Shown: one piece after another, positions 1 through 64,000 of the stretch
Numbering within the stretch: the first letter of the stretch is position 1
Layout: each line of letters starts with the position of its first letter
Assembly: GCA_903823665.1 (NCBI GenBank)
Contig: CAIJTR010000102.1
Span: 1 to 64,000 of the forward strand
Source of the DNA: an uncultured Rhodospirillales bacterium
Lineage (GTDB): Bacteria; Pseudomonadota; Alphaproteobacteria; Acetobacterales; Acetobacteraceae
Length of the DNA stretch: 64,000 nucleotides
Direction of reading: 5' to 3'
Made by a program: the position numbers and the translations under genes
Notes under the pieces: model-generated
Told to the model about the DNA's origin: nothing
Database searches by the model: none
What the model saw: only the letters and a program-made list of their open reading frames with translations

Positions 1-2
1 CA

Positions 3-851
3 TCAGCGTTTCAGCTTCGGGTCGAGCGCATCGCGCAGGCCGTCCCCGAACAGATTGAAGGCGAGCACGGTGAGCAGGATGGAAAGGCCGGGGAAGGTCA
101 GCACCCACCATGCCCGCTGATAATATTGCAATGCGCCAGCCAGCATGGTTCCCCATTCCGGCGTGGGCGGTTGGGCTCCGAGGCCGAGGAAGCCAAGACC
201 AGCGGCGTCCAGAATGGCGGTGGAGAAGCCGAGCGAGGCCTGCACGATGAGCGGGGCGGCGCAGTTCGGCAGCACGGTGCTGAACATCAGCCTCGCCGTG
301 CTGGCGCCCGCGCTGCGGGTGGCGGTGACGTAGTCTCGGGCAAGTTCCGACAGGGCGGAGGCGCGGACGAGGCGGGTGTAGCTGGGGAGTGTGACGATCG
401 AGACGGCGATCATGGCGTTGAACAGGCCTGGGCCGAGGATCGCCACAATGACGATGGCAAGCAACAGGCCGGGGAACACCAGCACCACGTCCATCAGTCG
501 CATGATAATGATATCGACAATGCCGCCGGCGAACGCTGCCGTGAGGCCGAGCACGGTGCCGGTGGTGAGCGAGAGGGCGACGACCATCAAGCCGATCAGG
601 ATGGACAGGCGCGCGCCGTGAATGAGGCGGGAGAGGATGTCTCGGCCCACGTCGTCCGTGCCGAGCGGGAAGGCCCAGCTGCCGCCATCCTGCCAGACCG
701 GCGGAGTGAGGAAGAAGTCGCGGTATTGCTCGATGGGTGAGTAGGGTGCCGCCGCATCGGCAAACACGGCGACGATGACGAGCACCACCAGGAGGGCGAG
801 GCCCACCACGGCACCACGGTTTTCTGAATAGCCTCGCCAGAACGCGCGCAT
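3..851 (-). CDS. dppC: Peptide ABC transporter permease, DppC type
   Basis: Inner-membrane permease of a dipeptide/oligopeptide/nickel-class ABC importer, 282 aa. A first membrane segment lies near residues 14-32, followed by the periplasmic loop typical of DppC/OppC and five more hydrophobic helices. The cytoplasmic coupling (EAA) loop reads SAGASTARLMFSTVLPN. The start ATG overlaps the stop of the upstream dppB-type gene by one base (TGATG), so the two are translationally coupled. The ATPase genes (dppD/dppF) should follow just outside the window. The substrate cannot be told from the permease alone; peptides, nickel and glutathione are all possible. Confidence 0.9.
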   Translation of the reverse strand: MRAFWRGYSENRGAVVGLALLVVLVIVAVFADAAAPYSPIEQYRDFFLTPPVWQDGGSWAFPLGTDDVGRDILSRLIHGARLSILIGLMVVALSLTTGTVLGLTAAFAGGIVDIIIMRLMDVVLVFPGLLLAIVIVAILGPGLFNAMIAVSIVTLPSYTRLVRASALSELARDYVTATRSAGASTARLMFSTVLPNCAAPLIVQASLGFSTAILDAAGLGFLGLGAQPPTPEWGTMLAGALQYYQRAWWVLTFPGLSILLTVLAFNLFGDGLRDALDPKLKR

Positions 852-1855
852 CAGCTGCGGATCCGTGGGTTGAGGAAGCCGTAAGTGACGTCCACGCCGA
901 GGTTCACCGCCATGACGAGGGAGGCGATGAGGAGGGAGCCGCCCTGCAGCACGGGATAGTCTCGTCGCTGGATGGCTTCGACGAGCCAGTGGCCAACGCC
1001 GGGCCAGGCGAAAATCGTCTCGGTCAGGATGGCACCGCTGAGCAGCGATCCGACCTGCAGGCCCACGACGGTGACGACGGGAATGAGTGCGTTGCGGAGC
1101 GCGTGGACGATGATGACGCGATTGGGCGACAGGCCCTTGGCGCGGGCGGTGCGGATGAAGTCCTCGCCCAGCACCTCCAGCATGGCAGAGCGCGTCATGC
1201 GGGCAATGGTGGCGAGCGGGATGGTGCCGAGCACGATTGTGGGCAGGATGAGATGCGAGACGGCGCTGAGCACCGCGCCCTCGTCATCGGAATACCAAGA
1301 GTCGATCAGCATGAAGCCGGACCACGGCACGACGTAGAACATGTCACTGACGCGGCCCGCGACGGGGGTCCAGCCAAGGGTGACCGAGAAGATCAGAATC
1401 ACCATCAGGCCCCACCAGAAAATCGGCATGGAGGCCCCGGTGACTGAAATTCCCATCAGCCCGTAATCGAACGCGGTGCCGCGACGGACGGCGGCGATCA
1501 CACCGAGCGGCAGGCCGAGGATGAGGGCGAAAATCATCGCGCACCCGGCAAGTTCGATGGTGGCGGGGAACAGGGTGAGGAACTCATCCCATACCGCCTG
1601 ATGGGTGACGGTGGAGCTGCCGAGATGGCCGGTGGCCAACTGGCCTTCATAGTCGAGGAACTGTTTCCACAGCGGCTGATCTAGCCCGAACTCGTGGCGC
1701 AGTTGGGCCAAGCGCTCAGGAGCGATGCCGTGCTCGCCAACCCGAACTTCAATCGGGTCGCCGGGCACGGCATGGATCAACAGGAACGCTGCGAGGGTGA
1801 CGCCGAAGAACGTAGGTATGATCAGCGTCACCCGACGCAGGAGAAAGCGCAGCAA
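851..1855 (-). CDS. dppB: Peptide ABC transporter permease, DppB type
   Basis: Partner permease of the same importer, 334 aa. The N-terminus (MLRFLLRRVTLIIPTFFGVT, with AVPGDP shortly after) is diagnostic of DppB/OppB/GsiC permeases. The EAA loop is ARAKGLSPNRVIIVHALRNA near residue 240. About six membrane segments are visible. It starts 4 bases after the stop of the substrate-binding protein gene and overlaps the next permease by one base, so dppA-dppB-dppC form one transcription unit. A long periplasmic loop near residues 180-200 contains DSWYSDDEGA. Confidence 0.92.
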   Translation of the reverse strand: MLRFLLRRVTLIIPTFFGVTLAAFLLIHAVPGDPIEVRVGEHGIAPERLAQLRHEFGLDQPLWKQFLDYEGQLATGHLGSSTVTHQAVWDEFLTLFPATIELAGCAMIFALILGLPLGVIAAVRRGTAFDYGLMGISVTGASMPIFWWGLMVILIFSVTLGWTPVAGRVSDMFYVVPWSGFMLIDSWYSDDEGAVLSAVSHLILPTIVLGTIPLATIARMTRSAMLEVLGEDFIRTARAKGLSPNRVIIVHALRNALIPVVTVVGLQVGSLLSGAILTETIFAWPGVGHWLVEAIQRRDYPVLQGGSLLIASLVMAVNLGVDVTYGFLNPRIRS

Positions 1856-1859
1856 AGCG

Positions 1860-3452
1860 TTATTTCAGATCAACGTTGTTGAACTCGAACGATCCAAGCG
1901 GGCTCATCTTGAAGCCGGTGACCTTGGCGGACATCGGCACGAACACCACTGAGTGTGCGATCAGGAAGAACGGAGCCTGATCGTGCATGATGACCTGCGC
2001 CTGCTCATAGAGCTTGGTGCGCTCGGCTTGATTGGTGGTTTCGGCTGCCTTGTCCACGAGGGCCTGGAAGTCCTTGTTGCACCACTTCGACGCCGAGCCA
2101 CCACCGATGCGGGCGGCTGCACAGCCGGCGAGCGGCACGAAGAAGTTGTCCGGGTCCCCATTGTCACCGGTCCAGCCCAGCTCAGCCATGCCGGCCTCAC
2201 CGTTCTGCACACGTTTGCGGTATTCGCCCCACTCGTAGGAGACGATCTTGGTCTTGATGCCAACCTTGGCGAGATCGGCCTGCATCAGCTCACCAATGCG
2301 CTTGGCGTCGGGGTTGTACGGGCGCTGCACCGGCATGGCCCAGATGTCGGTCTCAAACCCATCCGGGAAGCCCGCTTCAGCCAGCAGCTTCTTGGCGGCG
2401 GCAGGGTCGAACTTAAAGTCCTCGACCTTGTTGTTGTAGCTCCACATGGTCGGCGGGATCAGGTTCTTCGCGGGCAGGCCGGAGCCCTGATAAACCGCGT
2501 CGAGGATCGCCTTCTTGTCGATGGCCATGTTGATGGCGCGGCGCACACGAACGTCGGTGAACGGGGCCTTGAGGTTGTTGAAGGCGAGGTAGCCGATGTT
2601 CAGGCCGGGCTGGCTTGCGAGAACGAGGTTCTTGTCTGCCTTGATGGTGGGAAGGTCAGCCGGAAGCGGGCCGAACGAGATCTGGCACTCACCGGCGCGC
2701 AGCTTGGCCAGACGGACGGCGGGGTCCTTGTTGATGGAGTAGACGAGCACGTCGAGCTTTGGCTTCGCACCCCAATAGCCATCGAAACGCTTGTAGCGGA
2801 TCGTGGCGTCACGCACGTATTGCACGAGCTCGAACGGGCCGGTGCCGATCGGGTCCTGGTCGATCAGCTCAGGCTTGCCGAGTTTGGTCAGCGCGTCGGC
2901 GTATTCCTTCGACTGGATGGTGGCGAAGTCCATCGCAAGGTTGGCGAGGAACGGAGCCTGCGGCTTCTTCAGCACGAATTTGACGGTGTAGTCGTCCACC
3001 TTGGTGATGCTGTCGAGCAGGTCGGGCATGCTCATGTCGTTGAAGTAGTCGTAACCGCCGCCGGTAACCTTGTGGTACGGATTGCTGTCCTTCCACTGGC
3101 GCTCGAAGCTGAAGATCACGTCATCGGCGTTGAAGCCGCGGGTTGGCTTGAAGTTGGCGTTGGATTGCCATTTGCCGTTGTGGCGAAGGTGGAAGGTGAA
3201 GGTTTTGCCGTCCGCGCTCACGTCCCACTTCTCGGCCAGGCCCTCGCCCACTTCGGTGGTGCCGGGCTTGAACTCAACCAGGCGATTGTAGATCGGGCGG
3301 TTGGCGTTGAACGTGGTGCCGGTGGTGTTGATCATCGGGTTGAAGTTCTCGGGCGAACCCTCGGCGCAATAGACCAGCGTTTTCGCTTGCGCGGTGGCCA
3401 TGAACGCCCCCAGCGCCAAGGCGCCGAGCAGCGCCACCTTCGTTTTGGACAT
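1860..3452 (-). CDS. dppA: Periplasmic peptide-binding protein, DppA type
   Basis: Family 5 extracellular solute-binding protein (SBP_bac_5), 530 aa, the receptor for the permeases downstream. A Sec signal peptide covers about residues 1-22 and ends near ATAQA. The family landmarks PIYNRLVEF, GTGPFELVQY and VRRAINMAIDK are present. I chose the ATG at 3452 because GGGAG lies 8 bases before it; an in-frame ATG five codons upstream overlaps that ribosome-binding site. High resemblance to DppA suggests dipeptides or haem-like ligands, but ligand choice in this family is not readable from sequence. Confidence 0.9.
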   Translation of the reverse strand: MSKTKVALLGALALGAFMATAQAKTLVYCAEGSPENFNPMINTTGTTFNANRPIYNRLVEFKPGTTEVGEGLAEKWDVSADGKTFTFHLRHNGKWQSNANFKPTRGFNADDVIFSFERQWKDSNPYHKVTGGGYDYFNDMSMPDLLDSITKVDDYTVKFVLKKPQAPFLANLAMDFATIQSKEYADALTKLGKPELIDQDPIGTGPFELVQYVRDATIRYKRFDGYWGAKPKLDVLVYSINKDPAVRLAKLRAGECQISFGPLPADLPTIKADKNLVLASQPGLNIGYLAFNNLKAPFTDVRVRRAINMAIDKKAILDAVYQGSGLPAKNLIPPTMWSYNNKVEDFKFDPAAAKKLLAEAGFPDGFETDIWAMPVQRPYNPDAKRIGELMQADLAKVGIKTKIVSYEWGEYRKRVQNGEAGMAELGWTGDNGDPDNFFVPLAGCAAARIGGGSASKWCNKDFQALVDKAAETTNQAERTKLYEQAQVIMHDQAPFFLIAHSVVFVPMSAKVTGFKMSPLGSFEFNNVDLK

Positions 3453-3534
3453 ATTTTGAGCTCCCATTGATGGCAGGCCTGCAAATGAACCCGATTGCGG
3501 GCGGGTTGGAAAGGGGCGGCGCGCGGTGATGGCC

Positions 3535-4476
3535 TTAAAGCGCCTTGCGAGCCATGGTCAGTGCCCCTTCGCGTGACTTGGCTGACCCAACGAAACGGCG
3601 GAGATGGACGAACACGGCGTCCGGCACGCCCGTGGCGATGGCGAGTTCGTCCGCCGGCAATCCTGCCCAGGCTTCAGGCAGGGAGAGCTTGGGCTCGAAC
3701 GAGCCGGGTTCAACGGGGACCGTGTCCAGCATCCAATTGCCGTTGGACGACGGGGAGACGGTGAACAGCACCGGCAGCGCTTTGGAGAACACGACGTTCT
3801 TCCAGGGCATGCCGCGTTCCAGCAGCAGAATGCGCGGGTCCTCAGCGGCAGCATGCGCTGCGAGCACGAAGGCCTCAGCGGCGCGTTTGGCTCGCGCCTC
3901 GTTCACCCGGCGGCCGATGATGCCAAGTGCGAAGTCGGCCGCGCGTTGGAACGCAGCGTCACCGGCGTCCAACCCGTTGGCGGCCGGGTCGTCCCATGGC
4001 GGGTTAAAGTCACCAATCAGGGAGGCGAGGCCGAGCGTGTCACGCTGAAGCGGGCCGTCGGTGGCCACACCGTTATCGAGTTCGTCAATCCGGCGTACCA
4101 CCGTCTCATCTATCTCAGTGGCGATGCGAGTGACGAAGGCGACGTCTTGTGGTTGCAAGAGGGCGGCCACCGTGCGCTCGCCATAGGCCTGCCAGATCAG
4201 CCCGGCGGAGGAGTAGGGCGTGCCGTCCGCACGAAGCGGCGCGCCGCGCTGGTGATGATCGAAGCGTTGGGCTGCGGCATCGAAGGTAAAACCAACGTCC
4301 CAGACGACATCCGCACTGTCGATCAGCTCCGGCTTGCGGGTGCGCAGCAAAACGTGATCCCGCCCGGCTTCGTGCAGGCCAAGGGCGAGGCGGAGGGCCG
4401 CGTAGGCGAACACCTCGTCACAATGGAATTTGCCGCTATGGGTTGCGAGAATGGGAAGCTTCTGGTCGGTGGTCAT
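3535..4476 (-). CDS. MYG1 family protein (UPF0160, DHH-like phosphoesterase)
   Basis: MYG1-family protein, 313 aa. The N-terminal signature is intact: ATHSGKFHCDEVFAYAAL, then VVWDVG and RFDHHQRG, the metal-binding Asp/His motifs of a DHH-like fold. Eukaryotic MYG1 is reported to be a 3'-5' RNA exonuclease; the bacterial role is not settled, so nuclease or phosphoesterase activity is inference. It lies between the last liv gene (24-base gap to livM) and dppA (82-base gap) on the same strand, so it could be co-transcribed with either operon. No membrane segment or signal peptide. Confidence 0.85.
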   Translation of the reverse strand: MTTDQKLPILATHSGKFHCDEVFAYAALRLALGLHEAGRDHVLLRTRKPELIDSADVVWDVGFTFDAAAQRFDHHQRGAPLRADGTPYSSAGLIWQAYGERTVAALLQPQDVAFVTRIATEIDETVVRRIDELDNGVATDGPLQRDTLGLASLIGDFNPPWDDPAANGLDAGDAAFQRAADFALGIIGRRVNEARAKRAAEAFVLAAHAAAEDPRILLLERGMPWKNVVFSKALPVLFTVSPSSNGNWMLDTVPVEPGSFEPKLSLPEAWAGLPADELAIATGVPDAVFVHLRRFVGSAKSREGALTMARKAL

Positions 4477-4500
4477 GGCTGTGGTCCTGTTCAGGGCCGT

Positions 4501-5565
4501 TCAGCCCCGCTTGCGCAGCCGGCCGACGAGCCCGTTGGGGAAGAAGTAGACGATCACGACGAACAGAACACCGAGCCAGAGCAGCCAGCGATCCGGGTTG
4601 ATAAGGCGGGGCAGCACCGGCACGTTTTGCACCAACGCAGACAGCGCCGCCAGCCCAGGCTGCAACTCATATTGCGCCAGCACGATCAGCACCGCACCAA
4701 GCATGGGGCCATACAGCGTGCCCATGCCGCCGATGACGGTCATCAGCAAAATGCCGTCCACCATGATCTCGAACGACATGGAGGCGGCGGGGCCGTTGTA
4801 GCGCAGCACCAGGGCCAGCATGCCGCCGGCGAGTGTCGCCATCACGGCACCGATCACGCCGGCGAGGGTGCGGTGGAGCAGGATGGAGTAACCCAGCGCC
4901 TCCGCCCGGAACTCGTTCTCGCGGATGGCCTGCAGCACGCGGCCGAAGGGGGAGTTCACGATGCGCAGCATGAGCAGGAACAGCAGCGTGGCGGTGGTGA
5001 ACACGAGGTAGTAGGTGACGACGCGACCGTCGATGCGAACGCCGAGGAATGGCTGGGAGAGCAGGCGGAAGGCGGGGGTGAGCAGATGCGGGACGGAGAA
5101 CGTGAGCCCGTCCTCTCCGCCGGTGATATCGCGCAGTTGCGAGGCAAGGATGAGGGCGAAGCTGGCGAAGGCGAGCGTGACCATCGAGAAGAACAGCGCA
5201 CGCAGTCTCAGGCTCAGCAGCCCGATGGCGGCGGCGAGCAGAGTGGAGACAATGATGGCAACGAGGAGACCGAGGGCGATGGCACCCCAGCTGGTGTCCC
5301 AGTTCAGCGCAATCGCCACACCGTAGGCGCCGATGCCGAAAAACATGGCGTGCGCGAAGGACACGATGCCGGTGTAGCCGAGCACGATGTCATAGCTCGC
5401 GGCCAGCACGATGAAGATGCAGATGCGTGACGCAACACCCAGCGCCTTGGTGCCGGGAAACAGGAACGGGGCAAAGGCGAGGGCCACGAAGGCTGCGATC
5501 AGCAGGAGGGCGAGGATACGGCTGCGTGGGCGGTCACCGGACAGGATGTGGTCGAGCGGGCTCAT
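4501..5565 (-). CDS. livM: Branched-chain amino acid ABC permease LivM
   Basis: Second permease of a HAAT-family importer, 354 aa, with about nine hydrophobic segments. The LivM landmark YDIVLGYTGIVSFAHAMFFG is near residue 60 and the coupling helix EFRAEALGYS near residue 225. It follows livH with a short gap. The reading frame also allows a GTG start at 5577, but GGAG lies only one base before it; ATG 5565 is preferred. A 12-base repeat (CATGAGCCCGCT) occurs both at the livH stop and at this start, hinting at a small local duplication. Confidence 0.9.
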   Translation of the reverse strand: MSPLDHILSGDRPRSRILALLLIAAFVALAFAPFLFPGTKALGVASRICIFIVLAASYDIVLGYTGIVSFAHAMFFGIGAYGVAIALNWDTSWGAIALGLLVAIIVSTLLAAAIGLLSLRLRALFFSMVTLAFASFALILASQLRDITGGEDGLTFSVPHLLTPAFRLLSQPFLGVRIDGRVVTYYLVFTTATLLFLLMLRIVNSPFGRVLQAIRENEFRAEALGYSILLHRTLAGVIGAVMATLAGGMLALVLRYNGPAASMSFEIMVDGILLMTVIGGMGTLYGPMLGAVLIVLAQYELQPGLAALSALVQNVPVLPRLINPDRWLLWLGVLFVVIVYFFPNGLVGRLRKRG

Positions 5566-5589
5566 GATTTCATGCACACTCCAGCGGGC

Positions 5590-6567
5590 TCATGACTTCG
5601 CCAACGGGAACAGGCCGCGCGGACGCCAGAGCAGGATAAGCGTCATCAGCAGAATGGTCGAGCCGAGCGACAGGCGGGGGGCGAGGTAGCCGGTGTAGTT
5701 GGTGACCAGCCCCACCAGCACGCTGGCGACGAAGGCTCCCCCGATCGAGCCCATGCCGCCCATGATGAGAATGATGAACACCAGGATCATCATCTCCGGC
5801 CCGAGGGAGGCGGTGACGAGGCCCTGATACAGCCCCCACATCACGCCACCGACGCCCGCCAACGAGCAGCCGGTGACGAAGACGGCGACAAACAGGCGGC
5901 GCACGCGGAAGCCGAGAGCCTCGACCATTTCGAGGTTCTCAACGCCTGCCCGGACCATCAGGCCCAGCCTTGTGCGGGTGAGCACGAGTTGCAGCAGCGC
6001 GAACACCGCGAGGCCGAGGCCCACGGCGGCGAGGCGGTAAATTTCGATGGAGGCCCCGAGGAACGCCACGCTGCCTTGCAGGGCGAGTGGTTTGGCGACG
6101 GGGATGGGGTTGGCCCCCCAGACCGCCACCAGCAATTCCTGCAGCACGATCAGGCCGCCGACGGTGATGAGGATTTGCCTCAGATGTGAGCCATAGACCC
6201 TACGGATGATGATGCGCTCGAACACGAAGCCGACGGCACCGCACAGGATAATCGCGGCCATCAGCGCCAATGCGACGAGTGCGAGGGCGGCTGGCCATGT
6301 GCCGTTTTGTTGCAGGTTCGGCAGGGCTGCGACGACGGTGGTGGCGGTGTAGGCACCCAGGCTGATGAAGGCACCATGCGCGAAGGTGATGACGTCCATC
6401 AGGCCGAAGATGAGCGTGAGCCCGGATGCCATCAGGAACAGCATCATGCCCATGGCGGCCCCGGCGACCGTCAACGTCAGCCAGATCGGGCCGGGCATGA
6501 AGGGGAGGGCTGCGAGCATCAGGGCTGGGAGCAGCAGGCGGGGGAGCCAGTCGGTTTTCGGCTTCAT
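5590..6567 (-). CDS. livH: Branched-chain amino acid ABC permease LivH
   Basis: First permease of the Liv-type importer, 325 aa. Membrane segments fill the protein. The motif GLTLIFGLMDVITFAHGAFISLGAY near residue 50 (first 20 residues are diagnostic) and the coupling loop ENLEMVEALGFRVRR are typical of LivH. The frame stays open 65 codons upstream, but those residues are the livF shadow frame. The ATG at 6567 overlaps the livF stop as ATGA, so this is the real start and the two genes are coupled. Confidence 0.92.
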   Translation of the reverse strand: MKPKTDWLPRLLLPALMLAALPFMPGPIWLTLTVAGAAMGMMLFLMASGLTLIFGLMDVITFAHGAFISLGAYTATTVVAALPNLQQNGTWPAALALVALALMAAIILCGAVGFVFERIIIRRVYGSHLRQILITVGGLIVLQELLVAVWGANPIPVAKPLALQGSVAFLGASIEIYRLAAVGLGLAVFALLQLVLTRTRLGLMVRAGVENLEMVEALGFRVRRLFVAVFVTGCSLAGVGGVMWGLYQGLVTASLGPEMMILVFIILIMGGMGSIGGAFVASVLVGLVTNYTGYLAPRLSLGSTILLMTLILLWRPRGLFPLAKS

Positions 6568-7289
6568 TGGTGGCTCGCGAGACTGAGGCCGAGCAGGTGG
6601 GTTTGCAGGTCGGCATCGGCTGCGAGCGTTGCCATGCTGCCGCTGTGGATGATGCGGCCATTGTCCATCACCGCCACGCTGTCCCCGACCGAACAGGCCA
6701 TGTGGAAGTTCTGTTCGACGAGCAGGATGGTGGTGGCGCGGGCCTTCAGCTCCAGAAAGCATTCGATCAGTTGGTCGATGACGGCGGGGGCAAGGCCCTT
6801 GGTGGGTTCATCGACGATGAGCAGGCGGCGTTCCTCCACAATGGCGCGGGCGACGGCGAGCATTTGCTTTTGCCCGCCGGACATCAGGCCTGCACGGTCG
6901 GTCCATTTTGTTTTGAGGATGGGAAAGAAGCGGAACACGTCGTCCAGCCGTGCCTCGTCAAAGCGTGCGCTGTGGGCTGCGAGTTTCAGATTTTCCTGCA
7001 CGGTCAGCTGCGTGAAGATGCCCATATTCTCCGGCACATAGGCGATGCCGAGGCGGGCGATTTCTGGGGTGGCGAGGCGCTCGATCGCTTGGCCGTCGAA
7101 ACGGATGGTGCCGTGATGTGGTGGCCAGAGCCCCATGATGCTGCGCAGGCTGGTGGTTTTGCCAGCACCGTTGCGGCCGAGGAGCATGGTAACTTCACCG
7201 CGCGGCACGACGAGATCGACGCCGTGCAGGATGTGGTAGGCCCCGATATCGGTGGCGATGGCTTCGAGCGTGAGCAGCGCCTCGGTCAT
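6564..7289 (-). CDS. livF: Branched-chain amino acid ABC ATPase LivF
   Basis: ATP-binding subunit, 241 aa. Walker A is GRNGAGKTTSLR near residue 38, the ABC signature is MSGGQKQMLAVARA near residue 139, and Walker B is RLLIVDEPTKGL. The LivF-specific phrase YVPENMGIFTQLTVQENL is present. It overlaps livG upstream and livH downstream by four bases each (ATGA), so livG-livF-livH are translationally coupled. It works as a heterodimer with LivG on the LivHM membrane core. Confidence 0.95.
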   Translation of the reverse strand: MTEALLTLEAIATDIGAYHILHGVDLVVPRGEVTMLLGRNGAGKTTSLRSIMGLWPPHHGTIRFDGQAIERLATPEIARLGIAYVPENMGIFTQLTVQENLKLAAHSARFDEARLDDVFRFFPILKTKWTDRAGLMSGGQKQMLAVARAIVEERRLLIVDEPTKGLAPAVIDQLIECFLELKARATTILLVEQNFHMACSVGDSVAVMDNGRIIHSGSMATLAADADLQTHLLGLSLASHQ

Positions 7290-8038
7290 CGGCGCACGCC
7301 CAGATAGGCTTCTTGCACGACGGGAAGCGCCACCACTTCGGCCGGGTCGCCATCGGCCACGAGGGTGCCGTTGTGCAGGACGATGATGCGGTCGGCGAGC
7401 CTGCGCACAACGTCCATTTTGTGTTCCACGAGCAAAATGGTTTTGTCGCCCTGGCGTTTGATGGCTTCGATGAGGTCGAGCAACACCGGCACTTCATCGA
7501 CGCTCATGCCCGCCGTGGGTTCGTCAAACATGAAGATGTCCGGCTCCAACGCCAGCATCAGCGCCACTTCGAGTTTGCGTTGGTCGCCGTGTGAGAGGGC
7601 CGCGGCAGGCAGATGCGATTTGGCGGCTAGGGCCACGCGTTCGAGATAGGCCATGGCCTGCTCAATGAGGTTGCGATGCGAGGTGGCCATACTGAACAGA
7701 TCGACCCCTGCCCTGCTGCGCGCCTGCACGGCGAGGCGGACGTTTTCGAGCACGCTGAGATGCGGGAACAGATTGGTCAGCTGGAACGCGCGACCGATCC
7801 CGCGCCGCGCTCGCTGATGCACGCCGAGGCCGGTTACGTTCTCACCCCCGAACCAGACGCTGCCGGAGGTGGCGGCGAGTTGGCCGGAGATGAGGTTGAA
7901 ATAGGTCGTCTTGCCCGCGCCGTTCGGCCCCACGATGGCCGTGAGGGTGCCCGGCTGAAATGCGCAGGTGACCGCATTCACGGCCACCTGCCCGCCGAAG
8001 CGGATGGTGAGGTCGCGGGTTTCGAGCAGACAGCTCAA
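7286..8038 (-). CDS. livG: Branched-chain amino acid ABC ATPase LivG
   Basis: ATP-binding subunit, 250 aa. Walker A is GPNGAGKTTYFNLISG, signature LSHGDQRKLEVALML, Walker B DIFMFDEPTAGM, and the LivG hallmark IGRAFQLTNLFPHLSVLENV is present. The start is unusual. A TAA stop lies two codons upstream in frame and the first possible initiator is TTG at 8038, which sits inside a duplicated copy of the livK 3' end (see the repeat at 8034-8091). No other ATG or GTG occurs before the conserved N-terminal strand. The LivG stop overlaps the livF start by four bases. Confidence 0.92.
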   Translation of the reverse strand: MSCLLETRDLTIRFGGQVAVNAVTCAFQPGTLTAIVGPNGAGKTTYFNLISGQLAATSGSVWFGGENVTGLGVHQRARRGIGRAFQLTNLFPHLSVLENVRLAVQARSRAGVDLFSMATSHRNLIEQAMAYLERVALAAKSHLPAAALSHGDQRKLEVALMLALEPDIFMFDEPTAGMSVDEVPVLLDLIEAIKRQGDKTILLVEHKMDVVRRLADRIIVLHNGTLVADGDPAEVVALPVVQEAYLGVRR

Positions 8039-8091
8039 CGCTTATTCAGGATCGGCATCCGCCTCAACGCTTGTTCAGGATCGGCACCTGC
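8034..8091 (-). repeat. 29-bp tandem duplication at the livK/livG junction
   Basis: Positions 8034-8062 and 8063-8091 are adjacent copies of the same 29 bases, 26 of 29 identical. The right copy encodes the last LivK residues (PILNKR) and the stop. The left copy is non-coding for LivK but supplies the TTG that now opens livG and the TAA just before it. It looks like a slippage duplication of the 3' end of livK that was then used as the livG initiation region. Confidence 0.9.
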
Positions 8092-9251
8092 ATGTCGTTG
8101 ATGCCGATTTCGCGTGTGAGGGTCGGCACGGCCCAGGCGAGTGCCGGATCGACAGTGATCTTGAAGCCATACATGGATTGCAGCGCCTGATGATCCTCGG
8201 CGCGGAACTGCATCTTGCCCTTTGGCGTGTCGAAGGACATGCCCTCCATCGCCTTGATCAATGTTTCGCTGTCGGTGGCACCGTTGGTTTTGGTCAGAGC
8301 CGCGACTGCTGCGGAGGCGGCCGAGAAGCCACCGGCGGTGAAGAAGTCTGGCGGCGTGTTGAAGCGCTTGGTGTGCTCAGCCACCAGCCAGTCATTCGCC
8401 AGGTTCTTCGGGATCGCGTAGTAGTAATACGTGGCCCCTTCCATGCCCGGGAACTGCTTGTAGGCGGCCATGGCGGGCAGAATGTTGCCGCCGGTGGCGA
8501 CGTCGATGTTCTGACGCTCTGGGGCCAGCGATTTCAGGGCGGCGAGCGGGTTGCCGCCGGCCCAGATGACAAACAGCACCTTGTGGCCCTGCTCCTTGCC
8601 GAGCGCGTCGAAGATGCGTTGGGCTGGGGCGGTGAAATCGGTGGTGGTGGGCGGGGCATATTCCTCATGGACGAGTTTCGCTCCGGTGCCCTCAAGCGCC
8701 TTGCGGAAGGCGGCAACACCGTCACGGCCGAAGGCGTAGTCCTGTGCCAGCGTGGCGATCACGGTGCCGGGCTTGCCGAGGGCCACGGCGTTGGAGATGG
8801 CGTCCTGCGAGGAGTTGCGGCCGGTGCGGAAGATGTAGCGGTTCCATTTGTCGCCGGTGATGGCGTCGGCCACGGCCGGTTCCACGATCAAGATTTTCTT
8901 GAACTCGGCGGCGACGGGCAGCATGGCGAGTGCCACGCCGGAATTGGTGCCGCCGACGGCGAGATCGACGTTGTCGTCACCGAACGCTTCAGAGAGTGCG
9001 TTGCGGCCGACGTCCGGCTTGTTCTGGCTGTCCTTGATGATGACCTCGATCTTGCGACCGGCGACCATCACGGTGCCGTGGGTTTCGTATTCCAGGCCGA
9101 GCTGGAAGCCGGTGATGGTCTGCTTTGCGTAGGCTTCGAGTGGGCCGGTGCTGTCGGCGATCAGCGCCACCTTGATGGGGTCTGCGGCCATTGCGGGCGC
9201 AATCAGACCGATGGCGAGGGCGGCGGTGAGCAGGAGCTTTTTGCCGGTCAT
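8064..9251 (-). CDS. livK: Branched-chain amino acid-binding protein LivK type
   Basis: Periplasmic binding protein of the HAAT class (Peripla_BP_6 fold), 395 aa. Signal peptide about residues 1-22 (MTGKKLLLTAALAIGLIAPA then MAA). The mature protein begins with the family pattern DPIKVALIADSTGPLEAYAK; near residue 150 is FRTGRNSSQDAISNAVA. It heads the liv operon and is followed by livG through the tandem duplication. The promoter should lie in the 77 bases 9252-9328, which contain an ATATTTTTCG AT-rich patch and GGAGA before the start. The ligand may be leucine-type amino acids or another HAAT substrate such as amides or urea; the sequence does not decide. Confidence 0.9.
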   Translation of the reverse strand: MTGKKLLLTAALAIGLIAPAMAADPIKVALIADSTGPLEAYAKQTITGFQLGLEYETHGTVMVAGRKIEVIIKDSQNKPDVGRNALSEAFGDDNVDLAVGGTNSGVALAMLPVAAEFKKILIVEPAVADAITGDKWNRYIFRTGRNSSQDAISNAVALGKPGTVIATLAQDYAFGRDGVAAFRKALEGTGAKLVHEEYAPPTTTDFTAPAQRIFDALGKEQGHKVLFVIWAGGNPLAALKSLAPERQNIDVATGGNILPAMAAYKQFPGMEGATYYYYAIPKNLANDWLVAEHTKRFNTPPDFFTAGGFSAASAAVAALTKTNGATDSETLIKAMEGMSFDTPKGKMQFRAEDHQALQSMYGFKITVDPALAWAVPTLTREIGINDMQVPILNKR

Positions 9252-9328
9252 GGGCGTCTCTCCGAGAAATATTTTTCGTTACAGCGAAGCATGAACCGGA
9301 TTGCCCGCGCCGACAATCGCCGTGGGTG

Positions 9329-11674
9329 TTAACGCGCGTTGTCGCGCACGACGTAGGTGTAGAAGCGGATAGACCCATCGGGCTCGCGCTCGCGGAACAG
9401 GCCCTGGATTTCATTGTCAAAGCCGGGAAACAGATTGGCCCCACGCTCGAACACCTTGAGGTATTCGATCATCGGACGGGCTGCTTCGTCCAGCCGCTCA
9501 CCGGGGACGATGGTGGCGATGCCCGGCGGGTAGACGACAAACATGGTGGTGGCAACACGGCCTTTGATGTCGTCCAGCGGCAGATAGTCCACATTGTTGC
9601 GCGTCATGTGGCGGATGGCGACGTTGGCGGGCATGGCGATTTCGGGGAAGTGGCCACGGCGGAATTGCTGACGTTGCAGCGTGCTGGTGGTGGCTTCCTT
9701 ATAGTAGCTGTGCATCTCGGCACACAGATCGCGCAGGCGCATTCCGGCGTAACGCTCCGGTCGCTTGCGGACAAACTCCGGTATGGCATCTTCAAGTTTG
9801 GCGTTGTCGTCATGCAGGCGCTTGAAGAACACGAGGGCGGAGAGCAGCGTCGCCCCCTTGCTGCTTTCCACGCCAGGGGTGAGCAAGAAGAGGATGGAGT
9901 TGAGGTCGTTCTTTTCCGGCACGATGCGGTTTTCGCGCAGATATTGCGCCAGCACCGGGGCAGGCACGCCGTGGTCTTCATACTGGCCGGTGACGCGGTT
10001 GAAGCCAGGGGTGAGCAGCGTGAGCTTGTTCGGGTCCGTCATCGCATAGCCGGGGGCGACGTGGCGGAAGCCGTGCCAGCCGGCACCGGGGGAGAGTTCC
10101 CAGTATTTCGAATCCATGGAAAGCGCGTCGGTCGGCACGTCCTCCCAACGGATCTTTTCGCCTTCGTGCTCGACAAGATCCGGCACGAAGGGGTCGAAGA
10201 ACCATTGGCGGGCGGTGTCGGTCTCACGCTCTTCGAACTCGGCGCGGATGGCGCGCATCTTTTTGCGCAGTTCGATGCCGAGGCGGATGGTGTCGTCCCA
10301 CAGCACCTCGCCCTGGCGGCCCTTCATCATCTGCGCACCCACATCGAGCGAGGCGAAGAGCGGGTAGAACGGCGAGGTGGACGCGTACATCAGGAAGGTT
10401 TCGTTGAACCGGCGATGCTCAATGCGGCGTTGCTGGCCGCGAATGTGCTCGTCGCGCACATGGATCTGGCTGGCCTGGCTGAAGCTTGCGAGTTGCTTGT
10501 GGGTGCTTTGGGTGCAGAGAATGCCGGGGGAGTTTTCGTCCAGTCCCTCCAGCCCCATCGCAAACCTTCCTTTGAAGATCGGGTGGAATTTGAGGAACCC
10601 GGCCCAGGCTTCGTCGAACAGGATGTAGTCGCAAAGGTGGCCGATCTTCTCCAGGATCATCTGGGCGGAATAGATCGTGCCGTCATAGGTGCATTGCTCG
10701 ATCACCGCACAGCGGAACGGGCGGCGAGCCTGCCACAGCTCCGGGTCCGTCACCAGCGGGTGGTTGCGGATCTGCTCGCGGATGCGCTGCTCGTCCAGGG
10801 CTTCGATGTCGATGGGGCCGATCAGGCCCTGCGGGTTGCGGTCGGTTTCCAGGAACACCGGAATGCCGCCGGCCATCAGCAAGGCGCCGTGATGGGCGGC
10901 CTTGTGGTTGTTGCGGTCGAACAGCACGAGATCGCCCTCAGCGACCAGGGCGGAGAGCACGATCTTGTTGGAGGACGAGGTACCGTTGAGCACGAAATAG
11001 GTGCGCTCCGCCCCGAAGATTTTGGCGGCCTGTTTCTGAGCTTCGAGTGCCGGGCCTTCGTGGATGAGCAGATCGCCGAGATCGAGCACGGAGTTGTCGA
11101 GGTCGTCGCGGAAGACGTTCTCACCGAGATGCTCGACGAAGATGCGCCCCACTGGCGAGCGGCCGTAGAAGACGCCGCCATTGTGGCCGGGGCAGGTCCA
11201 GAGCTGATTGCCTTCCTCGTTGTAATCGAGCAACGCGCCGAAAAACGGGGTTCGCAGGGTCTCGGCGTATTGGCGAAGGCGGGAGGCGAGGTTCTTGGCA
11301 ATGAACTCGGGGGTTTCCTCGGCGAGGAACACGTAGCCATCGGCCTCGTGCAGCACCTCGACGGGAATATCCTCCAGCCGGTGATGGCGGACGAGGATGA
11401 TGATGGGCGTGTCCAGTCCGCGCTTGCGGATGAAGCTGATGAGGGCCGCCATTTTGCCTTGCGGCCCACGCTTGCCCCAATCGACCACCACGCAGCCAAT
11501 GGCGGCATCGGTGCGGATGACCAGCTCCGCGTCATCGGCCTTGCGCGCTTTGACCACGCCGAAGCCGATTTTCTCGATTTCGGCCACGATCTGGGCGAGG
11601 CGTTGGCCCTCAAGGTCCTCGGCATCGAAGGCCGGGGCGCAGATGAGGAACTTGAACCGGCGTTCGTACTGCAT
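9329..11674 (-). CDS. Orn/Lys/Arg decarboxylase, PLP-dependent
   Basis: Fold-type I PLP decarboxylase of the prokaryotic Orn/Lys/Arg class, 781 aa, full length for the family. It has an N-terminal response-regulator-like wing domain (about 1-130), a PLP core and a C-terminal domain. The Schiff-base lysine is K393 in TQSTHKQLASFSQASQIH; GTSSSNKIVLSAL and DRNNHKAAHHGA bind the cofactor phosphate. The reaction makes putrescine, cadaverine or agmatine with CO2 release and consumes a proton, serving polyamine synthesis or acid resistance. The core resembles ornithine decarboxylase (SpeC/SpeF) at least as much as AdiA, but substrate is not certain. It is monocistronic, with AGGGG just before the ATG. 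Confidence 0.88.
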   Translation of the reverse strand: MQYERRFKFLICAPAFDAEDLEGQRLAQIVAEIEKIGFGVVKARKADDAELVIRTDAAIGCVVVDWGKRGPQGKMAALISFIRKRGLDTPIIILVRHHRLEDIPVEVLHEADGYVFLAEETPEFIAKNLASRLRQYAETLRTPFFGALLDYNEEGNQLWTCPGHNGGVFYGRSPVGRIFVEHLGENVFRDDLDNSVLDLGDLLIHEGPALEAQKQAAKIFGAERTYFVLNGTSSSNKIVLSALVAEGDLVLFDRNNHKAAHHGALLMAGGIPVFLETDRNPQGLIGPIDIEALDEQRIREQIRNHPLVTDPELWQARRPFRCAVIEQCTYDGTIYSAQMILEKIGHLCDYILFDEAWAGFLKFHPIFKGRFAMGLEGLDENSPGILCTQSTHKQLASFSQASQIHVRDEHIRGQQRRIEHRRFNETFLMYASTSPFYPLFASLDVGAQMMKGRQGEVLWDDTIRLGIELRKKMRAIRAEFEERETDTARQWFFDPFVPDLVEHEGEKIRWEDVPTDALSMDSKYWELSPGAGWHGFRHVAPGYAMTDPNKLTLLTPGFNRVTGQYEDHGVPAPVLAQYLRENRIVPEKNDLNSILFLLTPGVESSKGATLLSALVFFKRLHDDNAKLEDAIPEFVRKRPERYAGMRLRDLCAEMHSYYKEATTSTLQRQQFRRGHFPEIAMPANVAIRHMTRNNVDYLPLDDIKGRVATTMFVVYPPGIATIVPGERLDEAARPMIEYLKVFERGANLFPGFDNEIQGLFREREPDGSIRFYTYVVRDNAR

Positions 11675-12099
11675 AGGGACCCCTGCGCTTCGCTATGCGG
11701 GCGATGTAGCAGGATGGGGGGGAGCCTGGAAGCCAGGGGCTGCGAAGTGTGTCGCGGTGCTATTGGTTCTGGAATGTGCTGTTGAAGAGCTCTTCCAAAT
11801 GGTCAGGGGGCCATCTGGTCCTGCGGGATTTCAATCATGCATTCAATACCGGTTGGGGGGGAAACGAAGATCGACCCGGCCGCCCGCCGCAAGGCAAAGC
11901 TGGTGCGAGGGATCAACTGCGCCGCAGGATCCGCGTGTGCCGCGCTCTTGTTCGGGTTGGTCGCACGATTTGCCTGACAGCCGGCAGTGTTTGATCGGTG
12001 CAGGGAAGGTCTTTCAAAACGTCCCGAAGCTGGGTCGCCCACTCAAATTTGAGAGCGGCATCGACCGAAATGTCACACAGATCGGTGCAAGCTTGCAGG
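11675..12099. other. Intergenic region, no supported gene
   Basis: About 425 bases upstream of the decarboxylase and downstream of the diiron gene. Short frames on both strands have no recognisable protein pattern. A perfect 12-base palindrome TGCAAGCTTGCA lies at 12086-12097, directly after the diiron stop codon. The decarboxylase promoter must be in the lower part. Nothing else is seen. Confidence 0.6.
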
Positions 12100-12504
12100 C
12101 TATTGGTCGCCGAGTTCCTTCAGGGCTTTGCGAAACGCGTCGCGGTGCCCGGCTTCATCACGGCCAACTTCGCTGAAATGGGCCGCCACTGCTTTGTCAC
12201 CAGCAGCCTCGGCCCGCGACGCCATGTCCGGATACATGCTAGTGGTTTCGTGGTCTTCGCCGCCGATGGCGTCACGCAGGTTGTCAGCATCGCTGCCCGA
12301 CAAGCCAGCGAGTTTGGCATGACCGCTGAAATGATCATGCCATTCGACGTTGGCAATTTTTTCGAACAGATCAGCGAGTTTCACATTCCCCCGCGACCGT
12401 GCGGCATCCGAATACAACCGGTATTTCAGGTACGCGAAAGCCTCGCCAAGCATCGCATCATGAAGGTCTTTGAGCGTGGCCTTGTGTGGCACGGTGGTTG
12501 TCAT
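12100..12504 (-). CDS. Small ferritin-like diiron protein (rubrerythrin-like)
   Basis: Four-helix ferritin-like protein, 134 aa. Carboxylate/His pairs are visible: LGEAFAYLKYRLYSDAA in helix 1, NVEWHDH in helix 2, GGEDHETTSMY in helix 3 and GRDEAGHRDAF in helix 4, the E-ExxH pattern of rubrerythrin erythrin domains. There is no C-terminal rubredoxin. The role would be peroxide reduction or iron handling, by family. The frame is open 81 codons further upstream, but AGGGG eight bases before ATG 12504 and the loss of protein-like sequence before it fix the start. It does not overlap the histidine kinase gene upstream. Confidence 0.8.
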   Translation of the reverse strand: MTTTVPHKATLKDLHDAMLGEAFAYLKYRLYSDAARSRGNVKLADLFEKIANVEWHDHFSGHAKLAGLSGSDADNLRDAIGGEDHETTSMYPDMASRAEAAGDKAVAAHFSEVGRDEAGHRDAFRKALKELGDQ

Positions 12505-12616
12505 CTTGGCCCCTGTCGGTTTGGACGTGGACAAAATAGGGTCAAATGCCAAGATTGCGCGCAACAGACGGAAAATACGCATCTGCAAGGAGGCGATGCG
12601 CGCCTGACCGGCTCTA

Positions 12617-15118
12617 TCAGCTTTCCACTTTCGCGTTATCCAGCGCTGTGCGAATGGCGTCGGCCAGTTCTTGCCGGGTGAACGGCTTTCTGAGGAACTG
12701 CAGTCTTGGTGCGATAGTATTGGGGCCGCCTGCGTCAGGGAACCCACTCATCAGCAGCGCGGGCATTGCGGGGCATAGATAGCGCGCCTGTTCCGCGAGG
12801 TCTGTGCCGGACATGCCATCGGGCATCGCAACATCCGTGAGCAGCAGGCTGAACGGGCCGGAGGTTCTAAGGTGCTGCATGGCCTCGGGGCCGCTGGAGG
12901 CTTCACTGACGTCATAGCCAAGGCTTGCGAGAACGGAGCGCAGGGTGTTTCGCACCGCCTCATTGTCGTCCACAACCAGCAGGCGCTCATGGCCCGAAGG
13001 CGGCTGCGTTGAGGGCTCTGGCAATGCCACGGCCTCACCCAATGCGCATGGCAGCCACATGGCGATGGTGGTGCCATGGCCGGGCTCACTCTCGATGGAG
13101 AGATACCCACCGGACTGTTTCACGAAGCCATCCACCATGCTGAGGCCCAGCCCGGTGCCCTCGCCGAATGGCTTGGTGGTGAAGAATGGATCAGTGGCCT
13201 GGGCCAAGGTTTCGGGGGACATTCCCATGCCCGTGTCCGTCACGGCGAGCACGACGAAATCGCCTTCATGCTCGGATGACGGCTTGGCACGATGCGCGCT
13301 GATGGAAAGCATGCCGCCCTTGGGCATGGCATCGCGGGCGTTGACGGCAACATTGAGCAGCGCGTCACCCACCTGAGACGGGTCCACCTCAATGGCAGGC
13401 AGGTCCGGCTCGATGTCGGTGTAAAGGGAAACATTGTCACCGATCGTTCGCCGGATCAGTTCAATCTGATCGGGAAGATAGCGGGCAAGGTCGAGCGCCT
13501 GCGGCGTGAGGGTTTGCCGACGGGAATAGGCGAGCAGCCGATGCGTGAGGCCACCGCCCGCTTTGGCAGCCGTGAGGATGACCTTGGCGTGTTCATGTTG
13601 TTCAGAGTGGCTGGTAAGGTCCTCCGCCAGCATTTCTGCGCTCAGGCTTATGGCGGCAAGAAGATTGTTGAAGTCATGCGCGATGCCGCCGGCCAGGCGG
13701 CCGATTGATTCAAGACGCTGCGCCTCGCGCATTTGCATGGCTTGGCGGCGGACCTGGGTGATGTCTGTGAACGTTCTGACGACACCGCCATCTGGCAATG
13801 CGGTACTACGGACTTCCAAAATGGTGCCGTCCGGACGCTCACGTTCATACAGTTGCGCGAAAGGTAACGAACTACTAGGGTTAAAGGTGGCTCGTTCGGC
13901 CGCTGGCAAATGATCGAACTCGCCATTCTTGTGTTGATAGCGCCAGATTTCCGAAAAATACGGCATCTTTTGCATCATTTCGGCAGGCAAATCCAACAAC
14001 TCAAGCACCCGATTGTTGTAAACCACGATCCTGCCCGTGGGATCCGCCACGAAAAGACCCTGGCTCATATTGTCGAGGGTGGACTGCAGGACTTTGGCCT
14101 GGGTCGCCATTTTATGACTTTGCTCAGCAAGGCTGGCTTGGGCGTTCTCCGTCATAACAAATTGCCGGTTGAAGGCGAACAGCAAGGCCACCAGTGTCCC
14201 GAAGATGCAAAGGACGCCGATCGCAAGTTGAATGGCCTGCTGCCGCCATTTTGTCAGCGCCATGCGTTCGGCGGTGACGATGTCGATCACCAGCGGATAG
14301 GCCCGAAGCACATGGACCGAGACCAAGTTAGTCCCTGGGCCGTCAAACTGAGCAGGACCTTGGTAAAATCCACCGCCTTCTGCCACTGCCTTGTAGAACA
14401 GCCGCGACGACGGCAGTTTCTGTCCGATTACCGATGAGCCCTGAGGATATCGGATAAGAATTATTCCATCTCGCCGGGCGAATGTAATACTTGAACCCTG
14501 ACCGAAACCCAAGGCTCGATAAATCTCTTTGAAGTAATCGATCCGCATCGACGCGGTCATTACGCCAAGAAAGCTGCCGTCTGGCGCACTTATCCTGCGC
14601 GTCATGTAAAACGTTAAAGAACCACTTGCCCGGCTTTCGACTGGAGTGGAGATCTCCAATGCGTTGACGCTGCTGGCTTGTTGAAGGCGGAAGTATTCCC
14701 GGTCAGCCACGTTGACGGGCTTGGGCGGCCATGACCGTGTACTGTTAACAACCTGACCCATCGTATCAATGATGACGAAGGCCTCGACCTGCGGCAGATT
14801 GATAAGGCGGGCCTGCAATTCGTCAAACCCTGCCTTCGAGCCAAACTCTCGTTGCAGGTCTGCTGGGCTGGAGACGTGACGACTGGCAATTGCGCTTGCC
14901 ATGTCAGCAAGCTCGATATCCGCCGCCTGCAACGCGCGCGTGGTCTGTTCCGCAAGAACGATACCCAGTCTGCCACTTTCCCGCTGGACGCCTTCGATGG
15001 CGTCACGGCGAAGTGCAACGACGACCACGATGCTGAACAGGATAATCCCGAGCAGAACAGCGACACCCCACCCGAGAACAAACCGCTGTCGGCTGGGGGC
15101 GTTGAACGTGCTCAGCAT
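12617..15118 (-). CDS. Membrane hybrid sensor histidine kinase
   Basis: Hybrid two-component sensor, 833 aa. Order of domains: TM1 (about 17-37), a periplasmic PDC/dCache-type sensor (about 45-290), TM2 (about 295-317), a short coiled stretch, a PAS domain (about 345-450), HisKA with the phospho-acceptor H481 in GGIAHDFNNLL, an HATPase domain (NARDAMPKGG, DTGMGM, FFTTKPFGEGTGLGL) and a C-terminal receiver with D762 in LLTDVAMPDG. HDFNN places it in the family of kinases often lacking a separate dedicated regulator nearby. No partner response regulator is adjacent, so output is unknown. AAGGGAT precedes the ATG. Confidence 0.93.
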   Translation of the reverse strand: MLSTFNAPSRQRFVLGWGVAVLLGIILFSIVVVVALRRDAIEGVQRESGRLGIVLAEQTTRALQAADIELADMASAIASRHVSSPADLQREFGSKAGFDELQARLINLPQVEAFVIIDTMGQVVNSTRSWPPKPVNVADREYFRLQQASSVNALEISTPVESRASGSLTFYMTRRISAPDGSFLGVMTASMRIDYFKEIYRALGFGQGSSITFARRDGIILIRYPQGSSVIGQKLPSSRLFYKAVAEGGGFYQGPAQFDGPGTNLVSVHVLRAYPLVIDIVTAERMALTKWRQQAIQLAIGVLCIFGTLVALLFAFNRQFVMTENAQASLAEQSHKMATQAKVLQSTLDNMSQGLFVADPTGRIVVYNNRVLELLDLPAEMMQKMPYFSEIWRYQHKNGEFDHLPAAERATFNPSSSLPFAQLYERERPDGTILEVRSTALPDGGVVRTFTDITQVRRQAMQMREAQRLESIGRLAGGIAHDFNNLLAAISLSAEMLAEDLTSHSEQHEHAKVILTAAKAGGGLTHRLLAYSRRQTLTPQALDLARYLPDQIELIRRTIGDNVSLYTDIEPDLPAIEVDPSQVGDALLNVAVNARDAMPKGGMLSISAHRAKPSSEHEGDFVVLAVTDTGMGMSPETLAQATDPFFTTKPFGEGTGLGLSMVDGFVKQSGGYLSIESEPGHGTTIAMWLPCALGEAVALPEPSTQPPSGHERLLVVDDNEAVRNTLRSVLASLGYDVSEASSGPEAMQHLRTSGPFSLLLTDVAMPDGMSGTDLAEQARYLCPAMPALLMSGFPDAGGPNTIAPRLQFLRKPFTRQELADAIRTALDNAKVES

Positions 15119-15648
15119 TATCCCTTATGCTCCGACGAAACACCAAACGTTGCCAGATCTGTCGTGTTGATCCATAAATTAATCGCACTCGCCTTTGGAG
15201 TGCGTAAACCTCGCAGAGAAATACAATTTTACTTAGTAAATTTTTGTTGGGGCTAATGCGTCCGAGTTCTTCGTGCTGCTCTCTCGACCGGAGGGTGCCG
15301 TCACAAAAGTGCAGAAGGTTGGTTATAGCCGGCCTCAGCGTGGCAGCTTAGCAGGTTTTTTCTTCTTTGCGTCATTACAACGACGCGCGCGACCATATCG
15401 TTACGCTATGAGAGACGGCCTCCGGGCGCTGGCCGGTCATGCCAGGGTGGCGCAAATTATGTTCGTTGAATATTGCTGCTTCTCAAGTTCACATAATCGT
15501 GGCCGCGACCTGCCCCTTTAAGTCCCCCTCTCATTGGACGGATAGGATCGCTGCTCCAAAGCTACGCATCATTGGTGTCCATTGTCGTCGAGCAACACCG
15601 GCAGCGCTGGCATGGGCGCGCCGCTGGTGTTGACCGTCGTAAGGCGAG
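15119..15648. promoter_or_regulatory. Intergenic region with two hairpins
   Basis: About 530 bases without a supported gene. Near the kinase start the DNA is AT-rich and holds a 7-bp-stem hairpin (CGCACTC/GAGTGCG, 15184-15204) and a small palindrome TTTAC-TTA-GTAAA at about 15228-15242, probably the kinase promoter region. At the other end, 15594-15631 forms an imperfect long stem-loop (AACACCG... with ...CGCTGGTGTT) just after the stop of the minus-strand solute-binding protein gene. It may act as its terminator, although no T-run follows. The middle holds nothing I can name. Confidence 0.45.
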
Positions 15649-16842
15649 TTAGCTCTTATTGCCGACCTTCTGGTCCCAGATTTTGAACGCTGTTACCATT
15701 GAGTCCGGCTTCAGCGGCAATTCGATGGGGTTGTTGGCGATAAGATCGGCATATTCCGCACGGCCAAATTCCTTGATCACATCCTGGCTTTTCTGGGGGG
15801 CCAGGCTGAGCGGCACGTTGCGCACCGCAGGGCCTGGATAGAGATAGCCATCGTCATAGGCCTCCGCCTGGATCTTTGGCGTCAGCATGAACGCCATCAT
15901 GTCGAGCACCACGGCGAGGCGATCATCCGGAATGCCCTTCGGCACACACATGAAGAAGGCGTCGGACACCCAATGGAACCCCTTCAAGGTGCCGATGCGG
16001 GCCTCCGCCGGCACCACGCCGAGGGCACGCGGATTGATGTCCCAGCCGGTGGTGCTGACGATGATATCGCGCGAGCCTTCACCGAGTTCCTTCATCGTGG
16101 CACCGGTGCCCGCCGGGTAATATTCGATGGTTTTGCCGATTTCCTGCAGATAGGCCCAGGTTTTGTCCCAGCCATTGACGGGGTCGGTGACATCCTTGTC
16201 GCCGAGCAGATATGGCAGCCCCATCATGAAGGTGCGGCCAGGGCCGGAATTGCTGGGTCGGCCATACATGAAACGCTTCGGATGAGCGCGTGCCCAGTCG
16301 AGCAGTTCCTCAGCGGTGGTTGGCACCTGCTTCACGCGATCCGGCATGTATTCGATCAGCGGGCCGGACGGGTAATAGCTCACCACAGTGCCGTAACCAG
16401 CGCCTTGAGCGCGGTGCAGGTTCAGTGCTGCGGGCTCGAAGTTCTGCTCGATGTTCGGGAATTTTTCAGCAAAATCGGGGAACACGCGTCGCCAGAGATT
16501 GAGACTAAGGCCGGCGGCGAGGCCGTCACTGCCGGACAGCACAAGGTCGATGTCGGAACGGCCGGCATCCTGCTGCGCCTTGATCTTGCCGGCGAGTTCG
16601 GGTGCCGTCGCCTTCACGAAGGCAATGTGGGAGACCAGCTTGGGGTTGGCGGCCTGGTATTCCTGGAAGCCGGATTGCAGCAGCGCCAATGCCCCGCCGA
16701 CATCGAGAATGCTGAGTGCGACGGGCGACGCAGGCAGCGCGAGGGCGGCAGCTCGGGCGAGCAAGGGGGCCGAGCCGGTGGCAACGGCGGCAAACCCCGC
16801 CATCACGCCACGGCGGCGCAACGAAAGACGATCATGCGGCAT
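15649..16842 (-). CDS. Orphan extracellular solute-binding protein in the nag operon
   Basis: Type 2 periplasmic binding protein of the PotD/iron/thiamine-binding class, 397 aa. The N-terminus [20 protein letters not shown] resembles a twin-arginine signal followed by a hydrophobic stretch to about residue 32. The mature part begins VALSILDVGGALALLQ. ATG 16842 has GAGGAG seven bases before it and overlaps the nagA stop by 11 bases, so the gene is part of the nagB-nagA unit. No permease or ATPase gene is adjacent. Its ligand might be an amino sugar, but that is only from context; polyamine- or spermidine-type ligands fit the fold as well. Confidence 0.75.
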   Translation of the reverse strand: MPHDRLSLRRRGVMAGFAAVATGSAPLLARAAALALPASPVALSILDVGGALALLQSGFQEYQAANPKLVSHIAFVKATAPELAGKIKAQQDAGRSDIDLVLSGSDGLAAGLSLNLWRRVFPDFAEKFPNIEQNFEPAALNLHRAQGAGYGTVVSYYPSGPLIEYMPDRVKQVPTTAEELLDWARAHPKRFMYGRPSNSGPGRTFMMGLPYLLGDKDVTDPVNGWDKTWAYLQEIGKTIEYYPAGTGATMKELGEGSRDIIVSTTGWDINPRALGVVPAEARIGTLKGFHWVSDAFFMCVPKGIPDDRLAVVLDMMAFMLTPKIQAEAYDDGYLYPGPAVRNVPLSLAPQKSQDVIKEFGRAEYADLIANNPIELPLKPDSMVTAFKIWDQKVGNKS

Positions 16843-17887
16843 GCGGATTCTCCTCAATGTCAGTGGAAGGCGGGAAGCGTCGGCTGATCGGGCCGATATC
16901 AAGGCTGCGGAGAACCAGATCATCAGACCACAGCAGCCGGCCGGGCGGACGACTCAGACGGTGCGAACGAAAGACGGGGGCCAGCATTTCAGCCGGGCGG
17001 ACGCTGGCCATTGCCAAGGCCTCGGCGGGGCTTGCGATGTTCCAGCGCACCAGATTGCGCACGGCTTGATCGAGACAAAGGGCCGAACCGGCAAGGCCCA
17101 CCTGACCGGGTAGCCGGACGCTGGCGTCATCCTCACGCTGCACGGTCATGCCGGCAAATGGATAAAGGCCCGGGGCGGTGGCGGCGGCCGATACGGCATC
17201 GGTCACCAGCATGGCGCGGCCTGCTGCGGCGCGGATCAGCACCTTCAGCGCATGCGGCGGAATGTGGATGCCGTCGGCGATCAAGGTTGGCGCGACCCGG
17301 TCTTCGGCGAGTTGCGCGAAGATGGGGTTGGCGAGTTTGGGCAGCGTCTGCGGCAGGCCGTTGCCGAGATGAGTGGCGAGACTGGCACCGGCTTCTGCGG
17401 CTGCGGCAACTTGGTCGAAATCTGCCGCCGAATGGCCGATCGCCACCAATTTGCCCGCGGCACGGGCGGCACGGATGAACGCCACGGCACCGGGCAGTTC
17501 GGCTGCGATGGTGATCAGCAGGATCGGGCGGGACAGGCCACGTTCCAGGCGCTCCACCAGCGCGTAGTCCGGCGGTGCCATCGCATCGGGCGGATGGCAA
17601 CCGCAAAAGCCAGGTTCAGGGCTGAGGAACGGGCCTTCAAGGTGGTAGCCAGGGCAAAGCGCACTTGCCAGCGGGCTGTCGGCAATCGCGGCGTCCAGAG
17701 CCGCAAAACGTTCGGCGAGTTGATTGGGCATCGCGGTGATGAGCGTGGGCAGCAGGCAGGTGACACCTGTTGCCAGCAGCGCTTCCATCGCAATTTCGAT
17801 CTGCGCCCGGGTCAGGCTGGCACCGGCATTGAAATCGATCCCGGCGAAACCGTTGACCTGCAGATCGACCAGACCGCTTGAATTCAT
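16832..17887 (-). CDS. nagA: N-acetylglucosamine-6-phosphate deacetylase
   Basis: Removes acetate from GlcNAc-6-phosphate in amino-sugar and wall-recycling catabolism. Amidohydrolase TIM-barrel, 351 aa. Metal and catalytic residues are in place: E84 in [10 protein letters not shown]152 in IGHSAADF, H173 in ATHLGNG and D230 in LVTDAVSAA. It is about 30 residues shorter than usual because it starts at [12 protein letters not shown], the first barrel strand. The N-terminal part of the small beta-domain is missing and no in-frame upstream start supplies it. The start overlaps the nagB stop by four bases. Confidence 0.88.
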
Positions 17888-18645
17888 GCCGCCATGGCCG
17901 GCTTGTGGTGCAGCAGCGAGGCCGAAGCAGGGTCGAGGAACAGCATGGTGTGGCCGTGCTGCTGGAGGATAGAAGCTGGAACATCCGGGCTGACGGCACC
18001 CTCCAGCGTGGCCTTGACGGCGCGGGCCTTGCGCTCATCGGGCGCGGACAGAAGGATCAACCGACTTTTCAGAATTTGCCGGATGCTCATGGAAATCGCG
18101 TGCTTCGGCACCGCCTCCAGCGTCGGAAACCAACCCTCGCCAAGTTGCTGATGGCGGCAGGCCTCATCGAGTTCGACCACCAGGAATGGCTCAGTGGTGG
18201 TGAAATCCGCAGGCGGATCGTTGAAGGCCAGATGGGCATTTTCGCCAATACCGGCGAAGCAGACATCTATGTCATGGCCAGAAATCGCGGCGTTTAGTCT
18301 TGCAAGCTCCGCAGAGGTGTTTGCGGCGTCACCATCAACCGGCACGAAATGCGGTTGATGCGGAAGTTTTGCCAGGAAGCGGCCGCGCAAATAGCGACGG
18401 AAGCTGGCGCGATGGCTCTCGGGCAAGCCGACATATTCGTCGAGGTGGAAGGCGGTGACGCGCGACCAGTCGATGCCCGAGGTGACCGCGAGATGTTCGA
18501 GCGTGGCGAACTGGCTCATGCCGGTGGCCAGAATGATGCTTGCATGTCCGCGTTCGGCGATGGCGGCGGTCATTGCAGCAGCCCCGATCCGGGCCACTGC
18601 GGCCCCCAATGCTTCAACGTTCGGGCAGAGGCGAACATCGATCAT
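17884..18645 (-). CDS. nagB: Glucosamine-6-phosphate deaminase
   Basis: Converts glucosamine-6-phosphate to fructose-6-phosphate and ammonia; 253 aa, cytoplasmic. LATGMS binds the phosphate, FHLDEYVGL carries the conserved Asp, and [13 protein letters not shown] is the catalytic loop. In E. coli NagB that loop reads NDGHIAFNE, so the general base Asp is Asn and the Glu is Asp here, variants seen in other deaminase/isomerase relatives. I chose ATG 18645 by alignment with known N-termini; an ATG at 18687 is also possible. Its product feeds glycolysis after NagA. The island boundary lies only about 170 bases upstream, so its native promoter may have been altered. Confidence 0.82.
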
Positions 18646-18812
18646 CGCTTTGGTTGGCTCCAGGCTGGCATGCGGTTCCGGGTTCATGTGACCGGCCCCG
18701 CCATCTCGGACCGCAATCGCGCAAACTGTCAACCTCAGGCGGCGTACTGGAGTGCTTCGCCCGGGTGGAGGAGCAAAGTGACTGGATGGAAGATCGACCA
18801 CAATGTTGCGGC

Positions 18813-18829
18813 TGGCGGAGAGTGTGGGA
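18813..18829 (+). repeat. Left attachment-site copy (17 bp)
   Basis: TGGCGGAGAGTGTGGGA, identical to the last 17 bases of the tRNA-Ser gene at 25778-25794, in direct orientation. It equals CCA, discriminator, acceptor stem and start of the T-stem of that tRNA read on the minus strand. Flanking bases differ on both sides. It marks the integrase-distal end of the island. Confidence 0.88.
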
Positions 18830-19214
18830 GGGTCCGCCAGATGGCCCATAAGGCCCTGAAACAGCAGAAAACTGCGCTGGAGCAATACGAAACGTGGGTA
18901 ATGTGCGTGGGTGAAGTGAGACATCGCGTGAGCTATTTAGGGTGCCTCTAAGGCCCATTGAAATGCCGTCATCCGCTGGCGTTGGGCAGACAGGTGTTCG
19001 CCCTAACGTCGATGGTCAGTGCGGCGGACAAGTTGGAATCGAACCGCCGTGCATAGTGATGCTTGGGCTGCGCCTGAAAACTAATTTGCTCGATATTCGT
19101 TCGGAACCCCGCAGGGAACTGCGCTCGCGACGGTAGACCTGTTCCCCATAACCGTTCAATTTGAATGGCCCCGCCCCGAACCCAGCAGAAAACTGCCATT
19201 TTCTACCATTTAGA
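18830..19214. other. Island left end, no supported gene
   Basis: About 385 bases between the left attachment copy and the stop of the ParB-like gene. Short frames on both strands show no family pattern. A T-arm-like string (GGTTCGATTCC on the minus strand near 19034-19044) does not fold into a tRNA. Nothing else is recognised; it may hold the terminator of the ParB-like gene and integrase-binding arm sites. Confidence 0.5.
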
Positions 19215-20039
19215 TCAAAGCGGCCTATCAAGTTCGTCTCCAGTGCTATCCCACAGGTCCTTGCCAAGTGCGGCCACGGCCTCGCAGACCTCCATACGCC
19301 TTTCTAGCGAGGTGACGGCCCTCATCTGCGCTGCGATTGCACTGACTGCGGCCATGGCGGCCCGATAGCTACCTGCCTCCTCGTCTCTGCTGGTATCCGG
19401 GCGGGAATTATCGATCCCTCCCTTGCCAATTTTAACCGCAATCTTGGGGTGGTGTTTCTTCATCCAGTTCCAGATTGTCGTGGGGCTTGCGATCCCATGC
19501 AGGTCCTTGGCCATTTCCGCATAGGTGAGATAGCGCCCGCGTGGCCCCTGCTGGATGTGCCGACGGGCCTTAATGAACGAGTTGAAGGCGAACACTTTGT
19601 CAGCCTTACTAGCAGGCTTCCCGTGATCAAGATTGCTGCTGGAGGCCAGCCACTCAAGATCATTGCTTTTGCAATCGACAATTTCCGCCTGGATGGTCGC
19701 GAGCCCCGCTCGCTCTGAGGCGGCAGTGCGATGCCAACCGGATACCAAGAGGACCTCATCATCAACGCGGGCGAGAGTGATCGGAGGGAAAGATGCACCT
19801 GCCTTGATAGCGGTCGTATAGCGGTTGACTAGCAGGTCATCCATTCCGCCCATGCGGGCTTGTAATTTAGGGTCCCTCTTGAATGCCGTTATGGCTACTT
19901 CGTGGATACCGGCAGGGAGGGTTGCCAGAGGCCCTGGGCGGACATTCAAAGACTTCTTTGGTGTTGCCCCTCGTGTTCCCCGGTCGACCGCCTGCGCTCC
20001 TGAAAACGTTGGTGTGCGTGCCTTCAACGCTTTTGCCAT
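19215..20039 (-). CDS. ParB/Srx-like nuclease-fold DNA-binding protein
   Basis: 274 aa, ParB-like N-terminal fold. The segment PPITLARVDDEVLLVSGWHR (residues 85-104) carries GWHR in place of the GERR/GEHR box of ParB. A helix-turn-helix-like stretch follows near 165-195 (YLTYAEMAKDLHG then SPTTIWNWMKKH). The C-terminal third is Ala/Glu-rich and probably helical. There is no ParA partner in the island, so a partition role is unlikely on this evidence; a regulator or accessory factor for excision is as plausible. Start ATG 20039 has GGAGG about 12 bases upstream. Confidence 0.7.
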   Translation of the reverse strand: MAKALKARTPTFSGAQAVDRGTRGATPKKSLNVRPGPLATLPAGIHEVAITAFKRDPKLQARMGGMDDLLVNRYTTAIKAGASFPPITLARVDDEVLLVSGWHRTAASERAGLATIQAEIVDCKSNDLEWLASSSNLDHGKPASKADKVFAFNSFIKARRHIQQGPRGRYLTYAEMAKDLHGIASPTTIWNWMKKHHPKIAVKIGKGGIDNSRPDTSRDEEAGSYRAAMAAVSAIAAQMRAVTSLERRMEVCEAVAALGKDLWDSTGDELDRPL

Positions 20040-20277
20040 CTTGGTCGTGGGCCTCCTAAGCCCGAAATTTATACCTGAATGAATAGGACTCCTAGCCTAT
20101 GGAACTCCCTTTCTGTGTGCCTCACAGCGGGCCAAGAAGGTTGAAGGTTAGTCACTGCCACCGTGCCACCGTCAGCCCTAGGCCGGTCAGGTGTGCCCTA
20201 CAAGACCCCGACAGACCAGCGCCCGCACGAGCGGTCCCAGTCTACCACCGCCAACCCCCAGGTCCCTGCTGGTGTCC

Positions 20278-20838
20278 CTATGCGGCCCTCTCGGCGTCAA
20301 GGACCCGATAGACGCTGCTACGGGCCACACCCAGGCGTTTGGCGATCTCAGCGGGCCCGAACCCTTCAGCTTTCAAGGCAACGATCTCAGCGGCCCCGAT
20401 GGTGGCCTTACGCCCCTGGTATTTCCCATCGGCCTTGGCCTTGGCGATACCCTCCCTCTGCCTCTCCAGCATGATCTCACGCTCCCAAGTGGCGACACCG
20501 GCCAAGATGGTCAGCATCAGGGTTGCAGTGGGGTTTCGAGTGTCCAGACGTTCACCGCCCATGGACAGGATCAACAAACCGACACCGCGCTTGGTAAGGT
20601 CCGCATGGATGCCCAAAAGGTCCGCAGTGGACCTCGCAAGCCTGTCCGGCTTGGTGACACACAGCACGTCCCCCTCACGCAGGAATGTAAGGGCCTCCTG
20701 AAGCCTTGGACGATCCCCCAGGCTCGACACACGCTCACTGAATACCTTCTCAGCCCCTGCGGCTTGCAGGTCCCTCTGTTGCGCCTCAAGGCCCGCAAGC
20801 TGATCAGTGGTGCTGGTCCGTGCGTATCCAATGATCAT
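20278..20838 (-). CDS. Serine recombinase, resolvase/invertase family
   Basis: Small serine recombinase, 186 aa. Catalytic S9 is in GYARTSTTDQ; VFSERVSSLGDRP, KPDRLARS and EREIMLERQREGIAKAK are the family core and E-helix. The C-terminus is a Hin-type helix-turn-helix (GFGPAEIAKRLGVARSSVYR). The frame is open 35 codons upstream, but AAGGA before ATG 20838 and the family N-terminus MIIGYART set the start. It would catalyse site-specific resolution or inversion. Possible target repeats lie just upstream (20910-20980). No transposase accompanies it. Confidence 0.92.
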   Translation of the reverse strand: MIIGYARTSTTDQLAGLEAQQRDLQAAGAEKVFSERVSSLGDRPRLQEALTFLREGDVLCVTKPDRLARSTADLLGIHADLTKRGVGLLILSMGGERLDTRNPTATLMLTILAGVATWEREIMLERQREGIAKAKADGKYQGRKATIGAAEIVALKAEGFGPAEIAKRLGVARSSVYRVLDAERAA

Positions 20839-20909
20839 GGTCAGGGTCCTTGTGTCCGAATAGGGCCTGGACGTTGGACTCTTATCTGTCCGATATGTCA
20901 ACACCAACT

Positions 20910-20980
20910 CATAAAGGACGCTTTCAGTGGCCATTCCAGGCACGCTGGGACGTCCCGCTGGGGCAAGCCCATAAAGGACG
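20910..20980 (+). repeat. Pair of 11-bp direct repeats 60 bp apart upstream of the resolvase gene
   Basis: CATAAAGGACG occurs at 20910-20920 and again at 20970-20980, exactly 60 bases apart, in the promoter region of the serine recombinase. Repeated sites at such spacing would suit recombinase binding or autoregulation. No clear inverted-repeat half-sites around a crossover dinucleotide were found, so assignment as a res site is tentative. Confidence 0.5.
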
Positions 20981-21201
20981 AAGCGCGAAGGAGTCTCGGC
21001 TTTTTCAACTGATGGTTAAAAGTGATGTCTGCGCAGCACCAGCAATATGATTGTGATGCTCGGAAAATCCCACCCAACGCCAGGAGGGGTTTCGGGACCT
21101 AGCTTTGTTCCGCAAGACGCTTGTTCTGAACCGTAGCGGGGCGGGCCCAGGGTTTTCCTGAACCCTGGCCCCTGCATTGAGCTTTGGCTCCTAGACCAGG
21201 C

Positions 21202-21849
21202 TCAGCGCGATGCCTGTCTAGTATCTGGGAATTCAACACGATCTGCGGGCACACAGGGTTTGTTGAAAAATAACTTCTGTAGGTCGTCGGGCACAATCCG
21301 GTGCGTGGACAACAGGGCTGGGCAGGCGACAAGCGTAGTAGACGTGCAGATCGTCGGCTTCCCGCCTGCGCTGACGTCTAAGCAATCGTGGCCCACAGCG
21401 GTTCCTGCCCAGATTTCCTCGTCGTCATCGGTCGCCGGATGCACCGAACGCAAGAAGAATGTTCCGTAACCTGGCCGCTTTGGGTCCTTCGATGCATATG
21501 CCAGCGTGAGGGTGTCTGCTCGGATGAATCCAGAGGCAATGCCTTTGCTGCCAGTCGTCGAGACATCCTCAAGGGTTGCCGTATAGGTCGTGCGACCGCT
21601 GATGGAGGTCTTCCAGACTTCAATTGGTTTATTGTCTGACGATTTCTCATAGTAGACCGCGATATACATAGTGCTCTTGGTGAACGCGGGACCGGGGCCT
21701 TCAACGAGTTCAACGAGCTTATCAATTGCCGGTTCTGTGAGGTTGGGGGCGGCCAGTTCGGCCACTTTCCAGACCCCTGACGCTAGGACGAGGAGGACGA
21801 CTGAGACCCCCGCAACGAAACCCGATTTCCGCCAAGATGGAATACGCAT
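21202..21849 (-). CDS. Membrane-anchored protein of unknown function
   Basis: 215 aa. One N-terminal membrane segment (about residues 11-33) follows a short basic N-terminus, leaving the rest probably outside the cytoplasm or as a tethered domain. The remainder is rich in short alternating hydrophobic strands (STMYIAVYYEK, TTYTATLEDVS, DTLTLAYAS, YGTFFLRSV), suggesting a beta-rich fold. Four Cys in the last third (HDC, PTIC, VACP, KPC) may form disulfides, which supports an extracytoplasmic location. I recognise no family. It is divergent from the DUF262-HNH gene with about 680 bases between them. Confidence 0.6.
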   Translation of the reverse strand: MRIPSWRKSGFVAGVSVVLLVLASGVWKVAELAAPNLTEPAIDKLVELVEGPGPAFTKSTMYIAVYYEKSSDNKPIEVWKTSISGRTTYTATLEDVSTTGSKGIASGFIRADTLTLAYASKDPKRPGYGTFFLRSVHPATDDDEEIWAGTAVGHDCLDVSAGGKPTICTSTTLVACPALLSTHRIVPDDLQKLFFNKPCVPADRVEFPDTRQASR

Positions 21850-22530
21850 TGCACACCATGAACCTGAAAAAGGTAATGCCTGGATAGTAGTCGGAGGCTG
21901 GCCTCCAGGGATAACCAGCCTCCGGCAGCCTCACAGGCAGAGCTTGGCGGGAACCATTTAGCCCTCCTTATCTTGGATCAGCGTCCAAAACTTGGCACCA
22001 CAAAAAGGCAAGATTTTGACATCTTGCTCACAAAAGGGCCCAAAAGTTTCGTGCTGGTTGAACCGGTCTTACGACTGCGACCGCGCCAAACGGTCCAGGC
22101 AATGTTGGTTCGGCAGGCTTAAACTCGTTCGAAATCTTTTTGGCTGCGTCTGCGGTCCCTAGCGGATTGGTGGGCCCTAAAGGATTGCTTCAAAAATACC
22201 GTTAAAGCTGCGTTGTTGTTGGGCTTTCAGCAGTGGTGAAAGATAGCCGAAGGGGGCCGTCAATTTCCTTTCCGGGTCCCTCCGAACCCTGGCCGGACCG
22301 GCCACCGGTTTTGCAGAGGACCCGGCCCGTCTCCGCATGCGCCCCATATCTGGGTAGAAGTGGTCGAACCAAGCATCCCTAGCTTAATGGACCACGTGTT
22401 GAGCAAGTGGCGTTAACGCATTGACCGCATTCCCTTGCCCCGCCCAATAATGGCATTGAGTGCTGCAATTCTGGCCTGACACGCCAGAGCGGGGATAGGC
22501 ACATTCAGCATTGGTTGACAGGAGCATTTG
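21850..22530. other. Intergenic region between divergent island genes
   Basis: About 680 bases without a supported gene, between the membrane protein and the DUF262-HNH gene. It must hold both promoters. The AT content rises toward 22500 and AGGAG lies six bases before the DUF262 ATG. Several short GC-rich stem-like strings (for example near 22290-22310, CCGGACCGGCCACCGG) could fold, and the length leaves room for a small RNA, but I cannot identify one. Confidence 0.4.
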
Positions 22531-24087
22531 ATGGCGCAGCGCGTAAACCTAGATGCCATGATCCGGCGCGAAGACTTCGCCCGTGAGGTGGGGGAGGAGT
22601 CAGCCCCAGAGATTATTCGCGAGTTGAAGATCACCGATTTGCTTCAGGATGCGCCGATCAGACGTCTGTTGCGAAAGCCAGACTTTCAGCGAGAAACTAA
22701 TCATTGGAAACCGGACCAGGTGTTGCGGTTACTTACCAGTTTCATAGACGGCGACGTCATACCGGCAATCATCTTATGGCGCTCAACGAATTATGTGTTT
22801 GTTATAGACGGAGCACATCGCCTCAGCGCTTTGTGCGCTTGGATATCCGACGACTACGGTCAGGGCCCAATTTCCTCAGCATTCTATGGAGGAGCAATCC
22901 CTCTCGAGCAGAGGAAAATTGGCGATAGGATGCGTAATACGATAAATCGCCAGATTGGTAGTTTTGCTTCTTTAAATGATCTGGTGGGTAAACGGGCCGA
23001 GGGCAGTGCTAGCAGGCGTGCTGGTGGAATGTTTACACGGCCAATCTATCTCCAGCAGGTGGTGGGGACTGCTAAGGTCGCTGAAGACTCATTCTTTGCG
23101 ATCAATACCCAGGGCACGCCTCTTGACGACACCGAAACGCTGCTGATTAAGGCTCGGCACAAGCCCGTAGCAATAGGTGCCCGTGCAATAGTGCGGAGTG
23201 GCACAGGTCACGCCTATTGGTCATCGTTCAGCCAAAAAAATCAGCAACGTGTTGTGGCTCTGGCGGGCCAACTTCATGAGATAATATTTGAGCCTCAGAT
23301 CACCAAGCCCCTAAAGACGTTGAACGTTCCCCATGCCGGTCCATCATCACCAGTAGATGCACTCGCCGTCCTAATTGATTTTCTTACCGTGGCAAACAGC
23401 ACGTCAGCTACAAAATTTGATGATGCTAAAAGTTATCCTGACGATGATACTGGCGATCACACTATCGCAGTTTTAGAAGCTGGCCTGAGGATAGCAAATC
23501 GAATTACTGGCAACTCACCAGCAAGCCTTGGCCTTCATCCCGCAGTATATTTTATTACCGAACAAGGGAAACACAGCCGCTTTTTATTTTTGGGTCTAGT
23601 TGCAACTATTGCCGAGAAGTTGCGGAATAACGATGATGCGTGGTTTCTGAAGTTCACAAAAGCCAGGAAGGCTATCGAATCATTCCTTTTAGAACATAAA
23701 TCATTGATTGGTGTAATATTGCAAAACCTAGCGAAGCCCGCGCGGACACCAAAGATGCGCGATATGTTCAACTTTATGGTATCAGCGGCAAACAATGGAC
23801 AAGACATAACGCCACAGGGGCTTATTGGTCACCTCGCTCTCAATGCTCGCATTTACGATGTCACGGTTCCTTCTCGTTCTGTGGAATTCTCGGACGATAC
23901 AAAATCGACGATATATTATCGAGAGGCGATCAAAAGAGAGAACCACTGCCCGATTTGCGGTGGTCTGTTGGATGTCTCGAAATCTGTTTCGTATGATCAC
24001 ATAACACCTCGGCGGGCAGCAGGGCTCGGGACCGTAGAAAATGGGCAGATGGTTCATCCTTACTGCAATACCGCAGTGAAGGGCTAA
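22531..24087 (+). CDS. DUF262 (GmrSD-like) protein with C-terminal HNH nuclease
   Basis: 518 aa. The N-terminal half is a DUF262 ParB/Srx-fold domain (about 45-225): FQRETNHWKPDQVLRLLTSF, then VFVIDGAHRLSAL with the D93-G-A-H-R97 box that in GmrS-type proteins handles nucleotides. The C-terminus is an HNH motif with a Cys pair (C473, C476), D489-H490, N504, H509 and C512-N513. GmrSD and its fusions are type IV restriction or anti-phage nucleases, so a defence role is likely but inferred. ATG 22531 has AGGAG six bases before it. Composition is AT-richer than core genes. The frame closes right after the HNH core while the +1 frame continues in a protein-like way (see findings). Confidence 0.8.
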   Translation: MAQRVNLDAMIRREDFAREVGEESAPEIIRELKITDLLQDAPIRRLLRKPDFQRETNHWKPDQVLRLLTSFIDGDVIPAIILWRSTNYVFVIDGAHRLSALCAWISDDYGQGPISSAFYGGAIPLEQRKIGDRMRNTINRQIGSFASLNDLVGKRAEGSASRRAGGMFTRPIYLQQVVGTAKVAEDSFFAINTQGTPLDDTETLLIKARHKPVAIGARAIVRSGTGHAYWSSFSQKNQQRVVALAGQLHEIIFEPQITKPLKTLNVPHAGPSSPVDALAVLIDFLTVANSTSATKFDDAKSYPDDDTGDHTIAVLEAGLRIANRITGNSPASLGLHPAVYFITEQGKHSRFLFLGLVATIAEKLRNNDDAWFLKFTKARKAIESFLLEHKSLIGVILQNLAKPARTPKMRDMFNFMVSAANNGQDITPQGLIGHLALNARIYDVTVPSRSVEFSDDTKSTIYYREAIKRENHCPICGGLLDVSKSVSYDHITPRRAAGLGTVENGQMVHPYCNTAVKG

Positions 24088-24265
24088 TGGTATTGGATTT
24101 GAAGACTTTTTAAAAAATCAGAACTCACTAAGAGAATTCCTAGGTTCAAACGACACTCTTATGTATTATACTGTATATTCTCTGATTGGGTCGTCAGTTA
24201 CAGGACCCAGTAACTGTCATTTCCAAAACTGTCTTTTCCCGAATAGCTTGTTCGTTTCAGGGTCC

Positions 24266-25624
24266 CTAATCTCCCCCGTCGCGCTCAATAGTCATCACCA
24301 ACGGTATGACGGCCTTCTCAAGCCACTCACGCCGGGTGGCTATACTGGAGCCCGTTGAGTAGAGGCCATATGTCATGGTCTTTATCTCATGGCCGATAAT
24401 ATCCGCCGCTATGGGCTCCGGACAACCAGCGTCCTGAAGCTGGGTTGCAACGGTCTTTCGGATTGAATGAAATACCAGTGCGGGGCCATGGCCTTGGGCC
24501 TTCTTCAACCGCCCGAACCTTTTCCCTAAAGGCACTGACCGCTCGCCATACTGATTGACCGCCGCGCTGTGAATGAGCCACCGGCCTGACTGAGCGCCCT
24601 TCACAAGGCTAGCCAAAAGCGGCTGGATGTCCTTATGGACGGGGATGGTTCTATTTCCAGCATCGGTTTTGCTGTCCACCACTCGTAAGGTTCCCTGCTC
24701 TTGATCAACATGGGCCACTTCGATGCTGCAAAGCTCCCCGATGCGCCCGCCAGTGTAGGCTGCCAAGGCGATCAAGGCAGCTAGGTCCTTATCGTCAGAC
24801 GCACCCTGCCACAGTCGATTGATTTGGGCAGTGGTGAACGCCTTTCTTGGTTCCGCAGAAGTCGTCTTAGGGACTTTCGCGTCAGTCCATGGGTTGTGTT
24901 CAGCATCAAGATAGTCATGGTCTTGTAGCCATATCCAGTAACGTCTAATCGCAGACAGCCTACGCTGAATGGTATTTGATGCATCCCCCTGGTCAACCCT
25001 TCGGCTTATCCAGTTCTGAACAGACCGGCGCGTGATATCCTCCAGGAAGACATTCTGGCCTGGATCAAATACTTCGAGATCACGCCCATACTGATCTCTC
25101 TGTCGTCCTTTCGTTGTATTTAGGGAGGCTGACCACTCCTTGTTGTATTTGAGGAACGGTGTTCTAGTCTCGCTGATTTGATTTAACGCAGCGTCTATCG
25201 CCGGGACTGCTGCGGCCATTGCGTCAAGATAAGAGGGCATTCCCGGATCGTATCCAGGCCCTTGCCGCCGTCGCCATGCCTTTATCATTTGTGCATCTGT
25301 TAGTCCCTCGGGCAGCAGCACTCGCATGGCATCCTCAACGAGATCGAACTCCTGATCCCTCCAGGCCCTCTGCAAATAGTCCATCTCGTTTTGTGCCAGC
25401 CCCGCCACAGGTGCCGAACGAAGAACCTTCCTGGCCTCCTCAATCTGCCGCTTCCACCCCGCCACGATGATGTCAGCCTTAACGCCCGCACGGGCCTCGC
25501 TGGTTTCCCTCGTGGACTTAGAGAGGATCGTCTTGCCGATAATGTCCTGAACGTCGGGGGGCACAGTGAGGCGTGCAACCCACATGCGGCGGCGCAGGTA
25601 GATGTGCGAGAGTTTGGCGGTCAT
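24266..25624 (-). CDS. int: Tyrosine recombinase (island integrase)
   Basis: Site-specific integrase of 452 aa. An N-terminal arm-binding region (LSHIYLRRRMWVARLTVP), a SAM-like core-binding domain (about 165-255) and a catalytic domain are visible. Catalytic residues: Arg in YTGGRIGELC, the HxxR pair in FHSIRKTVATQL, and H...Y in GHEIKTMTYGLYSTG. It should cut and join at the tRNA-Ser 3' end, 153 bases away, and the 17-bp repeats fit that. The start ATG 25624 follows the family N-terminus; 19 more codons upstream are open but lack protein character. Confidence 0.93.
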   Translation of the reverse strand: MTAKLSHIYLRRRMWVARLTVPPDVQDIIGKTILSKSTRETSEARAGVKADIIVAGWKRQIEEARKVLRSAPVAGLAQNEMDYLQRAWRDQEFDLVEDAMRVLLPEGLTDAQMIKAWRRRQGPGYDPGMPSYLDAMAAAVPAIDAALNQISETRTPFLKYNKEWSASLNTTKGRQRDQYGRDLEVFDPGQNVFLEDITRRSVQNWISRRVDQGDASNTIQRRLSAIRRYWIWLQDHDYLDAEHNPWTDAKVPKTTSAEPRKAFTTAQINRLWQGASDDKDLAALIALAAYTGGRIGELCSIEVAHVDQEQGTLRVVDSKTDAGNRTIPVHKDIQPLLASLVKGAQSGRWLIHSAAVNQYGERSVPLGKRFGRLKKAQGHGPALVFHSIRKTVATQLQDAGCPEPIAADIIGHEIKTMTYGLYSTGSSIATRREWLEKAVIPLVMTIERDGGD

Positions 25625-25777
25625 AGCGGCCCTTGTGTCACAGGGGCCAAGAGCTACCCGCCTGAGTCCCTTACAAGGCACTCAATGGTCGCGTAGGTCA
25701 AGTCTGTAGGTAAAGTTCAGCCCACAGCCTCTCGGTAACTAACTGAATTCATGCGTTAATTAACGATATTCGGTAGG

Positions 25778-25867
25778 TGGCGGAGAGTGTGGGATTCGAA
25801 CCCACGGTACGCTTTCACGCACACACGCTTTCCAAGCGTGCGCCTTAAGCCGCTCGGCCAACTCTCC
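25778..25867 (-). tRNA. tRNA-Ser (anticodon GGA)
   Basis: 90 bases with encoded CCA. Read on the minus strand from 25867: acceptor GGAGAGT pairs with ACTCTCC, discriminator G, then CCA. The anticodon stem CACGC/GCGTG encloses TTGGAAA, anticodon GGA (reads UCC and UCU). A long variable arm typical of serine tRNAs (GTGCGTGAAAGCGTAC region) and the T-arm GTGGGTTCGAATCCCAC are present. Its last 17 bases (25778-25794) are the right attachment-site copy of the island; the gene is intact, as expected when an integrating element restores the 3' end. Confidence 0.97.
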
Positions 25868-25947
25868 TAACCATCGTCACCTTGGCGCGGCGGCGGACCA
25901 TAACAGCGGCGGCGCACAGATCAAGTGCGGGGTTTGCGGGGCTGCTG

Positions 25948-25974
25948 CCGGGATGCCTTATTCGGGCATCCCGG
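25948..25974 (-). terminator. Stem-loop downstream of rne
   Basis: A perfect 10-bp stem CCGGGATGCC/GGCATCCCGG with a 7-base loop, about 65 bases after the rne stop on the minus strand. No T-run follows, so it could be a Rho-aided end or an RNA 3' stabiliser. Confidence 0.5.
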
Positions 25975-26036
25975 CGCTGGTTTGGCCGACGCTGGTTTGG
26001 CCGGCGCTGGTGTGATCTGGCGCTGGTGTGATCTGG
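25975..26036. repeat. Short tandem repeats after the rne stop
   Basis: Two copies of a 15-base unit (CGCTGGTTTGGCCGA/G) followed by two exact copies of a related 16-base unit (CGCTGGTGTGATCTGG). The array lies between the rne stop codon and the stem-loop and is probably a slippage array in the 3' untranslated region. Confidence 0.8.
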
Positions 26037-26040
26037 CCGG

Positions 26041-29000
26041 TTAGCGACGCCACCAGCCGCGCTTGGGCGGTGGGGGCGGTTCGGTGCTCACCGGCGGGGC
26101 CTCTGGCTTCGGTGCGGGCTCTGGCGTGGGCTCCGGTGCCGTTTCAACTGCGGCGACGGGCTCAGCTGCCACACGCTCGGCCACAACGTGTTCGACTGCA
26201 ACAGGCTCGGCTGGGACAGGCTCGTGCACCACGGGAGCGGGCATCACAGGTTCGGCCACGACCGGCTCCGCGGGTGGGTGTTCCTGGATGGGCACGTGAC
26301 GCACGACCGGGGCTGGGGCCGGGGCTGGGGCTGGTGCTGGTGCTGGCGCTGGGGCCTGCGCTGCGGCTTCTTCGGCTTGTTCGAGGATGTCGAAGATATC
26401 GAACGTGTTGTTGAACGGATCAGCGGGCGTTGGGCCGACATAGCCGGTGTGCTGCTGCATCGGTGCGGGCTGGGCGGGGGCTGCGGCCTCGGTGCCGCCC
26501 TCTTCCATGATCTCGCTGCCATCCGGGCGGCGCCGACGACGACCGCCACGGCGGCCACGGCGGCGGGCCTTGGGCTCGCCATTCTCGTCCAGCTCCGGTG
26601 CGGCACCGGCGGGGATCTCGCCGCCAGTGCTGGCGGCTTCGTCGTCGTGAGCCAGCGCGGTCAGTTCGCCATCTGTCTCGGTGGTGACGCTGTCTTCGAA
26701 CTCGTCATCGCCTTCCTGCTGCTCACCGGCGGCGGCAGCCTGATCGCCTGCCACGGGCGGGCCTTCACGCCGGCCGCCACGGCGACGACGCTTGCGGCGC
26801 TTGCGCTGTTCGCCCTCAGCGGTGCCGGGCTCGGTTGGGGCATCGGCCGCGCGGGCCTGCTGCGGACGTGGCTGGTTCTGGTTCTGGCCTGGGTTCTGGG
26901 CCGGACGGGCGGCCTGCGGCTCGTTGTTCTCGTCGAACACCAGATCGGCTTCGTCTTCGTCCTCGTCATCGGTTTCGACCACGGGGGCGACGGCGACCGG
27001 GGCTGCGGCGAGCAGGCGTTCGGCATCGGCCACCTGGGCGCGCAGACGGTCGATGCGCACGGCGGGCGGCAGCAGCGTGTCGTCGCTGGCGAAGCTGATG
27101 CGCATGGCATAGCGCGCCTCGATCTCGGTGAGACGGTCACGCTTGTTGTTGAGGATGTACATCACGACCGGGCTTGCGGCGTAGACGAGGATGGCGGCGG
27201 CGCGCAGCTTGCTGCCCTCCTCCTCCACCGCGCGCAGCACGTGGATGGCCGAGGATTCAACGGAGCGGACGTGGCCAAGGCCGTTGCAATGCGGGCAGGT
27301 GACGAAGCTGGTTTCGGCCAGGCTCGGGCGCAGGCGCTGGCGGCTCATTTCCATCAGGCCGAAATGGCTGATGGCACCAAGCTGGATGCGGGCGCGGTCG
27401 TTCTTCAGCGCGTCCTTCATCCGGCGTTCGACCATGGCGTTGGCCTTGCGGGCCTCCATGTCGATGAAGTCGATGACGATCAGGCCAGCAAGATCGCGCA
27501 GGCGGAGCTGGCGGGCGAGCTCGTCGGCGGCTTCGAGGTTGGTTTTGAGCGCCGTCTCCTCAATGCCGCGCTCACGGGTGGAGCGGCCGGAGTTGACGTC
27601 GACGGCAACCAGCGCCTCGGTCTGGTTGATGACGAGATAGCCGCCGGATTTCAGCTGCACCGTGGGGGCGAGCATGGCGTCGAGCTGGAGATCGACCTGA
27701 TATTTGGCAAACAGTGGCGTTTGGATGCCCTGCGGACGCCAGAGCTGCACCTTTTTGGCGTGGCTTGGCATGAGCATGCGCATGAAGTCGTGCGCCTGCT
27801 TCCAGCCGGCTTCGCCATCGACGATGATCTCGTCCACATCACGCGAATACACGTCGCGGATGGAGCGCTTGATGAGGGAGGCTTCCTCGTAGATCAGCGC
27901 CGGGGCCATGGAGGCCATGGTGTGGTCGCGGATATCGTCCCACAGGCGCATCAAATATTCGCAGTCCCGCTTGATCTCGGGCTTCGGCCTTGCGGCCCCG
28001 GCGGTGCGCACGATGAGGCCCATCCCTTTCGGGATCTCCATCTCGGCGGTGATTTCCTTCAGGCGCTTGCGATCGGAGGCTGAGGTGATTTTGCGGGAGA
28101 TGCCGCCGCCGCGGGGCGAGTTCGGCATCAACACGCAATAGCGGCCGGCGAGGGAGATGTAGGTGGTGAGTGCTGCGCCCTTGGTGCCGCGTTCTTCCTT
28201 GACGACCTGGATCAGCAGGATCTGGCGGCGGCGGATGACTTCCTGAATGCGGTAGCTGCGCAGCATGCGCGAGGAACGGCGGCGGCTGGCTTCCTCGGCC
28301 CCGTTGCCTTCGAACTGATCGCTCTCGCCGCCGATGGTCTCGGGCGGCGGGGCGTCGTCTTGGGTGATCTCGACGGTGTCTTCGCCGGGTTCGAGCATGG
28401 TTTCTTCGACGGCACCCTCGGCGTCGCCGGCGTAGGAGACGTTGGCGGGCAGCGGCGGGGTTTCGTCGAAACCGAATTCCGGCTGCGGGGCGTGAACCGC
28501 GTCGGTCTCACCATAGATGGTGTCGGTTGGCATCATCGCCGGCTTGGCGGGGCCTTCGCGGGGTTCTTCCGGCTCGGCGGGATGCTCGGCGTGGGGTTCG
28601 GGTGCGTGGGGCTGCTCGGCAACGGGCTCGGCATGATGCGCAGGTGCCGCTTCGTGTTCCGGGGCGTGGGCCTCGCTGGGGTGGGCCTCGACTGCCGCTG
28701 GCTCGGCGTGATGCTCGGGTGCCGCTTCGTGCGTCTCGTGCGAGGTCTCCGGCTCGGCGGGTGCCGTGTGCTCGACGTGCTCAGCGCGCTCGTCATGCGA
28801 GGCCGGTTCGTCATGCTCGCCGGTGTGCTCGGCTGCGGCCTCGAAACCGGGGCCGCGCACGTCGTGCATGACCTCGGGCTGCGGCGTGCGGACAGCCCAG
28901 CCGGCGGCCTTGCGGTCTTCGGCCTCTTCTTCCTCGCGTGCCTCTTCAGCGGCGATTTCGAGCAGGCGCTGACGGTCGGCGACGGGGATTTGGTAGTAAT

Positions 29001-29229
29001 CCGGATGGATTTCACCGAAGGCGAGGAAGCCGTGACGGCCACCGCCATATTCGACGAAGGCGGCCTGGAGCGACGGCTCCACACGGACGACCTTGGCGAG
29101 GTAGATGTTGCCTTTTAACTGCTTCTTGGTTGAGGTCTCGACGTCAAAATCTTCAAGCCTGTGTCCGTCCAGCACCACAACGCGGGTTTCTTCCGCGTGG
29201 GTGGCATCGATCAGCATACGTTTTGTCAT
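26041..29229 (-). CDS. rne: Ribonuclease E
   Basis: Main endoribonuclease for mRNA decay and rRNA/tRNA processing, 1062 aa. The S1 domain starts at residue 38 (LKGNIYLAKVVRVEPSLQAA) and is interrupted by a long Glu/His/Pro/Ala-rich insertion (about 95-320), as in other alphaproteobacterial RNase E. The catalytic core has the Mg-binding VDVNSGRS and LIVIDFIDM motifs, and the Zn-link CPHCNGLGHVRS allows tetramerisation. The last 300 residues are a disordered scaffold with Arg-rich patches (RKRRKRRRRGGRR, RRRGRRGGRRRRRP) and a Pro-Ala tail for RNA and degradosome partners. Monocistronic, with a very long upstream region that may serve 5' UTR autoregulation, as known for E. coli rne. Confidence 0.97.
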   Translation of the reverse strand: MTKRMLIDATHAEETRVVVLDGHRLEDFDVETSTKKQLKGNIYLAKVVRVEPSLQAAFVEYGGGRHGFLAFGEIHPDYYQIPVADRQRLLEIAAEEAREEEEAEDRKAAGWAVRTPQPEVMHDVRGPGFEAAAEHTGEHDEPASHDERAEHVEHTAPAEPETSHETHEAAPEHHAEPAAVEAHPSEAHAPEHEAAPAHHAEPVAEQPHAPEPHAEHPAEPEEPREGPAKPAMMPTDTIYGETDAVHAPQPEFGFDETPPLPANVSYAGDAEGAVEETMLEPGEDTVEITQDDAPPPETIGGESDQFEGNGAEEASRRRSSRMLRSYRIQEVIRRRQILLIQVVKEERGTKGAALTTYISLAGRYCVLMPNSPRGGGISRKITSASDRKRLKEITAEMEIPKGMGLIVRTAGAARPKPEIKRDCEYLMRLWDDIRDHTMASMAPALIYEEASLIKRSIRDVYSRDVDEIIVDGEAGWKQAHDFMRMLMPSHAKKVQLWRPQGIQTPLFAKYQVDLQLDAMLAPTVQLKSGGYLVINQTEALVAVDVNSGRSTRERGIEETALKTNLEAADELARQLRLRDLAGLIVIDFIDMEARKANAMVERRMKDALKNDRARIQLGAISHFGLMEMSRQRLRPSLAETSFVTCPHCNGLGHVRSVESSAIHVLRAVEEEGSKLRAAAILVYAASPVVMYILNNKRDRLTEIEARYAMRISFASDDTLLPPAVRIDRLRAQVADAERLLAAAPVAVAPVVETDDEDEDEADLVFDENNEPQAARPAQNPGQNQNQPRPQQARAADAPTEPGTAEGEQRKRRKRRRRGGRREGPPVAGDQAAAAGEQQEGDDEFEDSVTTETDGELTALAHDDEAASTGGEIPAGAAPELDENGEPKARRRGRRGGRRRRRPDGSEIMEEGGTEAAAPAQPAPMQQHTGYVGPTPADPFNNTFDIFDILEQAEEAAAQAPAPAPAPAPAPAPAPVVRHVPIQEHPPAEPVVAEPVMPAPVVHEPVPAEPVAVEHVVAERVAAEPVAAVETAPEPTPEPAPKPEAPPVSTEPPPPPKRGWWRR

Positions 29230-29975
29230 TCAGCCACGAACTCCGATGAGCCGCTTCTTGTCTTCCGGCATGCCGAAAGGGCGCGCGGGATAGGTCGCGC
29301 AGGGCAGGAAGCGGGGGAAGGTTTGGGGGGATAGTTGGGGCGCGCCGCCAAACCAGGGTCGAAGCCGGATCACACTGCCCGGCGGACACTCCGTCCGGGC
29401 CTCCCATTGATGTAACGCGAACGGGATAAGTCTGTGCCACGGCGGGCGAAAAACCCTGTCTTGTGCGGGCGGATGCGCGCCATTGCTGGAACGCCGCCCC
29501 GGTTGAACTCAAAGCTGACCGGAAGACCGATCCCCGAACCAATCGCACCGCAGGCAGCACCTCGCGCGTTTTTGGCGCGCAACTGGCCAGCCGGGCCTTG
29601 TTCACAAGGCCACGATACGATCATCGCGCAGGTTGCGCGCAATCCGGATGGCTACGTGTGGCGGCGAGCATTGCTGCTCACAAAATTGGGGCCCGGAGAG
29701 AGAATGCGGCTGCGCGGAATATCATGCGCTTCATCAAACCCTGCCCGGCACGCAGCCAAAGCTGCACGCACCATGGCGCAAATGCACCTTCGCTGCAAGC
29801 AAGCGTTGCAGGGAGGACACAGCGGGGCGGTTATCCTGTCGCCAGTCGGTAAGGTGCGACGCTCAAGCGCGGCGCACCCAACAATACCATGAATCAGCCG
29901 CAATCAGCGTTTAGGGTGATTTTCTGAAGGTGATGTGGTAGAAAGCCGCACTCGAATCCCAAGGATTGTGAAGTC
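29230..29975. promoter_or_regulatory. Long intergenic region between divergent rne and amidase genes
   Basis: About 746 bases. Frames inside it have no family pattern and poor ribosome-binding sites. It must carry the promoters of rne and the amidase. The rne side is long enough for a structured 5' leader, through which RNase E in E. coli controls its own mRNA; I cannot see a conserved element for that here. AAGGA at 29961-29965 precedes the amidase GTG. Confidence 0.4.
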
Positions 29976-30752
29976 GTGATCACGCGCCGTTTGATGCTGG
30001 CTGCTGGCGTTACTGCCCGGTTCTGTGTGCCGGACGGGCATGCGGCCGTGCCGCGCTCGAATGTGCCGATGGTGGTGCTTGATCCTGGCCATGGCGGGAA
30101 GGATCCGGGTGCGATTGGCGTCACGGGCACGTATGAGAAGCATGTGGCACTTGCCTCCGCGCAGGAATTGCAGCGGCAGCTTAATGCTACGGGCAAGTAT
30201 CGGGTGGAGCTGACGCGCACGCGCGACGTGTTTATTCCACTGCCGCAGCGGGTGACGATCGCGCAAAAGCACGGGGCGTCGCTGTTCGTGTCGATGCACG
30301 CCGATGCGCTGACGGATCACTCGGTGCGCGGGGCGAGCGTTTATACGCTGGGCGATCATGCGTCAGATGCGCAGACGGCGGCGCTGGCGGTGCGGGAGAA
30401 TTCGGCGGATCGCTACGCCGGGCCGGGCTTTCGTGATGCGCCGCCGGACGTGGCCAAAATTCTGACCAGCCTGGTGCGGCAGGAGACGCGGACGGGGTCG
30501 GCGCGGATGGCGCATAGCGTGGTGAACAATTTCAGCCGCGATATTCGCCTGTTGCAGAACCCGCAGCGGCAGGCCGGGTTTGCGGTGCTGAAGGCCGCGG
30601 ATATTCCATCGGTGCTGGTTGAGATGGGCTTTATGTCCAACGCACAGGACGAGGCCGCGTTGCGGCAGGCGGATCATCGGGTGCGGGTGGCGGCGGCGAT
30701 GAAGAGCGCGATTGAGGCCTATTTCGCGGCCTTGCCGAACGCGGCCGGCTGA
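29976..30752 (+). CDS. N-acetylmuramoyl-L-alanine amidase (Amidase_3)
   Basis: Zinc amidase that cuts the stem peptide from muramic acid during cell separation or wall turnover, 258 aa. Zinc ligands: His in VVLDPGHGGKDPGAIG, Glu in YEKHVALA, His in FVSMHADAL; catalytic Glu in VLVEMGFMSN. It starts directly with the catalytic domain after a short hydrophobic, Cys-containing N-terminus (about 1-22) that looks like a weak signal sequence; no AMIN domain. GTG start with AAGGA ten bases before. The PBP gene follows about 40 bases later, so the two wall genes are likely co-expressed. Confidence 0.9.
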   Translation: MITRRLMLAAGVTARFCVPDGHAAVPRSNVPMVVLDPGHGGKDPGAIGVTGTYEKHVALASAQELQRQLNATGKYRVELTRTRDVFIPLPQRVTIAQKHGASLFVSMHADALTDHSVRGASVYTLGDHASDAQTAALAVRENSADRYAGPGFRDAPPDVAKILTSLVRQETRTGSARMAHSVVNNFSRDIRLLQNPQRQAGFAVLKAADIPSVLVEMGFMSNAQDEAALRQADHRVRVAAAMKSAIEAYFAALPNAAG

Positions 30753-30791
30753 ACACTTCGCCCGAAGCGGTAATTGTGCGATAAACTGGAC

Positions 30792-33389
30792 ATGTCCGAG
30801 ATTTTCACCGCTGGCGAGCCACTCGCCCCACGACGCGCCGAGAGGGAGCCGCCGGGGGACCCGCGTGGCCCTACGCCGAAGGAGCCGAAACCACCAAAGC
30901 CCAAGCGAGGCTTTTCGGTGTGGCGGCTGCTTGGGCGGATTGTGTCGGTTTTTATCGGTCTTGGCCTGCTCGGCGGCGTGTTGAGCGGTCTGGTGGTTTA
31001 TGCCGCCTACAAGAAATATTCCGCCGATCTGCCGGATATCGCCACGCTGCAGACGTATCAGCCACGGGTGATGAGCCGGGTTTATGCGTCCGACGACCGC
31101 CTGCTGGCGGAGCTTGCCACCGAGCGGCGGATTTTTGTGCCGTTTCCGGCCATTCCCGATCTGGTGAAAAGCGCGTTCATCTCTGCTGAGGATCAGAACT
31201 TCTACGTGCATCGCGGCGTGGACCCGGTGGCGGTGCTGCGGGCGGCGGTGACGGATGTGATGATGTATGGCACGGGGCATCGCCCGGTGGGGGCCTCCAG
31301 CATCACGCAGCAGGTGGCGAAGAACATGCTGCTGAGCAATGAGGTCAGCCTCTCCCGCAAGGTGCGCGAGGCGCTCCTGGCGCTGCGCATCGAGGGCAGC
31401 ATGTCCAAGGAGCGTATCCTGGAACTTTATCTGAATGAGATTTACCTGGGCCAGCAGGCATATGGCGTGGCGGCGGCAGCGCAGTCGTATTTCAACAAAT
31501 CGCTGAATGAGCTGACCATTCCAGAGGCGGCATTCCTAGCGGCGCTGCCGAAAGGGCCGAACAACTACAATCCGTTCCGTTACCCGGAGGTGGCGCGGAC
31601 GCGGCGGGATTACGTGATCGACCGCATGGAACAGGACAGGGTGATCACGGCGGAGGAAGCGGCGGCTGCGAAGGCCGATGCGGTGCGTCCTGCGCCGTTC
31701 CGGCGGGCTGAGACGCTGGCAGGGGGCGAATATTTCACCGAGGAGGTGCGACGCTGGCTGGTCGATCAGTATGGCGCGGAGCAGACGACGCAAGGCGGGA
31801 TGGTGGTGCGCACCACACTTGATCCGGCGTTGCAGGTGGCGGCGGACAAGGCTCTGCGCGACGGGCTGATGCAGTATGATCGCGGGCATGGCGGGTGGCG
31901 TGGGCCAGTGGCGCACGTGACGTTGCCTGCGGACTTCAAGAACTCCTGGCCGCGCGTGCTGGCGGCTCAGCCGCATCCGCCGGGACAGTTGGCGGAGTGG
32001 CGCACCGGGCTGGTGCTAGAGACGACGGACGGGGCGGCGCAGATTGGGTTTGTGACACCAGCACCCGCGTTGACGCCTCGGGTGATGCCGGTGGCGCTGG
32101 GTGAGCTCGGTTGGGCCCGGCCGAACAAGGCGGGGCAGTTGGGGCCTGCGCCGAAGCGCGTGACGGATGTGCTGCAGACGGGCGATATCGTGATGGTGGA
32201 GCTTTTGCCGGCCACCGCAGCCCAGGGCAAAACAGCGGCGCGGCCGGAGCGGCTGGTGCTGCGGCAGATTCCCGCCGTGCAGGGAGCATTGGTCTCTCTC
32301 GACCCCGCCACAGGGCGCGTGTTGGCGCTGTCCGGCGGGTGGAGCTTTGAGAACAGCCAGTTCGACAGGGTGACGCAGGCGCAGCGGCAGCCTGGGTCGA
32401 GCTTTAAGCCGTTCGTTTATCTGACGGCGCTGCAGGCGGGGATTTCCCCCAGCCAGAAGTTCCTCGATGCGCCCTTCGTGCTCGATCAGGGGGCTGCGGG
32501 GAAGTGGCGGCCGGGGAATTATGAGCTGGATTTCAATGGGCCGGTGCCGCTGCGTATTGCACTGGAGAAGTCGCTCAACCTCGTGACCGTGCGGGTGGCG
32601 GACAAGGTTGGGATGGAGGCGGTGGCGAAGAACGCGATTGCCTTCCATGTGGTGGACAAAATGCCGCGCGTGTTGCCGGGAGCACTTGGTGCGGTTGAGA
32701 CGACGGTGATGCGGCAGTCCGGCGCCTATGCGTCGCTGGCCGCCGGGGGGCGTGAGGTGGTGCCCACGCTGATCGACTCTGTGCAGGACCGTGACGGGCA
32801 TATTATCTGGGCGAATGATTCTCGTCCCTGCCCCACGTGTGGCGATCCGTCGCGGATGCCGGTACTGGCTGATACTCGGCCACAGATTGCAGATGCGGCG
32901 AGTGTGTTTCAGTTGCTCGGCATGATGCAGGGCGTGGTGCAGCGTGGCACTGGGGCTGCGGCGGGCGCTGGCCTGGGGCGGCAGATTGCGGGCAAGACCG
33001 GTACAACGCAGGATTTCAATGATGCGTGGTTTGCAGGCTTCACGCCGGATTTGGTGACCGTGGTTTGGATCGGCTTCGACACGCCGGCGAGCCTTGGCGT
33101 GAACGAGACGGGTGGCGCGATTGCAGCGCCGGTCTGGCATGATTTCATGGCGGTGGCGCTGAAGAACCGGCCGAATTTGAAATTTGTGCAGCCGCCTGGC
33201 GTGACGATGGCGAGCTGGGACAGTGGGTATGGCACGGTGACGGACGCGTTCAAGCCTGATCAGGTGCCCGGTGCCTCTGGCCCCGCCGGTGGTGCTGGCA
33301 GCGATGCGGGTGGCGATCCCTCTGTCACAAGCAGCCAAGTGAAACAAACGACCGCTGGTGTGGACACCGGCCTGGGCGGATTGTATTGA
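30792..33389 (+). CDS. mrcA: Class A penicillin-binding protein (PBP1a)
   Basis: Bifunctional peptidoglycan synthase, 865 aa. Pro-rich cytoplasmic N-terminus, one membrane segment (about 46-68), GT51 transglycosylase with EDQNFYVHRGVD and GASSITQQVAKNM, an OB-like insertion, then transpeptidase with S536-x-x-K in GSSFKPF, the SxN box in KSLNLVTV, and KTGTTQ. The family start is best placed at ATG 30792; a TTG six codons upstream is also open. A strong terminator hairpin follows at 33402-33437. Role: synthesis and cross-linking of wall in the periplasm. Confidence 0.95.
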   Translation: MSEIFTAGEPLAPRRAEREPPGDPRGPTPKEPKPPKPKRGFSVWRLLGRIVSVFIGLGLLGGVLSGLVVYAAYKKYSADLPDIATLQTYQPRVMSRVYASDDRLLAELATERRIFVPFPAIPDLVKSAFISAEDQNFYVHRGVDPVAVLRAAVTDVMMYGTGHRPVGASSITQQVAKNMLLSNEVSLSRKVREALLALRIEGSMSKERILELYLNEIYLGQQAYGVAAAAQSYFNKSLNELTIPEAAFLAALPKGPNNYNPFRYPEVARTRRDYVIDRMEQDRVITAEEAAAAKADAVRPAPFRRAETLAGGEYFTEEVRRWLVDQYGAEQTTQGGMVVRTTLDPALQVAADKALRDGLMQYDRGHGGWRGPVAHVTLPADFKNSWPRVLAAQPHPPGQLAEWRTGLVLETTDGAAQIGFVTPAPALTPRVMPVALGELGWARPNKAGQLGPAPKRVTDVLQTGDIVMVELLPATAAQGKTAARPERLVLRQIPAVQGALVSLDPATGRVLALSGGWSFENSQFDRVTQAQRQPGSSFKPFVYLTALQAGISPSQKFLDAPFVLDQGAAGKWRPGNYELDFNGPVPLRIALEKSLNLVTVRVADKVGMEAVAKNAIAFHVVDKMPRVLPGALGAVETTVMRQSGAYASLAAGGREVVPTLIDSVQDRDGHIIWANDSRPCPTCGDPSRMPVLADTRPQIADAASVFQLLGMMQGVVQRGTGAAAGAGLGRQIAGKTGTTQDFNDAWFAGFTPDLVTVVWIGFDTPASLGVNETGGAIAAPVWHDFMAVALKNRPNLKFVQPPGVTMASWDSGYGTVTDAFKPDQVPGASGPAGGAGSDAGGDPSVTSSQVKQTTAGVDTGLGGLY

Positions 33390-33401
33390 CCGCCTCCCTT
33401 C

Positions 33402-33437
33402 GACCATGCCGCGTTTCCGTTGAAACGCGGTATGGTC
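33402..33437 (+). terminator. Terminator-like hairpin between PBP1a and prfB
   Basis: A 16-bp stem (GACCATGCCGCGTTTC with GAAACGCGGTATGGTC, one G-T wobble) closed by CGTT, 12 bases after the PBP1a stop and followed by TAGGTATTTGTTT. It should separate PBP1a transcription from prfB. Confidence 0.85.
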
Positions 33438-33516
33438 TAGGTATTTGTTTGATCGCGTGATTCAGACCTCCGGTGAGTCCACCTGCGGCCATCACGCTCT
33501 AGCCATCTGGTGTAGC

Positions 33517-34648
33517 ATGTCCACCGAATCCGACGCCCTTAACGACCAGATCAAGCAGTCGATTGCGCTGCTGAGGAGGCATCTTTGACTGGGATGTCGC
33601 CACCGCTCGCCTCGATGAGCTGAACAATCAGGCGGAAGACCCCGACCTTTGGAAAGACCCCACGGCAGCACAGGCGCTGATGCGGGAGCGCAATGCCATC
33701 GCGTCCAGCATGGAGGCGGTGATCCGCATGGAACGCGAGGCGGCGGATGCCACGGAACTGCTGGAAATGGCGGAGGCTGACGGCGATACCGGGCTGATGG
33801 CCGAGGCCATGGCGGCGTTGCAGGCGCTGGTGGCTGAGGGCAAGCATCGCGAGATTGAGAGCCTGCTGTCGGGCGAGGCGGACGGGCTGGACTGCTTTGT
33901 GGAAATCAACGCCGGTGCTGGCGGGACGGAGGCTCAGGACTGGGCCGAGATGATCCTGCGCATGTATACGCGCTGGGCGGAGAAGCGCGGCTTCAAGACG
34001 ACGATTATGGAAGAGTCGGAGGGTGAGCAGGCGGGGATCAAATCCGTCACCATCCAGATGACCGGACAAGCGGCGTATGGCTGGATGAAGACCGAGGCGG
34101 GGGTGCATCGGCTGGTGCGGATCAGCCCGTTTGACAGCCAGGCGCGGCGGCAGACCAGCTTTGCCAGCGTGTGGGTGTATCCGGTGGTCGATGACAGCAT
34201 CGAGATCGAGATCAATCCGGCGGATTTGCGGGTGGACACGTATCGTGCGTCCGGTGCCGGTGGGCAGCACGTGAACAAGACTGAGTCTGCCATTCGCATC
34301 ACGCATATTCCATCAGGCATTGTGGTGGCGTGCCAGACCGATCGCAGCCAGCATCGCAACCGGGCCACCGCAATGGGAATGCTGAAGGCACGGATGTATG
34401 AGGCGGAGTTGCAGCGGCGGGAGGCGGCTTCCAACACCATCGAGGCGGCCAAGACCGATATCGGCTGGGGCCATCAGATCCGCAACTATGTGCTGGCCCC
34501 GTATCAGCTGGTGAAGGATCTGCGCACCGGCGTGGAAAAGGGCAATCCGGACGCGGTGCTGGATGGCGAGCTGGATGATTTCATGGCCGCCGCCCTTGCC
34601 GCGCGTGCGGGTGCCACGCGTTCAACGGCGAGTGCGCAGGCGCAATAA
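33517..34648 (+). CDS. prfB: Peptide chain release factor 2, with programmed +1 frameshift
   Basis: RF2 ends translation at UGA and UAA. Synthesis starts at ATG 33517; 23 codons are read (MSTESDALNDQIKQSIALLR...) to CTT-TGA at 33583-33588. A +1 shift then continues at GAC 33587 (LDWDVATARLDELN) to 34648, giving about 376 aa. Stop recognition uses SPF (VRISPFDSQARRQTSFA) and peptide release uses GGQ (GAGGQHVNKTESA). A prediction from unshifted frames would wrongly start at 33680. The feature should be read as two joined segments, 33517-33585 and 33587-34648. Confidence 0.96.
33574..33589 (+). promoter_or_regulatory. prfB recoding site
   Basis: AGGAGG (33574-33579), a three-base spacer CAT, then CTT TGA C (33583-33589). 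Spacing and slippery codon match the E. coli prfB signal, where the internal Shine-Dalgarno and slow UGA decoding push the ribosome +1. This makes RF2 level self-limiting. Confidence 0.96.
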
Positions 34649-34906
34649 CGCGTTCTTCGTCACGGGTTGTGTGGTGGGCGTAAGTCTATGGCTATGCATT
34701 AAATTATCGCAGTATTTGATCATAAATTATCACTTATTAGATGAATCGATGACGCGTCGCTTAAGTTAACGTTTTGGGGAATGTTAACAATATCGATCAT
34801 TTTTAATTTTTGTTTGATATTCAAAAATTCTCACGAGTATGTGATCACAGAACGGCATCCCTGTGGCTGCGCCTTTTTGTGAGCTTGCTGACCTGCGGAG
34901 ATTTCT
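34649..34906. promoter_or_regulatory. AT-rich spacer upstream of the Hint-domain gene
   Basis: About 258 bases; 34680-34850 is strikingly AT-rich in a GC-rich genome (runs such as AATTATCGCAGTATTTGATC). No gene or clear terminator is visible. It probably contains the promoter of the Hint-domain gene, and could be a binding zone for a nucleoid protein. Confidence 0.45.
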
Positions 34907-35836
34907 GTGTCCGGATCACTTAGCTACACCACCACGTTCTATAGTTGGTTGATTCAGCTAAGTGATGCCCCGAGTCCTGGCGGCACTCAAACTGTTGTGG
35001 CTGAGACTGATCTGGCGCTTTCGCCGTTCAATTCCGGGATCTCATTGACGTTTGTGGGCACCCCCGGTGCGGGGAGTTATGACGGGCTGGCGTTTGGCTC
35101 GAACGAAATCAACTCGACGTATTCTGGCTATTTTGGCACTGATCCGAGTGGCAATGCTGCGGGGCCGATTGTTCAAATTGGCAACACGTTTTATCTGCTG
35201 TCAGATTGGGCGATTGGGGTCGCTGGCGGCACTACGCTGTCCAGCGGCACGGCGAGCAGTCCGTTTGTGACGGACGTGGCGCAGTCGCTTTGTCTGCTTG
35301 AAGGCACGCTCATCGCCACACCGTTCGGACCGCGCGCCATAGAGTTGCTGGTGGGCGGTGATCTGGTGATCACTGCGGCGGGTGAGGTCAGGCGCATTGC
35401 CTGGGTGGGGTATGAGGCCGTTAGCAACGGTCGGGCACGGGCACAATACGACCAACCGGTGCGTATCTCGGCTGACGCGTTTGGTCCTGGTATGCCGGAT
35501 GCGGATTTGTGGCTTAGCCCGGATCATGCGGTGTTCAGCAGCGGCGTGCTGATCCCGGCGCGATGCCTGGTGAACGATGGCAGCGTGATGCATGTCGCGC
35601 GATCGCAATACACCTACTGGCATGTGTGCCTGGAGACGCATGACGTGATCCTGGCGCAGGGCCTGCCGGTGGAATCGCTGCTGGCGGATTTCGACACGCT
35701 GGACGGGTTCGACAATGCCGGTTCGGCCCCGTATCCCGATCCGTTCGCAGCCCCTTGCGCGCCGGTGGTGACGCAGGGTCCGGTTGTGGAGCGGGTGCGT
35801 GCGGTGTTGGCGCGGCAGAGCGCTTTGGTGGGCTGA
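34907..35836 (+). CDS. Hint-domain (Hint_2) protein
   Basis: 309 aa. The C-terminal half is a Hedgehog/intein-type autoprocessing domain: the nucleophile Cys is C129 in LCLLEGTLIATPFG, followed by GGDLVITAAGEVRRIAWVG and LSPDHAVF. The N-terminal 125 residues are Gly/Ser/Thr-rich with beta-like strands (ISLTFVGTPGAGSYDGLAFG) and have no signal peptide. Such proteins are common in Acetobacteraceae, probably secreted, with self-cleavage or ligation at the Cys; function is not established. GTG start with GGAG seven bases before. It follows a markedly AT-rich spacer and is convergent with tsaC, with a 7-base gap. Confidence 0.82.
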   Translation: MSGSLSYTTTFYSWLIQLSDAPSPGGTQTVVAETDLALSPFNSGISLTFVGTPGAGSYDGLAFGSNEINSTYSGYFGTDPSGNAAGPIVQIGNTFYLLSDWAIGVAGGTTLSSGTASSPFVTDVAQSLCLLEGTLIATPFGPRAIELLVGGDLVITAAGEVRRIAWVGYEAVSNGRARAQYDQPVRISADAFGPGMPDADLWLSPDHAVFSSGVLIPARCLVNDGSVMHVARSQYTYWHVCLETHDVILAQGLPVESLLADFDTLDGFDNAGSAPYPDPFAAPCAPVVTQGPVVERVRAVLARQSALVG

Positions 35837-35843
35837 AGCCCGC

Positions 35844-36806
35844 CTACCGCGGTGCGGCGGCTCTCGACAGACGGTCGTTGATGGCGAGGCCGAGGCCGGA
35901 CTCTGGGATTGGCATGACGGCGATGGCGGAGGCTCCGGCATCCAGCCGTCTCAGACCGTCGAACAGGCGGGAGGCGGCTTCCACGAGATCGCGGGTTTCG
36001 CTCAGTTGGAATACGGATGCGGCACCTGGCGGGGGTGGACCGAAGGCGAGCAATGCCTCGTTAGCGCTGACCGATGTCGCATTGAGGCGCACAGGCAGCT
36101 TCGGCGCGTAATGGGATAGCAACATGCCCGGCGAGCGCAGGGATTGCGTGGCTTGGGCGGCGGCGAGGGGCAGGCCGCGCTGGATGGGGCCTATGACGGC
36201 TTCGATGGCCTCCTGCGTGACGCCGCCTGGGCGCAGCAGAAACGGGCGGTGACCGGAGAGGTCGAGCACCGTTGATTCGACCCCAACGGGGCATGGACCG
36301 CTGTCGAGTATGGCGTCGATGCGGCCGTCGAGGCCTTCGAGCACATGGGCAGCGGTGGTGGGGCTGACTTCGCCGGAGCGATTGGCGGAGGGGGCGGCAA
36401 TCGGCCTTCCGCAGGCACGTAGAAGGGCGAGTGCGATGGTGTTAGCGGGCACGCGCACGGCCAGTGTGTCGAGCCCTGCCCCGGCGAGCAAGGCCACTTT
36501 GCAGGTGACGCGGCGGGGGAGGACCAGGGTGAGTGGTCCTGGCCAGAAGGCAGCGGCGAGGGCTCGGGCTGTGTCTGACGCCACCACATCGATGAAGGCA
36601 GCGTCCGCACTTGGGTAGTGGCAGATCAGCGGATTGAAATGCGGGCGGCCTTTGGCGTCGAACACGCGGGCGACGGCGCGATTGTTGGTGGCGTCGGCAC
36701 CTAAGCCATAGACGGTTTCCGTTCCGAAGGCTGCGAGGTGGCCGGTGCAGAGCAGTTCGGCGGCGCGGGCGATGCCCTCTGGCGTGGCCGTTAGGCGTTC
36801 GGTCAT
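35844..36806 (-). CDS. tsaC: L-threonylcarbamoyladenylate synthase (Sua5/TsaC)
   Basis: Makes threonylcarbamoyl-AMP for the universal t6A37 tRNA modification, 320 aa, the longer Sua5 type. The YrdC domain (about 1-200) has FGTETVYGLGADATN, KGRPHFNPLICHYP and PSANRSGEVSPTTA; a C-terminal Sua5 domain (about 215-320) follows a linker with MLLSHYAPKLPV. Cytoplasmic. The start overlaps the cysQ stop by four bases, so it is the second gene of a cysQ-tsaC unit. Confidence 0.95.
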   Translation of the reverse strand: MTERLTATPEGIARAAELLCTGHLAAFGTETVYGLGADATNNRAVARVFDAKGRPHFNPLICHYPSADAAFIDVVASDTARALAAAFWPGPLTLVLPRRVTCKVALLAGAGLDTLAVRVPANTIALALLRACGRPIAAPSANRSGEVSPTTAAHVLEGLDGRIDAILDSGPCPVGVESTVLDLSGHRPFLLRPGGVTQEAIEAVIGPIQRGLPLAAAQATQSLRSPGMLLSHYAPKLPVRLNATSVSANEALLAFGPPPPGAASVFQLSETRDLVEAASRLFDGLRRLDAGASAIAVMPIPESGLGLAINDRLSRAAAPR

Positions 36807-37567
36807 GGATGGGCTGCGGCCACGAAATGTGGGTTCTCGAAGCCGGGTTTGCCGTAGCGCAAAGGCAGGCCCGTCTCCGCGTCACGCACGGAGCCTCCGG
36901 CGGCTTCGAGCAGGGCCTGGGCGGCGGCGGTGTCCCACTCCATGGTGCGGCCGAAGCGGGGATAGAGATCGGCCAGACCCTCGGCGATGCGGCAGAATTT
37001 CAGGGCGGAGCCGGTGTGGAGCGTGTGGGCGACGGTGCGGCCTTCGAGATATGGCTGCATGCGGGCGTGGTTGGCGGAGCGGCGGGAGGCGACGACGGTG
37101 ATCCCCTCCTCCGGTGGTGGGCGCACGTTGATGCGGTGTTCGCCGGTGGCGTCTCGCTTGACGGCATGGCCGCCCACGATGCCTCCGTAGAGGGTTCCGT
37201 AGGCTGGGCCGCCGACGACGCCCATGACGGGCACGCCGTGGCGCACGAGGCCGATGCAGACGGCGAAATCATCGGTGCTGCCAGCGAATTCGCGCGTGCC
37301 GTCCAGCGGATCGACGAGCCAGAGATATTCGGCCTCGGCGGGGATGTGGCCTGCCGCCATCTCCTCCTCCGCCACCACCGGAATATGCGGCGTGGCTTCG
37401 CGCAGGGCGGCGGCGATGATCAGTTCAGCGGCGTGATCGGCTTCGGTGACGACGGAGGCATCGGCCTTGTGCATCGTCTCGAAGCCGCGGGCTCGGATGG
37501 CGAGGATGGCGTGACCGGCCTCATCGGCGAGGCGAAATGCCAGATCGAGCAAATGATTCATGTTCAT
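36803..37567 (-). CDS. cysQ: 3'(2'),5'-bisphosphate nucleotidase (CysQ-like)
   Basis: Inositol-monophosphatase-fold, Mg-dependent, Li-sensitive phosphatase, 254 aa. Metal-binding motifs: VVAEEEM, LVDPLDGTREFA and WDTAAAQALLEAAGG. The DPLDGTREF form and length point to CysQ, which removes PAP from sulfate assimilation and recycles it to AMP. An inositol or histidinol phosphatase is the alternative. It is divergent from pepA with about 110 bases between them. A second in-frame ATG two codons on (37561) is equally possible as start. Confidence 0.85.
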   Translation of the reverse strand: MNMNHLLDLAFRLADEAGHAILAIRARGFETMHKADASVVTEADHAAELIIAAALREATPHIPVVAEEEMAAGHIPAEAEYLWLVDPLDGTREFAGSTDDFAVCIGLVRHGVPVMGVVGGPAYGTLYGGIVGGHAVKRDATGEHRINVRPPPEEGITVVASRRSANHARMQPYLEGRTVAHTLHTGSALKFCRIAEGLADLYPRFGRTMEWDTAAAQALLEAAGGSVRDAETGLPLRYGKPGFENPHFVAAAHP

Positions 37568-37676
37568 CCGCTACCCATACAGGCCGCAGGGGCGCTGCGC
37601 CAAGCTTGCTGGCTGGCTGGTCAAGTGGGGCAAGACTGCTACAGTCCGCGAAATTGCGTTCAACCGGGGGCCGTTC

Positions 37677-39167
37677 ATGCTCGATGTAAATTTTGTCAAA
37701 TCCGCTTTGCCAAAGTCTGGCGCACTGGTGTTGCTGGTGGCCGAGGGCGAGACGCTAACGGGTGATTTGCTGGTGGAGCTGGATGCCGCGACCGACGGCA
37801 CCATCTCGCGCAGCTTCGCGGCGGCTGAGTTCAAGGGCAAAGCAGGTTCCACCTGCGTGATGCTGGCACCGGGCGCGGGATTGTCTCGCGTGGTGGCGGT
37901 GGGCATTGGCAAGGCGGAGGCACTGACGCATCGGGAGGCAGAGGAAGCCGGTGGGCATGCGGCGGCGCTGCTGATGCGTGAGGCGAGTGCGACGGTGGCG
38001 GCTGGTGGGCTGTCGGCGTCGCTTGCTGCGGCGGTGGCGATGGGGGCGGCGCTGCGCTGCTATCGGTTTGACCGGTATCGCACGACCGAGAAGGCGGATG
38101 AGAAGCCGAAGCTTGCCAAGATCAGCGTGCTGGTGGCGAGCTTGGCCGAGGCGAAGGCGGCTTGGGTGCCGTTGAAGGCGACCGTCTCGGGCGTGTTCCT
38201 GTCGCGTGATCTGGTTTCTGAGCCGCCGAATGTGCTGACGCCTGCTGAGATGGCAGAGCGCTGCAAGTCGCTGGAGAGCCTGGGCCTGAAGGTTGAGGTG
38301 CTCGGGCCGAAAGAGATGACAAAGCTCGGCTTCGGCGCGTTGCTTGGGGTGGCGATGGGCAGTGCGTGTGAGCCGCGTATGGTGGTGATGCACTGGAACG
38401 GCAGCGATGCGCCGAAGGGCAAGAAGGCCGCGAAGTCGCAGCCGATCGCGTTTATCGGCAAGGGTGTGACGTTCGACACCGGCGGCATCTCCATCAAGCC
38501 CGCGGCGGGCATGGAAGATATGAAGTGGGACATGGCCGGGGCTGGCACTGTTGTCGGGCTGATGGCCACGCTGGCCGGACGTAAGGCGAAGGTGGACGCG
38601 ATCGGTCTCGTGGGGCTGGTGGAGAACATGCCGTCTGGCACGGCGCAGCGGCCGGGCGATGTGGTAAAGTCCTATTCAGGGCAGACGATTGAGGTGCTGA
38701 ACACCGATGCCGAGGGGCGCTTGGTGCTGGCCGATGTGCTGGCCTATTGCGCGACAAAATACGATCCGAAGTTCATGATCGATCTGGCGACGCTGACCGG
38801 GGCGATGATCGTGTCGCTCGGGCACGAATATGCGGGCTATTTCGCCAATGACGACACGCTGGCGACGCAGTTGTTCGGTGTTGCTGAGGAGACCGGCGAG
38901 AAGCTGTGGCGGATGCCGCTGGCGGATTGCTACGACAAGCAGCTGAAGTCTGAGATTGCGGATATGAAGAACATCACCGGCAGGCCCGGCAGTGCGATCA
39001 CGGCGGCGCAGTTCATTCAGCGTTTCGTCGGCGGCAAGACCTGGGCGCATCTGGACATTGCCGGGGTGGCCTGGAGCAGCAAGGACACCGCCACCATTCC
39101 GAAGGGGGCCACCGCTTACGGGGTGCGCCTGCTCGACCGGCTGGTGGCTTCGCATTACGAGGCTTGA
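37677..39167 (+). CDS. pepA: Leucyl aminopeptidase PepA (M17)
   Basis: Cytosolic hexameric zinc/manganese aminopeptidase, 496 aa. The catalytic C-terminal domain has GKGVTFDTGGISIKPAAGM, DMKWDMAGAG and NTDAEGRLVLADVL (the M17 signature), with metal-binding Lys, Asp and Glu in place. The N-terminal domain is the DNA/regulatory lobe. The frame is open 39 codons earlier, but GGGGG precedes ATG 37677 and the family N-terminus starts there. The neighbour order pepA-holC is the common proteobacterial arrangement, with a second M17 gene inserted here. Confidence 0.96.
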   Translation: MLDVNFVKSALPKSGALVLLVAEGETLTGDLLVELDAATDGTISRSFAAAEFKGKAGSTCVMLAPGAGLSRVVAVGIGKAEALTHREAEEAGGHAAALLMREASATVAAGGLSASLAAAVAMGAALRCYRFDRYRTTEKADEKPKLAKISVLVASLAEAKAAWVPLKATVSGVFLSRDLVSEPPNVLTPAEMAERCKSLESLGLKVEVLGPKEMTKLGFGALLGVAMGSACEPRMVVMHWNGSDAPKGKKAAKSQPIAFIGKGVTFDTGGISIKPAAGMEDMKWDMAGAGTVVGLMATLAGRKAKVDAIGLVGLVENMPSGTAQRPGDVVKSYSGQTIEVLNTDAEGRLVLADVLAYCATKYDPKFMIDLATLTGAMIVSLGHEYAGYFANDDTLATQLFGVAEETGEKLWRMPLADCYDKQLKSEIADMKNITGRPGSAITAAQFIQRFVGGKTWAHLDIAGVAWSSKDTATIPKGATAYGVRLLDRLVASHYEA

Positions 39168-40588
39168 TGTTGAAGTTTCGCATCGGGGCGCAGGCTCCGA
39201 AGGCGCAGGCCTTGGCTATTCCGGTGGCAGCGGGTGCCGTGCTGCCGTCGGATTTGCGCGCGGCTGCCGAGATCGCTGGGTTCACCGGCAAGAGCGGTGA
39301 GGCGTGCGAGGTGCTCTCGCCCGTGCATGTGCTGCTGGTGGGGCTGGGAGAGGCTCCAAGCGAGGGAGCCTATCGTGCGGCGGGGGCGCTGGCGGTGGCA
39401 CGGCTTCCTGCGGTGAAGCGGCTTGCGTTGGATGCGCGGGGGCTGTTGCCGTCTCATGCGGCTCATTTCGCGCTGGGGGCGGCTTTGCGGGGCTGGCGGT
39501 ATGAGGATTTGCGCACGCAGCCGGATGAGGATGCGGGGCGGTTGGCCGCACTTGATCTGCTGAGTGAGACGCCGGGAGTGGAGGCGGCGTGGCACGTGGC
39601 TGAGGCCGCGTGGCATGGGGCGACGCTGGCTCGGGAATTGGTGGTGGAGCCTTCCAATACGCTCACGCCGGACGGGTTTATTGAGCGGCTGGCTCCGCTG
39701 GAGAAGGCGGGCGTCAACATCACTGTGCTGAAGCGGCGGGATTTGGAGCGCGAGGGCTTGGGCGCGCTGCTGGCCGTGGGCATGGGCTCGGAGCATCGTC
39801 CCAGGCTGGTGATTTTGCGCTGGCCGGGCTCCATTGAGACGCCGCCGGTGGTGCTGGTGGGCAAGGGCATCACGTTCGACACGGGTGGCATCAGTGTCAA
39901 ACCCGCCGACAAAATGTGGGAGATGCGGGCGGATATGGCGGGCGCTGCGGCGGCGGCAGGGGCGGTTTATGCCGCGGCTTTGCGTGGCTCGCCTGCCCCG
40001 GTGATCGCGGTGTTGGCGCTGGCGGAGAATGCGTTGGGGGCGGAGAGCTATCGGCCTTCGGATGTTCTGCGCAGCTTTTCCGGCAAGACGATTGAGGTGG
40101 TGGACACCGATGCGGAGGGGCGGCTCGTGCTGGCGGATGCGCTCAGCTACGCCGTGCGGCGGCATCATCCGCAGGCAATCATTGATCTCGCCACGCTGAC
40201 GGGCAGCATTGTGACGGCGCTGGGGCATCATATGGCGGGGATGTTCACCAATGATCCGGCCCTGGCAGCCCACGTGGCGGCGGCGGGGGAGGCGGTGGGC
40301 GAGCGGGTATGGCGGATGCCGATTGGGGAGAGCCATCGGGAGGCGGTGAATTCCGACATTGCCGATTTGCGCCATTGCTCGCCGGAGCGGATGCAGCCGG
40401 ATGCGTGCATTGCCGCCGCCTTTCTGCGGGAGTTCGTGGAGGATGTGCCGTGGGTGCATCTGGATATTGCGGCGATGGACAGCATCGAGACGGCGGATGA
40501 CATGCACGCGCAAGGGCCGACCGGGTTCGGCGTGCGGCTGCTGGACCGGTTGATCGCCACTCGGTTTGAAGACCCGCACCGGGCCTAG
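39167..40588 (+). CDS. Second M17 aminopeptidase (PepB-like paralogue)
   Basis: 473 aa, tandem to pepA and paralogous. VGKGITFDTGGISVKPADKM, MRADMAGAAAAAG and DTDAEGRLVLADAL keep all metal and catalytic positions. The N-terminal domain is shorter and diverged, as in PepB-type enzymes. Its ATG overlaps the pepA stop (TGATG), so it is translationally coupled; a TTG one codon upstream is also open. Substrate preference may differ from PepA, for example Asp/Glu N-termini in PepB, but is not readable here. Confidence 0.93.
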   Translation: MLKFRIGAQAPKAQALAIPVAAGAVLPSDLRAAAEIAGFTGKSGEACEVLSPVHVLLVGLGEAPSEGAYRAAGALAVARLPAVKRLALDARGLLPSHAAHFALGAALRGWRYEDLRTQPDEDAGRLAALDLLSETPGVEAAWHVAEAAWHGATLARELVVEPSNTLTPDGFIERLAPLEKAGVNITVLKRRDLEREGLGALLAVGMGSEHRPRLVILRWPGSIETPPVVLVGKGITFDTGGISVKPADKMWEMRADMAGAAAAAGAVYAAALRGSPAPVIAVLALAENALGAESYRPSDVLRSFSGKTIEVVDTDAEGRLVLADALSYAVRRHHPQAIIDLATLTGSIVTALGHHMAGMFTNDPALAAHVAAAGEAVGERVWRMPIGESHREAVNSDIADLRHCSPERMQPDACIAAAFLREFVEDVPWVHLDIAAMDSIETADDMHAQGPTGFGVRLLDRLIATRFEDPHRA

Positions 40589-40592
40589 CCAA

Positions 40593-41039
40593 TTGGCAGA
40601 GATCGGGTTTTACCACCTTACCCGCACGGGAGCTGATCAGGCGCTGCCGGCTTTGCTGGGGCGGACGCTGGCTGCGGGGAAGCGTGCGGTGGTGCGGTGT
40701 GGCTCGCCGGAGCGGTTGGGGGAGTTGGATCAGGCGCTGTGGGTGTGTCCGCAGCCGGATTGGTTGCCGCATGGGCACGCTGGCACCGGGCATGCCGATT
40801 TGCAGCCGATTTGGCTCACCATTGAGGATGAGGCACCAAACGGGGCTTCGTTTCTGTTTCTGGTTGACGCCGTGAGTTCAGATCGGTTGGCTGCGTTTGA
40901 GCGGGTGTTTGATCTGTTCGATGGCAATGACGAGGCGGCACTGGCGGCGGCGCGGGCGCGGTGGCGGGCGGCGAAAGAGGCTGGGCATGTGCTTGCTTAC
41001 TGGCAGCAGGGCGAGCGGGGATGGGAGAAAAAGGCCTGA
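40593..41039 (+). CDS. holC: DNA polymerase III chi subunit
   Basis: Clamp-loader-associated subunit that links polymerase III to SSB, 148 aa. The start AEIGFYHLTRTGADQALPAL and the WVCPQPDWLPHG segment match HolC, and ERVFDLFDG plus WRAAKEAGHVLAYWQQ are the C-terminal hallmarks. I chose TTG 40593 because it gives the family N-terminus four bases after the stop of the upstream aminopeptidase; a TTG at 40566 would overlap that gene. The stop overlaps the next gene's ATG by one base. Confidence 0.9.
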   Translation: MAEIGFYHLTRTGADQALPALLGRTLAAGKRAVVRCGSPERLGELDQALWVCPQPDWLPHGHAGTGHADLQPIWLTIEDEAPNGASFLFLVDAVSSDRLAAFERVFDLFDGNDEAALAAARARWRAAKEAGHVLAYWQQGERGWEKKA

Positions 41040-42331
41040 TGGACACGCATATTCGCAGTGATGTGGAACTGGCGCTGGCCGAGACGGCGCGACGGGTGCT
41101 GCCGGCGGGCGGGTTTGGCAATCTTGGCTCTGACATCGTGATCCAGCGCGGGCGGGGCGGGCGGGTTTGGGATGAGAGCGGGCGGGAATATGTCGATTTC
41201 CTGCTCGGCTCCGGCCCCATGCTGGTGGGCCATGCGCATCCGGAGGTGAATGCGGCGGTGCAGGCGCAGCTGGCGCTGGGCACCACGTTTTTCGCCAACA
41301 ACCGGCACGGCATTTTGCTCGCCGAGGCGATTGTGGACGCGGTGGCGTGTGCCGAGCAGGTGCGTTTCGTCAGCAGCGGCACTGAGGCGGATATGTATGC
41401 CATGCGCGCCGCCCGCGCGTATCGGCGCAGGGACAAGATTTTGAAGTTCGAGGGCGGTTATCACGGCATGAGCGATCATGCGCTGATGAGCCTGGCCCCG
41501 AAGCGGCCCGGCAATTTCCCGCAAGCCATTCCGGATTCAGCGGGCATTCCGCCGCGTGTGGTGGATGAGGTGCTGGTGGCCCCGTTCAACGATCTGCCGG
41601 CGGTGGAGGCGCTGATCCGCGCGCATCATGACGAGTTGGCGGCGGTGATTGTGGAGCCGTTGCAGCGCGTGATTCCGCCCGCGCCTGGGTTTTTGGAGGG
41701 TCTGCGCCGGATCACCGCCGAATATGGCGTGGTGCTGATTTTCGACGAGGTGGTGACCGGGTTTCGCTTCGCCTATGGCGGGGCGCAGGAATATTACGGC
41801 GTGACGCCGGATCTGTGCACGCTGGGCAAGGTGATCGGCGGCGGCTTTCCCCTGGCGGCGATTGCCGGAAGGGCGGACATTATGGCGCATTTCGATCACG
41901 CGCGGGTGGGTGATGACGGGTTTTTGAAGCAGATCGGCACGCTGTCCGGCAATCCGGTGGCCTCGGCGGCGGGGCTGGCGTCGCTGGAGATTTTGCGCAG
42001 GCCGGGGGCGTATGAGACGCTTTTCGCCACCGGGCGGCGGTTGATGACGGCGCTGGCGGAGTTGTTGCGGAAGCATGGCGTGGCGGGCCAGGTGATTGGC
42101 GAGCCGCCGATGTTCGACGTGGTGTTCACAGAGGGCGCGATCTCGCATTACCGCGACGTGGCGCGGGGGGATGCGGCGCTGGCGGCGCGGTTCAACGCGA
42201 AGCTGCGGGAGCGGGGGATACTGAAGGGGGATACGAAGTATTACGTGTCCCTGGCGCATGACGAGGCGGATGTGGCGGCTGTGATTGCGGCGTGGGATGG
42301 GGCTTTGGGGGAGTTGGCGGGGGAGCGGTAG
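41039..42331 (+). CDS. Class III aminotransferase, glutamate-1-semialdehyde aminomutase-like
   Basis: PLP enzyme of fold type I, 430 aa. RVLPAGGFGN near the start, GPMLVGHAHPEV, FVSSGTEADMYAMRAAR, IFDEVVTGFR and the PLP lysine in LGKVIGGGFPLAAIAGR match the HemL/class III group. True HemL serves C5 haem synthesis, whereas most alphaproteobacteria use ALA synthase, so this is more likely a HemL-like aminotransferase of another pathway. No haem genes are near. ATG 41039 overlaps the holC stop (TGATG), making it the last gene of the pepA operon. Confidence 0.85.
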   Translation: MDTHIRSDVELALAETARRVLPAGGFGNLGSDIVIQRGRGGRVWDESGREYVDFLLGSGPMLVGHAHPEVNAAVQAQLALGTTFFANNRHGILLAEAIVDAVACAEQVRFVSSGTEADMYAMRAARAYRRRDKILKFEGGYHGMSDHALMSLAPKRPGNFPQAIPDSAGIPPRVVDEVLVAPFNDLPAVEALIRAHHDELAAVIVEPLQRVIPPAPGFLEGLRRITAEYGVVLIFDEVVTGFRFAYGGAQEYYGVTPDLCTLGKVIGGGFPLAAIAGRADIMAHFDHARVGDDGFLKQIGTLSGNPVASAAGLASLEILRRPGAYETLFATGRRLMTALAELLRKHGVAGQVIGEPPMFDVVFTEGAISHYRDVARGDAALAARFNAKLRERGILKGDTKYYVSLAHDEADVAAVIAAWDGALGELAGER

Positions 42332-42366
42332 GGCGGACGGCACTGCGTTACGATGTTTACAGGCTC

Positions 42367-42399
42367 AACTGAACCAGAAACAAAAAATTTCTGTTCGTT
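42367..42399 (+). terminator. AT-rich hairpin after the aminotransferase
   Basis: AAC-GAAC-AGAAA pairs with TTTCT-GTTC-GTT around a CAAAAAA loop, with single bulged bases at 42370 and 42375. It lies about 35 bases after the operon's last stop and before the AT-rich region that leads into the three-gene cluster. It could be a weak terminator or an operator. Confidence 0.5.
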
Positions 42400-42527
42400 G
42401 TGATTCTTGCTGGAATTTTCCGATGACATTCTGTAACGTCACTTATAGAAAATTAAATTAACTATACGAGGTATGACCGTTACCTCCTTGTCTCCTTGAC
42501 TCAAATTTAAAGTAGGGAACCGAAGCA

Positions 42528-43049
42528 ATGTCATTAACTGCATCGACCGCGTCAGCCATGCGTGGTGTTATCGACCAGTCTTTAGCGGGGTCCTCGGCGG
42601 GGGCACCATTGGCCGGCGGCGCACCGCCATTGAATTTTTGCAGCATTTGGCCCGAAGCAAAGCCAATATTACAAGCTCTTGTTGGTATTGCGGCGCTGAT
42701 ACCGGGTGCTGGCGCCGCAGCTGGCACGATATTGTCGTCACTTATCACCGTGGGTGATTCTGTTTTTTCGCAGACTTGCTCGAAGGGCGGTGGAGGTTCA
42801 ACCGGGAACGCACAAGCGGAGGTTCGTTCGCTGATGGAGGGCGGTTTTGCAGCGGCGAACAGCTCGTCCGGCGGCGCAGCACCAGGGACCAATTTTTGCA
42901 CGATTTGGCCAGAGGCGAAACCAATTCTGCAACTCATTTCTGGGATTGTGTCGTTTATCCCAGGCGTTGGCGCAGGTGCCGGACCAATATTGATGGCCCT
43001 TATCGCCGTCGGTGATTCAGTGTTTCAGCAAACTTGCCATGCTGGTTAA
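42528..43049 (+). CDS. Duplicated hydrophobic Cys-flanked secreted-peptide-like protein
   Basis: 173 aa, no family recognised. Two copies of a 47-residue unit lie at C38-C84 and C124-C170, 86 residues apart; by hand alignment 33 of 47 positions are identical. Each unit runs C-x-IWPEAKPILQ, a hydrophobic helix, IPGxGAxAG, a second hydrophobic helix, VGDSVF-x-QTC. Both copies are preceded by a double-glycine site: LAGGAPP (G30-G31) and SSGGAAP (G115-G116), so the leader-plus-core looks duplicated. The form suggests a secreted or membrane-active product, possibly cut at the GG sites, with one disulfide per unit. This is inference. First gene of a three-gene cluster; a hairpin follows. Confidence 0.8.
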   Translation: MSLTASTASAMRGVIDQSLAGSSAGAPLAGGAPPLNFCSIWPEAKPILQALVGIAALIPGAGAAAGTILSSLITVGDSVFSQTCSKGGGGSTGNAQAEVRSLMEGGFAAANSSSGGAAPGTNFCTIWPEAKPILQLISGIVSFIPGVGAGAGPILMALIAVGDSVFQQTCHAG

Positions 43050-43073
43050 GATTAAATAACAGCAGGGTCCGCC

Positions 43074-43126
43074 TGGCAGTGCATGCTCACGAAAATTAGC
43101 ACTGCCATCCTACTGTGAATTTTTTT
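43074..43126 (+). terminator. Attenuator-like terminator between genes 1 and 2 of the cluster
   Basis: Perfect 9-bp stem TGGCAGTGC (43074-43082) / GCACTGCCA (43099-43107), 16-base loop, then T7 at 43120-43126. The gap to the T-run is longer than ideal. Placed 25 bases after the first gene's stop, it would let the small protein be made in excess over the peptidase and third protein. Confidence 0.65.
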
Positions 43127-43264
43127 GAAATATTTTAATGTCATACTTGGATTTTGAAATTAATCACGCTTCCGCATCATCTTCAATTTGAGCAATCTGA
43201 AAATTTTCTTTTTAAAAAATTGGCTTGCGGTTGGTCATGGCGTCGCAGAGAGGTTTTCGGCAAA

Positions 43265-43885
43265 ATGCGCAATACGTTTCTTTTTCCGTTGGCTGTCGCT
43301 GCGAAGCCCATGCCTGTTCGCGCTCCCTTGCCAGGCGGCGCGCCGCCGACGTCTGGTAAGGTGAGCGTGTCAATTCCACACCAGCAACAACAAAATTGGT
43401 GTTGGGCGGCTGTAAGTGTCGGCATTACAACATTTTATGGTTCAACGACCTGGACGCAGGGCAGCGTGGCACAAGCAGAGCTCGGTTTGAATTGCTGTGC
43501 CGCACCACTGCCCACGTCCTGCGATGTACCTTGGTATTTAGACCGTGCTTTGACGCGAGTGCAAAATTTTGACCATTTTGTCGCTTCTGCGCAGTCATTT
43601 ACTGTTGTGCAGGCTGAGATAAACGCAAACCGCCCGCTCTGCTGCCGAATTCAGTGGTCTATCGGAGGCCATTTTGTTGCTATATCCGGATGGAGTATTA
43701 ATGCGACTGGTGTTGAATTCGTAGACGTTGAAGACCCGGACAACGGTTACAACTTCCAGACCTACACGGATTTCCTAACTTACTACCGGTCTGCAGGTGT
43801 ATGGTCTGATACCTACTTCACTCGAGCAACCGGTGCCGCGGGAACAGGTGGTAGTGGTTCACCGGCCGTGACGCCCACAAGCTAA
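43265..43885 (+). CDS. Papain-like cysteine peptidase with N-terminal GG motif
   Basis: 206 aa. After a leader of about 25 residues ending in PLPGGAPP (G24-G25), the body is a papain-fold protease of the C39/C70-like kind: Q43-x-x-C46 in HQQQQNWCWAAV, H136 in IGGHFVAISGW and D157 in VDVEDPDNGY. Extra Cys (C77, C78, C86, C126, C127) suggest disulfides outside the cytoplasm. It could process the neighbouring protein or act on an outside target, as the AvrRpt2 effector (C70) does. ATG 43265 has AGAGAGG about ten bases before; a TTG at 43154 would add 37 Lys/Arg-rich residues with no homology. The third gene starts 13 bases later. Confidence 0.82.
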   Translation: MRNTFLFPLAVAAKPMPVRAPLPGGAPPTSGKVSVSIPHQQQQNWCWAAVSVGITTFYGSTTWTQGSVAQAELGLNCCAAPLPTSCDVPWYLDRALTRVQNFDHFVASAQSFTVVQAEINANRPLCCRIQWSIGGHFVAISGWSINATGVEFVDVEDPDNGYNFQTYTDFLTYYRSAGVWSDTYFTRATGAAGTGGSGSPAVTPTS

Positions 43886-43898
43886 GGAGCGGACTGAG

Positions 43899-44504
43899 AT
43901 GGCAATCATCACCAATGCCGGCCCGTTAGATGCGATGTCCCTTATTAGCGATGCCTTGTCTCATTATTCAGCCATTGCCGCGCAGCGCAACACACCGTCG
44001 CTTCTGGGTGGTGCGCTACCGAGCCTGAGCGAGCCGGTTCGGGTATATGTGTTGGATATTAAAGACATAGTGCCGGGTTTTGATCTGAATTCCGCCGCGA
44101 AAGCACATGGTTGGCGCTACATCGTTGAATCCGGTGGACAGCACACGGTCATGGCGGACCTGTCGGGTCCAAGGGACGGCACCGCGACGTTTCGGCGCTT
44201 AAATGTAGGCCCAATTGCACAGCAACTCTATAGTGTATGTGAAAAAGCAACGCAATTATTCGACAAGACAGATCCAGAAAACTATGATGTACGTCTATTA
44301 GAAATTCCTGCATTGTATAGGCAGACATTGTGGCTACATGGGCCCATTCATGATCACTTTTTGACATACTGGCCGGCACCTGTTGACGGAGTATTTCATG
44401 AAGACAAGCGATTTCTAGAGGATATAGTACAGCTTGCGGCTAAGACGGTCGCATTGCGATCTCCCGCGCCTCCAGAGCCGGAAACCACTCCCGGCTTACG
44501 ATAA
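43899..44504 (+). CDS. Third protein of the GG-leader cluster, unknown function
   Basis: 201 aa, no family recognised. The N-terminus MAIITNAGPLDAMSLISDAL ... NTPSLLGGALPS is helical and ends in a double glycine (G37-G38), aligned with the GG sites of its two upstream neighbours. After it, EPVRVYVLDIKDIVPGFDLN begins a mixed alpha/beta domain with GWRYIVESGGQHTVMADL. No Cys pair, no membrane helix. AAGGAG stands eleven bases before the ATG, 13 bases after the peptidase stop, so the two are one transcript. It could be a partner, inhibitor or immunity protein; nothing in the sequence decides. Confidence 0.75.
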   Translation: MAIITNAGPLDAMSLISDALSHYSAIAAQRNTPSLLGGALPSLSEPVRVYVLDIKDIVPGFDLNSAAKAHGWRYIVESGGQHTVMADLSGPRDGTATFRRLNVGPIAQQLYSVCEKATQLFDKTDPENYDVRLLEIPALYRQTLWLHGPIHDHFLTYWPAPVDGVFHEDKRFLEDIVQLAAKTVALRSPAPPEPETTPGLR

Positions 44505-44506
44505 GA

Positions 44507-44521
44507 GGCCGAAAAGCGGCC
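44507..44521 (+). terminator. Small hairpin after the three-gene cluster
   Basis: GGCCG-AAAAGC-GGCC type stem (5 bp, 44507-44511 with 44517-44521) directly after the stop codon of the third gene. No T-run follows; weak evidence for a transcription end. Confidence 0.4.
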
Positions 44522-44637
44522 ATCAGCAATCCGTCGCGCGGCTGTGCTCGGGCATCGCATATTGGTGGCGAGAGCGATGGTGCGACGCTCTTATATAGAG
44601 CACTTCACGTTAATATAACTTGCATTATGTGGATTTT

Positions 44638-44670
44638 TATGTCATAGAAAATAACTCATTCTCTGACATA
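44638..44670. promoter_or_regulatory. Inverted repeat upstream of the 44685 gene
   Basis: TATGTCA-T-AGAA, nine-base spacer, TTCT-C-TGACATA: 11 of 12 positions pair, ending 15 bases before the ATG at 44685. The surroundings are AT-rich with TATAAC-like strings. It looks like an operator or a leader hairpin. Confidence 0.55.
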
Positions 44671-44684
44671 GGAACCCATCCCCC

Positions 44685-45164
44685 ATGCCGTCCACCCGCT
44701 CTCCCGCAACCTTTGATCTGATGGCGCTGCTCTGCCTCATTGGCGGAGCTGTGCGGAGCGCGGGGGAGGCACATTTGCTCATGCAACTGATGGTGATCGG
44801 CACGATGGTGCGGCCTGTTGGGCAGGCGCTGCAGTGTTGGTTGCTCGTTGAGGAGCTTTATGCGGAGAGGGAGTTTTACGAATCCTCCCATGACGACGAG
44901 GATGGCTGGGGTGGGGAGGATGAGTTTCGGCCGGGGCGGATTGAGCGATGCGGGCGGGTGCTGCAATGGCGGCATGTGACGCGGTTTGGATTGGCGGTGC
45001 TGGTGCCTGTTCAGTGGGGTGGCATGATCCGTCTGCCGGAGCCTCTGGTGGCTCAGCTTGGGTGGAGCGTGGCCTCGGCGTTATCGGCTCTGTCTCTTTT
45101 TTGCTTTTTTGCACCCGGTTTGGCGTCGGGGTCGACTGGCGCCCTAATCGTTCTGATATCGTAA
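44685..45164 (+). CDS. Small hydrophobic protein, unknown function
   Basis: 159 aa, unrecognised. There is a hydrophobic N-terminal third (DLMALLCLIGGAVRSAG, LLMQLMVIGTMVRPVG), an acidic middle (YESSHDDEDGWGGEDEF), and two hydrophobic segments near the end (FGLAVLVPVQWGG, ALSALSLFCFFAPGLA). It could be a small membrane protein. The ribosome-binding site is weak (AGGAA 12 bases upstream). The opposite strand is also open, but reads Pro/Arg-rich and is less protein-like. Existence is moderately supported. Confidence 0.45.
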   Translation: MPSTRSPATFDLMALLCLIGGAVRSAGEAHLLMQLMVIGTMVRPVGQALQCWLLVEELYAEREFYESSHDDEDGWGGEDEFRPGRIERCGRVLQWRHVTRFGLAVLVPVQWGGMIRLPEPLVAQLGWSVASALSALSLFCFFAPGLASGSTGALIVLIS

Positions 45165-45192
45165 TAATAATGCTACCTCGTTGGGTTGCTCA

Positions 45193-45211
45193 GGATTGCG
45201 ACGGCCCCAAG
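45193..45211. repeat. Fragment of the dispersed palindromic repeat
   Basis: GGATTGCGACGGCCCCAAG matches 18 of 19 bases of 48081-48099 in the large palindrome inside the cyclase operon. A partial copy, in the gap between the hydrophobic protein and the tetR stop. Confidence 0.7.
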
Positions 45212-45269
45212 TGAGCATCGATATGCCGGGTTGGGGCATGCGTGACGATCGCACGGGTCAGCCGCGTTT

Positions 45270-45899
45270 CTACTTCGGCCATGCTTTCACGTAGACATCC
45301 ACCGCCGCTTCGATCATCGCGCGTTTTTCTCCGTGGACCGGCGTTGCGTACACAAACTTGCGCACACCGTAATAGAAAATGCCGCCTTGCAGGCTCCAGG
45401 CGAGTTCGAGCAGCTTCGCCTCGTTGTCTGGGGTGATGACGAGGCCGGTTTCGGCGCACATCTCCACCATCACCGGGCGGATGATGCGGGCCTCGACTCG
45501 GGCGATGTAGAGGCCGGTGATGTCCACGCCTTTGAGGCCTGCGAACAGGTAAATGCGCATCCATTCGGGATGCATGATGGCGTCGGTGTAGCGGTTGTAG
45601 AAATCGCACAGCCTGTCATGCAGCGGGCGGGTGCGGTCGGTCAGCAGCGCGTCCCAGGCGGTGTCCCATGATTGCAGGAACACGGCCTCGTAGACTTCCT
45701 CGATCAGCGCGTTTTTGCTGGGGAAGTAGCGATACATCAGCGGCTGGGTGGTGCCGAGCCATGCCGCAAGTTCGCGGGTGGTGGCGTCGAAACCGGATTG
45801 CGCGAAGAAGGACGCTGCTTTGCGCACGATCTCCGCTCGGCGATCGTCGAATGATTTCCGGGCGGCGCGTGGGCGCAACAGCGTGGGCGCGCCACTCAT
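45270..45899 (-). CDS. TetR-family regulator
   Basis: 209 aa. N-terminal helix-turn-helix (about 20-65): RRAEIVRKAASFFAQSGFD, then TTRELAAWLGTTQPLMYRYF is the recognition region. The C-terminal ligand domain is helical. It is the last gene of a four-gene catabolic unit; its ATG overlaps the SDR stop by one base. It probably represses the operon and itself through the palindrome at 49111-49128 and is released by a pathway intermediate (inference from operon position and site symmetry). Confidence 0.9.
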   Translation of the reverse strand: MSGAPTLLRPRAARKSFDDRRAEIVRKAASFFAQSGFDATTRELAAWLGTTQPLMYRYFPSKNALIEEVYEAVFLQSWDTAWDALLTDRTRPLHDRLCDFYNRYTDAIMHPEWMRIYLFAGLKGVDITGLYIARVEARIIRPVMVEMCAETGLVITPDNEAKLLELAWSLQGGIFYYGVRKFVYATPVHGEKRAMIEAAVDVYVKAWPK

Positions 45900-46663
45900 C
45901 AGTCGGCTGTCCAGCCGCCGTCTACCACCAGTGAGCTGCCGGTCATGAGGGCGGAGGCGTCACTGGCGAGGAAAACGATGGGGCCCATGAGGTCGGTCAC
46001 CTGACCGAGCCTGCCGAGTTTGATTTTGCTCAGCACCCAGGCCAGGAACTCCTTGTTCTCGAAATATGGCTTCGTCAACGTGGTTTCGATGAAGGTCGGG
46101 CAGATGGTGTTGACGCGAATGCCGGCGGGGCCGAGGTCGAGCGCCATGGCGCGGGTGAAGCCCTCCATCGCCCATTTGCTGGCGCAGTAGAGCGTCCGGC
46201 CGGGGCCACCGACGAGGCCCATCTGCGAGGAGATGTTGATGATCGAGCCGGGCTTTTTCGCAGCCAACAGCCGCTTGGCCACGCATTGCGCGGCGAAATA
46301 GGCGGCGCGAATGTTGAGGTCCATCACCGCGTCGAAATCATCCTCGGTGACGTCGGCCAGTGGCTTGGGCCGGTTGGTGCCGGCGTTGTTGACGAAGATG
46401 TCGAACGGCTCTGCGGCATCGATGGCCGCTTTCAGGGCGGCGGTGTCAGTGACGTCGAGCACCAGCGCCTCGGCCACGCCGCCACGGGCGCGCAGGGCGG
46501 CCACGGCTTCGTCTAGTTCCGCGCCGTTGCGGGCGCAGATGGTGACGGCGGCCCCGAATTCCGACAATACCGCGGCGGCGGCAAGGCCGATGCCTCGCCC
46601 ACCGCCGGTGATCAGCGCGCGCTTGCCGTCCAGCCGGAAAGTCGGGGTAAGTGGCAGGCTCAT
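45899..46663 (-). CDS. Short-chain dehydrogenase/reductase
   Basis: Classical SDR, 254 aa. NAD(P) site [20 protein letters not shown] after strand 4, catalytic Ser in INISSQMG, Y-x-x-x-K in [10 protein letters not shown], and PG-equivalent [12 protein letters not shown]. The gluconate-5-dehydrogenase-like type fits. ATG 46663 overlaps the upstream HisD-like stop as ATGA; a further upstream open frame is the HisD shadow. It acts with the HisD-like enzyme on the same substrate in all likelihood. Confidence 0.92.
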
Positions 46664-47967
46664 TCGGCGGCGGCTCCATACGGGATGTTGCGACCACCAT
46701 AGCGGCGCACGCGCAGATTGGCCTGTTCGGCGTGACCGACGAAGCCTTCGAGCATGCACAGGCGCGAGCAGTATTCGCCGATCATGGCGGAGGCTTCGTC
46801 GGTCAGCACCCGCTGATAGGTCACGGTTTTGAGGAACTTGCCGACCCAGAGCCCGCCGGTGTAGCGCGCCGCCTTCATGGTGGGCAGCGTGTGGTTGGTG
46901 CCGATCACCTTGTCGCCGTACGAGACGTTGGTGCGTGGGCCCAGGAACAACGCGCCGTAATTGGTCATGTGCTTGAGGAAGTAATCCGGGTCGCGCGTCA
47001 TCACCTGCACATGCTCGGAGGCGATGCGGTCGGCCTCACGCACCATTTCCTCGTCATCGGCGCAGACGATCACTTCGCCGTAATCCTCCCACGCTTTGGC
47101 GGCGACGGCGGCGGTGGGGAGGATTTTGAGCAGGCGCTCGATCTCGGCCATCGTCTCACGGGCGAGCTTTTCGCTGGTGGTGAGCAGGATGGCCGGCGAG
47201 TTGGTGCCGTGCTCGGCCTGGCCCAGCAGGTCGGTGGCGCACATTTCGCCATCGACGGTCTCGTCGGCGATGACGAGGGTTTCGGTGGGGCCGGCGAACA
47301 AATCAATGCCGACGCGGCCGTAAAGCTGGCGCTTGGCTTCGGCCACGAAGGCGTTGCCGGGGCCGACCAGCATGTCCACCGGCTGCATCGACGCAGTGCC
47401 GATGGCCATGGCTCCCACCGCCTGAATGCCGCCGAGGCACCAGATTTCGTCGGCACCGGCGAGGTATTGCGCGGCCACGATGGCGGGGGCGGGTTTGCCG
47501 TGGAAGGGCGGCGCGCAAGTGATGATGCGCGGCACGCCCGCCACTTTCGCGGTGATCACGGACATATGCGCCGAGGCGAGCAGCGGGTATTTGCCGCCGG
47601 GGACGTAGCAGCCGACTGCGTTGACCGGGATGTTCTTGTGGCCGAGCACGATGCCCGGCAGCGTTTCAACCTCGATATCGACCATCGAGGCGCGCTGGGC
47701 CTGGGCGAAGTTGCGCACCTGCTCCTGCGCGAACTTTATGTCCTCGATGTCGCGGGCGGAGAGCTCGGCCATGCAGGCTTTGATCTCCGCATCCGTCAGG
47801 CGGTAATCGGCGCGGTCCCAGTTGTCGAACTTGATCGACAGCTCGCGCACGGCGGCGTCTCCGCGCGCTTCGATATCGGCGAGGATGGTTTCGACGGTTG
47901 CGCGGATCTTCGCCTGATCCTCGGCGCGCAGGGCGGCGTTGCGGCTGGTTTTGAGATGCGTGGCCAT
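46660..47967 (-). CDS. HisD-family dehydrogenase in a catabolic operon
   Basis: 435 aa, histidinol-dehydrogenase fold. [61 protein letters not shown] (Zn ligands Q and H) and GTNHTLPT are present. GTNHTLPT, the small N-terminus and the catabolic neighbours resemble HpsN-type enzymes (sulfopropanediol dehydrogenase) rather than the biosynthetic HisD, for which no his genes are near. The substrate is an alcohol oxidised to an acid in two NAD steps, identity unknown. AGGAAGG precedes the ATG. Second gene of the operon, 177 bases after the cyclase, with the big palindrome in between. Confidence 0.87.
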
Positions 47968-48015
47968 GGTGATGCCTTCCTACGTCATTGGGGCGAAAAA
48001 CGAACCGTCCCGCGC

Positions 48016-48117
48016 CGTCATTGCGAGGCGCGCGTGCGCCGTGGCAATCCAGGGGTCGCAAGACGCGCCTCGGTACTCCTGGATTGCCACGGCCCCAAGC
48101 GGGGCCTCGCAATGACG
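48016..48117. repeat. 102-bp palindromic dispersed repeat
   Basis: Outer arms CGTCATTGCGAGGC (48016-48029) and GCCTCGCAATGACG (48104-48117) and inner arms GTGGCAATCCAGG (48041-48053) and CCTGGATTGCCAC (48078-48090) pair perfectly. A 19-base piece recurs at 45193. This is the form of REP/palindromic elements scattered in many alphaproteobacteria. It sits between cyclase and HisD-like genes and could weaken transcription or stabilise the upstream RNA. Confidence 0.9.
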
Positions 48118-48144
48118 ATGTGAGTGGATTACGGACATTCGTGC

Positions 48145-49095
48145 CTACTTGATTGCCTGGGGATTGATCGGCGAGCCGGCACCGCCTGGCAGATGCAGCG
48201 GGGGCGCGTTGAAGAAGAACTCGTAGACGCCGTCAGCCGCGCAATCCTCGGCAAGTTCCTTCACGTAGAAGATCTCACCCATCGACAGCCCCATGGCCGG
48301 GATGACGATCCAATGCCAGGGCTGGTTGGCCTCGGTCGTCTCGTTTGGACGAACCTCGCAGCCCCAGGTGTCGAGGCAGATGGCGGCGAGGTTTTTCTCG
48401 TGAATCCAGTAGCAGGTCTCAAACGCGAGGCCGGGGGCGTTGCCGCCTGCGTAGCCGGACCAGTCCTTCTGGGCGAGGCAGCGCTCCTGCTGGCCGGTGC
48501 GAACGATGACGAAATCGGCGCGCCCGATGGTCACACCCTGGGCTGCGGCGCAGGCGTCGAGGTCGGCGTTGGTGATGGCGGTGCCGTCTTCCAGCCAGGG
48601 CACGTTCTTCCAGCGGGCGATATCAAGCAGCACGCCACGGCCGGCCATTTTGTCACGCACATGCTCGATGCCGAGTTTCTTGGCCCCGCGTGCATCGACG
48701 TCCGTGGCCGGAAAGCCGTTGTACATCTTGTCATCGAGGAAGATGTGGCAGAGCGCATCCCATTGGGTGGAGGCCTGGCAGGGCATGTTGATGGCATCAT
48801 CGGCGTAGCGCAGATAGGGGAACGGCACGTCCTGCTTGCCCGCTGCGGCATCGGTCCCGGTGGCGAGCATGGTGTGGATCGGGTTCCAGCGGCCGCCGAA
48901 CAGGCCAGACTGGATCGGCTCCTTCAGCGACAGGCCGAGGGCGAACACCTTACCCTTCTTCACCAGACCTGCGGCTTTGACGATGTCCTCGGGGGTGATG
49001 TGGTTGAGGGTGCCGATCTGGTCATCCTTGCCCCAGCGGCCCCAATTGGACAGCTTGCGCGCCGCCTCATCAATGGCGTTACGGTCGACTTTCAT
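48145..49095 (-). CDS. Cyclase-family (KynB-like) hydrolase
   Basis: 316 aa, PF04199 cyclase/kynurenine formamidase family, metal-dependent amide or lactone hydrolase. Core patterns: LSNWGRWGKDDQIGTLNHIT at the N-terminus (longer bacterial type), FALGLSLKEP, and the metal site region ASTQWDALCHIF in place of the GTHxDxxxH of KynB, a common variant in this subgroup. First gene of the operon with HisD-like, SDR and TetR genes, suggesting ring or lactone opening before two oxidations. GGGGA-like sequence and the palindrome are just upstream. Confidence 0.85.
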   Translation of the reverse strand: MKVDRNAIDEAARKLSNWGRWGKDDQIGTLNHITPEDIVKAAGLVKKGKVFALGLSLKEPIQSGLFGGRWNPIHTMLATGTDAAAGKQDVPFPYLRYADDAINMPCQASTQWDALCHIFLDDKMYNGFPATDVDARGAKKLGIEHVRDKMAGRGVLLDIARWKNVPWLEDGTAITNADLDACAAAQGVTIGRADFVIVRTGQQERCLAQKDWSGYAGGNAPGLAFETCYWIHEKNLAAICLDTWGCEVRPNETTEANQPWHWIVIPAMGLSMGEIFYVKELAEDCAADGVYEFFFNAPPLHLPGGAGSPINPQAIK

Positions 49096-49110
49096 GGCGC
49101 ATCCCCGGCT

Positions 49111-49128
49111 ATTTATCGTTAGATAAAT
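49111..49128. promoter_or_regulatory. Perfect palindrome, candidate TetR operator
   Basis: ATTTATC-GTTA-GATAAAT, 7-4-7 symmetry with no mismatch, 16 bases upstream of the cyclase start. AT-rich in a GC-rich region and of the size bound by TetR dimers. The TetR gene ends this operon. Confidence 0.75.
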
Positions 49129-49179
49129 CTTACCCGGATGCCCGCCAATGACAAGGGCAGCGCACTTGCTCGACCAGCG

Positions 49180-49953
49180 CTATTCCTCAAACAGGCGGCT
49201 GACGAGGCTGCCGGCCACACCTGCCGCGGCGAGGCCACCGAGGCTGGTGCCGTCGCTTTGCTTCTCACCGCCCGGCAGGTATGGCCCGAGCACGTGGGCC
49301 AGATTGGGCAGCGTCAGCGTTTGCAGCCAGACATTGCCTGGACCGGTGAGGCGGATGAGGAAAATGCCGTCTCCACCAAAGATTTTGTTGCGAATGCCGG
49401 GGATGGTGGTGATCTCGTGGCGCATGTTGGCGTCGAACATGCCGAGATGGCCGGGGTGGACGTCGATCACCTGGCCCGGGGCGAGCGTGACCGGCACGAT
49501 CTCACCGCCGAGTTCGAACCAGGCCGTGCCTTGGCCGCTGACCTTTTGCATGACGAAGCCGTTGCCGCCGAACAAACCGACGCCGAGGCTTTGGGTGAAG
49601 CCGGTGCCGAGGGTCACGCCGTCGGTGCAGCACAGAAAGCCGTGCTTGTGGACCAGATATTCCATGCCCGGCGCAATTTGATGCTCGAAGATGTGGCCGG
49701 GGATTTTGGCGCAGAAGGCCACGACACCCATTTGGAAGTCGGTGCTGTATTCGGTCATGAAGAAGCCACCACCGGACAGTGCGCGGCCGATGGCACCGAA
49801 GATGCCGGTGGAGCCCGCAGCCGAGGTGATGGTGCGAAGCTGAATGTTGCCGGATTTCCAGGACAGCTCGCCGGTTTCGGCCAGCAGGCGCTCACCGGGG
49901 GCGAGCTGGATTTCAAGCACGGGCATGGTGGAACCGGTGATGCTGGCACGCAT
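49180..49953 (-). CDS. AIM24-family protein
   Basis: 257 aa, AIM24/TIGR00266 beta-helical family. The start VLEIQLAPGERLLAETGELSW and repeated Gly-rich strands (GGNGFVMQKVSGQGTAWFELGG, GGDGIFLIRLTGPGNVWLQTL) are typical; only the first residues of each are quoted as landmarks. It ends in a Gly/Ala-rich tail and SLVSRLFEE. Function in bacteria is unclear; mitochondrial AIM24 affects cristae organisation. GGAGA before the ATG. Convergent arrangements are absent; it follows the tauE-type gene on the same strand. Confidence 0.88.
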   Translation of the reverse strand: MRASITGSTMPVLEIQLAPGERLLAETGELSWKSGNIQLRTITSAAGSTGIFGAIGRALSGGGFFMTEYSTDFQMGVVAFCAKIPGHIFEHQIAPGMEYLVHKHGFLCCTDGVTLGTGFTQSLGVGLFGGNGFVMQKVSGQGTAWFELGGEIVPVTLAPGQVIDVHPGHLGMFDANMRHEITTIPGIRNKIFGGDGIFLIRLTGPGNVWLQTLTLPNLAHVLGPYLPGGEKQSDGTSLGGLAAAGVAGSLVSRLFEE

Positions 49954-50024
49954 GACACTCTCCGTGACTGGATGTTGTGGCGAAGAGCCTGCCTTCAGCG
50001 CGGTTTCGTTTCAAGCATGACGAT

Positions 50025-50768
50025 TTACGCGCGCAGGAACATCAGCACCGTGAGGGCCAGCCCGACAACAACGACGAAACCGCGCAGCAGTTTTTCCGGC
50101 ACGCGCTTGAGCAGCCAGGCTCCGGCGAGCCCGCCGATGATGGCAGATACGCAGAGGATGGCGGCCTGCAGCCAGGCAACGCCGGGTGCGAACAGGAACA
50201 CCAGCACGGCAGAGGCATTCATGGCGGCGGCCAGCGCGTTCTTGGTGGCCCCGGCGGTGCGGATCGAAAGCCCGGCCATGGTCAGCACGGCGAGCATCAG
50301 AAAGCCGATGCCACCGCCGAAATAGCCGCCGTAGATGGCGATGCCGAGTTGGACCAGCCCGACCACGCGCACCGGCAGCGCCCGTGCGGTGTCGTTTGGC
50401 TTGCGCAGGAAACTGCCCCAGAAGAACACGCACGTAGCGAACAGCACGAGATAGGGCACCATCGCCGCGAACAGCGACGACGGCGTTGCCAGCAACAGCA
50501 ACGCGCCCACCACGCCGCCGCCGAGGCTGATCGCCGCCAACCCGCCAAACCCGATCCGGCCCACGCCGCCCACCAGCGCGCGACTGGCAATGCCGCTCGT
50601 CACCTGGCCGGGGAATAGCGCGATGGTGGAGGTGATGTTGGCCACACGCGGATCAAGCCCGGTCAGCACGAGGGCCGCCAGCGTGATGAACGACCCACCA
50701 CCGGCGAGAGCGTTCATGGCACCAGCGAGCACACCTGCCGCGAACAGAACCGCTAAAGAAGCGGACAC
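50025..50768 (-). CDS. TauE/SafE-family permease
   Basis: 247 aa, about eight membrane segments, sulfite exporter TauE/SafE family. N-terminal AGVLAGAMNALAGGGSFITL and the internal repeat GGYFGGGIGFLMLAVLTMAG carry the paired Gly-rich signatures. It moves a small organic or sulfur anion across the inner membrane; the substrate is unknown. GTG start, three bases after the NIPSNAP stop. Confidence 0.9.
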   Translation of the reverse strand: MSASLAVLFAAGVLAGAMNALAGGGSFITLAALVLTGLDPRVANITSTIALFPGQVTSGIASRALVGGVGRIGFGGLAAISLGGGVVGALLLLATPSSLFAAMVPYLVLFATCVFFWGSFLRKPNDTARALPVRVVGLVQLGIAIYGGYFGGGIGFLMLAVLTMAGLSIRTAGATKNALAAAMNASAVLVFLFAPGVAWLQAAILCVSAIIGGLAGAWLLKRVPEKLLRGFVVVVGLALTVLMFLRA

Positions 50769-50771
50769 TCG

Positions 50772-51092
50772 CTATTGCTGCGGCGAGAAAGACGTCGGCG
50801 AGAGGAACATGTTTTCCTGCTTCACCAGCAGTCCGGCTTCGGCGGTCAGGCGCTGGAATTCCTTCCAGGCCGGGTCTTGCGCCATCGCGGCGCGGCGCTG
50901 CTCCCGGTCGGCCTGGCTTTCGTAGCGCCACATATGCACCACCGTGTTCAGCGTGCCCTCGATTGTGGTGTACCAGCCAAGGCAGGTGCCGAGATATTTC
51001 TGCTGCAGCGGCCAGCCATGCTCCTGATACAGCTTCACGTAGGCCGCGAGATGGCCGGGACGGACGGTATAGGTGCGCATATCGACGATCAT
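50772..51092 (-). CDS. NIPSNAP-family small protein
   Basis: 106 aa. MIVDMRTYTVRPGHLAAYVK and LGWYTTIEGTLNTVVHMWRY match the ferredoxin-like NIPSNAP family of dimeric alpha-beta barrels. Its enzymatic role in bacteria is not known. It lies in a compact run with the TauE/SafE gene three bases downstream. Confidence 0.88.
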   Translation of the reverse strand: MIVDMRTYTVRPGHLAAYVKLYQEHGWPLQQKYLGTCLGWYTTIEGTLNTVVHMWRYESQADREQRRAAMAQDPAWKEFQRLTAEAGLLVKQENMFLSPTSFSPQQ

Positions 51093-51111
51093 GGCGGCGT
51101 TTCCTTGTTGA

Positions 51112-51387
51112 TTAACGAAGCGGCTTTTCGACGCCGCCTTGCGGCTTGCCGTTGCGGGTGCTGAGGCATTGGGAGATCAGCCGCTTGCGATAGGCGAAAT
51201 ATTGCGAGCTATAATCCTCAGCAGCCTGACTGTTGTAGTTGTTGCGCGCGAAATTCTTCAGCCGTGGATCGACATCCGCTGCGTCCTCACAGCCACGTTC
51301 GACTGAGCCAGGCGGTGATGGTGGTGGGCCGTAGCTCTGACAGCCGGTCAGCACCAAAAGGCCCAGCAGCATGAGGCGGGCGTTCAT
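51112..51387 (-). CDS. Small lipoprotein
   Basis: 91 aa. Signal peptide of about 15 residues with lipobox LTGC (LLVLTGCQSYG), so lipidated at that Cys. The mature part begins Pro-rich and has two further Cys (GCED, SQC). No family recognised. The start overlaps the nudC stop by four bases (ATGA). Confidence 0.75.
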   Translation of the reverse strand: MNARLMLLGLLVLTGCQSYGPPPSPPGSVERGCEDAADVDPRLKNFARNNYNSQAAEDYSSQYFAYRKRLISQCLSTRNGKPQGGVEKPLR

Positions 51388-52367
51388 TCCGCGTCCATCC
51401 AGTCTTCGATCAGCCGACGGGCGATGCTGTCGGCACGCGGCAGGCTGATGCCCACGGTGTCAGGCGCGCGGAGTTGGGCGCGGGTGAACCAGCGGGCGTC
51501 CTCGATCTCGTTGGGGTCGATGGTGATCTCGTCACTCAAGGCCTCGGCGTGGAAGCCCAGCATGATCGAACTGGGGAACGGCCAGGGCTGGCTGGAGTGG
51601 TAGAACACGCGGCCCACTTTTATGCCCGATTCCTCGAATACCTCGCGCGCCACGGCTTCCTCCAGGCTTTCGCCCGGCTCCACGAAGCCCGCGAGGGTGG
51701 AATACATGTTGGAGTTGGGAAAGCGGGTGGAGTGGCCCAGCAACGCCTTGTCGCCGTTGGTGACGAGCATGATCACCGCCGGATCGGTGCGTGGGAAATG
51801 CTGGGTGTTGCAGACCGTGCAGGCCATGGCGTTGCCGGCACTGCGCGGGTTGCAGGCCCCGCCGCACACGCCACAGAAACGGTGCCGGTTGCGCCAGTGC
51901 ATCAGCCCGCGCGCGTGCGCCAGGATTGCCGCGTCGTCACGCTGCAACAATCCGGCGGTGGCACGGATATCGGTCAGGGTGCCGAGGCTTTCTGGCAGCA
52001 ATGGCAGCGGGTCTTCGATGGTCGAGATGTCATAGGCGAACACCGGCCTGCCATTATGCGTTCCGAGCAACGCCCAGTCATGCCCTTCACGGGAGGCTTC
52101 GGCCTCGGCCTTGGAAATGAACACCGCTTCGGGCTTCCCCTCCGCCACGTTGCGCATCAGGCTGCGGGCGCGCCAGACCGGGACGAACAGCGCATCGTCA
52201 CCGGCCAGGGCAGAGAGGACGAAAGCCTCGTCGTCGCGCTGGTTCGACACGCGGTCGAGCGGGCTGCCGGTGTAAGCGTTGGCGCGGCTGGGGGGAATCG
52301 GGCGCACGATCTGTCCTGCGATGGAGTGGCCGGGAAACTGCCATGTGCGGTCGCTTCCGGCAACCAA
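51384..52367 (-). CDS. nudC: NAD-capped RNA hydrolase / NADH pyrophosphatase
   Basis: Splits NAD(H) to NMN and AMP and removes NAD caps from RNA, 327 aa. N-terminal domain (about 1-140), zinc ribbon with C-x2-C...C-x2-C (FCGVCGG, CTVCN), Nudix box GFVEPGESLEEAVAREVFEE and the NudC motif SQPWPFPSS are present. The start is TTG at 52367; no ATG precedes the N-terminal domain and the ribosome-binding site is weak, so the start is uncertain. Confidence 0.93.
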   Translation of the reverse strand: MVAGSDRTWQFPGHSIAGQIVRPIPPSRANAYTGSPLDRVSNQRDDEAFVLSALAGDDALFVPVWRARSLMRNVAEGKPEAVFISKAEAEASREGHDWALLGTHNGRPVFAYDISTIEDPLPLLPESLGTLTDIRATAGLLQRDDAAILAHARGLMHWRNRHRFCGVCGGACNPRSAGNAMACTVCNTQHFPRTDPAVIMLVTNGDKALLGHSTRFPNSNMYSTLAGFVEPGESLEEAVAREVFEESGIKVGRVFYHSSQPWPFPSSIMLGFHAEALSDEITIDPNEIEDARWFTRAQLRAPDTVGISLPRADSIARRLIEDWMDAE

Positions 52368-52382
52368 GCCGGGAAGTGACGC

Positions 52383-52862
52383 CTAGAGCGGAACCCCGGC
52401 CAAATTGCGGCTGGTGCGGATGGTTTGCAGCGTCTGCACCCGGCTGACGTGGACGGCACCGGTGAGCAGCTGGGTCAGCTGGTTTTCGTGCGCGGTGTCA
52501 CGCGCCACCAGCCGGAGCAGGAAATCTCCGCCACCCCGGATCATGTGGCACTCGCGCACCTCTGGCCAACTGGCGGCCATGGCCTCGAAGGCTGCGAGCA
52601 CCTCGGCCTTCTGGCTTTCGAGGCCGACAATGGCGAAGAACACAATCTCCCAGCCGAGCTTTTGCGGGTCGCTGTCGGCGTGATAGCCGCGAATGATGCC
52701 GGCCTCCTCAAGCCGTCGCACACGGCGCAGGCAGGGCGGGGCTGAGATGCCGGCCCGCTTGGCAAGCTCCACATTGGTCATGCGCCCGTCATCCTGCAGC
52801 TCCGCGAGGATACGACGGTCGATGGAATCGAGCAAAGCTGGCTCGTCGGGGATGGTTTTCAT
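52383..52862 (-). CDS. Lrp/AsnC-family regulator
   Basis: 159 aa. Helix-turn-helix (DRRILAELQDDGRMTNVELA, then RAGISAPPCLRRVRRLEEAG) and a RAM effector domain (VRECHMIRGGGDFLLRLVAR). DNA-binding responder to amino acids, octameric by family. It is divergent from trxB with about 200 bases between the starts, so both promoters overlap there and it may control trxB. Confidence 0.93.
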   Translation of the reverse strand: MKTIPDEPALLDSIDRRILAELQDDGRMTNVELAKRAGISAPPCLRRVRRLEEAGIIRGYHADSDPQKLGWEIVFFAIVGLESQKAEVLAAFEAMAASWPEVRECHMIRGGGDFLLRLVARDTAHENQLTQLLTGAVHVSRVQTLQTIRTSRNLAGVPL

Positions 52863-53061
52863 AAACTGGGTCGTCTACCCCTGTGGTCAGGTTCGCCCTT
52901 GGTAAAAATCGGCGGGCGGATCCTGGCGCGTTGCTGTGCTGTCGTTTCCCGCGAAATATTATTCCACGCGTGCCGCACCGCAAGGCCTGATTGCATCTTA
53001 CAGCTTGTTCCGGCTGCACAAATACCGATATCCGTGGATCGCCCACGTGAAAGCCATCGCC

Positions 53062-54030
53062 ATGCCGACCACAACCCACACTGCCCCTGTTATGATCATT
53101 GGTGCCGGCCCCGCCGGATACACGGCTGCCATCTACGCCGCCCGCGCCGGATTGAACCCGATGCTGGTGGCCGGATTGCAGCCGGGCGGTCAGTTGATGA
53201 TCACCACCGATGTTGAGAATTACCCGGGCTTTGCCAATGTGATCCAGGGCCCATGGCTGATGGAGCAGATGCAGGCGCAGGCCGAGCACGTGGGCACCCG
53301 GATCATCTACGACATCATCACCGAGGTCGATTTCAAGAGCCGGCCGTTCAAGGCGGTCGGCGATTCCGGCGATTTGTATGAGGCGCAGAGTGTGATCATC
53401 GCCACCGGCGCGCAGGCGCGCTGGCTGGGCCTTGAGTCGGAACAGCGTCTGCAAGGCTCCGGCGTGTCGGCGTGTGCCACCTGCGACGGTTTCTTTTTCC
53501 GCGGCAAACACGTGGCTGTGATCGGCGGCGGCAACACGGCGGTGGAGGAGGCGCTTTACCTCACCAACCACGCCGTGTCGGTGACGTTGATTCACAGGCG
53601 CGATACGTTGCGGGCTGAGAGGATTTTGCAGGAGCGACTGTTCAACCACCCCAAGGTGAAGCTGGTCTGGAACAGCGTGGTGGAAGAAATCCTCGCGGAA
53701 TCAGGGCCTACGGTGGATGGTGTGCGCCTGCGCGACACTGTGACGGGTGCCGTCTCGACGCTTGCGGTGCAGGGTGTGTTTGTGGCGATTGGGCATACGC
53801 CGACGACGGCGGTTTTCAAAGGCCACGTGGCGCTGGACAGCGATGGCTACATCGAAACGGCCCTCGGATCGACCCGCACGTCGGTTCCAGGGGTGTTCGC
53901 CGCCGGTGATGTACAAGATAAAGTGTGGCGACAGGCGGTTACGGCCGCTGGAACAGGTTGCATGGCGGCGCTGGAAGCAGAAAAGTGGTGCGCGGAACAC
54001 GCGCACGATTCGGCGATGGCTGCGGAATAA
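53062..54030 (+). CDS. trxB: Thioredoxin reductase
   Basis: NADPH-dependent flavoenzyme, 322 aa, reduces thioredoxin. FAD site IIGAGPAGYTAAIYAARAG, redox pair CATC in SACATCDGFFFR, NADPH site GGGNTAVEEALYL, and GVFAAGDVQDKVWRQ with AAGTGCMAA at the C-terminus are all present. ATG 53062 is preferred; a GTG five codons upstream (53047) and longer forms are open. Cytoplasmic homodimer. Confidence 0.96.
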   Translation: MPTTTHTAPVMIIGAGPAGYTAAIYAARAGLNPMLVAGLQPGGQLMITTDVENYPGFANVIQGPWLMEQMQAQAEHVGTRIIYDIITEVDFKSRPFKAVGDSGDLYEAQSVIIATGAQARWLGLESEQRLQGSGVSACATCDGFFFRGKHVAVIGGGNTAVEEALYLTNHAVSVTLIHRRDTLRAERILQERLFNHPKVKLVWNSVVEEILAESGPTVDGVRLRDTVTGAVSTLAVQGVFVAIGHTPTTAVFKGHVALDSDGYIETALGSTRTSVPGVFAAGDVQDKVWRQAVTAAGTGCMAALEAEKWCAEHAHDSAMAAE

Positions 54031-54074
54031 ACCGCGCCTGGAATGTTGCGGGTGGTTGAAGGGGATTTCGAGCG

Positions 54075-54956
54075 ATGGATTGGGACAAGCTGCGGGTTTT
54101 TCATGCCGTCGCGGAGGCCGGCAGCTTCACTCACGCCGGTGACACGCTGAACCTCAGCCAGTCGGCCGTCTCCCGGCAGATTTCGGCGCTGGAGGAGGCG
54201 CTGCAGGTGCCGCTGTTCCATCGCCATGCGCGCGGGCTGATTCTGACCGAGCAGGGTGAGAGCCTGAACCGCACCGTGCGCGAAGTGTTCGCCAAGCTCG
54301 CCATGACCGAGGCGCTGCTGACCGAGAGCAAGGAAAAGCCGGCCGGTCGCCTGAAGGTGACGACCACGGTGGGCTTTGGTGCCTCCTGGCTCGCCCCGCG
54401 CTTGCAGGCGTTCCTTGATGCTTATCCTGAAGTGTCGATGACATTGTTGCTCGATGATGCCGATCTCGACCTTGCCATGCGTGAGGCCGACGTGGCCATT
54501 CGTATGCATCCGCCGAAGCAGCCGGACCTCGTGCAGCGGCATTTGCTGGCGATTGACTGGCATGTGATGGCGTCGCCGGACTACCTCAAGAAGCACGGCA
54601 CGCCGCAGCGGGCTGAGGAACTCGACAGCCACAAGATCATTCTGTTCGGCAATTATCGTCCGCCGGTGCCGGATGTGGATTGGCTGGCTGAGGCCGGGCG
54701 TCGTCCGGGCAGCCCGCGCAAGCCGCTGCTCGAAGTGAACTCGCTGCAGGCGATGACGGAGGCTGTTCGTTCCGGCCTGGGGATTGCGGCACTGCCCGAA
54801 TACATGGCCAACGAGGCCAACGGGATGGTGCGGATTCTGCCGGATCTGAAGGCCCCGAAGGTGGACGTGTTCTTCGTCTATCCAGAGGAACTTCGGAACA
54901 GCAAGCGCGTGGCGGTGTTCCGCGACTTCCTGCTGGCAAGGCTGGCTCAGCGGTAA
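54075..54956 (+). CDS. LysR-family regulator
   Basis: 293 aa. N-terminal winged HTH (MDWDKLRVFHAVAEAGSFTH, then LNLSQSAVSRQISALEEAL) and a type 2 periplasmic-binding-like effector domain with LKVTTTVGFGASWLAPRL. It follows trxB by 44 bases on the same strand and may be co-transcribed with it. The target is unknown. Confidence 0.94.
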   Translation: MDWDKLRVFHAVAEAGSFTHAGDTLNLSQSAVSRQISALEEALQVPLFHRHARGLILTEQGESLNRTVREVFAKLAMTEALLTESKEKPAGRLKVTTTVGFGASWLAPRLQAFLDAYPEVSMTLLLDDADLDLAMREADVAIRMHPPKQPDLVQRHLLAIDWHVMASPDYLKKHGTPQRAEELDSHKIILFGNYRPPVPDVDWLAEAGRRPGSPRKPLLEVNSLQAMTEAVRSGLGIAALPEYMANEANGMVRILPDLKAPKVDVFFVYPEELRNSKRVAVFRDFLLARLAQR

Positions 54957-55027
54957 GCGCTTGCGACGTGGGGTGGGCCGCGTGTCCGCATGCGTGACAA
55001 GCCGTTGACTGCGACCAGCGCCTCATC

Positions 55028-56428
55028 ATGAGTGGTATCCGGAAACTGCTTCCGCACGAGATTTTTGCGTCGTTTGAAGCGCAAGGTTTCGTGATGCCGG
55101 CCCCTGTGCTCGACCAAGCCGAACGCATCCCACCAGGTGTCCGCGAGGCGATGGATTGGGCGTGGCGACGACGCTGGTTCAAACCGCAACCCACGCGGCT
55201 GGCCAAGGTGCAGGATGTTGTCGTCGTCAAGGAAGGACTGGTGTTCACGCGGACACTTGACCTGATCGCCGAGACGATCACCCAGCATGACGAGCGCGAC
55301 ATTGGTGAGGGTCGGGCGCAGGCGGAGGCGGCATTCGCGGCACAGCCGGTGCCGGCGGACACCACGACTGCGGGCGATCTGATCCTGCTCTGCCGCAAGC
55401 GCGGGGCGCAGAATTATGGCCATTTCCTGATTGAGTTATTGCCCAAGGTTTGGGCGGCACGGCAGCGTCTGGCGTTGCCGTTTCGTGTTATGATCGAAGA
55501 TGTGGGCCCTGCTTTGGCCGGGGTCATGCGGCAATGCCTGGCTTTGGCCGGCATCCCCGAGCATGATCTGATGGTCTGCGGCGCAGAGCCCGTCATGGTG
55601 GGGCAGTTGCTGCTGGTGGACGGCATCACCGAGCACGGCAGTTATATGGCACCGCTGGTGATGCGGGCGCTTGATGCCATCACCGCGGACATTGCGCCTG
55701 AGGGGGCGGAGCGGTTGCTGGTCCTGCGCAAACCCCGCAGTGCCAGGGCACTGGCCAGCGAAGAAAGCGTGATCGAGGCAGCACGAGGCTATGGGTTCGT
55801 GCCCATCATTCCCGAAGAGTTGCCGTGGATCACCCAGGTTGCGGCGTTCAAGGCAGCCCGCCAAGTGGTCGGCGTGATGGGTGCTGCCATGACCAATGTG
55901 GCTTTTTGCAAGGCCGGGACGGAGGTGACAATCCTGGCGCCAGACATCATGCCAGACACATTCTACTGGTTTATCTCTGGTTTGCGTGGGCTGGCCTATC
56001 TCGAACTGCGCTGCCCGTCATTGCCCCCGAACCGCGGTCCGACGCCTTGGGATGGTGAGGTGCTGGTCAGCCCCGAGCGGTTCGACACAGTGTTCGGCCC
56101 TGGCCGCGAAACACTCATGCCACAAGCACCGCATGACTGGCGGCGACGCGCCACGATCATGGATGCGATGTTCGATGACGAAGCCTATTGCGGCGCCGAT
56201 CCGGCATTGGAAGCCAATCGCCTCGACCCGCGCACCCATTACGACCTGTATGGCTGGCGGGAAGGCCGCAATCCATCGGGCTGGATCAGCACGAAGCGAA
56301 GTTTGGAGCTTTACCCAGAGGTCGCCGCACGCGGAGAATGCCCACTTTTCCACGCCATTCTGTATGCGGATGACAATCAGCTCACGGCTTTGAAGGCGAT
56401 GCGCGGCCAGAATATTTGGCCTGGCTGA
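55028..56428 (+). CDS. Glycosyltransferase family 61 protein
   Basis: 466 aa, DUF563/GT61. NYGHFLIELLPKVWA near residue 138 and VVGVMGAAMTNVAFCKAGTEV near residue 285 are the family blocks. The C-terminal 100 residues (ANRLDPRTHYDLYGWREGRN, then PSGWISTKRSLELYPEVAAR) resemble a short module found in polysaccharide or adhesin-related proteins. It would add a sugar to a surface glycan; the acceptor is unknown. The GT39 gene begins about 50 bases later. Confidence 0.85.
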   Translation: MSGIRKLLPHEIFASFEAQGFVMPAPVLDQAERIPPGVREAMDWAWRRRWFKPQPTRLAKVQDVVVVKEGLVFTRTLDLIAETITQHDERDIGEGRAQAEAAFAAQPVPADTTTAGDLILLCRKRGAQNYGHFLIELLPKVWAARQRLALPFRVMIEDVGPALAGVMRQCLALAGIPEHDLMVCGAEPVMVGQLLLVDGITEHGSYMAPLVMRALDAITADIAPEGAERLLVLRKPRSARALASEESVIEAARGYGFVPIIPEELPWITQVAAFKAARQVVGVMGAAMTNVAFCKAGTEVTILAPDIMPDTFYWFISGLRGLAYLELRCPSLPPNRGPTPWDGEVLVSPERFDTVFGPGRETLMPQAPHDWRRRATIMDAMFDDEAYCGADPALEANRLDPRTHYDLYGWREGRNPSGWISTKRSLELYPEVAARGECPLFHAILYADDNQLTALKAMRGQNIWPG

Positions 56429-56476
56429 AATATTGAATTCCAAGTGATGCCCGATGGTGTGGTTTCCGGCGAACAC

Positions 56477-57925
56477 ATGAAAAGGTGGTTTTGGGCGGCG
56501 TTGGCGGGGCTGACAGCGGTGCGGCTGCTGGTGGCGGCACAAACGCCGATGGCACCTGACGAGGCGTATTACTGGGTGTGGTCGCAGGCGCTGGCCTCTG
56601 GCTATCTCGACCATCCGCCGATGGTCGCACTCTGGATCAAGCTGGGAACGCTGCTCGCAGGACAGGGCAATCTGGGCGTGCGGCTGCTGGCACCGCTTTC
56701 GGCGGCTTTGGGATCGGTGCTGCTGGCGCGCGCGGGCGAGGATTTGCTGCCGGGCCGTGATGCCGGAATGTGGGCGGCGGTGCTGCTCAATGCGACGCTG
56801 ATCTTTGCCGTCGGTTCTACGACGATGACGCCGGATACGCCGTTGTTGTTGTTCTGGACGGCGACGATCTGGGCGTTGGGGCGACTGTTCGCCACCGGGC
56901 GTGGTTGGTGGTGGCTGGTCGCCGGTGCTGCCGCCGGGCTGGCGCTGGACAGCAAATACACCGCCGTTTTGCTGGCGCCGGCGATTTTGATTTGGCTGGT
57001 CGCCACGCCGTCCATGCGGCATTGGCTGCGCAGCCCGTGGCCGTACGCTGCGGCCTTGCTCGCCGCTGTGATCTTCGCGCCGGTGCTGATGTGGAATGCG
57101 GCGCATGGCTGGGCGAGCTTTGCCAAGCAGGGCGGGCGCGTTGCCGATTTTGACGCTGGGCGGGCGCTGCAATTCCTGGGCGAGTTGTTTGGTGGCCAGC
57201 TTGGACTGGCGACACCGATCATCGGCGTGATTGCCGGGGCGGCGATCATCACGGCGGTGCGTCGGGCGATGACGCAGGACGGGGCGTGGGTGTTGCTCGC
57301 CAGCCTTACCGCCCTGCCCGCTCTCGTGTTCATCGAGCACGCGCTGGGTGACAGGGTGCAGGCGAACTGGCCGGCGATTATTTTCCCCGCCGCCAGCATC
57401 GCCGCCGCTGGGCTTTCCGTGCGCTGGCGTCGCTGGTTCAAGCCGGGTGCGGCGTTGGGGTTTGTGTTGACGCTGATTGTCTGGTTGCAGGCGGCGTTGC
57501 AGCCGGTGGCGTTGCCGATGCGGGCGGACCCGACGCTGCTGCGCCTCGGCGGGTGGGAGAGCCTTGCGGCGCAAATCGATTTTGCGGCGAAAGCGCAGCA
57601 CGCGGAGTATGTGGCGTTCGACAATTATGGGCAGGCGGCGCTGATGGCCCGGCTGCTGCCGCAGGGCTGCGTGGTGCTGGGCGTGGATGATCGCTGGGCG
57701 TTGTTCAAGCTGGTGGATGGCAGTGCTGCGAGCGAGGGCAAAGCCGGTCTGCTGGTGCGCAGTGCGCGGCGGGATGATCATCCTGATCCGTCACGCTGGG
57801 CGGAGATCACGCCGCTTGCAGGCCTGACCCGTGCGCGCGGCGGCATGACGGCGGAGGCGTTCCGGCTTTACCGTGTGGTTGGCAAGCCGGGCGACACCGC
57901 GATCGCCGTGATGCCGCGGCCCTGA
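56477..57925 (+). CDS. GT39-type membrane glycosyltransferase
   Basis: 482 aa, ArnT/PMT-like with about ten membrane segments. The lumenal Asp motif is TPMAPDEAYYWVWSQ near residue 27, followed by GYLDHPPMVALWIKLGT. It transfers a sugar from a polyprenyl-phosphate donor to lipid A or another periplasmic acceptor, by family. The frame is open from GTG 56444 and ATG 56447; neither has a good ribosome-binding site, and I prefer ATG 56477 because the first membrane helix starts at once. Start uncertain. Confidence 0.85.
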   Translation: MKRWFWAALAGLTAVRLLVAAQTPMAPDEAYYWVWSQALASGYLDHPPMVALWIKLGTLLAGQGNLGVRLLAPLSAALGSVLLARAGEDLLPGRDAGMWAAVLLNATLIFAVGSTTMTPDTPLLLFWTATIWALGRLFATGRGWWWLVAGAAAGLALDSKYTAVLLAPAILIWLVATPSMRHWLRSPWPYAAALLAAVIFAPVLMWNAAHGWASFAKQGGRVADFDAGRALQFLGELFGGQLGLATPIIGVIAGAAIITAVRRAMTQDGAWVLLASLTALPALVFIEHALGDRVQANWPAIIFPAASIAAAGLSVRWRRWFKPGAALGFVLTLIVWLQAALQPVALPMRADPTLLRLGGWESLAAQIDFAAKAQHAEYVAFDNYGQAALMARLLPQGCVVLGVDDRWALFKLVDGSAASEGKAGLLVRSARRDDHPDPSRWAEITPLAGLTRARGGMTAEAFRLYRVVGKPGDTAIAVMPRP

Positions 57926-57937
57926 GGAGGATTTTCG

Positions 57938-58912
57938 ATGATGCTGCCGAATTATGACGATGTGGCTGAAGCAGCGCTTCGCATTGCCCCGCATGTGGTT
58001 CACACACCGCTGTTGCGCCACCCGATGCTCGACGAGATCTCCGGCGGCACGATTTTGATAAAGCCGGAGCCGTTGCAGCGCACCGGCAGCTTCAAGCTGC
58101 GTGGGGCGACGAACGCGGTCCTGCAACTGACCGAGTTGCAGAAGCGCGCGGGTGTGGTGGCTTATTCGTCGGGCAATCACGCGCAGGGGCTGGCCTGTGC
58201 GGCGGCGGCTTCGGGTGTGGCCGCCACGATTTTCATGCCGAGCGACGCACCTGCGATCAAGATGGAGAACACCCGAGCCTGGGGGGCCACCATCATCCCG
58301 TTCGACCGGCTCACCACCGATAAAGAAAAGCTGCTGACCGATTTTTCGGCCAAGACGGGTGCCACGATCATTCCGCCATTCGATCATCCGCACGTACTGG
58401 CGGGACAGGGCAGTTTGGCGCTGGAGATGGTGGCGGATGCGAAGATGATTGGCCTTTCGATGGACAGCCTGTTGGTGTGCACCGGCGGCGGCGGCATGGT
58501 GGCCGGTTGCGCGCTGGCCGTTGAGGGTGCGTCGCCGGGCACGCGCGTGCATTCGGTGGAGCCTGCGGATTGGGACGATACGGCGCGCTCGCTGGCCGCT
58601 GGGGAGCGTTTGGCGGCCGTATCGGGTGGGTCGCTGTTGTGCGATGCGCTGCTCTCGCCGATGCCGGGCAAACTAACGTTTGCGATCAATCAGCCGCGCC
58701 TAGGTGCCGGGCTTTCGGTGACGGATGCCGAGGTGATGGCGGCGGTGGCGTTTGCGTTCCTGCGCCTGAAAGTGGTGGTGGAGCCGGGTGGCGCTGTGTG
58801 TTTGGCAGCTTTGCTCGCGGGCAAGTTCGACGCACGCGGCAAGGTGGTGGGCTGCGTGCTGAGCGGTGGCAATGTGGACCCGGCGGTGTTTGCAAGGGCC
58901 CTCGCCGCATAG
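57938..58912 (+). CDS. Threonine/serine dehydratase, fold-type II PLP enzyme
   Basis: 324 aa, catabolic threonine dehydratase/serine racemase type without a regulatory ACT domain. The PLP lysine is in RTGSFKLRGATNAV, the phosphate-binding loop is GGGGMVAG, and YSSGNHAQGLACAAA and VEPGGAVCLAALL are family blocks. It makes 2-oxobutyrate or pyruvate plus ammonia; racemase activity is an alternative. GAGGAGG precedes ATG 57938 (a second ATG follows directly), 12 bases after the GT39 stop. Confidence 0.92.
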   Translation: MMLPNYDDVAEAALRIAPHVVHTPLLRHPMLDEISGGTILIKPEPLQRTGSFKLRGATNAVLQLTELQKRAGVVAYSSGNHAQGLACAAAASGVAATIFMPSDAPAIKMENTRAWGATIIPFDRLTTDKEKLLTDFSAKTGATIIPPFDHPHVLAGQGSLALEMVADAKMIGLSMDSLLVCTGGGGMVAGCALAVEGASPGTRVHSVEPADWDDTARSLAAGERLAAVSGGSLLCDALLSPMPGKLTFAINQPRLGAGLSVTDAEVMAAVAFAFLRLKVVVEPGGAVCLAALLAGKFDARGKVVGCVLSGGNVDPAVFARALAA

Positions 58913-59012
58913 GGGTGCTGTTGCCGGATTAACGCGATATCAACCCTCGGGGCGCATGCTGCCGCCTGACCGTTCGCACCATGCTCGCGGTCTGTGGGGT
59001 TGAACACAGGGC

Positions 59013-60185
59013 ATGAGCGGCAAGAAAGCGGGAGACAAGCGCCCGATTATCATCAAGCGCGAGGAGGTGGTGGAGGGTGGCCACCATGGTGGCGCGTGGA
59101 AGGTGGCCTACGCCGATTTCGTGACCGCGATGATGGCGTTTTTTTTGTTGATGTGGCTGCTGAATGCCACCACGGAGGAACAGCGGCGTGGGTTGGCCGA
59201 TTATTTTTCGCCAATGAACGCGATGGCGCGCGGGGCTTCCGGCACGGGGCAGCCCTTTGGCGGCAAAACCCCGTACGACACTGGTGAATTGGTGTCCGAC
59301 CGCGGCACGGCTTCTATCACCCCTGGCCGCAACAACGAGCAGCAGGAGAGCGAGGAGGAGACTGCCGAGGTCTCGATGCCGCACACCCCTCGGAGCGTTT
59401 ACGCCAAGGACACCTCTGGCGAGGCTGAGGCGAATGGTGCCGGCAAGGCTGAGCAAAGCAGCCAAGTGGACGGACAATCCGCCACCAAATCAGAGATGCA
59501 AAACCAGCCTCAGGCGCAATCGCCGACGGGAGCCACATCCACTGTTGATCCGAAAGTGCGGGTTTCGCCGGATGCCAAGGTGATCGCCATGGTCGGCACC
59601 AAATCTCAGACCGCCGCCAAGATTACCGCGCGCGCTGCGGCTGATGAGGCGGCGCTGGAGGCGGAGCAGGACCGTCGTGAACGCAGCGCGTTTGATGCCG
59701 CAGCCCAGCAGATCCGCGAGGCCATTCATGGTGACAAGCTGCTGGAGGATCTGGCGAAGCAGGTGGCGATCGACGAGACGCCGGAAGGGCTGCGCATTCA
59801 GTTGCTCGACGAGGATCACAAACCAATGTTCGCCCTCGGGTCATCCGCAATGGCGGATCGCGCACGTCAATTGCTGCAGAAAGTGGCTGGGGTGTTGGTC
59901 AATCTACCCGAGCCGATTTCCATCGCAGGCCACACCGATGCCGCACCCTATGCCAGCGGCGGCAAGAGCAATTGGGATTTGTCGAGTGAGAGGGCCAATG
60001 CCACAAGGCGCATTCTGGTGGAGGCCGGGCTGCAGGAGGGACGGCTGCGCAGCGTGACCGGCAATGCGGATCGCGATCTTCTGCTGCCCGCTGACCCACT
60101 GGCCGCTGCCAATCGTCGTATCGCCATTCTGGTGCTCCGCACCTCACATTCCGCAGCGGCAGTGGCAGGGCGGCGCGCACCATGA
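59013..60185 (+). CDS. motB: Flagellar motor stator protein MotB
   Basis: 390 aa. A single membrane helix carries the proton-binding Asp, D35 in AYADFVTAMMAFFLLMWLL. A long low-complexity linker (about 100-210) follows, then an OmpA-like peptidoglycan-binding domain (ISIAGHTDAAP, then SSERANATRRILVEAGL). It anchors the stator to the wall and conducts H+ with MotA. The order motB then motA is reversed from the usual motAB. The stop overlaps the motA start by four bases. Confidence 0.93.
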   Translation: MSGKKAGDKRPIIIKREEVVEGGHHGGAWKVAYADFVTAMMAFFLLMWLLNATTEEQRRGLADYFSPMNAMARGASGTGQPFGGKTPYDTGELVSDRGTASITPGRNNEQQESEEETAEVSMPHTPRSVYAKDTSGEAEANGAGKAEQSSQVDGQSATKSEMQNQPQAQSPTGATSTVDPKVRVSPDAKVIAMVGTKSQTAAKITARAAADEAALEAEQDRRERSAFDAAAQQIREAIHGDKLLEDLAKQVAIDETPEGLRIQLLDEDHKPMFALGSSAMADRARQLLQKVAGVLVNLPEPISIAGHTDAAPYASGGKSNWDLSSERANATRRILVEAGLQEGRLRSVTGNADRDLLLPADPLAAANRRIAILVLRTSHSAAAVAGRRAP

Positions 60186-61045
60186 CGACCATTGGCGGGC
60201 TGGTGTTCGTGTTCGCCTGCGTGTTCGGCAGCTATTTGCTGTCCGGCGGCAGCATGGAGCCGCTGATTGAGGCCATTCCGTTTGAGATGCTGACCATTGG
60301 CGGTGCGGCCATCGGCACGTTTGTTATGTCAAACAGCATGCATGACGTGAAGCATACACTTGGCGGGGTGATGAAAACCATCAAAGGCGCGCTCTACAAA
60401 AAAGCTGATTACGTGGAGTTGCTGAGCCTTCTGTATTATTTCGTGCGGCTGGCCAGCACCAAGGGTTCGATGGCGCTGGAGCCGCATATTGAAAAGCCGA
60501 ATGAGAGCCCTGCGTTTCAGAAATTCCCCAAGCTGCTGAACAATCATCACGTGAGCGATCTTGTGTGTGACTATCTGCGCATGGTCGGCATGAACGCTGA
60601 CGACCCCAATCAGATTGAGGATTTAATGGGGCGTGAACTGAAGAAGACGCTGCATGAGGAGCTTCATGCCGCCCACGCGATTCAATCCATGGCCGATGGA
60701 CTGCCCGCACTCGGCATTGTGGCGGCCGTGCTGGGCGTGATCAAAACCATGTCTCACATCAACGAGCCACCGGCGGTGCTGGGTGCCATGATCGGCGGAG
60801 CACTCGTGGGCACATTCCTCGGCATTTTGCTCGCATATGGCATTGCCGCCCCGATCGCCGCCCGACTGAAGGGCGTGATCGAGGAGGAGGCGAAGTTCGT
60901 TGAGGTGATCCGCGCCGTGGTGGTGGCGCATCTGCATGGCAACGCGCCTGCCGTCAGCGTGGAGACCGGCCGCAAAATGGCCCCGAACCAGCACATGCCC
61001 AGCTTCGCCGATCTGGAGCAGGCCACGCAGGCGCTGCAGATCTGA
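60182..61045 (+). CDS. motA: Flagellar motor stator protein MotA
   Basis: 287 aa, four membrane helices: TIGGLVFVFACVFGSYLL, FEMLTIGGAAIGTFV, ALGIVAAVLGVIKTM and GTFLGILLAYGIAAPIAARL with the conserved Pro residues. The cytoplasmic loop has REKLK-like residues (GRELKKTLHEEL) that contact FliG. It forms the proton channel with MotB; other flagellar genes are not in the window. ATGA overlap with motB. Convergent with sapC, eight bases apart. Confidence 0.95.
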   Translation: MTTIGGLVFVFACVFGSYLLSGGSMEPLIEAIPFEMLTIGGAAIGTFVMSNSMHDVKHTLGGVMKTIKGALYKKADYVELLSLLYYFVRLASTKGSMALEPHIEKPNESPAFQKFPKLLNNHHVSDLVCDYLRMVGMNADDPNQIEDLMGRELKKTLHEELHAAHAIQSMADGLPALGIVAAVLGVIKTMSHINEPPAVLGAMIGGALVGTFLGILLAYGIAAPIAARLKGVIEEEAKFVEVIRAVVVAHLHGNAPAVSVETGRKMAPNQHMPSFADLEQATQALQI

Positions 61046-61053
61046 CGCCCGGA

Positions 61054-61872
61054 TTAAGCAGCGGTCGCCGGAGCCGGAGTCGGAGCCGGAGTCAATTCCA
61101 CAAGCCGGCCCCAGCGGGCGCTGCTGTAGAGATGCGCGTAAATCGGGCCGAGCCAGCCTTTGCGGCGCCAGTCGAGGAAGACCTCATCAGACACATTTGC
61201 CAGCCGGTCTGCCTTGAGCAGCTTGAAGCCGTTGACCTTCGCGGTGCCACCGGCGGTGAAGTTAATGCTGGCCTCCTCTTCGGCGAGAAGGCCTGCCTCC
61301 TCCATCGCGCGGCCAAAGGTGATGGCGGCGTTGAGGCTGTCGCGGAAAGCCGCGCAAAAGCTGATGGTTTCGTTCATCGCCGGGCTTGGCTTGCCGTCCT
61401 CGAACATTGCCACACCGTCGGTGCCGCTGATCGCCGCGGCATTCGGGTCCATGCCGACGAAAAGCGTGGCGCGGGCGGTGTCTTCCACGAAAATGAACGG
61501 GTAAGCCCGGCAATAGGCGGGAATATAGGCATCACGCCGCCACGCACCGTTTGGTTCGACGAACAAATTATTGCCCTCGCGCAGACCGAGCAACACCATG
61601 GGCGTGGGCTGCGGCCCACCTGCGAACACGATGGGGTAATGCTGGGCGGCGGCCTCAAACTCACCAAGGCCGAGCGGCATGGCCTGGGCGTGGGCTGCGA
61701 AACCGAAGCCCTTGCTGCGGTCGATGCGCAAATGGCTGTGTTCGCCGGCATTCACGCCCACCACGCTGTTGAAGAACAGCGGGAGAGGCGGGCGGGCCGG
61801 GGCGGCCGCGGCAGGTTTGGCACCGTTGGTGGCAGCGGCGGCAGAGGCTGGGGCGGCGGCAGTGTCGGACAC
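61054..61872 (-). CDS. SapC-family protein
   Basis: 272 aa. SapC family (PF07277): PLFFNSVVGVNAGEHSHLRI, GLREGNNLFVEPNGAWRRDA and IPAYCRAYPFIFVEDTARAT are the family blocks. Related to a Campylobacter S-layer operon protein; the function here is unknown. GTG 61872 is the likely start since AAGGAGA sits five bases before it; an upstream in-frame start six codons earlier contains that site. An Ala-rich N-terminus and a Thr-Pro-Ala tail frame the domain. Confidence 0.88.
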   Translation of the reverse strand: MSDTAAAPASAAAATNGAKPAAAAPARPPLPLFFNSVVGVNAGEHSHLRIDRSKGFGFAAHAQAMPLGLGEFEAAAQHYPIVFAGGPQPTPMVLLGLREGNNLFVEPNGAWRRDAYIPAYCRAYPFIFVEDTARATLFVGMDPNAAAISGTDGVAMFEDGKPSPAMNETISFCAAFRDSLNAAITFGRAMEEAGLLAEEEASINFTAGGTAKVNGFKLLKADRLANVSDEVFLDWRRKGWLGPIYAHLYSSARWGRLVELTPAPTPAPATAA

Positions 61873-62172
61873 GAGGCTCTCCTTGAGCAATAACCCATCG
61901 CAATCTGGCGCAGCCCTCGCGGTGCGGCAACCTAAATACCTGTGACATCACGAAAACTGTGTACGCTTAACGTATTGAAAATTATCCAGATATGTTCGAC
62001 AAATCAATTGATCTGAGATGCATACGAAATTTTTTTTGAACGCAAGCACGCCGGACACGAACCGGTGGCGAGGATGATCCAAAATGCGCATTAGGACGAG
62101 GCATAGCTTTAAGGCATTAAATTCAAACAGTTTTCGTTTGGCCGAGCGGTGCCACACCGCGTTGCGCTGACG
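61873..62172. promoter_or_regulatory. AT-rich intergenic region before the Crp/Fnr gene
   Basis: About 300 bases between divergent sapC and crp/fnr-type genes. AT-rich at 61950-62040, with a 10-base palindrome ATCAATTGAT at 62003-62012, the half-site type expected for Crp/Fnr proteins, so autoregulation is possible. No gene is seen. Confidence 0.45.
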
Positions 62173-62910
62173 ATGAAAACCTCGATGCCCTCGCCATCCG
62201 CGTTCGAAATGATGCCGCGACATGACGTCTTGCTGACCAATCCGTTCTTTGGGCGAATGCCAAGGGCAGACCTTGTGTCGTTGATCGCCATGTCGTCCGA
62301 GCGGCAACTGGCGAAAGACGCCCGGCTGTTCGCAAAGGGCGACCCCGGCAGTTTCATGGCAACCGTGCTGACCGGCAGTCTACGATTGCTCAGCGGCTCA
62401 CGCGATGGACGCGAGGTGACGCTCAACTCGGTGGGCCCGGGCGGAATGAGCGGGCTGGTGGCTCTATTGGACGGCCGGCCGCGCTGTGCGGATGCCGTGG
62501 CGACCAAGGACACTGTTGTGCTGATCACTGAGAGGCGCGTGCTGCTGCCATTGCTTGCGGAGAGTGCGGACCTGTCCCAGCTGGCGATGCAGTTTTTGTG
62601 CGGCAGATTGCGCAAGTCTATTGGCACTTTTGATGACTTGGCCTTGTTCGATCTGTCGGCACGATTGGCACGCATGCTGCTTAATCTCGCCCGAACGCAA
62701 GGCGAGACGAGCGCTGCGGGAATGCGCATTGGCATTCGCTTGTCCCAGCGTGAAATGGCGGCCATGGTGTTCGGCTCGCGGGAGAGCGTGAACAAGCAAT
62801 TGCGGGTCTGGCGCGAAGCCCGCGTGCTGACAACGAGCACGGGCCTCATCGTGCTGCACGATATGGCAGCACTTCACCGCGTTATCGACGGAGACAGCGG
62901 GGCCGCTTAA
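62173..62910 (+). CDS. Crp/Fnr-family regulator
   Basis: 245 aa. cNMP-binding jelly roll (LFAKGDPGSFMATVLTGSLR, VGPGGMSGLVALLDG), dimer helix, then a winged HTH with LSQREMAAMVFGSRESVNKQ. The usual cAMP-contact residues are not obvious and there are no N-terminal Cys of Fnr, so the effector is unknown. ATG 62173 is chosen; a GTG eight codons upstream is open. A shared terminator lies at the 3' end. Confidence 0.9.
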   Translation: MKTSMPSPSAFEMMPRHDVLLTNPFFGRMPRADLVSLIAMSSERQLAKDARLFAKGDPGSFMATVLTGSLRLLSGSRDGREVTLNSVGPGGMSGLVALLDGRPRCADAVATKDTVVLITERRVLLPLLAESADLSQLAMQFLCGRLRKSIGTFDDLALFDLSARLARMLLNLARTQGETSAAGMRIGIRLSQREMAAMVFGSRESVNKQLRVWREARVLTTSTGLIVLHDMAALHRVIDGDSGAA

Positions 62911-62923
62911 CAATGGCCCCGCT
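62896..62923. terminator. Bidirectional terminator hairpin
   Basis: AGCGGGGCC and GGCCCCGCT form a perfect 9-bp stem with a 10-base loop that contains the Crp/Fnr stop codon, between two convergent genes. It probably ends both transcripts; T-runs are poor. Confidence 0.75.
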
Positions 62924-62935
62924 GCATTTCAGAGG

Positions 62936-64000
62936 TTAGACGGAGCCCCAGACGTCACGGGCGACCGACACCAGCAATTCGAGCTTCTTCCACTGCTGAT
63001 CTTCAGTGAGCAGATTGCCTTCCTCGGTGCTGGCAAAGCCGCATTGCGGGCTGAGGGCGAGTTGCTCCAGCGGCAGGTATTTGGAAGCCTCATCCAGACG
63101 GCGTTTCAGCTCATCGGCGGTCTCAAGCTCACCGGTTTTGCTGGTCATCAGGCCGAGGACGACGATCTTGTTGCCACGCGGCATCAGGCGCAGCGGTTCG
63201 AAGCCACCGGCGCGGTCGCTGTCATATTCCATGAAGTAGGCGTCCACGCCGACCTGGTTGAACAGCACTTCCGCCACCGGCTCATAGCCGCCCTTGGCGA
63301 CCCAGGTGCTGCGGAAGTTGCCACGGCAGAGATGCATGGTGACGACCATGTCAGACGGGCGGCCCTCGATGGCGGTGTTGATCATCTGGGCGTAGGTTTC
63401 CAGCAGACCGTCCACGTGCTCGCCGCGTGCCTTGAGCAGTTCGATCTGATCGGGATCGCAGAGATAGGCGATGTTGACCTCATCGAGCTGCAGGTATTTG
63501 CAGCCGGCGTCGGCGAAGCTCTGCACGGCGGAGTGATAGGCGTGGCCGAGATCGGTGAAGAAACCGTCGAGTGTGGGGTAGATGCTCGGATCGATCGCCT
63601 GCCGGCCGCCACGAAAGTGCAGGACGCTGGGGGACGGGATGGTCTGCTTGGCAACGGCGGTTTTCACGTGGCTGGCGACGAAGCGATAGTCATCGACCAT
63701 GAGCGGCTTGCTGTAGCCGACGCGGCCGTGCACTTCGAGGCTCTTGGGGAGCACCACACCGCCGCTGAAATGCACCTTCGTCTTGGGCTCGACGAGTTCG
63801 ACACCGTCCAGGCCCTGCAGGAAGTCGTAATGCCAATAGGCGCGGCGGTATTCACCGTCGGAGGCGGCGCGCAGGCCGATGCTTTCCTGCTTGGCGATGG
63901 CCTCGATGATGCAGGCGTTCTCCACCTCACGCAGGGCTTCGGCGGTGAGGTTGCCAAGCGCGCGGGCGGCGCGGGCTTCGCGCAGCTTCACCGGGCGGAG
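62936..64000 (-). CDS. MetE-like methyltransferase, 5' end outside the window
   Basis: Partial, at least 354 aa seen. Short form of the cobalamin-independent methionine synthase family (YxjG type): the C-terminal zinc site His and Cys in VTMHLCRGNFR and the final Cys in LSPQCGFASTEEGN are present, with LQLDEVNIAYLCDPDQIELL in between. It would transfer a methyl group to homocysteine or a related thiol from a donor other than polyglutamyl folate. The frame runs past the window end (LRPVKLREARAARALGN is internal to the family), so the true start is beyond 64000; a GTG at 63991 is internal. Confidence 0.88.
   Translation of the reverse strand, partial: LRPVKLREARAARALGNLTAEALREVENACIIEAIAKQESIGLRAASDGEYRRAYWHYDFLQGLDGVELVEPKTKVHFSGGVVLPKSLEVHGRVGYSKPLMVDDYRFVASHVKTAVAKQTIPSPSVLHFRGGRQAIDPSIYPTLDGFFTDLGHAYHSAVQSFADAGCKYLQLDEVNIAYLCDPDQIELLKARGEHVDGLLETYAQMINTAIEGRPSDMVVTMHLCRGNFRSTWVAKGGYEPVAEVLFNQVGVDAYFMEYDSDRAGGFEPLRLMPRGNKIVVLGLMTSKTGELETADELKRRLDEASKYLPLEQLALSPQCGFASTEEGNLLTEDQQWKKLELLVSVARDVWGSV

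What the first reader, a model, noticed from the sequence alone, without database searches (positions are those of the whole stretch)
42528..43049. Internally duplicated precursor with two Cys-flanked hydrophobic cores
C38-C84 and C124-C170 are equal-length (47) units, 33 of 47 identical, each with the pattern CxIWPEAKPILQ ... IPGxGAxAG ... VGDSVFxQTC and each preceded by its own GG site. The whole leader-plus-core seems repeated with period 86. The two amphipathic/hydrophobic helices per unit, closed by a Cys pair, recall saposin-like or bacteriocin folds, so two mature peptides from one precursor are possible.
Basis: partly seen in the sequence, partly recalled or inferred. Interest (0 to 1): 0.7.

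Follow-up and report, generated by a model that had tools for sequence, protein, structure and literature searches.

The report
Two-copy hairpin peptide beside papain-like protease
An alphaproteobacterium carries a small foreign three-gene cluster whose first gene encodes two copies of a new family of short, water-repelling peptides with a conserved pair of cysteines, probably a secreted membrane-attacking weapon, next to a protease that carries the same possible cleavage site.

Summary
Repetition of the leader is weak. No Pfam, NCBIfam, PHROGs or PDB family matches convincingly. A profile found single-unit homologues at seven other alphaproteobacterial loci (mostly rhizobia). Both cysteines and a WP..KP...IPGxG...GD signature are invariant in seven aligned units, and the core is under purifying selection. 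Only the window has the unit doubled.

The gene heads a low-GC3 islet (0.49 against 0.69-0.80) with an AvrRpt2-like papain protease (Peptidase_C70, triad intact) and an unknown protein that accompanies C70 proteases elsewhere. All three carry [LIVM]xGGAxP near the N-terminus, a motif found nowhere else in the 64 kb. Four of eight loci have a protease close by.

Best reading: a bacteriocin-like precursor of two disulfide-stapled helical hairpins, working like gallocin A, perhaps matured by the C70 protease. It is not a proven member of a bacteriocin family: PF10439 does not match and the genome lacks a C39 (double-glycine) transporter peptidase. Disulfide, secretion, cleavage and activity are undemonstrated.

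The parts
42528..43049 (+). precursor gene, 173 aa, two Cys-to-Cys hairpin units, no Sec-like signal peptide apparent
   Evidence: open frame, Shine-Dalgarno, homologues, purifying selection
42528..42638 (+). leader 1: predicted helix, then Gly/Ala/Pro linker with LAGGAPP (42609-42629)
   Evidence: sequence; the MSLxA... start resembles the Bradyrhizobium leaders MSLDAKQLAQEI and MPLDATQLAQEI
42639..42779 (+). unit 1, C38-C84
42780..42896 (+). linker or degenerate leader 2 with GGGG (88-91) and SSGGAAP (GG at 42870-42875)
42897..43037 (+). unit 2, C124-C170
43265..43885 (+). papain-like cysteine protease, Peptidase_C70 (AvrRpt2-like), 206 aa from ATG 43265; C46/H136/D154; LPGGAPP at 43328
   Evidence: PF12385 E=1.6e-8, above cut-off; only C70 in the genome; His-Asp spacing 18 as in AvrRpt2 H208-D226 (PMC11475232)
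43899..44504 (+). ORF3, 201 aa, unknown family that accompanies C70 proteases; LLGGALP at 44001; possible inhibitor or immunity protein
   Evidence: relatives directly 3' of C70 genes in L007/L031, L010, L011, L012, L013

Best explanation
The gene encodes a bacteriocin-like precursor. Each 47-residue unit folds as two hydrophobic helices joined at IPGxGA and closed by a disulfide between its two end cysteines; this stapled hairpin inserts into or disturbs membranes of other bacteria. The short helical N-terminus plus Gly/Ala/Pro linker acts as a leader removed at or near the GG site. In this strain the unit has doubled, so one precursor yields two related hairpins, comparable to a two-peptide bacteriocin. 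The neighbouring C70 protease, which carries the same [LIVM]xGGAxP site, is the likely processing enzyme (acting on itself and on the precursor), and ORF3 is a partner of the protease (inhibitor or immunity protein). Shown: units, conservation, invariant Cys pair, foreign islet, shared motif, recurrent C70-ORF3 pair, proteases near half of the homologues. Inferred: disulfide, secretion, cleavage, membrane activity, the role of ORF3.
For: Single-unit homologues in Sinorhizobium, Mesorhizobium, Bradyrhizobium and two further genomes. Both Cys, W4-P5, K8-P9, IPGxG and G39-D40 invariant in seven aligned units. Core more conserved than leader between Sinorhizobium and Mesorhizobium (42/48 against 18/30), dN/dS well under 1. 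Hydropathy peak 1.7-2.2 over 19 residues, net charge -1 to +2. Helix-turn-helix model. [LIVM]xGGAxP occurs in the window only in the three adjacent ORFs. No C39 peptidase in the genome, which leaves the C70 as nearest candidate processor. Neighbours of homologues: S8 subtilase plus amidase in Mesorhizobium, S8 subtilase plus lysozyme-like protein in Bradyrhizobium G1359, nuclease-trypsin fusion near the Sinorhizobium gene. Gallocin A shows that two disulfide-stapled hairpins cut from GG leaders can permeabilise membranes (PMC10100652).
Against: No match to any bacteriocin model. No transporter gene seen beside any copy examined. Four of eight loci lie alone among unrelated genes, without protease or recognisable immunity gene. 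The GG pair is not strictly conserved (LRGAGPADDFC in Sinorhizobium, GSAGAGGDFC in Mesorhizobium). The motif enrichment was noticed after the fact. 215 nt separate the precursor from the C70 gene. AlphaFold confidence is moderate and rests on four sequences.
Confidence: 0.4

Rival explanations
1. A stable tandem-domain protein: two disulfide-closed hairpins on one chain, secreted or periplasmic, never cut apart; the Gly-rich stretches are plain linkers. It could bind lipid or another protein.
For: Gly/Ala/Pro runs suit flexible linkers; GG is not strictly conserved in homologues; no C39 peptidase; cutting only at the GG pairs gives unequal pieces.
Against: Homologues are single units, so no tandem is needed for function; the same [LIVM]xGGAxP motif in the two neighbouring genes is hard to explain as linker.
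Confidence: 0.25
2. An effector or self-killing cassette: the hairpin is a holin-like or pore-forming peptide released or activated by a neighbouring protease, with a wall hydrolase in some lineages, for programmed lysis or for contact-dependent delivery.
For: Proteases near four of eight loci and wall hydrolases beside two of them; caspase-like proteins within 15 kb in Sinorhizobium and Mesorhizobium; a C70 protease is a T6SS effector in Edwardsiella (PMC7991086) and AvrRpt2 is a self-processing T3SS effector (PMC11475232).
Against: An invariant Cys pair at the hairpin ends points to an oxidising compartment rather than the cytoplasm; half of the copies lack such neighbours; no PADLOC model matches the three window proteins. 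T6SS and T3SS genes were not searched for in this genome.
Confidence: 0.2
3. A cytoplasmic or inner-membrane small protein with a structural or regulatory role; the Cys pair binds a metal or is redox-active, and the neighbours are coincidental.
For: No Sec signal apparent; several copies sit among housekeeping genes (uvrB, cobW/cobN).
Against: Patchy distribution (3 of 297 genomes of the Bradyrhizobium family, 1 of 395 of the Mesorhizobium family, no convincing match in 396 relatives of the window's genome) and the low-GC3 islet fit a mobile accessory trait.
Confidence: 0.15

Closest known systems
Gallocin A (GllA1/GllA2, class IIb two-peptide bacteriocin; PMC10100652)
   Same: GG leader; two peptides of about 40-60 aa, each modelled as a two-helix hairpin closed by one disulfide; few charges; a further gene in the operon (immunity in gallocin).
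   Different: Gallocin peptides come from two genes in a Gram-positive host, belong to PF10439 and are exported by an ABC transporter that cuts at GG; here both units are in one chain, there is no PF10439 match and no C39 peptidase in the genome.
Peptidase C70 / AvrRpt2-like proteases (AvrRpt2, EvpQ)
   Same: ORF2: PF12385 above cut-off, Cys-His-Asp in order with the same His-Asp spacing; AvrRpt2 cuts itself.
   Different: ORF2 is 206 aa with a GG-motif N-terminus and sits with a peptide precursor and ORF3; no evidence that it is injected into hosts.
Saposin-like peptides and circular bacteriocins
   Same: Hydrophobic helices and membrane activity, by analogy only.
   Different: Two helices and one Cys pair per unit; no fold match.
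Alpha-hairpinins
   Same: Helix-loop-helix closed by cysteines.
   Different: Alpha-hairpinins have four cysteines in a set motif (PMC11591084, abstract); here two per unit.

Membership tests
Class IIb bacteriocins (PF10439) / gallocin-like | match to PF10439 or another curated bacteriocin model | tested here: not met
   hmmscan against Pfam and NCBIfam, E up to 1: none
Class IIb bacteriocins (PF10439) / gallocin-like | two-helix hairpin with one intramolecular disulfide per peptide | tested here: inconclusive
   hairpin model of moderate confidence and invariant Cys pair; the disulfide itself is not testable here
Class IIb bacteriocins (PF10439) / gallocin-like | membrane permeabilisation by the peptide pair | not testable with these tools
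   needs peptides
Double-glycine (C39-exported) peptides | C39 peptidase-containing ABC transporter in the producer | tested here: not met
   PF03412 absent from the 97.7%-complete genome; the same search rings in 8 of 14 control genomes
Double-glycine (C39-exported) peptides | GG at -2/-1 with a hydrophobic residue at -4 | tested here: inconclusive
   LAGG before unit 1 fits; SSGG before unit 2 does not; GG is absent before the core in the Sinorhizobium homologue
Peptidase C70 (ORF2) | PF12385 match above gathering score | tested here: met
   35 bits against 19
Peptidase C70 (ORF2) | catalytic Cys-His-Asp | tested here: met
   C46, H136, D154; His-Asp spacing 18 as in AvrRpt2 (PMC11475232)
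Peptidase C70 (ORF2) | proteolytic activity and self-processing | not testable with these tools
   only the LPGGAPP motif is seen
Saposin-like | fold match and several disulfides | tested here: not met
   best PDB matches are generic two-helix hairpins, E >= 3; two Cys per unit

The most novel reading that the evidence does not exclude
A new class of protease-processed hairpin peptides in alphaproteobacteria: a papain-like C70 protease cuts itself, its partner ORF3 and the precursor at a shared [LIVM]xGGAxP site to release disulfide-stapled, membrane-active hairpins, replacing the C39 transporter peptidase of classical double-glycine bacteriocins; other lineages use a subtilase or trypsin in its place.
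Probability: 0.17. Interest if true: 0.75.

Novelty: new variant of a known kind. Interest (0 to 1): 0.45.

Why it matters
Small secreted peptides of alphaproteobacteria are poorly catalogued, and this family matches no model in the libraries searched. If it is antibacterial it would add a peptide weapon to nodulating rhizobia and their relatives. If the C70 protease matures it, a protease family known from injected effectors would have a role in precursor processing.

Tried and rejected
Homologue scans of viral contigs found nothing, and tblastn of the C70 protease against phage records found nothing: no phage link. Weak hits in the own genome and relatives are low-complexity matches and were dropped. 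PHROGs hits at E 0.01-0.2 and a PDB sequence hit to lipoyl-domain proteins at E 0.009 were judged chance. A structured RNA between precursor and protease genes was rejected (z = 0.63; no Rfam match). The ORF3 structure prediction failed (pLDDT 36). The empty-site comparison in the genus failed for lack of DNA similarity. A viral scan with the ORF3 alignment was not possible.

Full report
Observation. The ORF 42528-43049 exists as described: 173 aa, units C38-C84 and C124-C170, 33 of 47 identical, 258 nt apart. The similarity of the halves is far beyond shuffles, and silent changes dominate (dN/dS 0.14 to 0.35), so this is an old duplication kept as protein. The leader halves are only marginally alike (4.3% of shuffles reach the score).

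Family. The full-length protein matches nothing in Pfam, NCBIfam or PADLOC, nothing convincing in PHROGs, and its unit profile nothing convincing in the PDB. tblastn on plasmids found a 78-aa single-unit protein on a Sinorhizobium mexicanum plasmid (E 2e-11). A profile of the units found Bradyrhizobium sp. Ai1a-2 and Mesorhizobium intechi, two further genomes in a sample of 297 from the Bradyrhizobium family, and two more in a sample of 157 from the Bradyrhizobium genus, one of them with an apparently frameshifted leader. Of 396 relatives in the window's own family, including seven of the same genus, none has a convincing match. So eight loci are known, with nine units; all but the window have one unit. 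Both cysteines, W4-P5, K8-P9, L11, IPGxG and GD are invariant in the seven units aligned. One copy has a shorter loop (40 residues from Cys to Cys) but keeps both cysteines.

Structure. AlphaFold2 with four sequences gives a leader helix (5-26) and a hairpin of helices 35-54 and 61-83, mean pLDDT 65.5. The PDB search returns only generic two-helix hairpins with E of 3 or more. The helices are hydrophobic (19-residue mean 1.7-2.2) with little charge.

Neighbourhood. The gene lies first in a three-gene islet (42528-44504) whose third-position GC is 0.48-0.51, against 0.69-0.80 in the flanking genes measured. ORF2 is a Peptidase_C70 (PF12385, 1.6e-8), the only one in the genome, with C46/H136/D154 and the AvrRpt2 His-Asp spacing (AvrRpt2 residues from PMC11475232). 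The mechanical start at 43154 (TTG) is probably wrong; ATG 43265 has a better ribosome-binding site. ORF3 follows ORF2 after 13 nt with a strong Shine-Dalgarno. Relatives of ORF3 directly follow C70 genes in an Acetobacteraceae-family relative, Azospirillum, Nocardia, Rhizobium and Burkholderia, so C70 plus ORF3 is an older pair that the peptide gene has joined.

Shared motif. [LIVM]xGGAxP occurs in the whole 64 kb, six frames, only in these three ORFs, near their N-termini (residues 28, 22 and 35). From amino acid composition the three-fold coincidence would be about 1e-9, but the motif was chosen after looking, so that number overstates the case. Similar motifs are seen in a Burkholderia C70 (PLVGGGEP), a Nocardia ORF3 (GLGGSAP) and one peptide homologue (PLGGANP), but not in others. 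The genome has no C39 peptidase, so a classical double-glycine transporter is unlikely; autoprocessing by a C70 protease is known for AvrRpt2 (PMC11475232).

Neighbours of homologues. Mesorhizobium: amidase/M23 protein, S8 subtilase, then the peptide gene. Bradyrhizobium G1359: peptide, a 679-aa lysozyme-like protein (my reading of the sequence; no Pfam hit), S8 subtilase, all on one strand. Sinorhizobium: a nuclease-trypsin fusion about 1.1 kb away on the other strand, caspase-like protein and amidase farther off. The other four (Bradyrhizobium Ai1a-2 and G1394, G1067, G798) lie among unrelated genes. So four of eight loci, the window included, have a protease close by; no control set was run, and this stays a lead.

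Mechanism. I commit to a bacteriocin-like precursor of two stapled hairpins (0.4). Gallocin A is the best functional parallel: GG leaders, two hairpins each with a required disulfide, membrane permeabilisation, immunity gene in the operon (PMC10100652). Membership in that family fails on PF10439 and, for the double-glycine export class, on the C39 transporter. Processing by C70, secretion, oxidation and killing are inferred. Main rivals: an uncut tandem-domain protein (0.25), a protease-linked lytic or effector cassette (0.2), a cytoplasmic or membrane housekeeping role (0.15).

Verdict. Real, conserved and undescribed in the libraries searched, with a good functional analogue but no demonstrated activity: interest 0.45.

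Noticed in passing
window 44608-45171 (ORF 44685-45164, 159 aa): Dispersed multigene family: at least 38 further copies (66-87% nt identity, often exactly 159 aa) on many contigs of the same genome, none at DNA level in seven genomes of the same genus. dN/dS about 0.17-0.73 between copies, so most are selected as protein. No Pfam or NCBIfam match.
   Followed up: partly
L010, L011, L012, L013, L031 (C70 gene and the gene just 3' of it): C70 papain-like protease plus ORF3-family protein is a recurrent gene pair without a family model, from Alphaproteobacteria to Nocardia; some of these C70 proteins carry BTRD1 or other repeats in front. ORF3 may be an inhibitor or immunity protein.
   Followed up: partly
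L016:1-6137 and L017:7000-14000: Sinorhizobium and Mesorhizobium share an island with an amidase (75% identical), a 562-aa hypothetical protein and a DegT/DnrJ-type aminotransferase near the peptide gene, with caspase-like proteins farther away.
   Followed up: no
L009:9302-11293: Fusion of a DNA/RNA non-specific endonuclease and a trypsin domain.
   Followed up: no
L043 (G1359): The peptide gene's leader appears frameshifted after about nine codons: pseudogene, sequencing error or another start.
   Followed up: no
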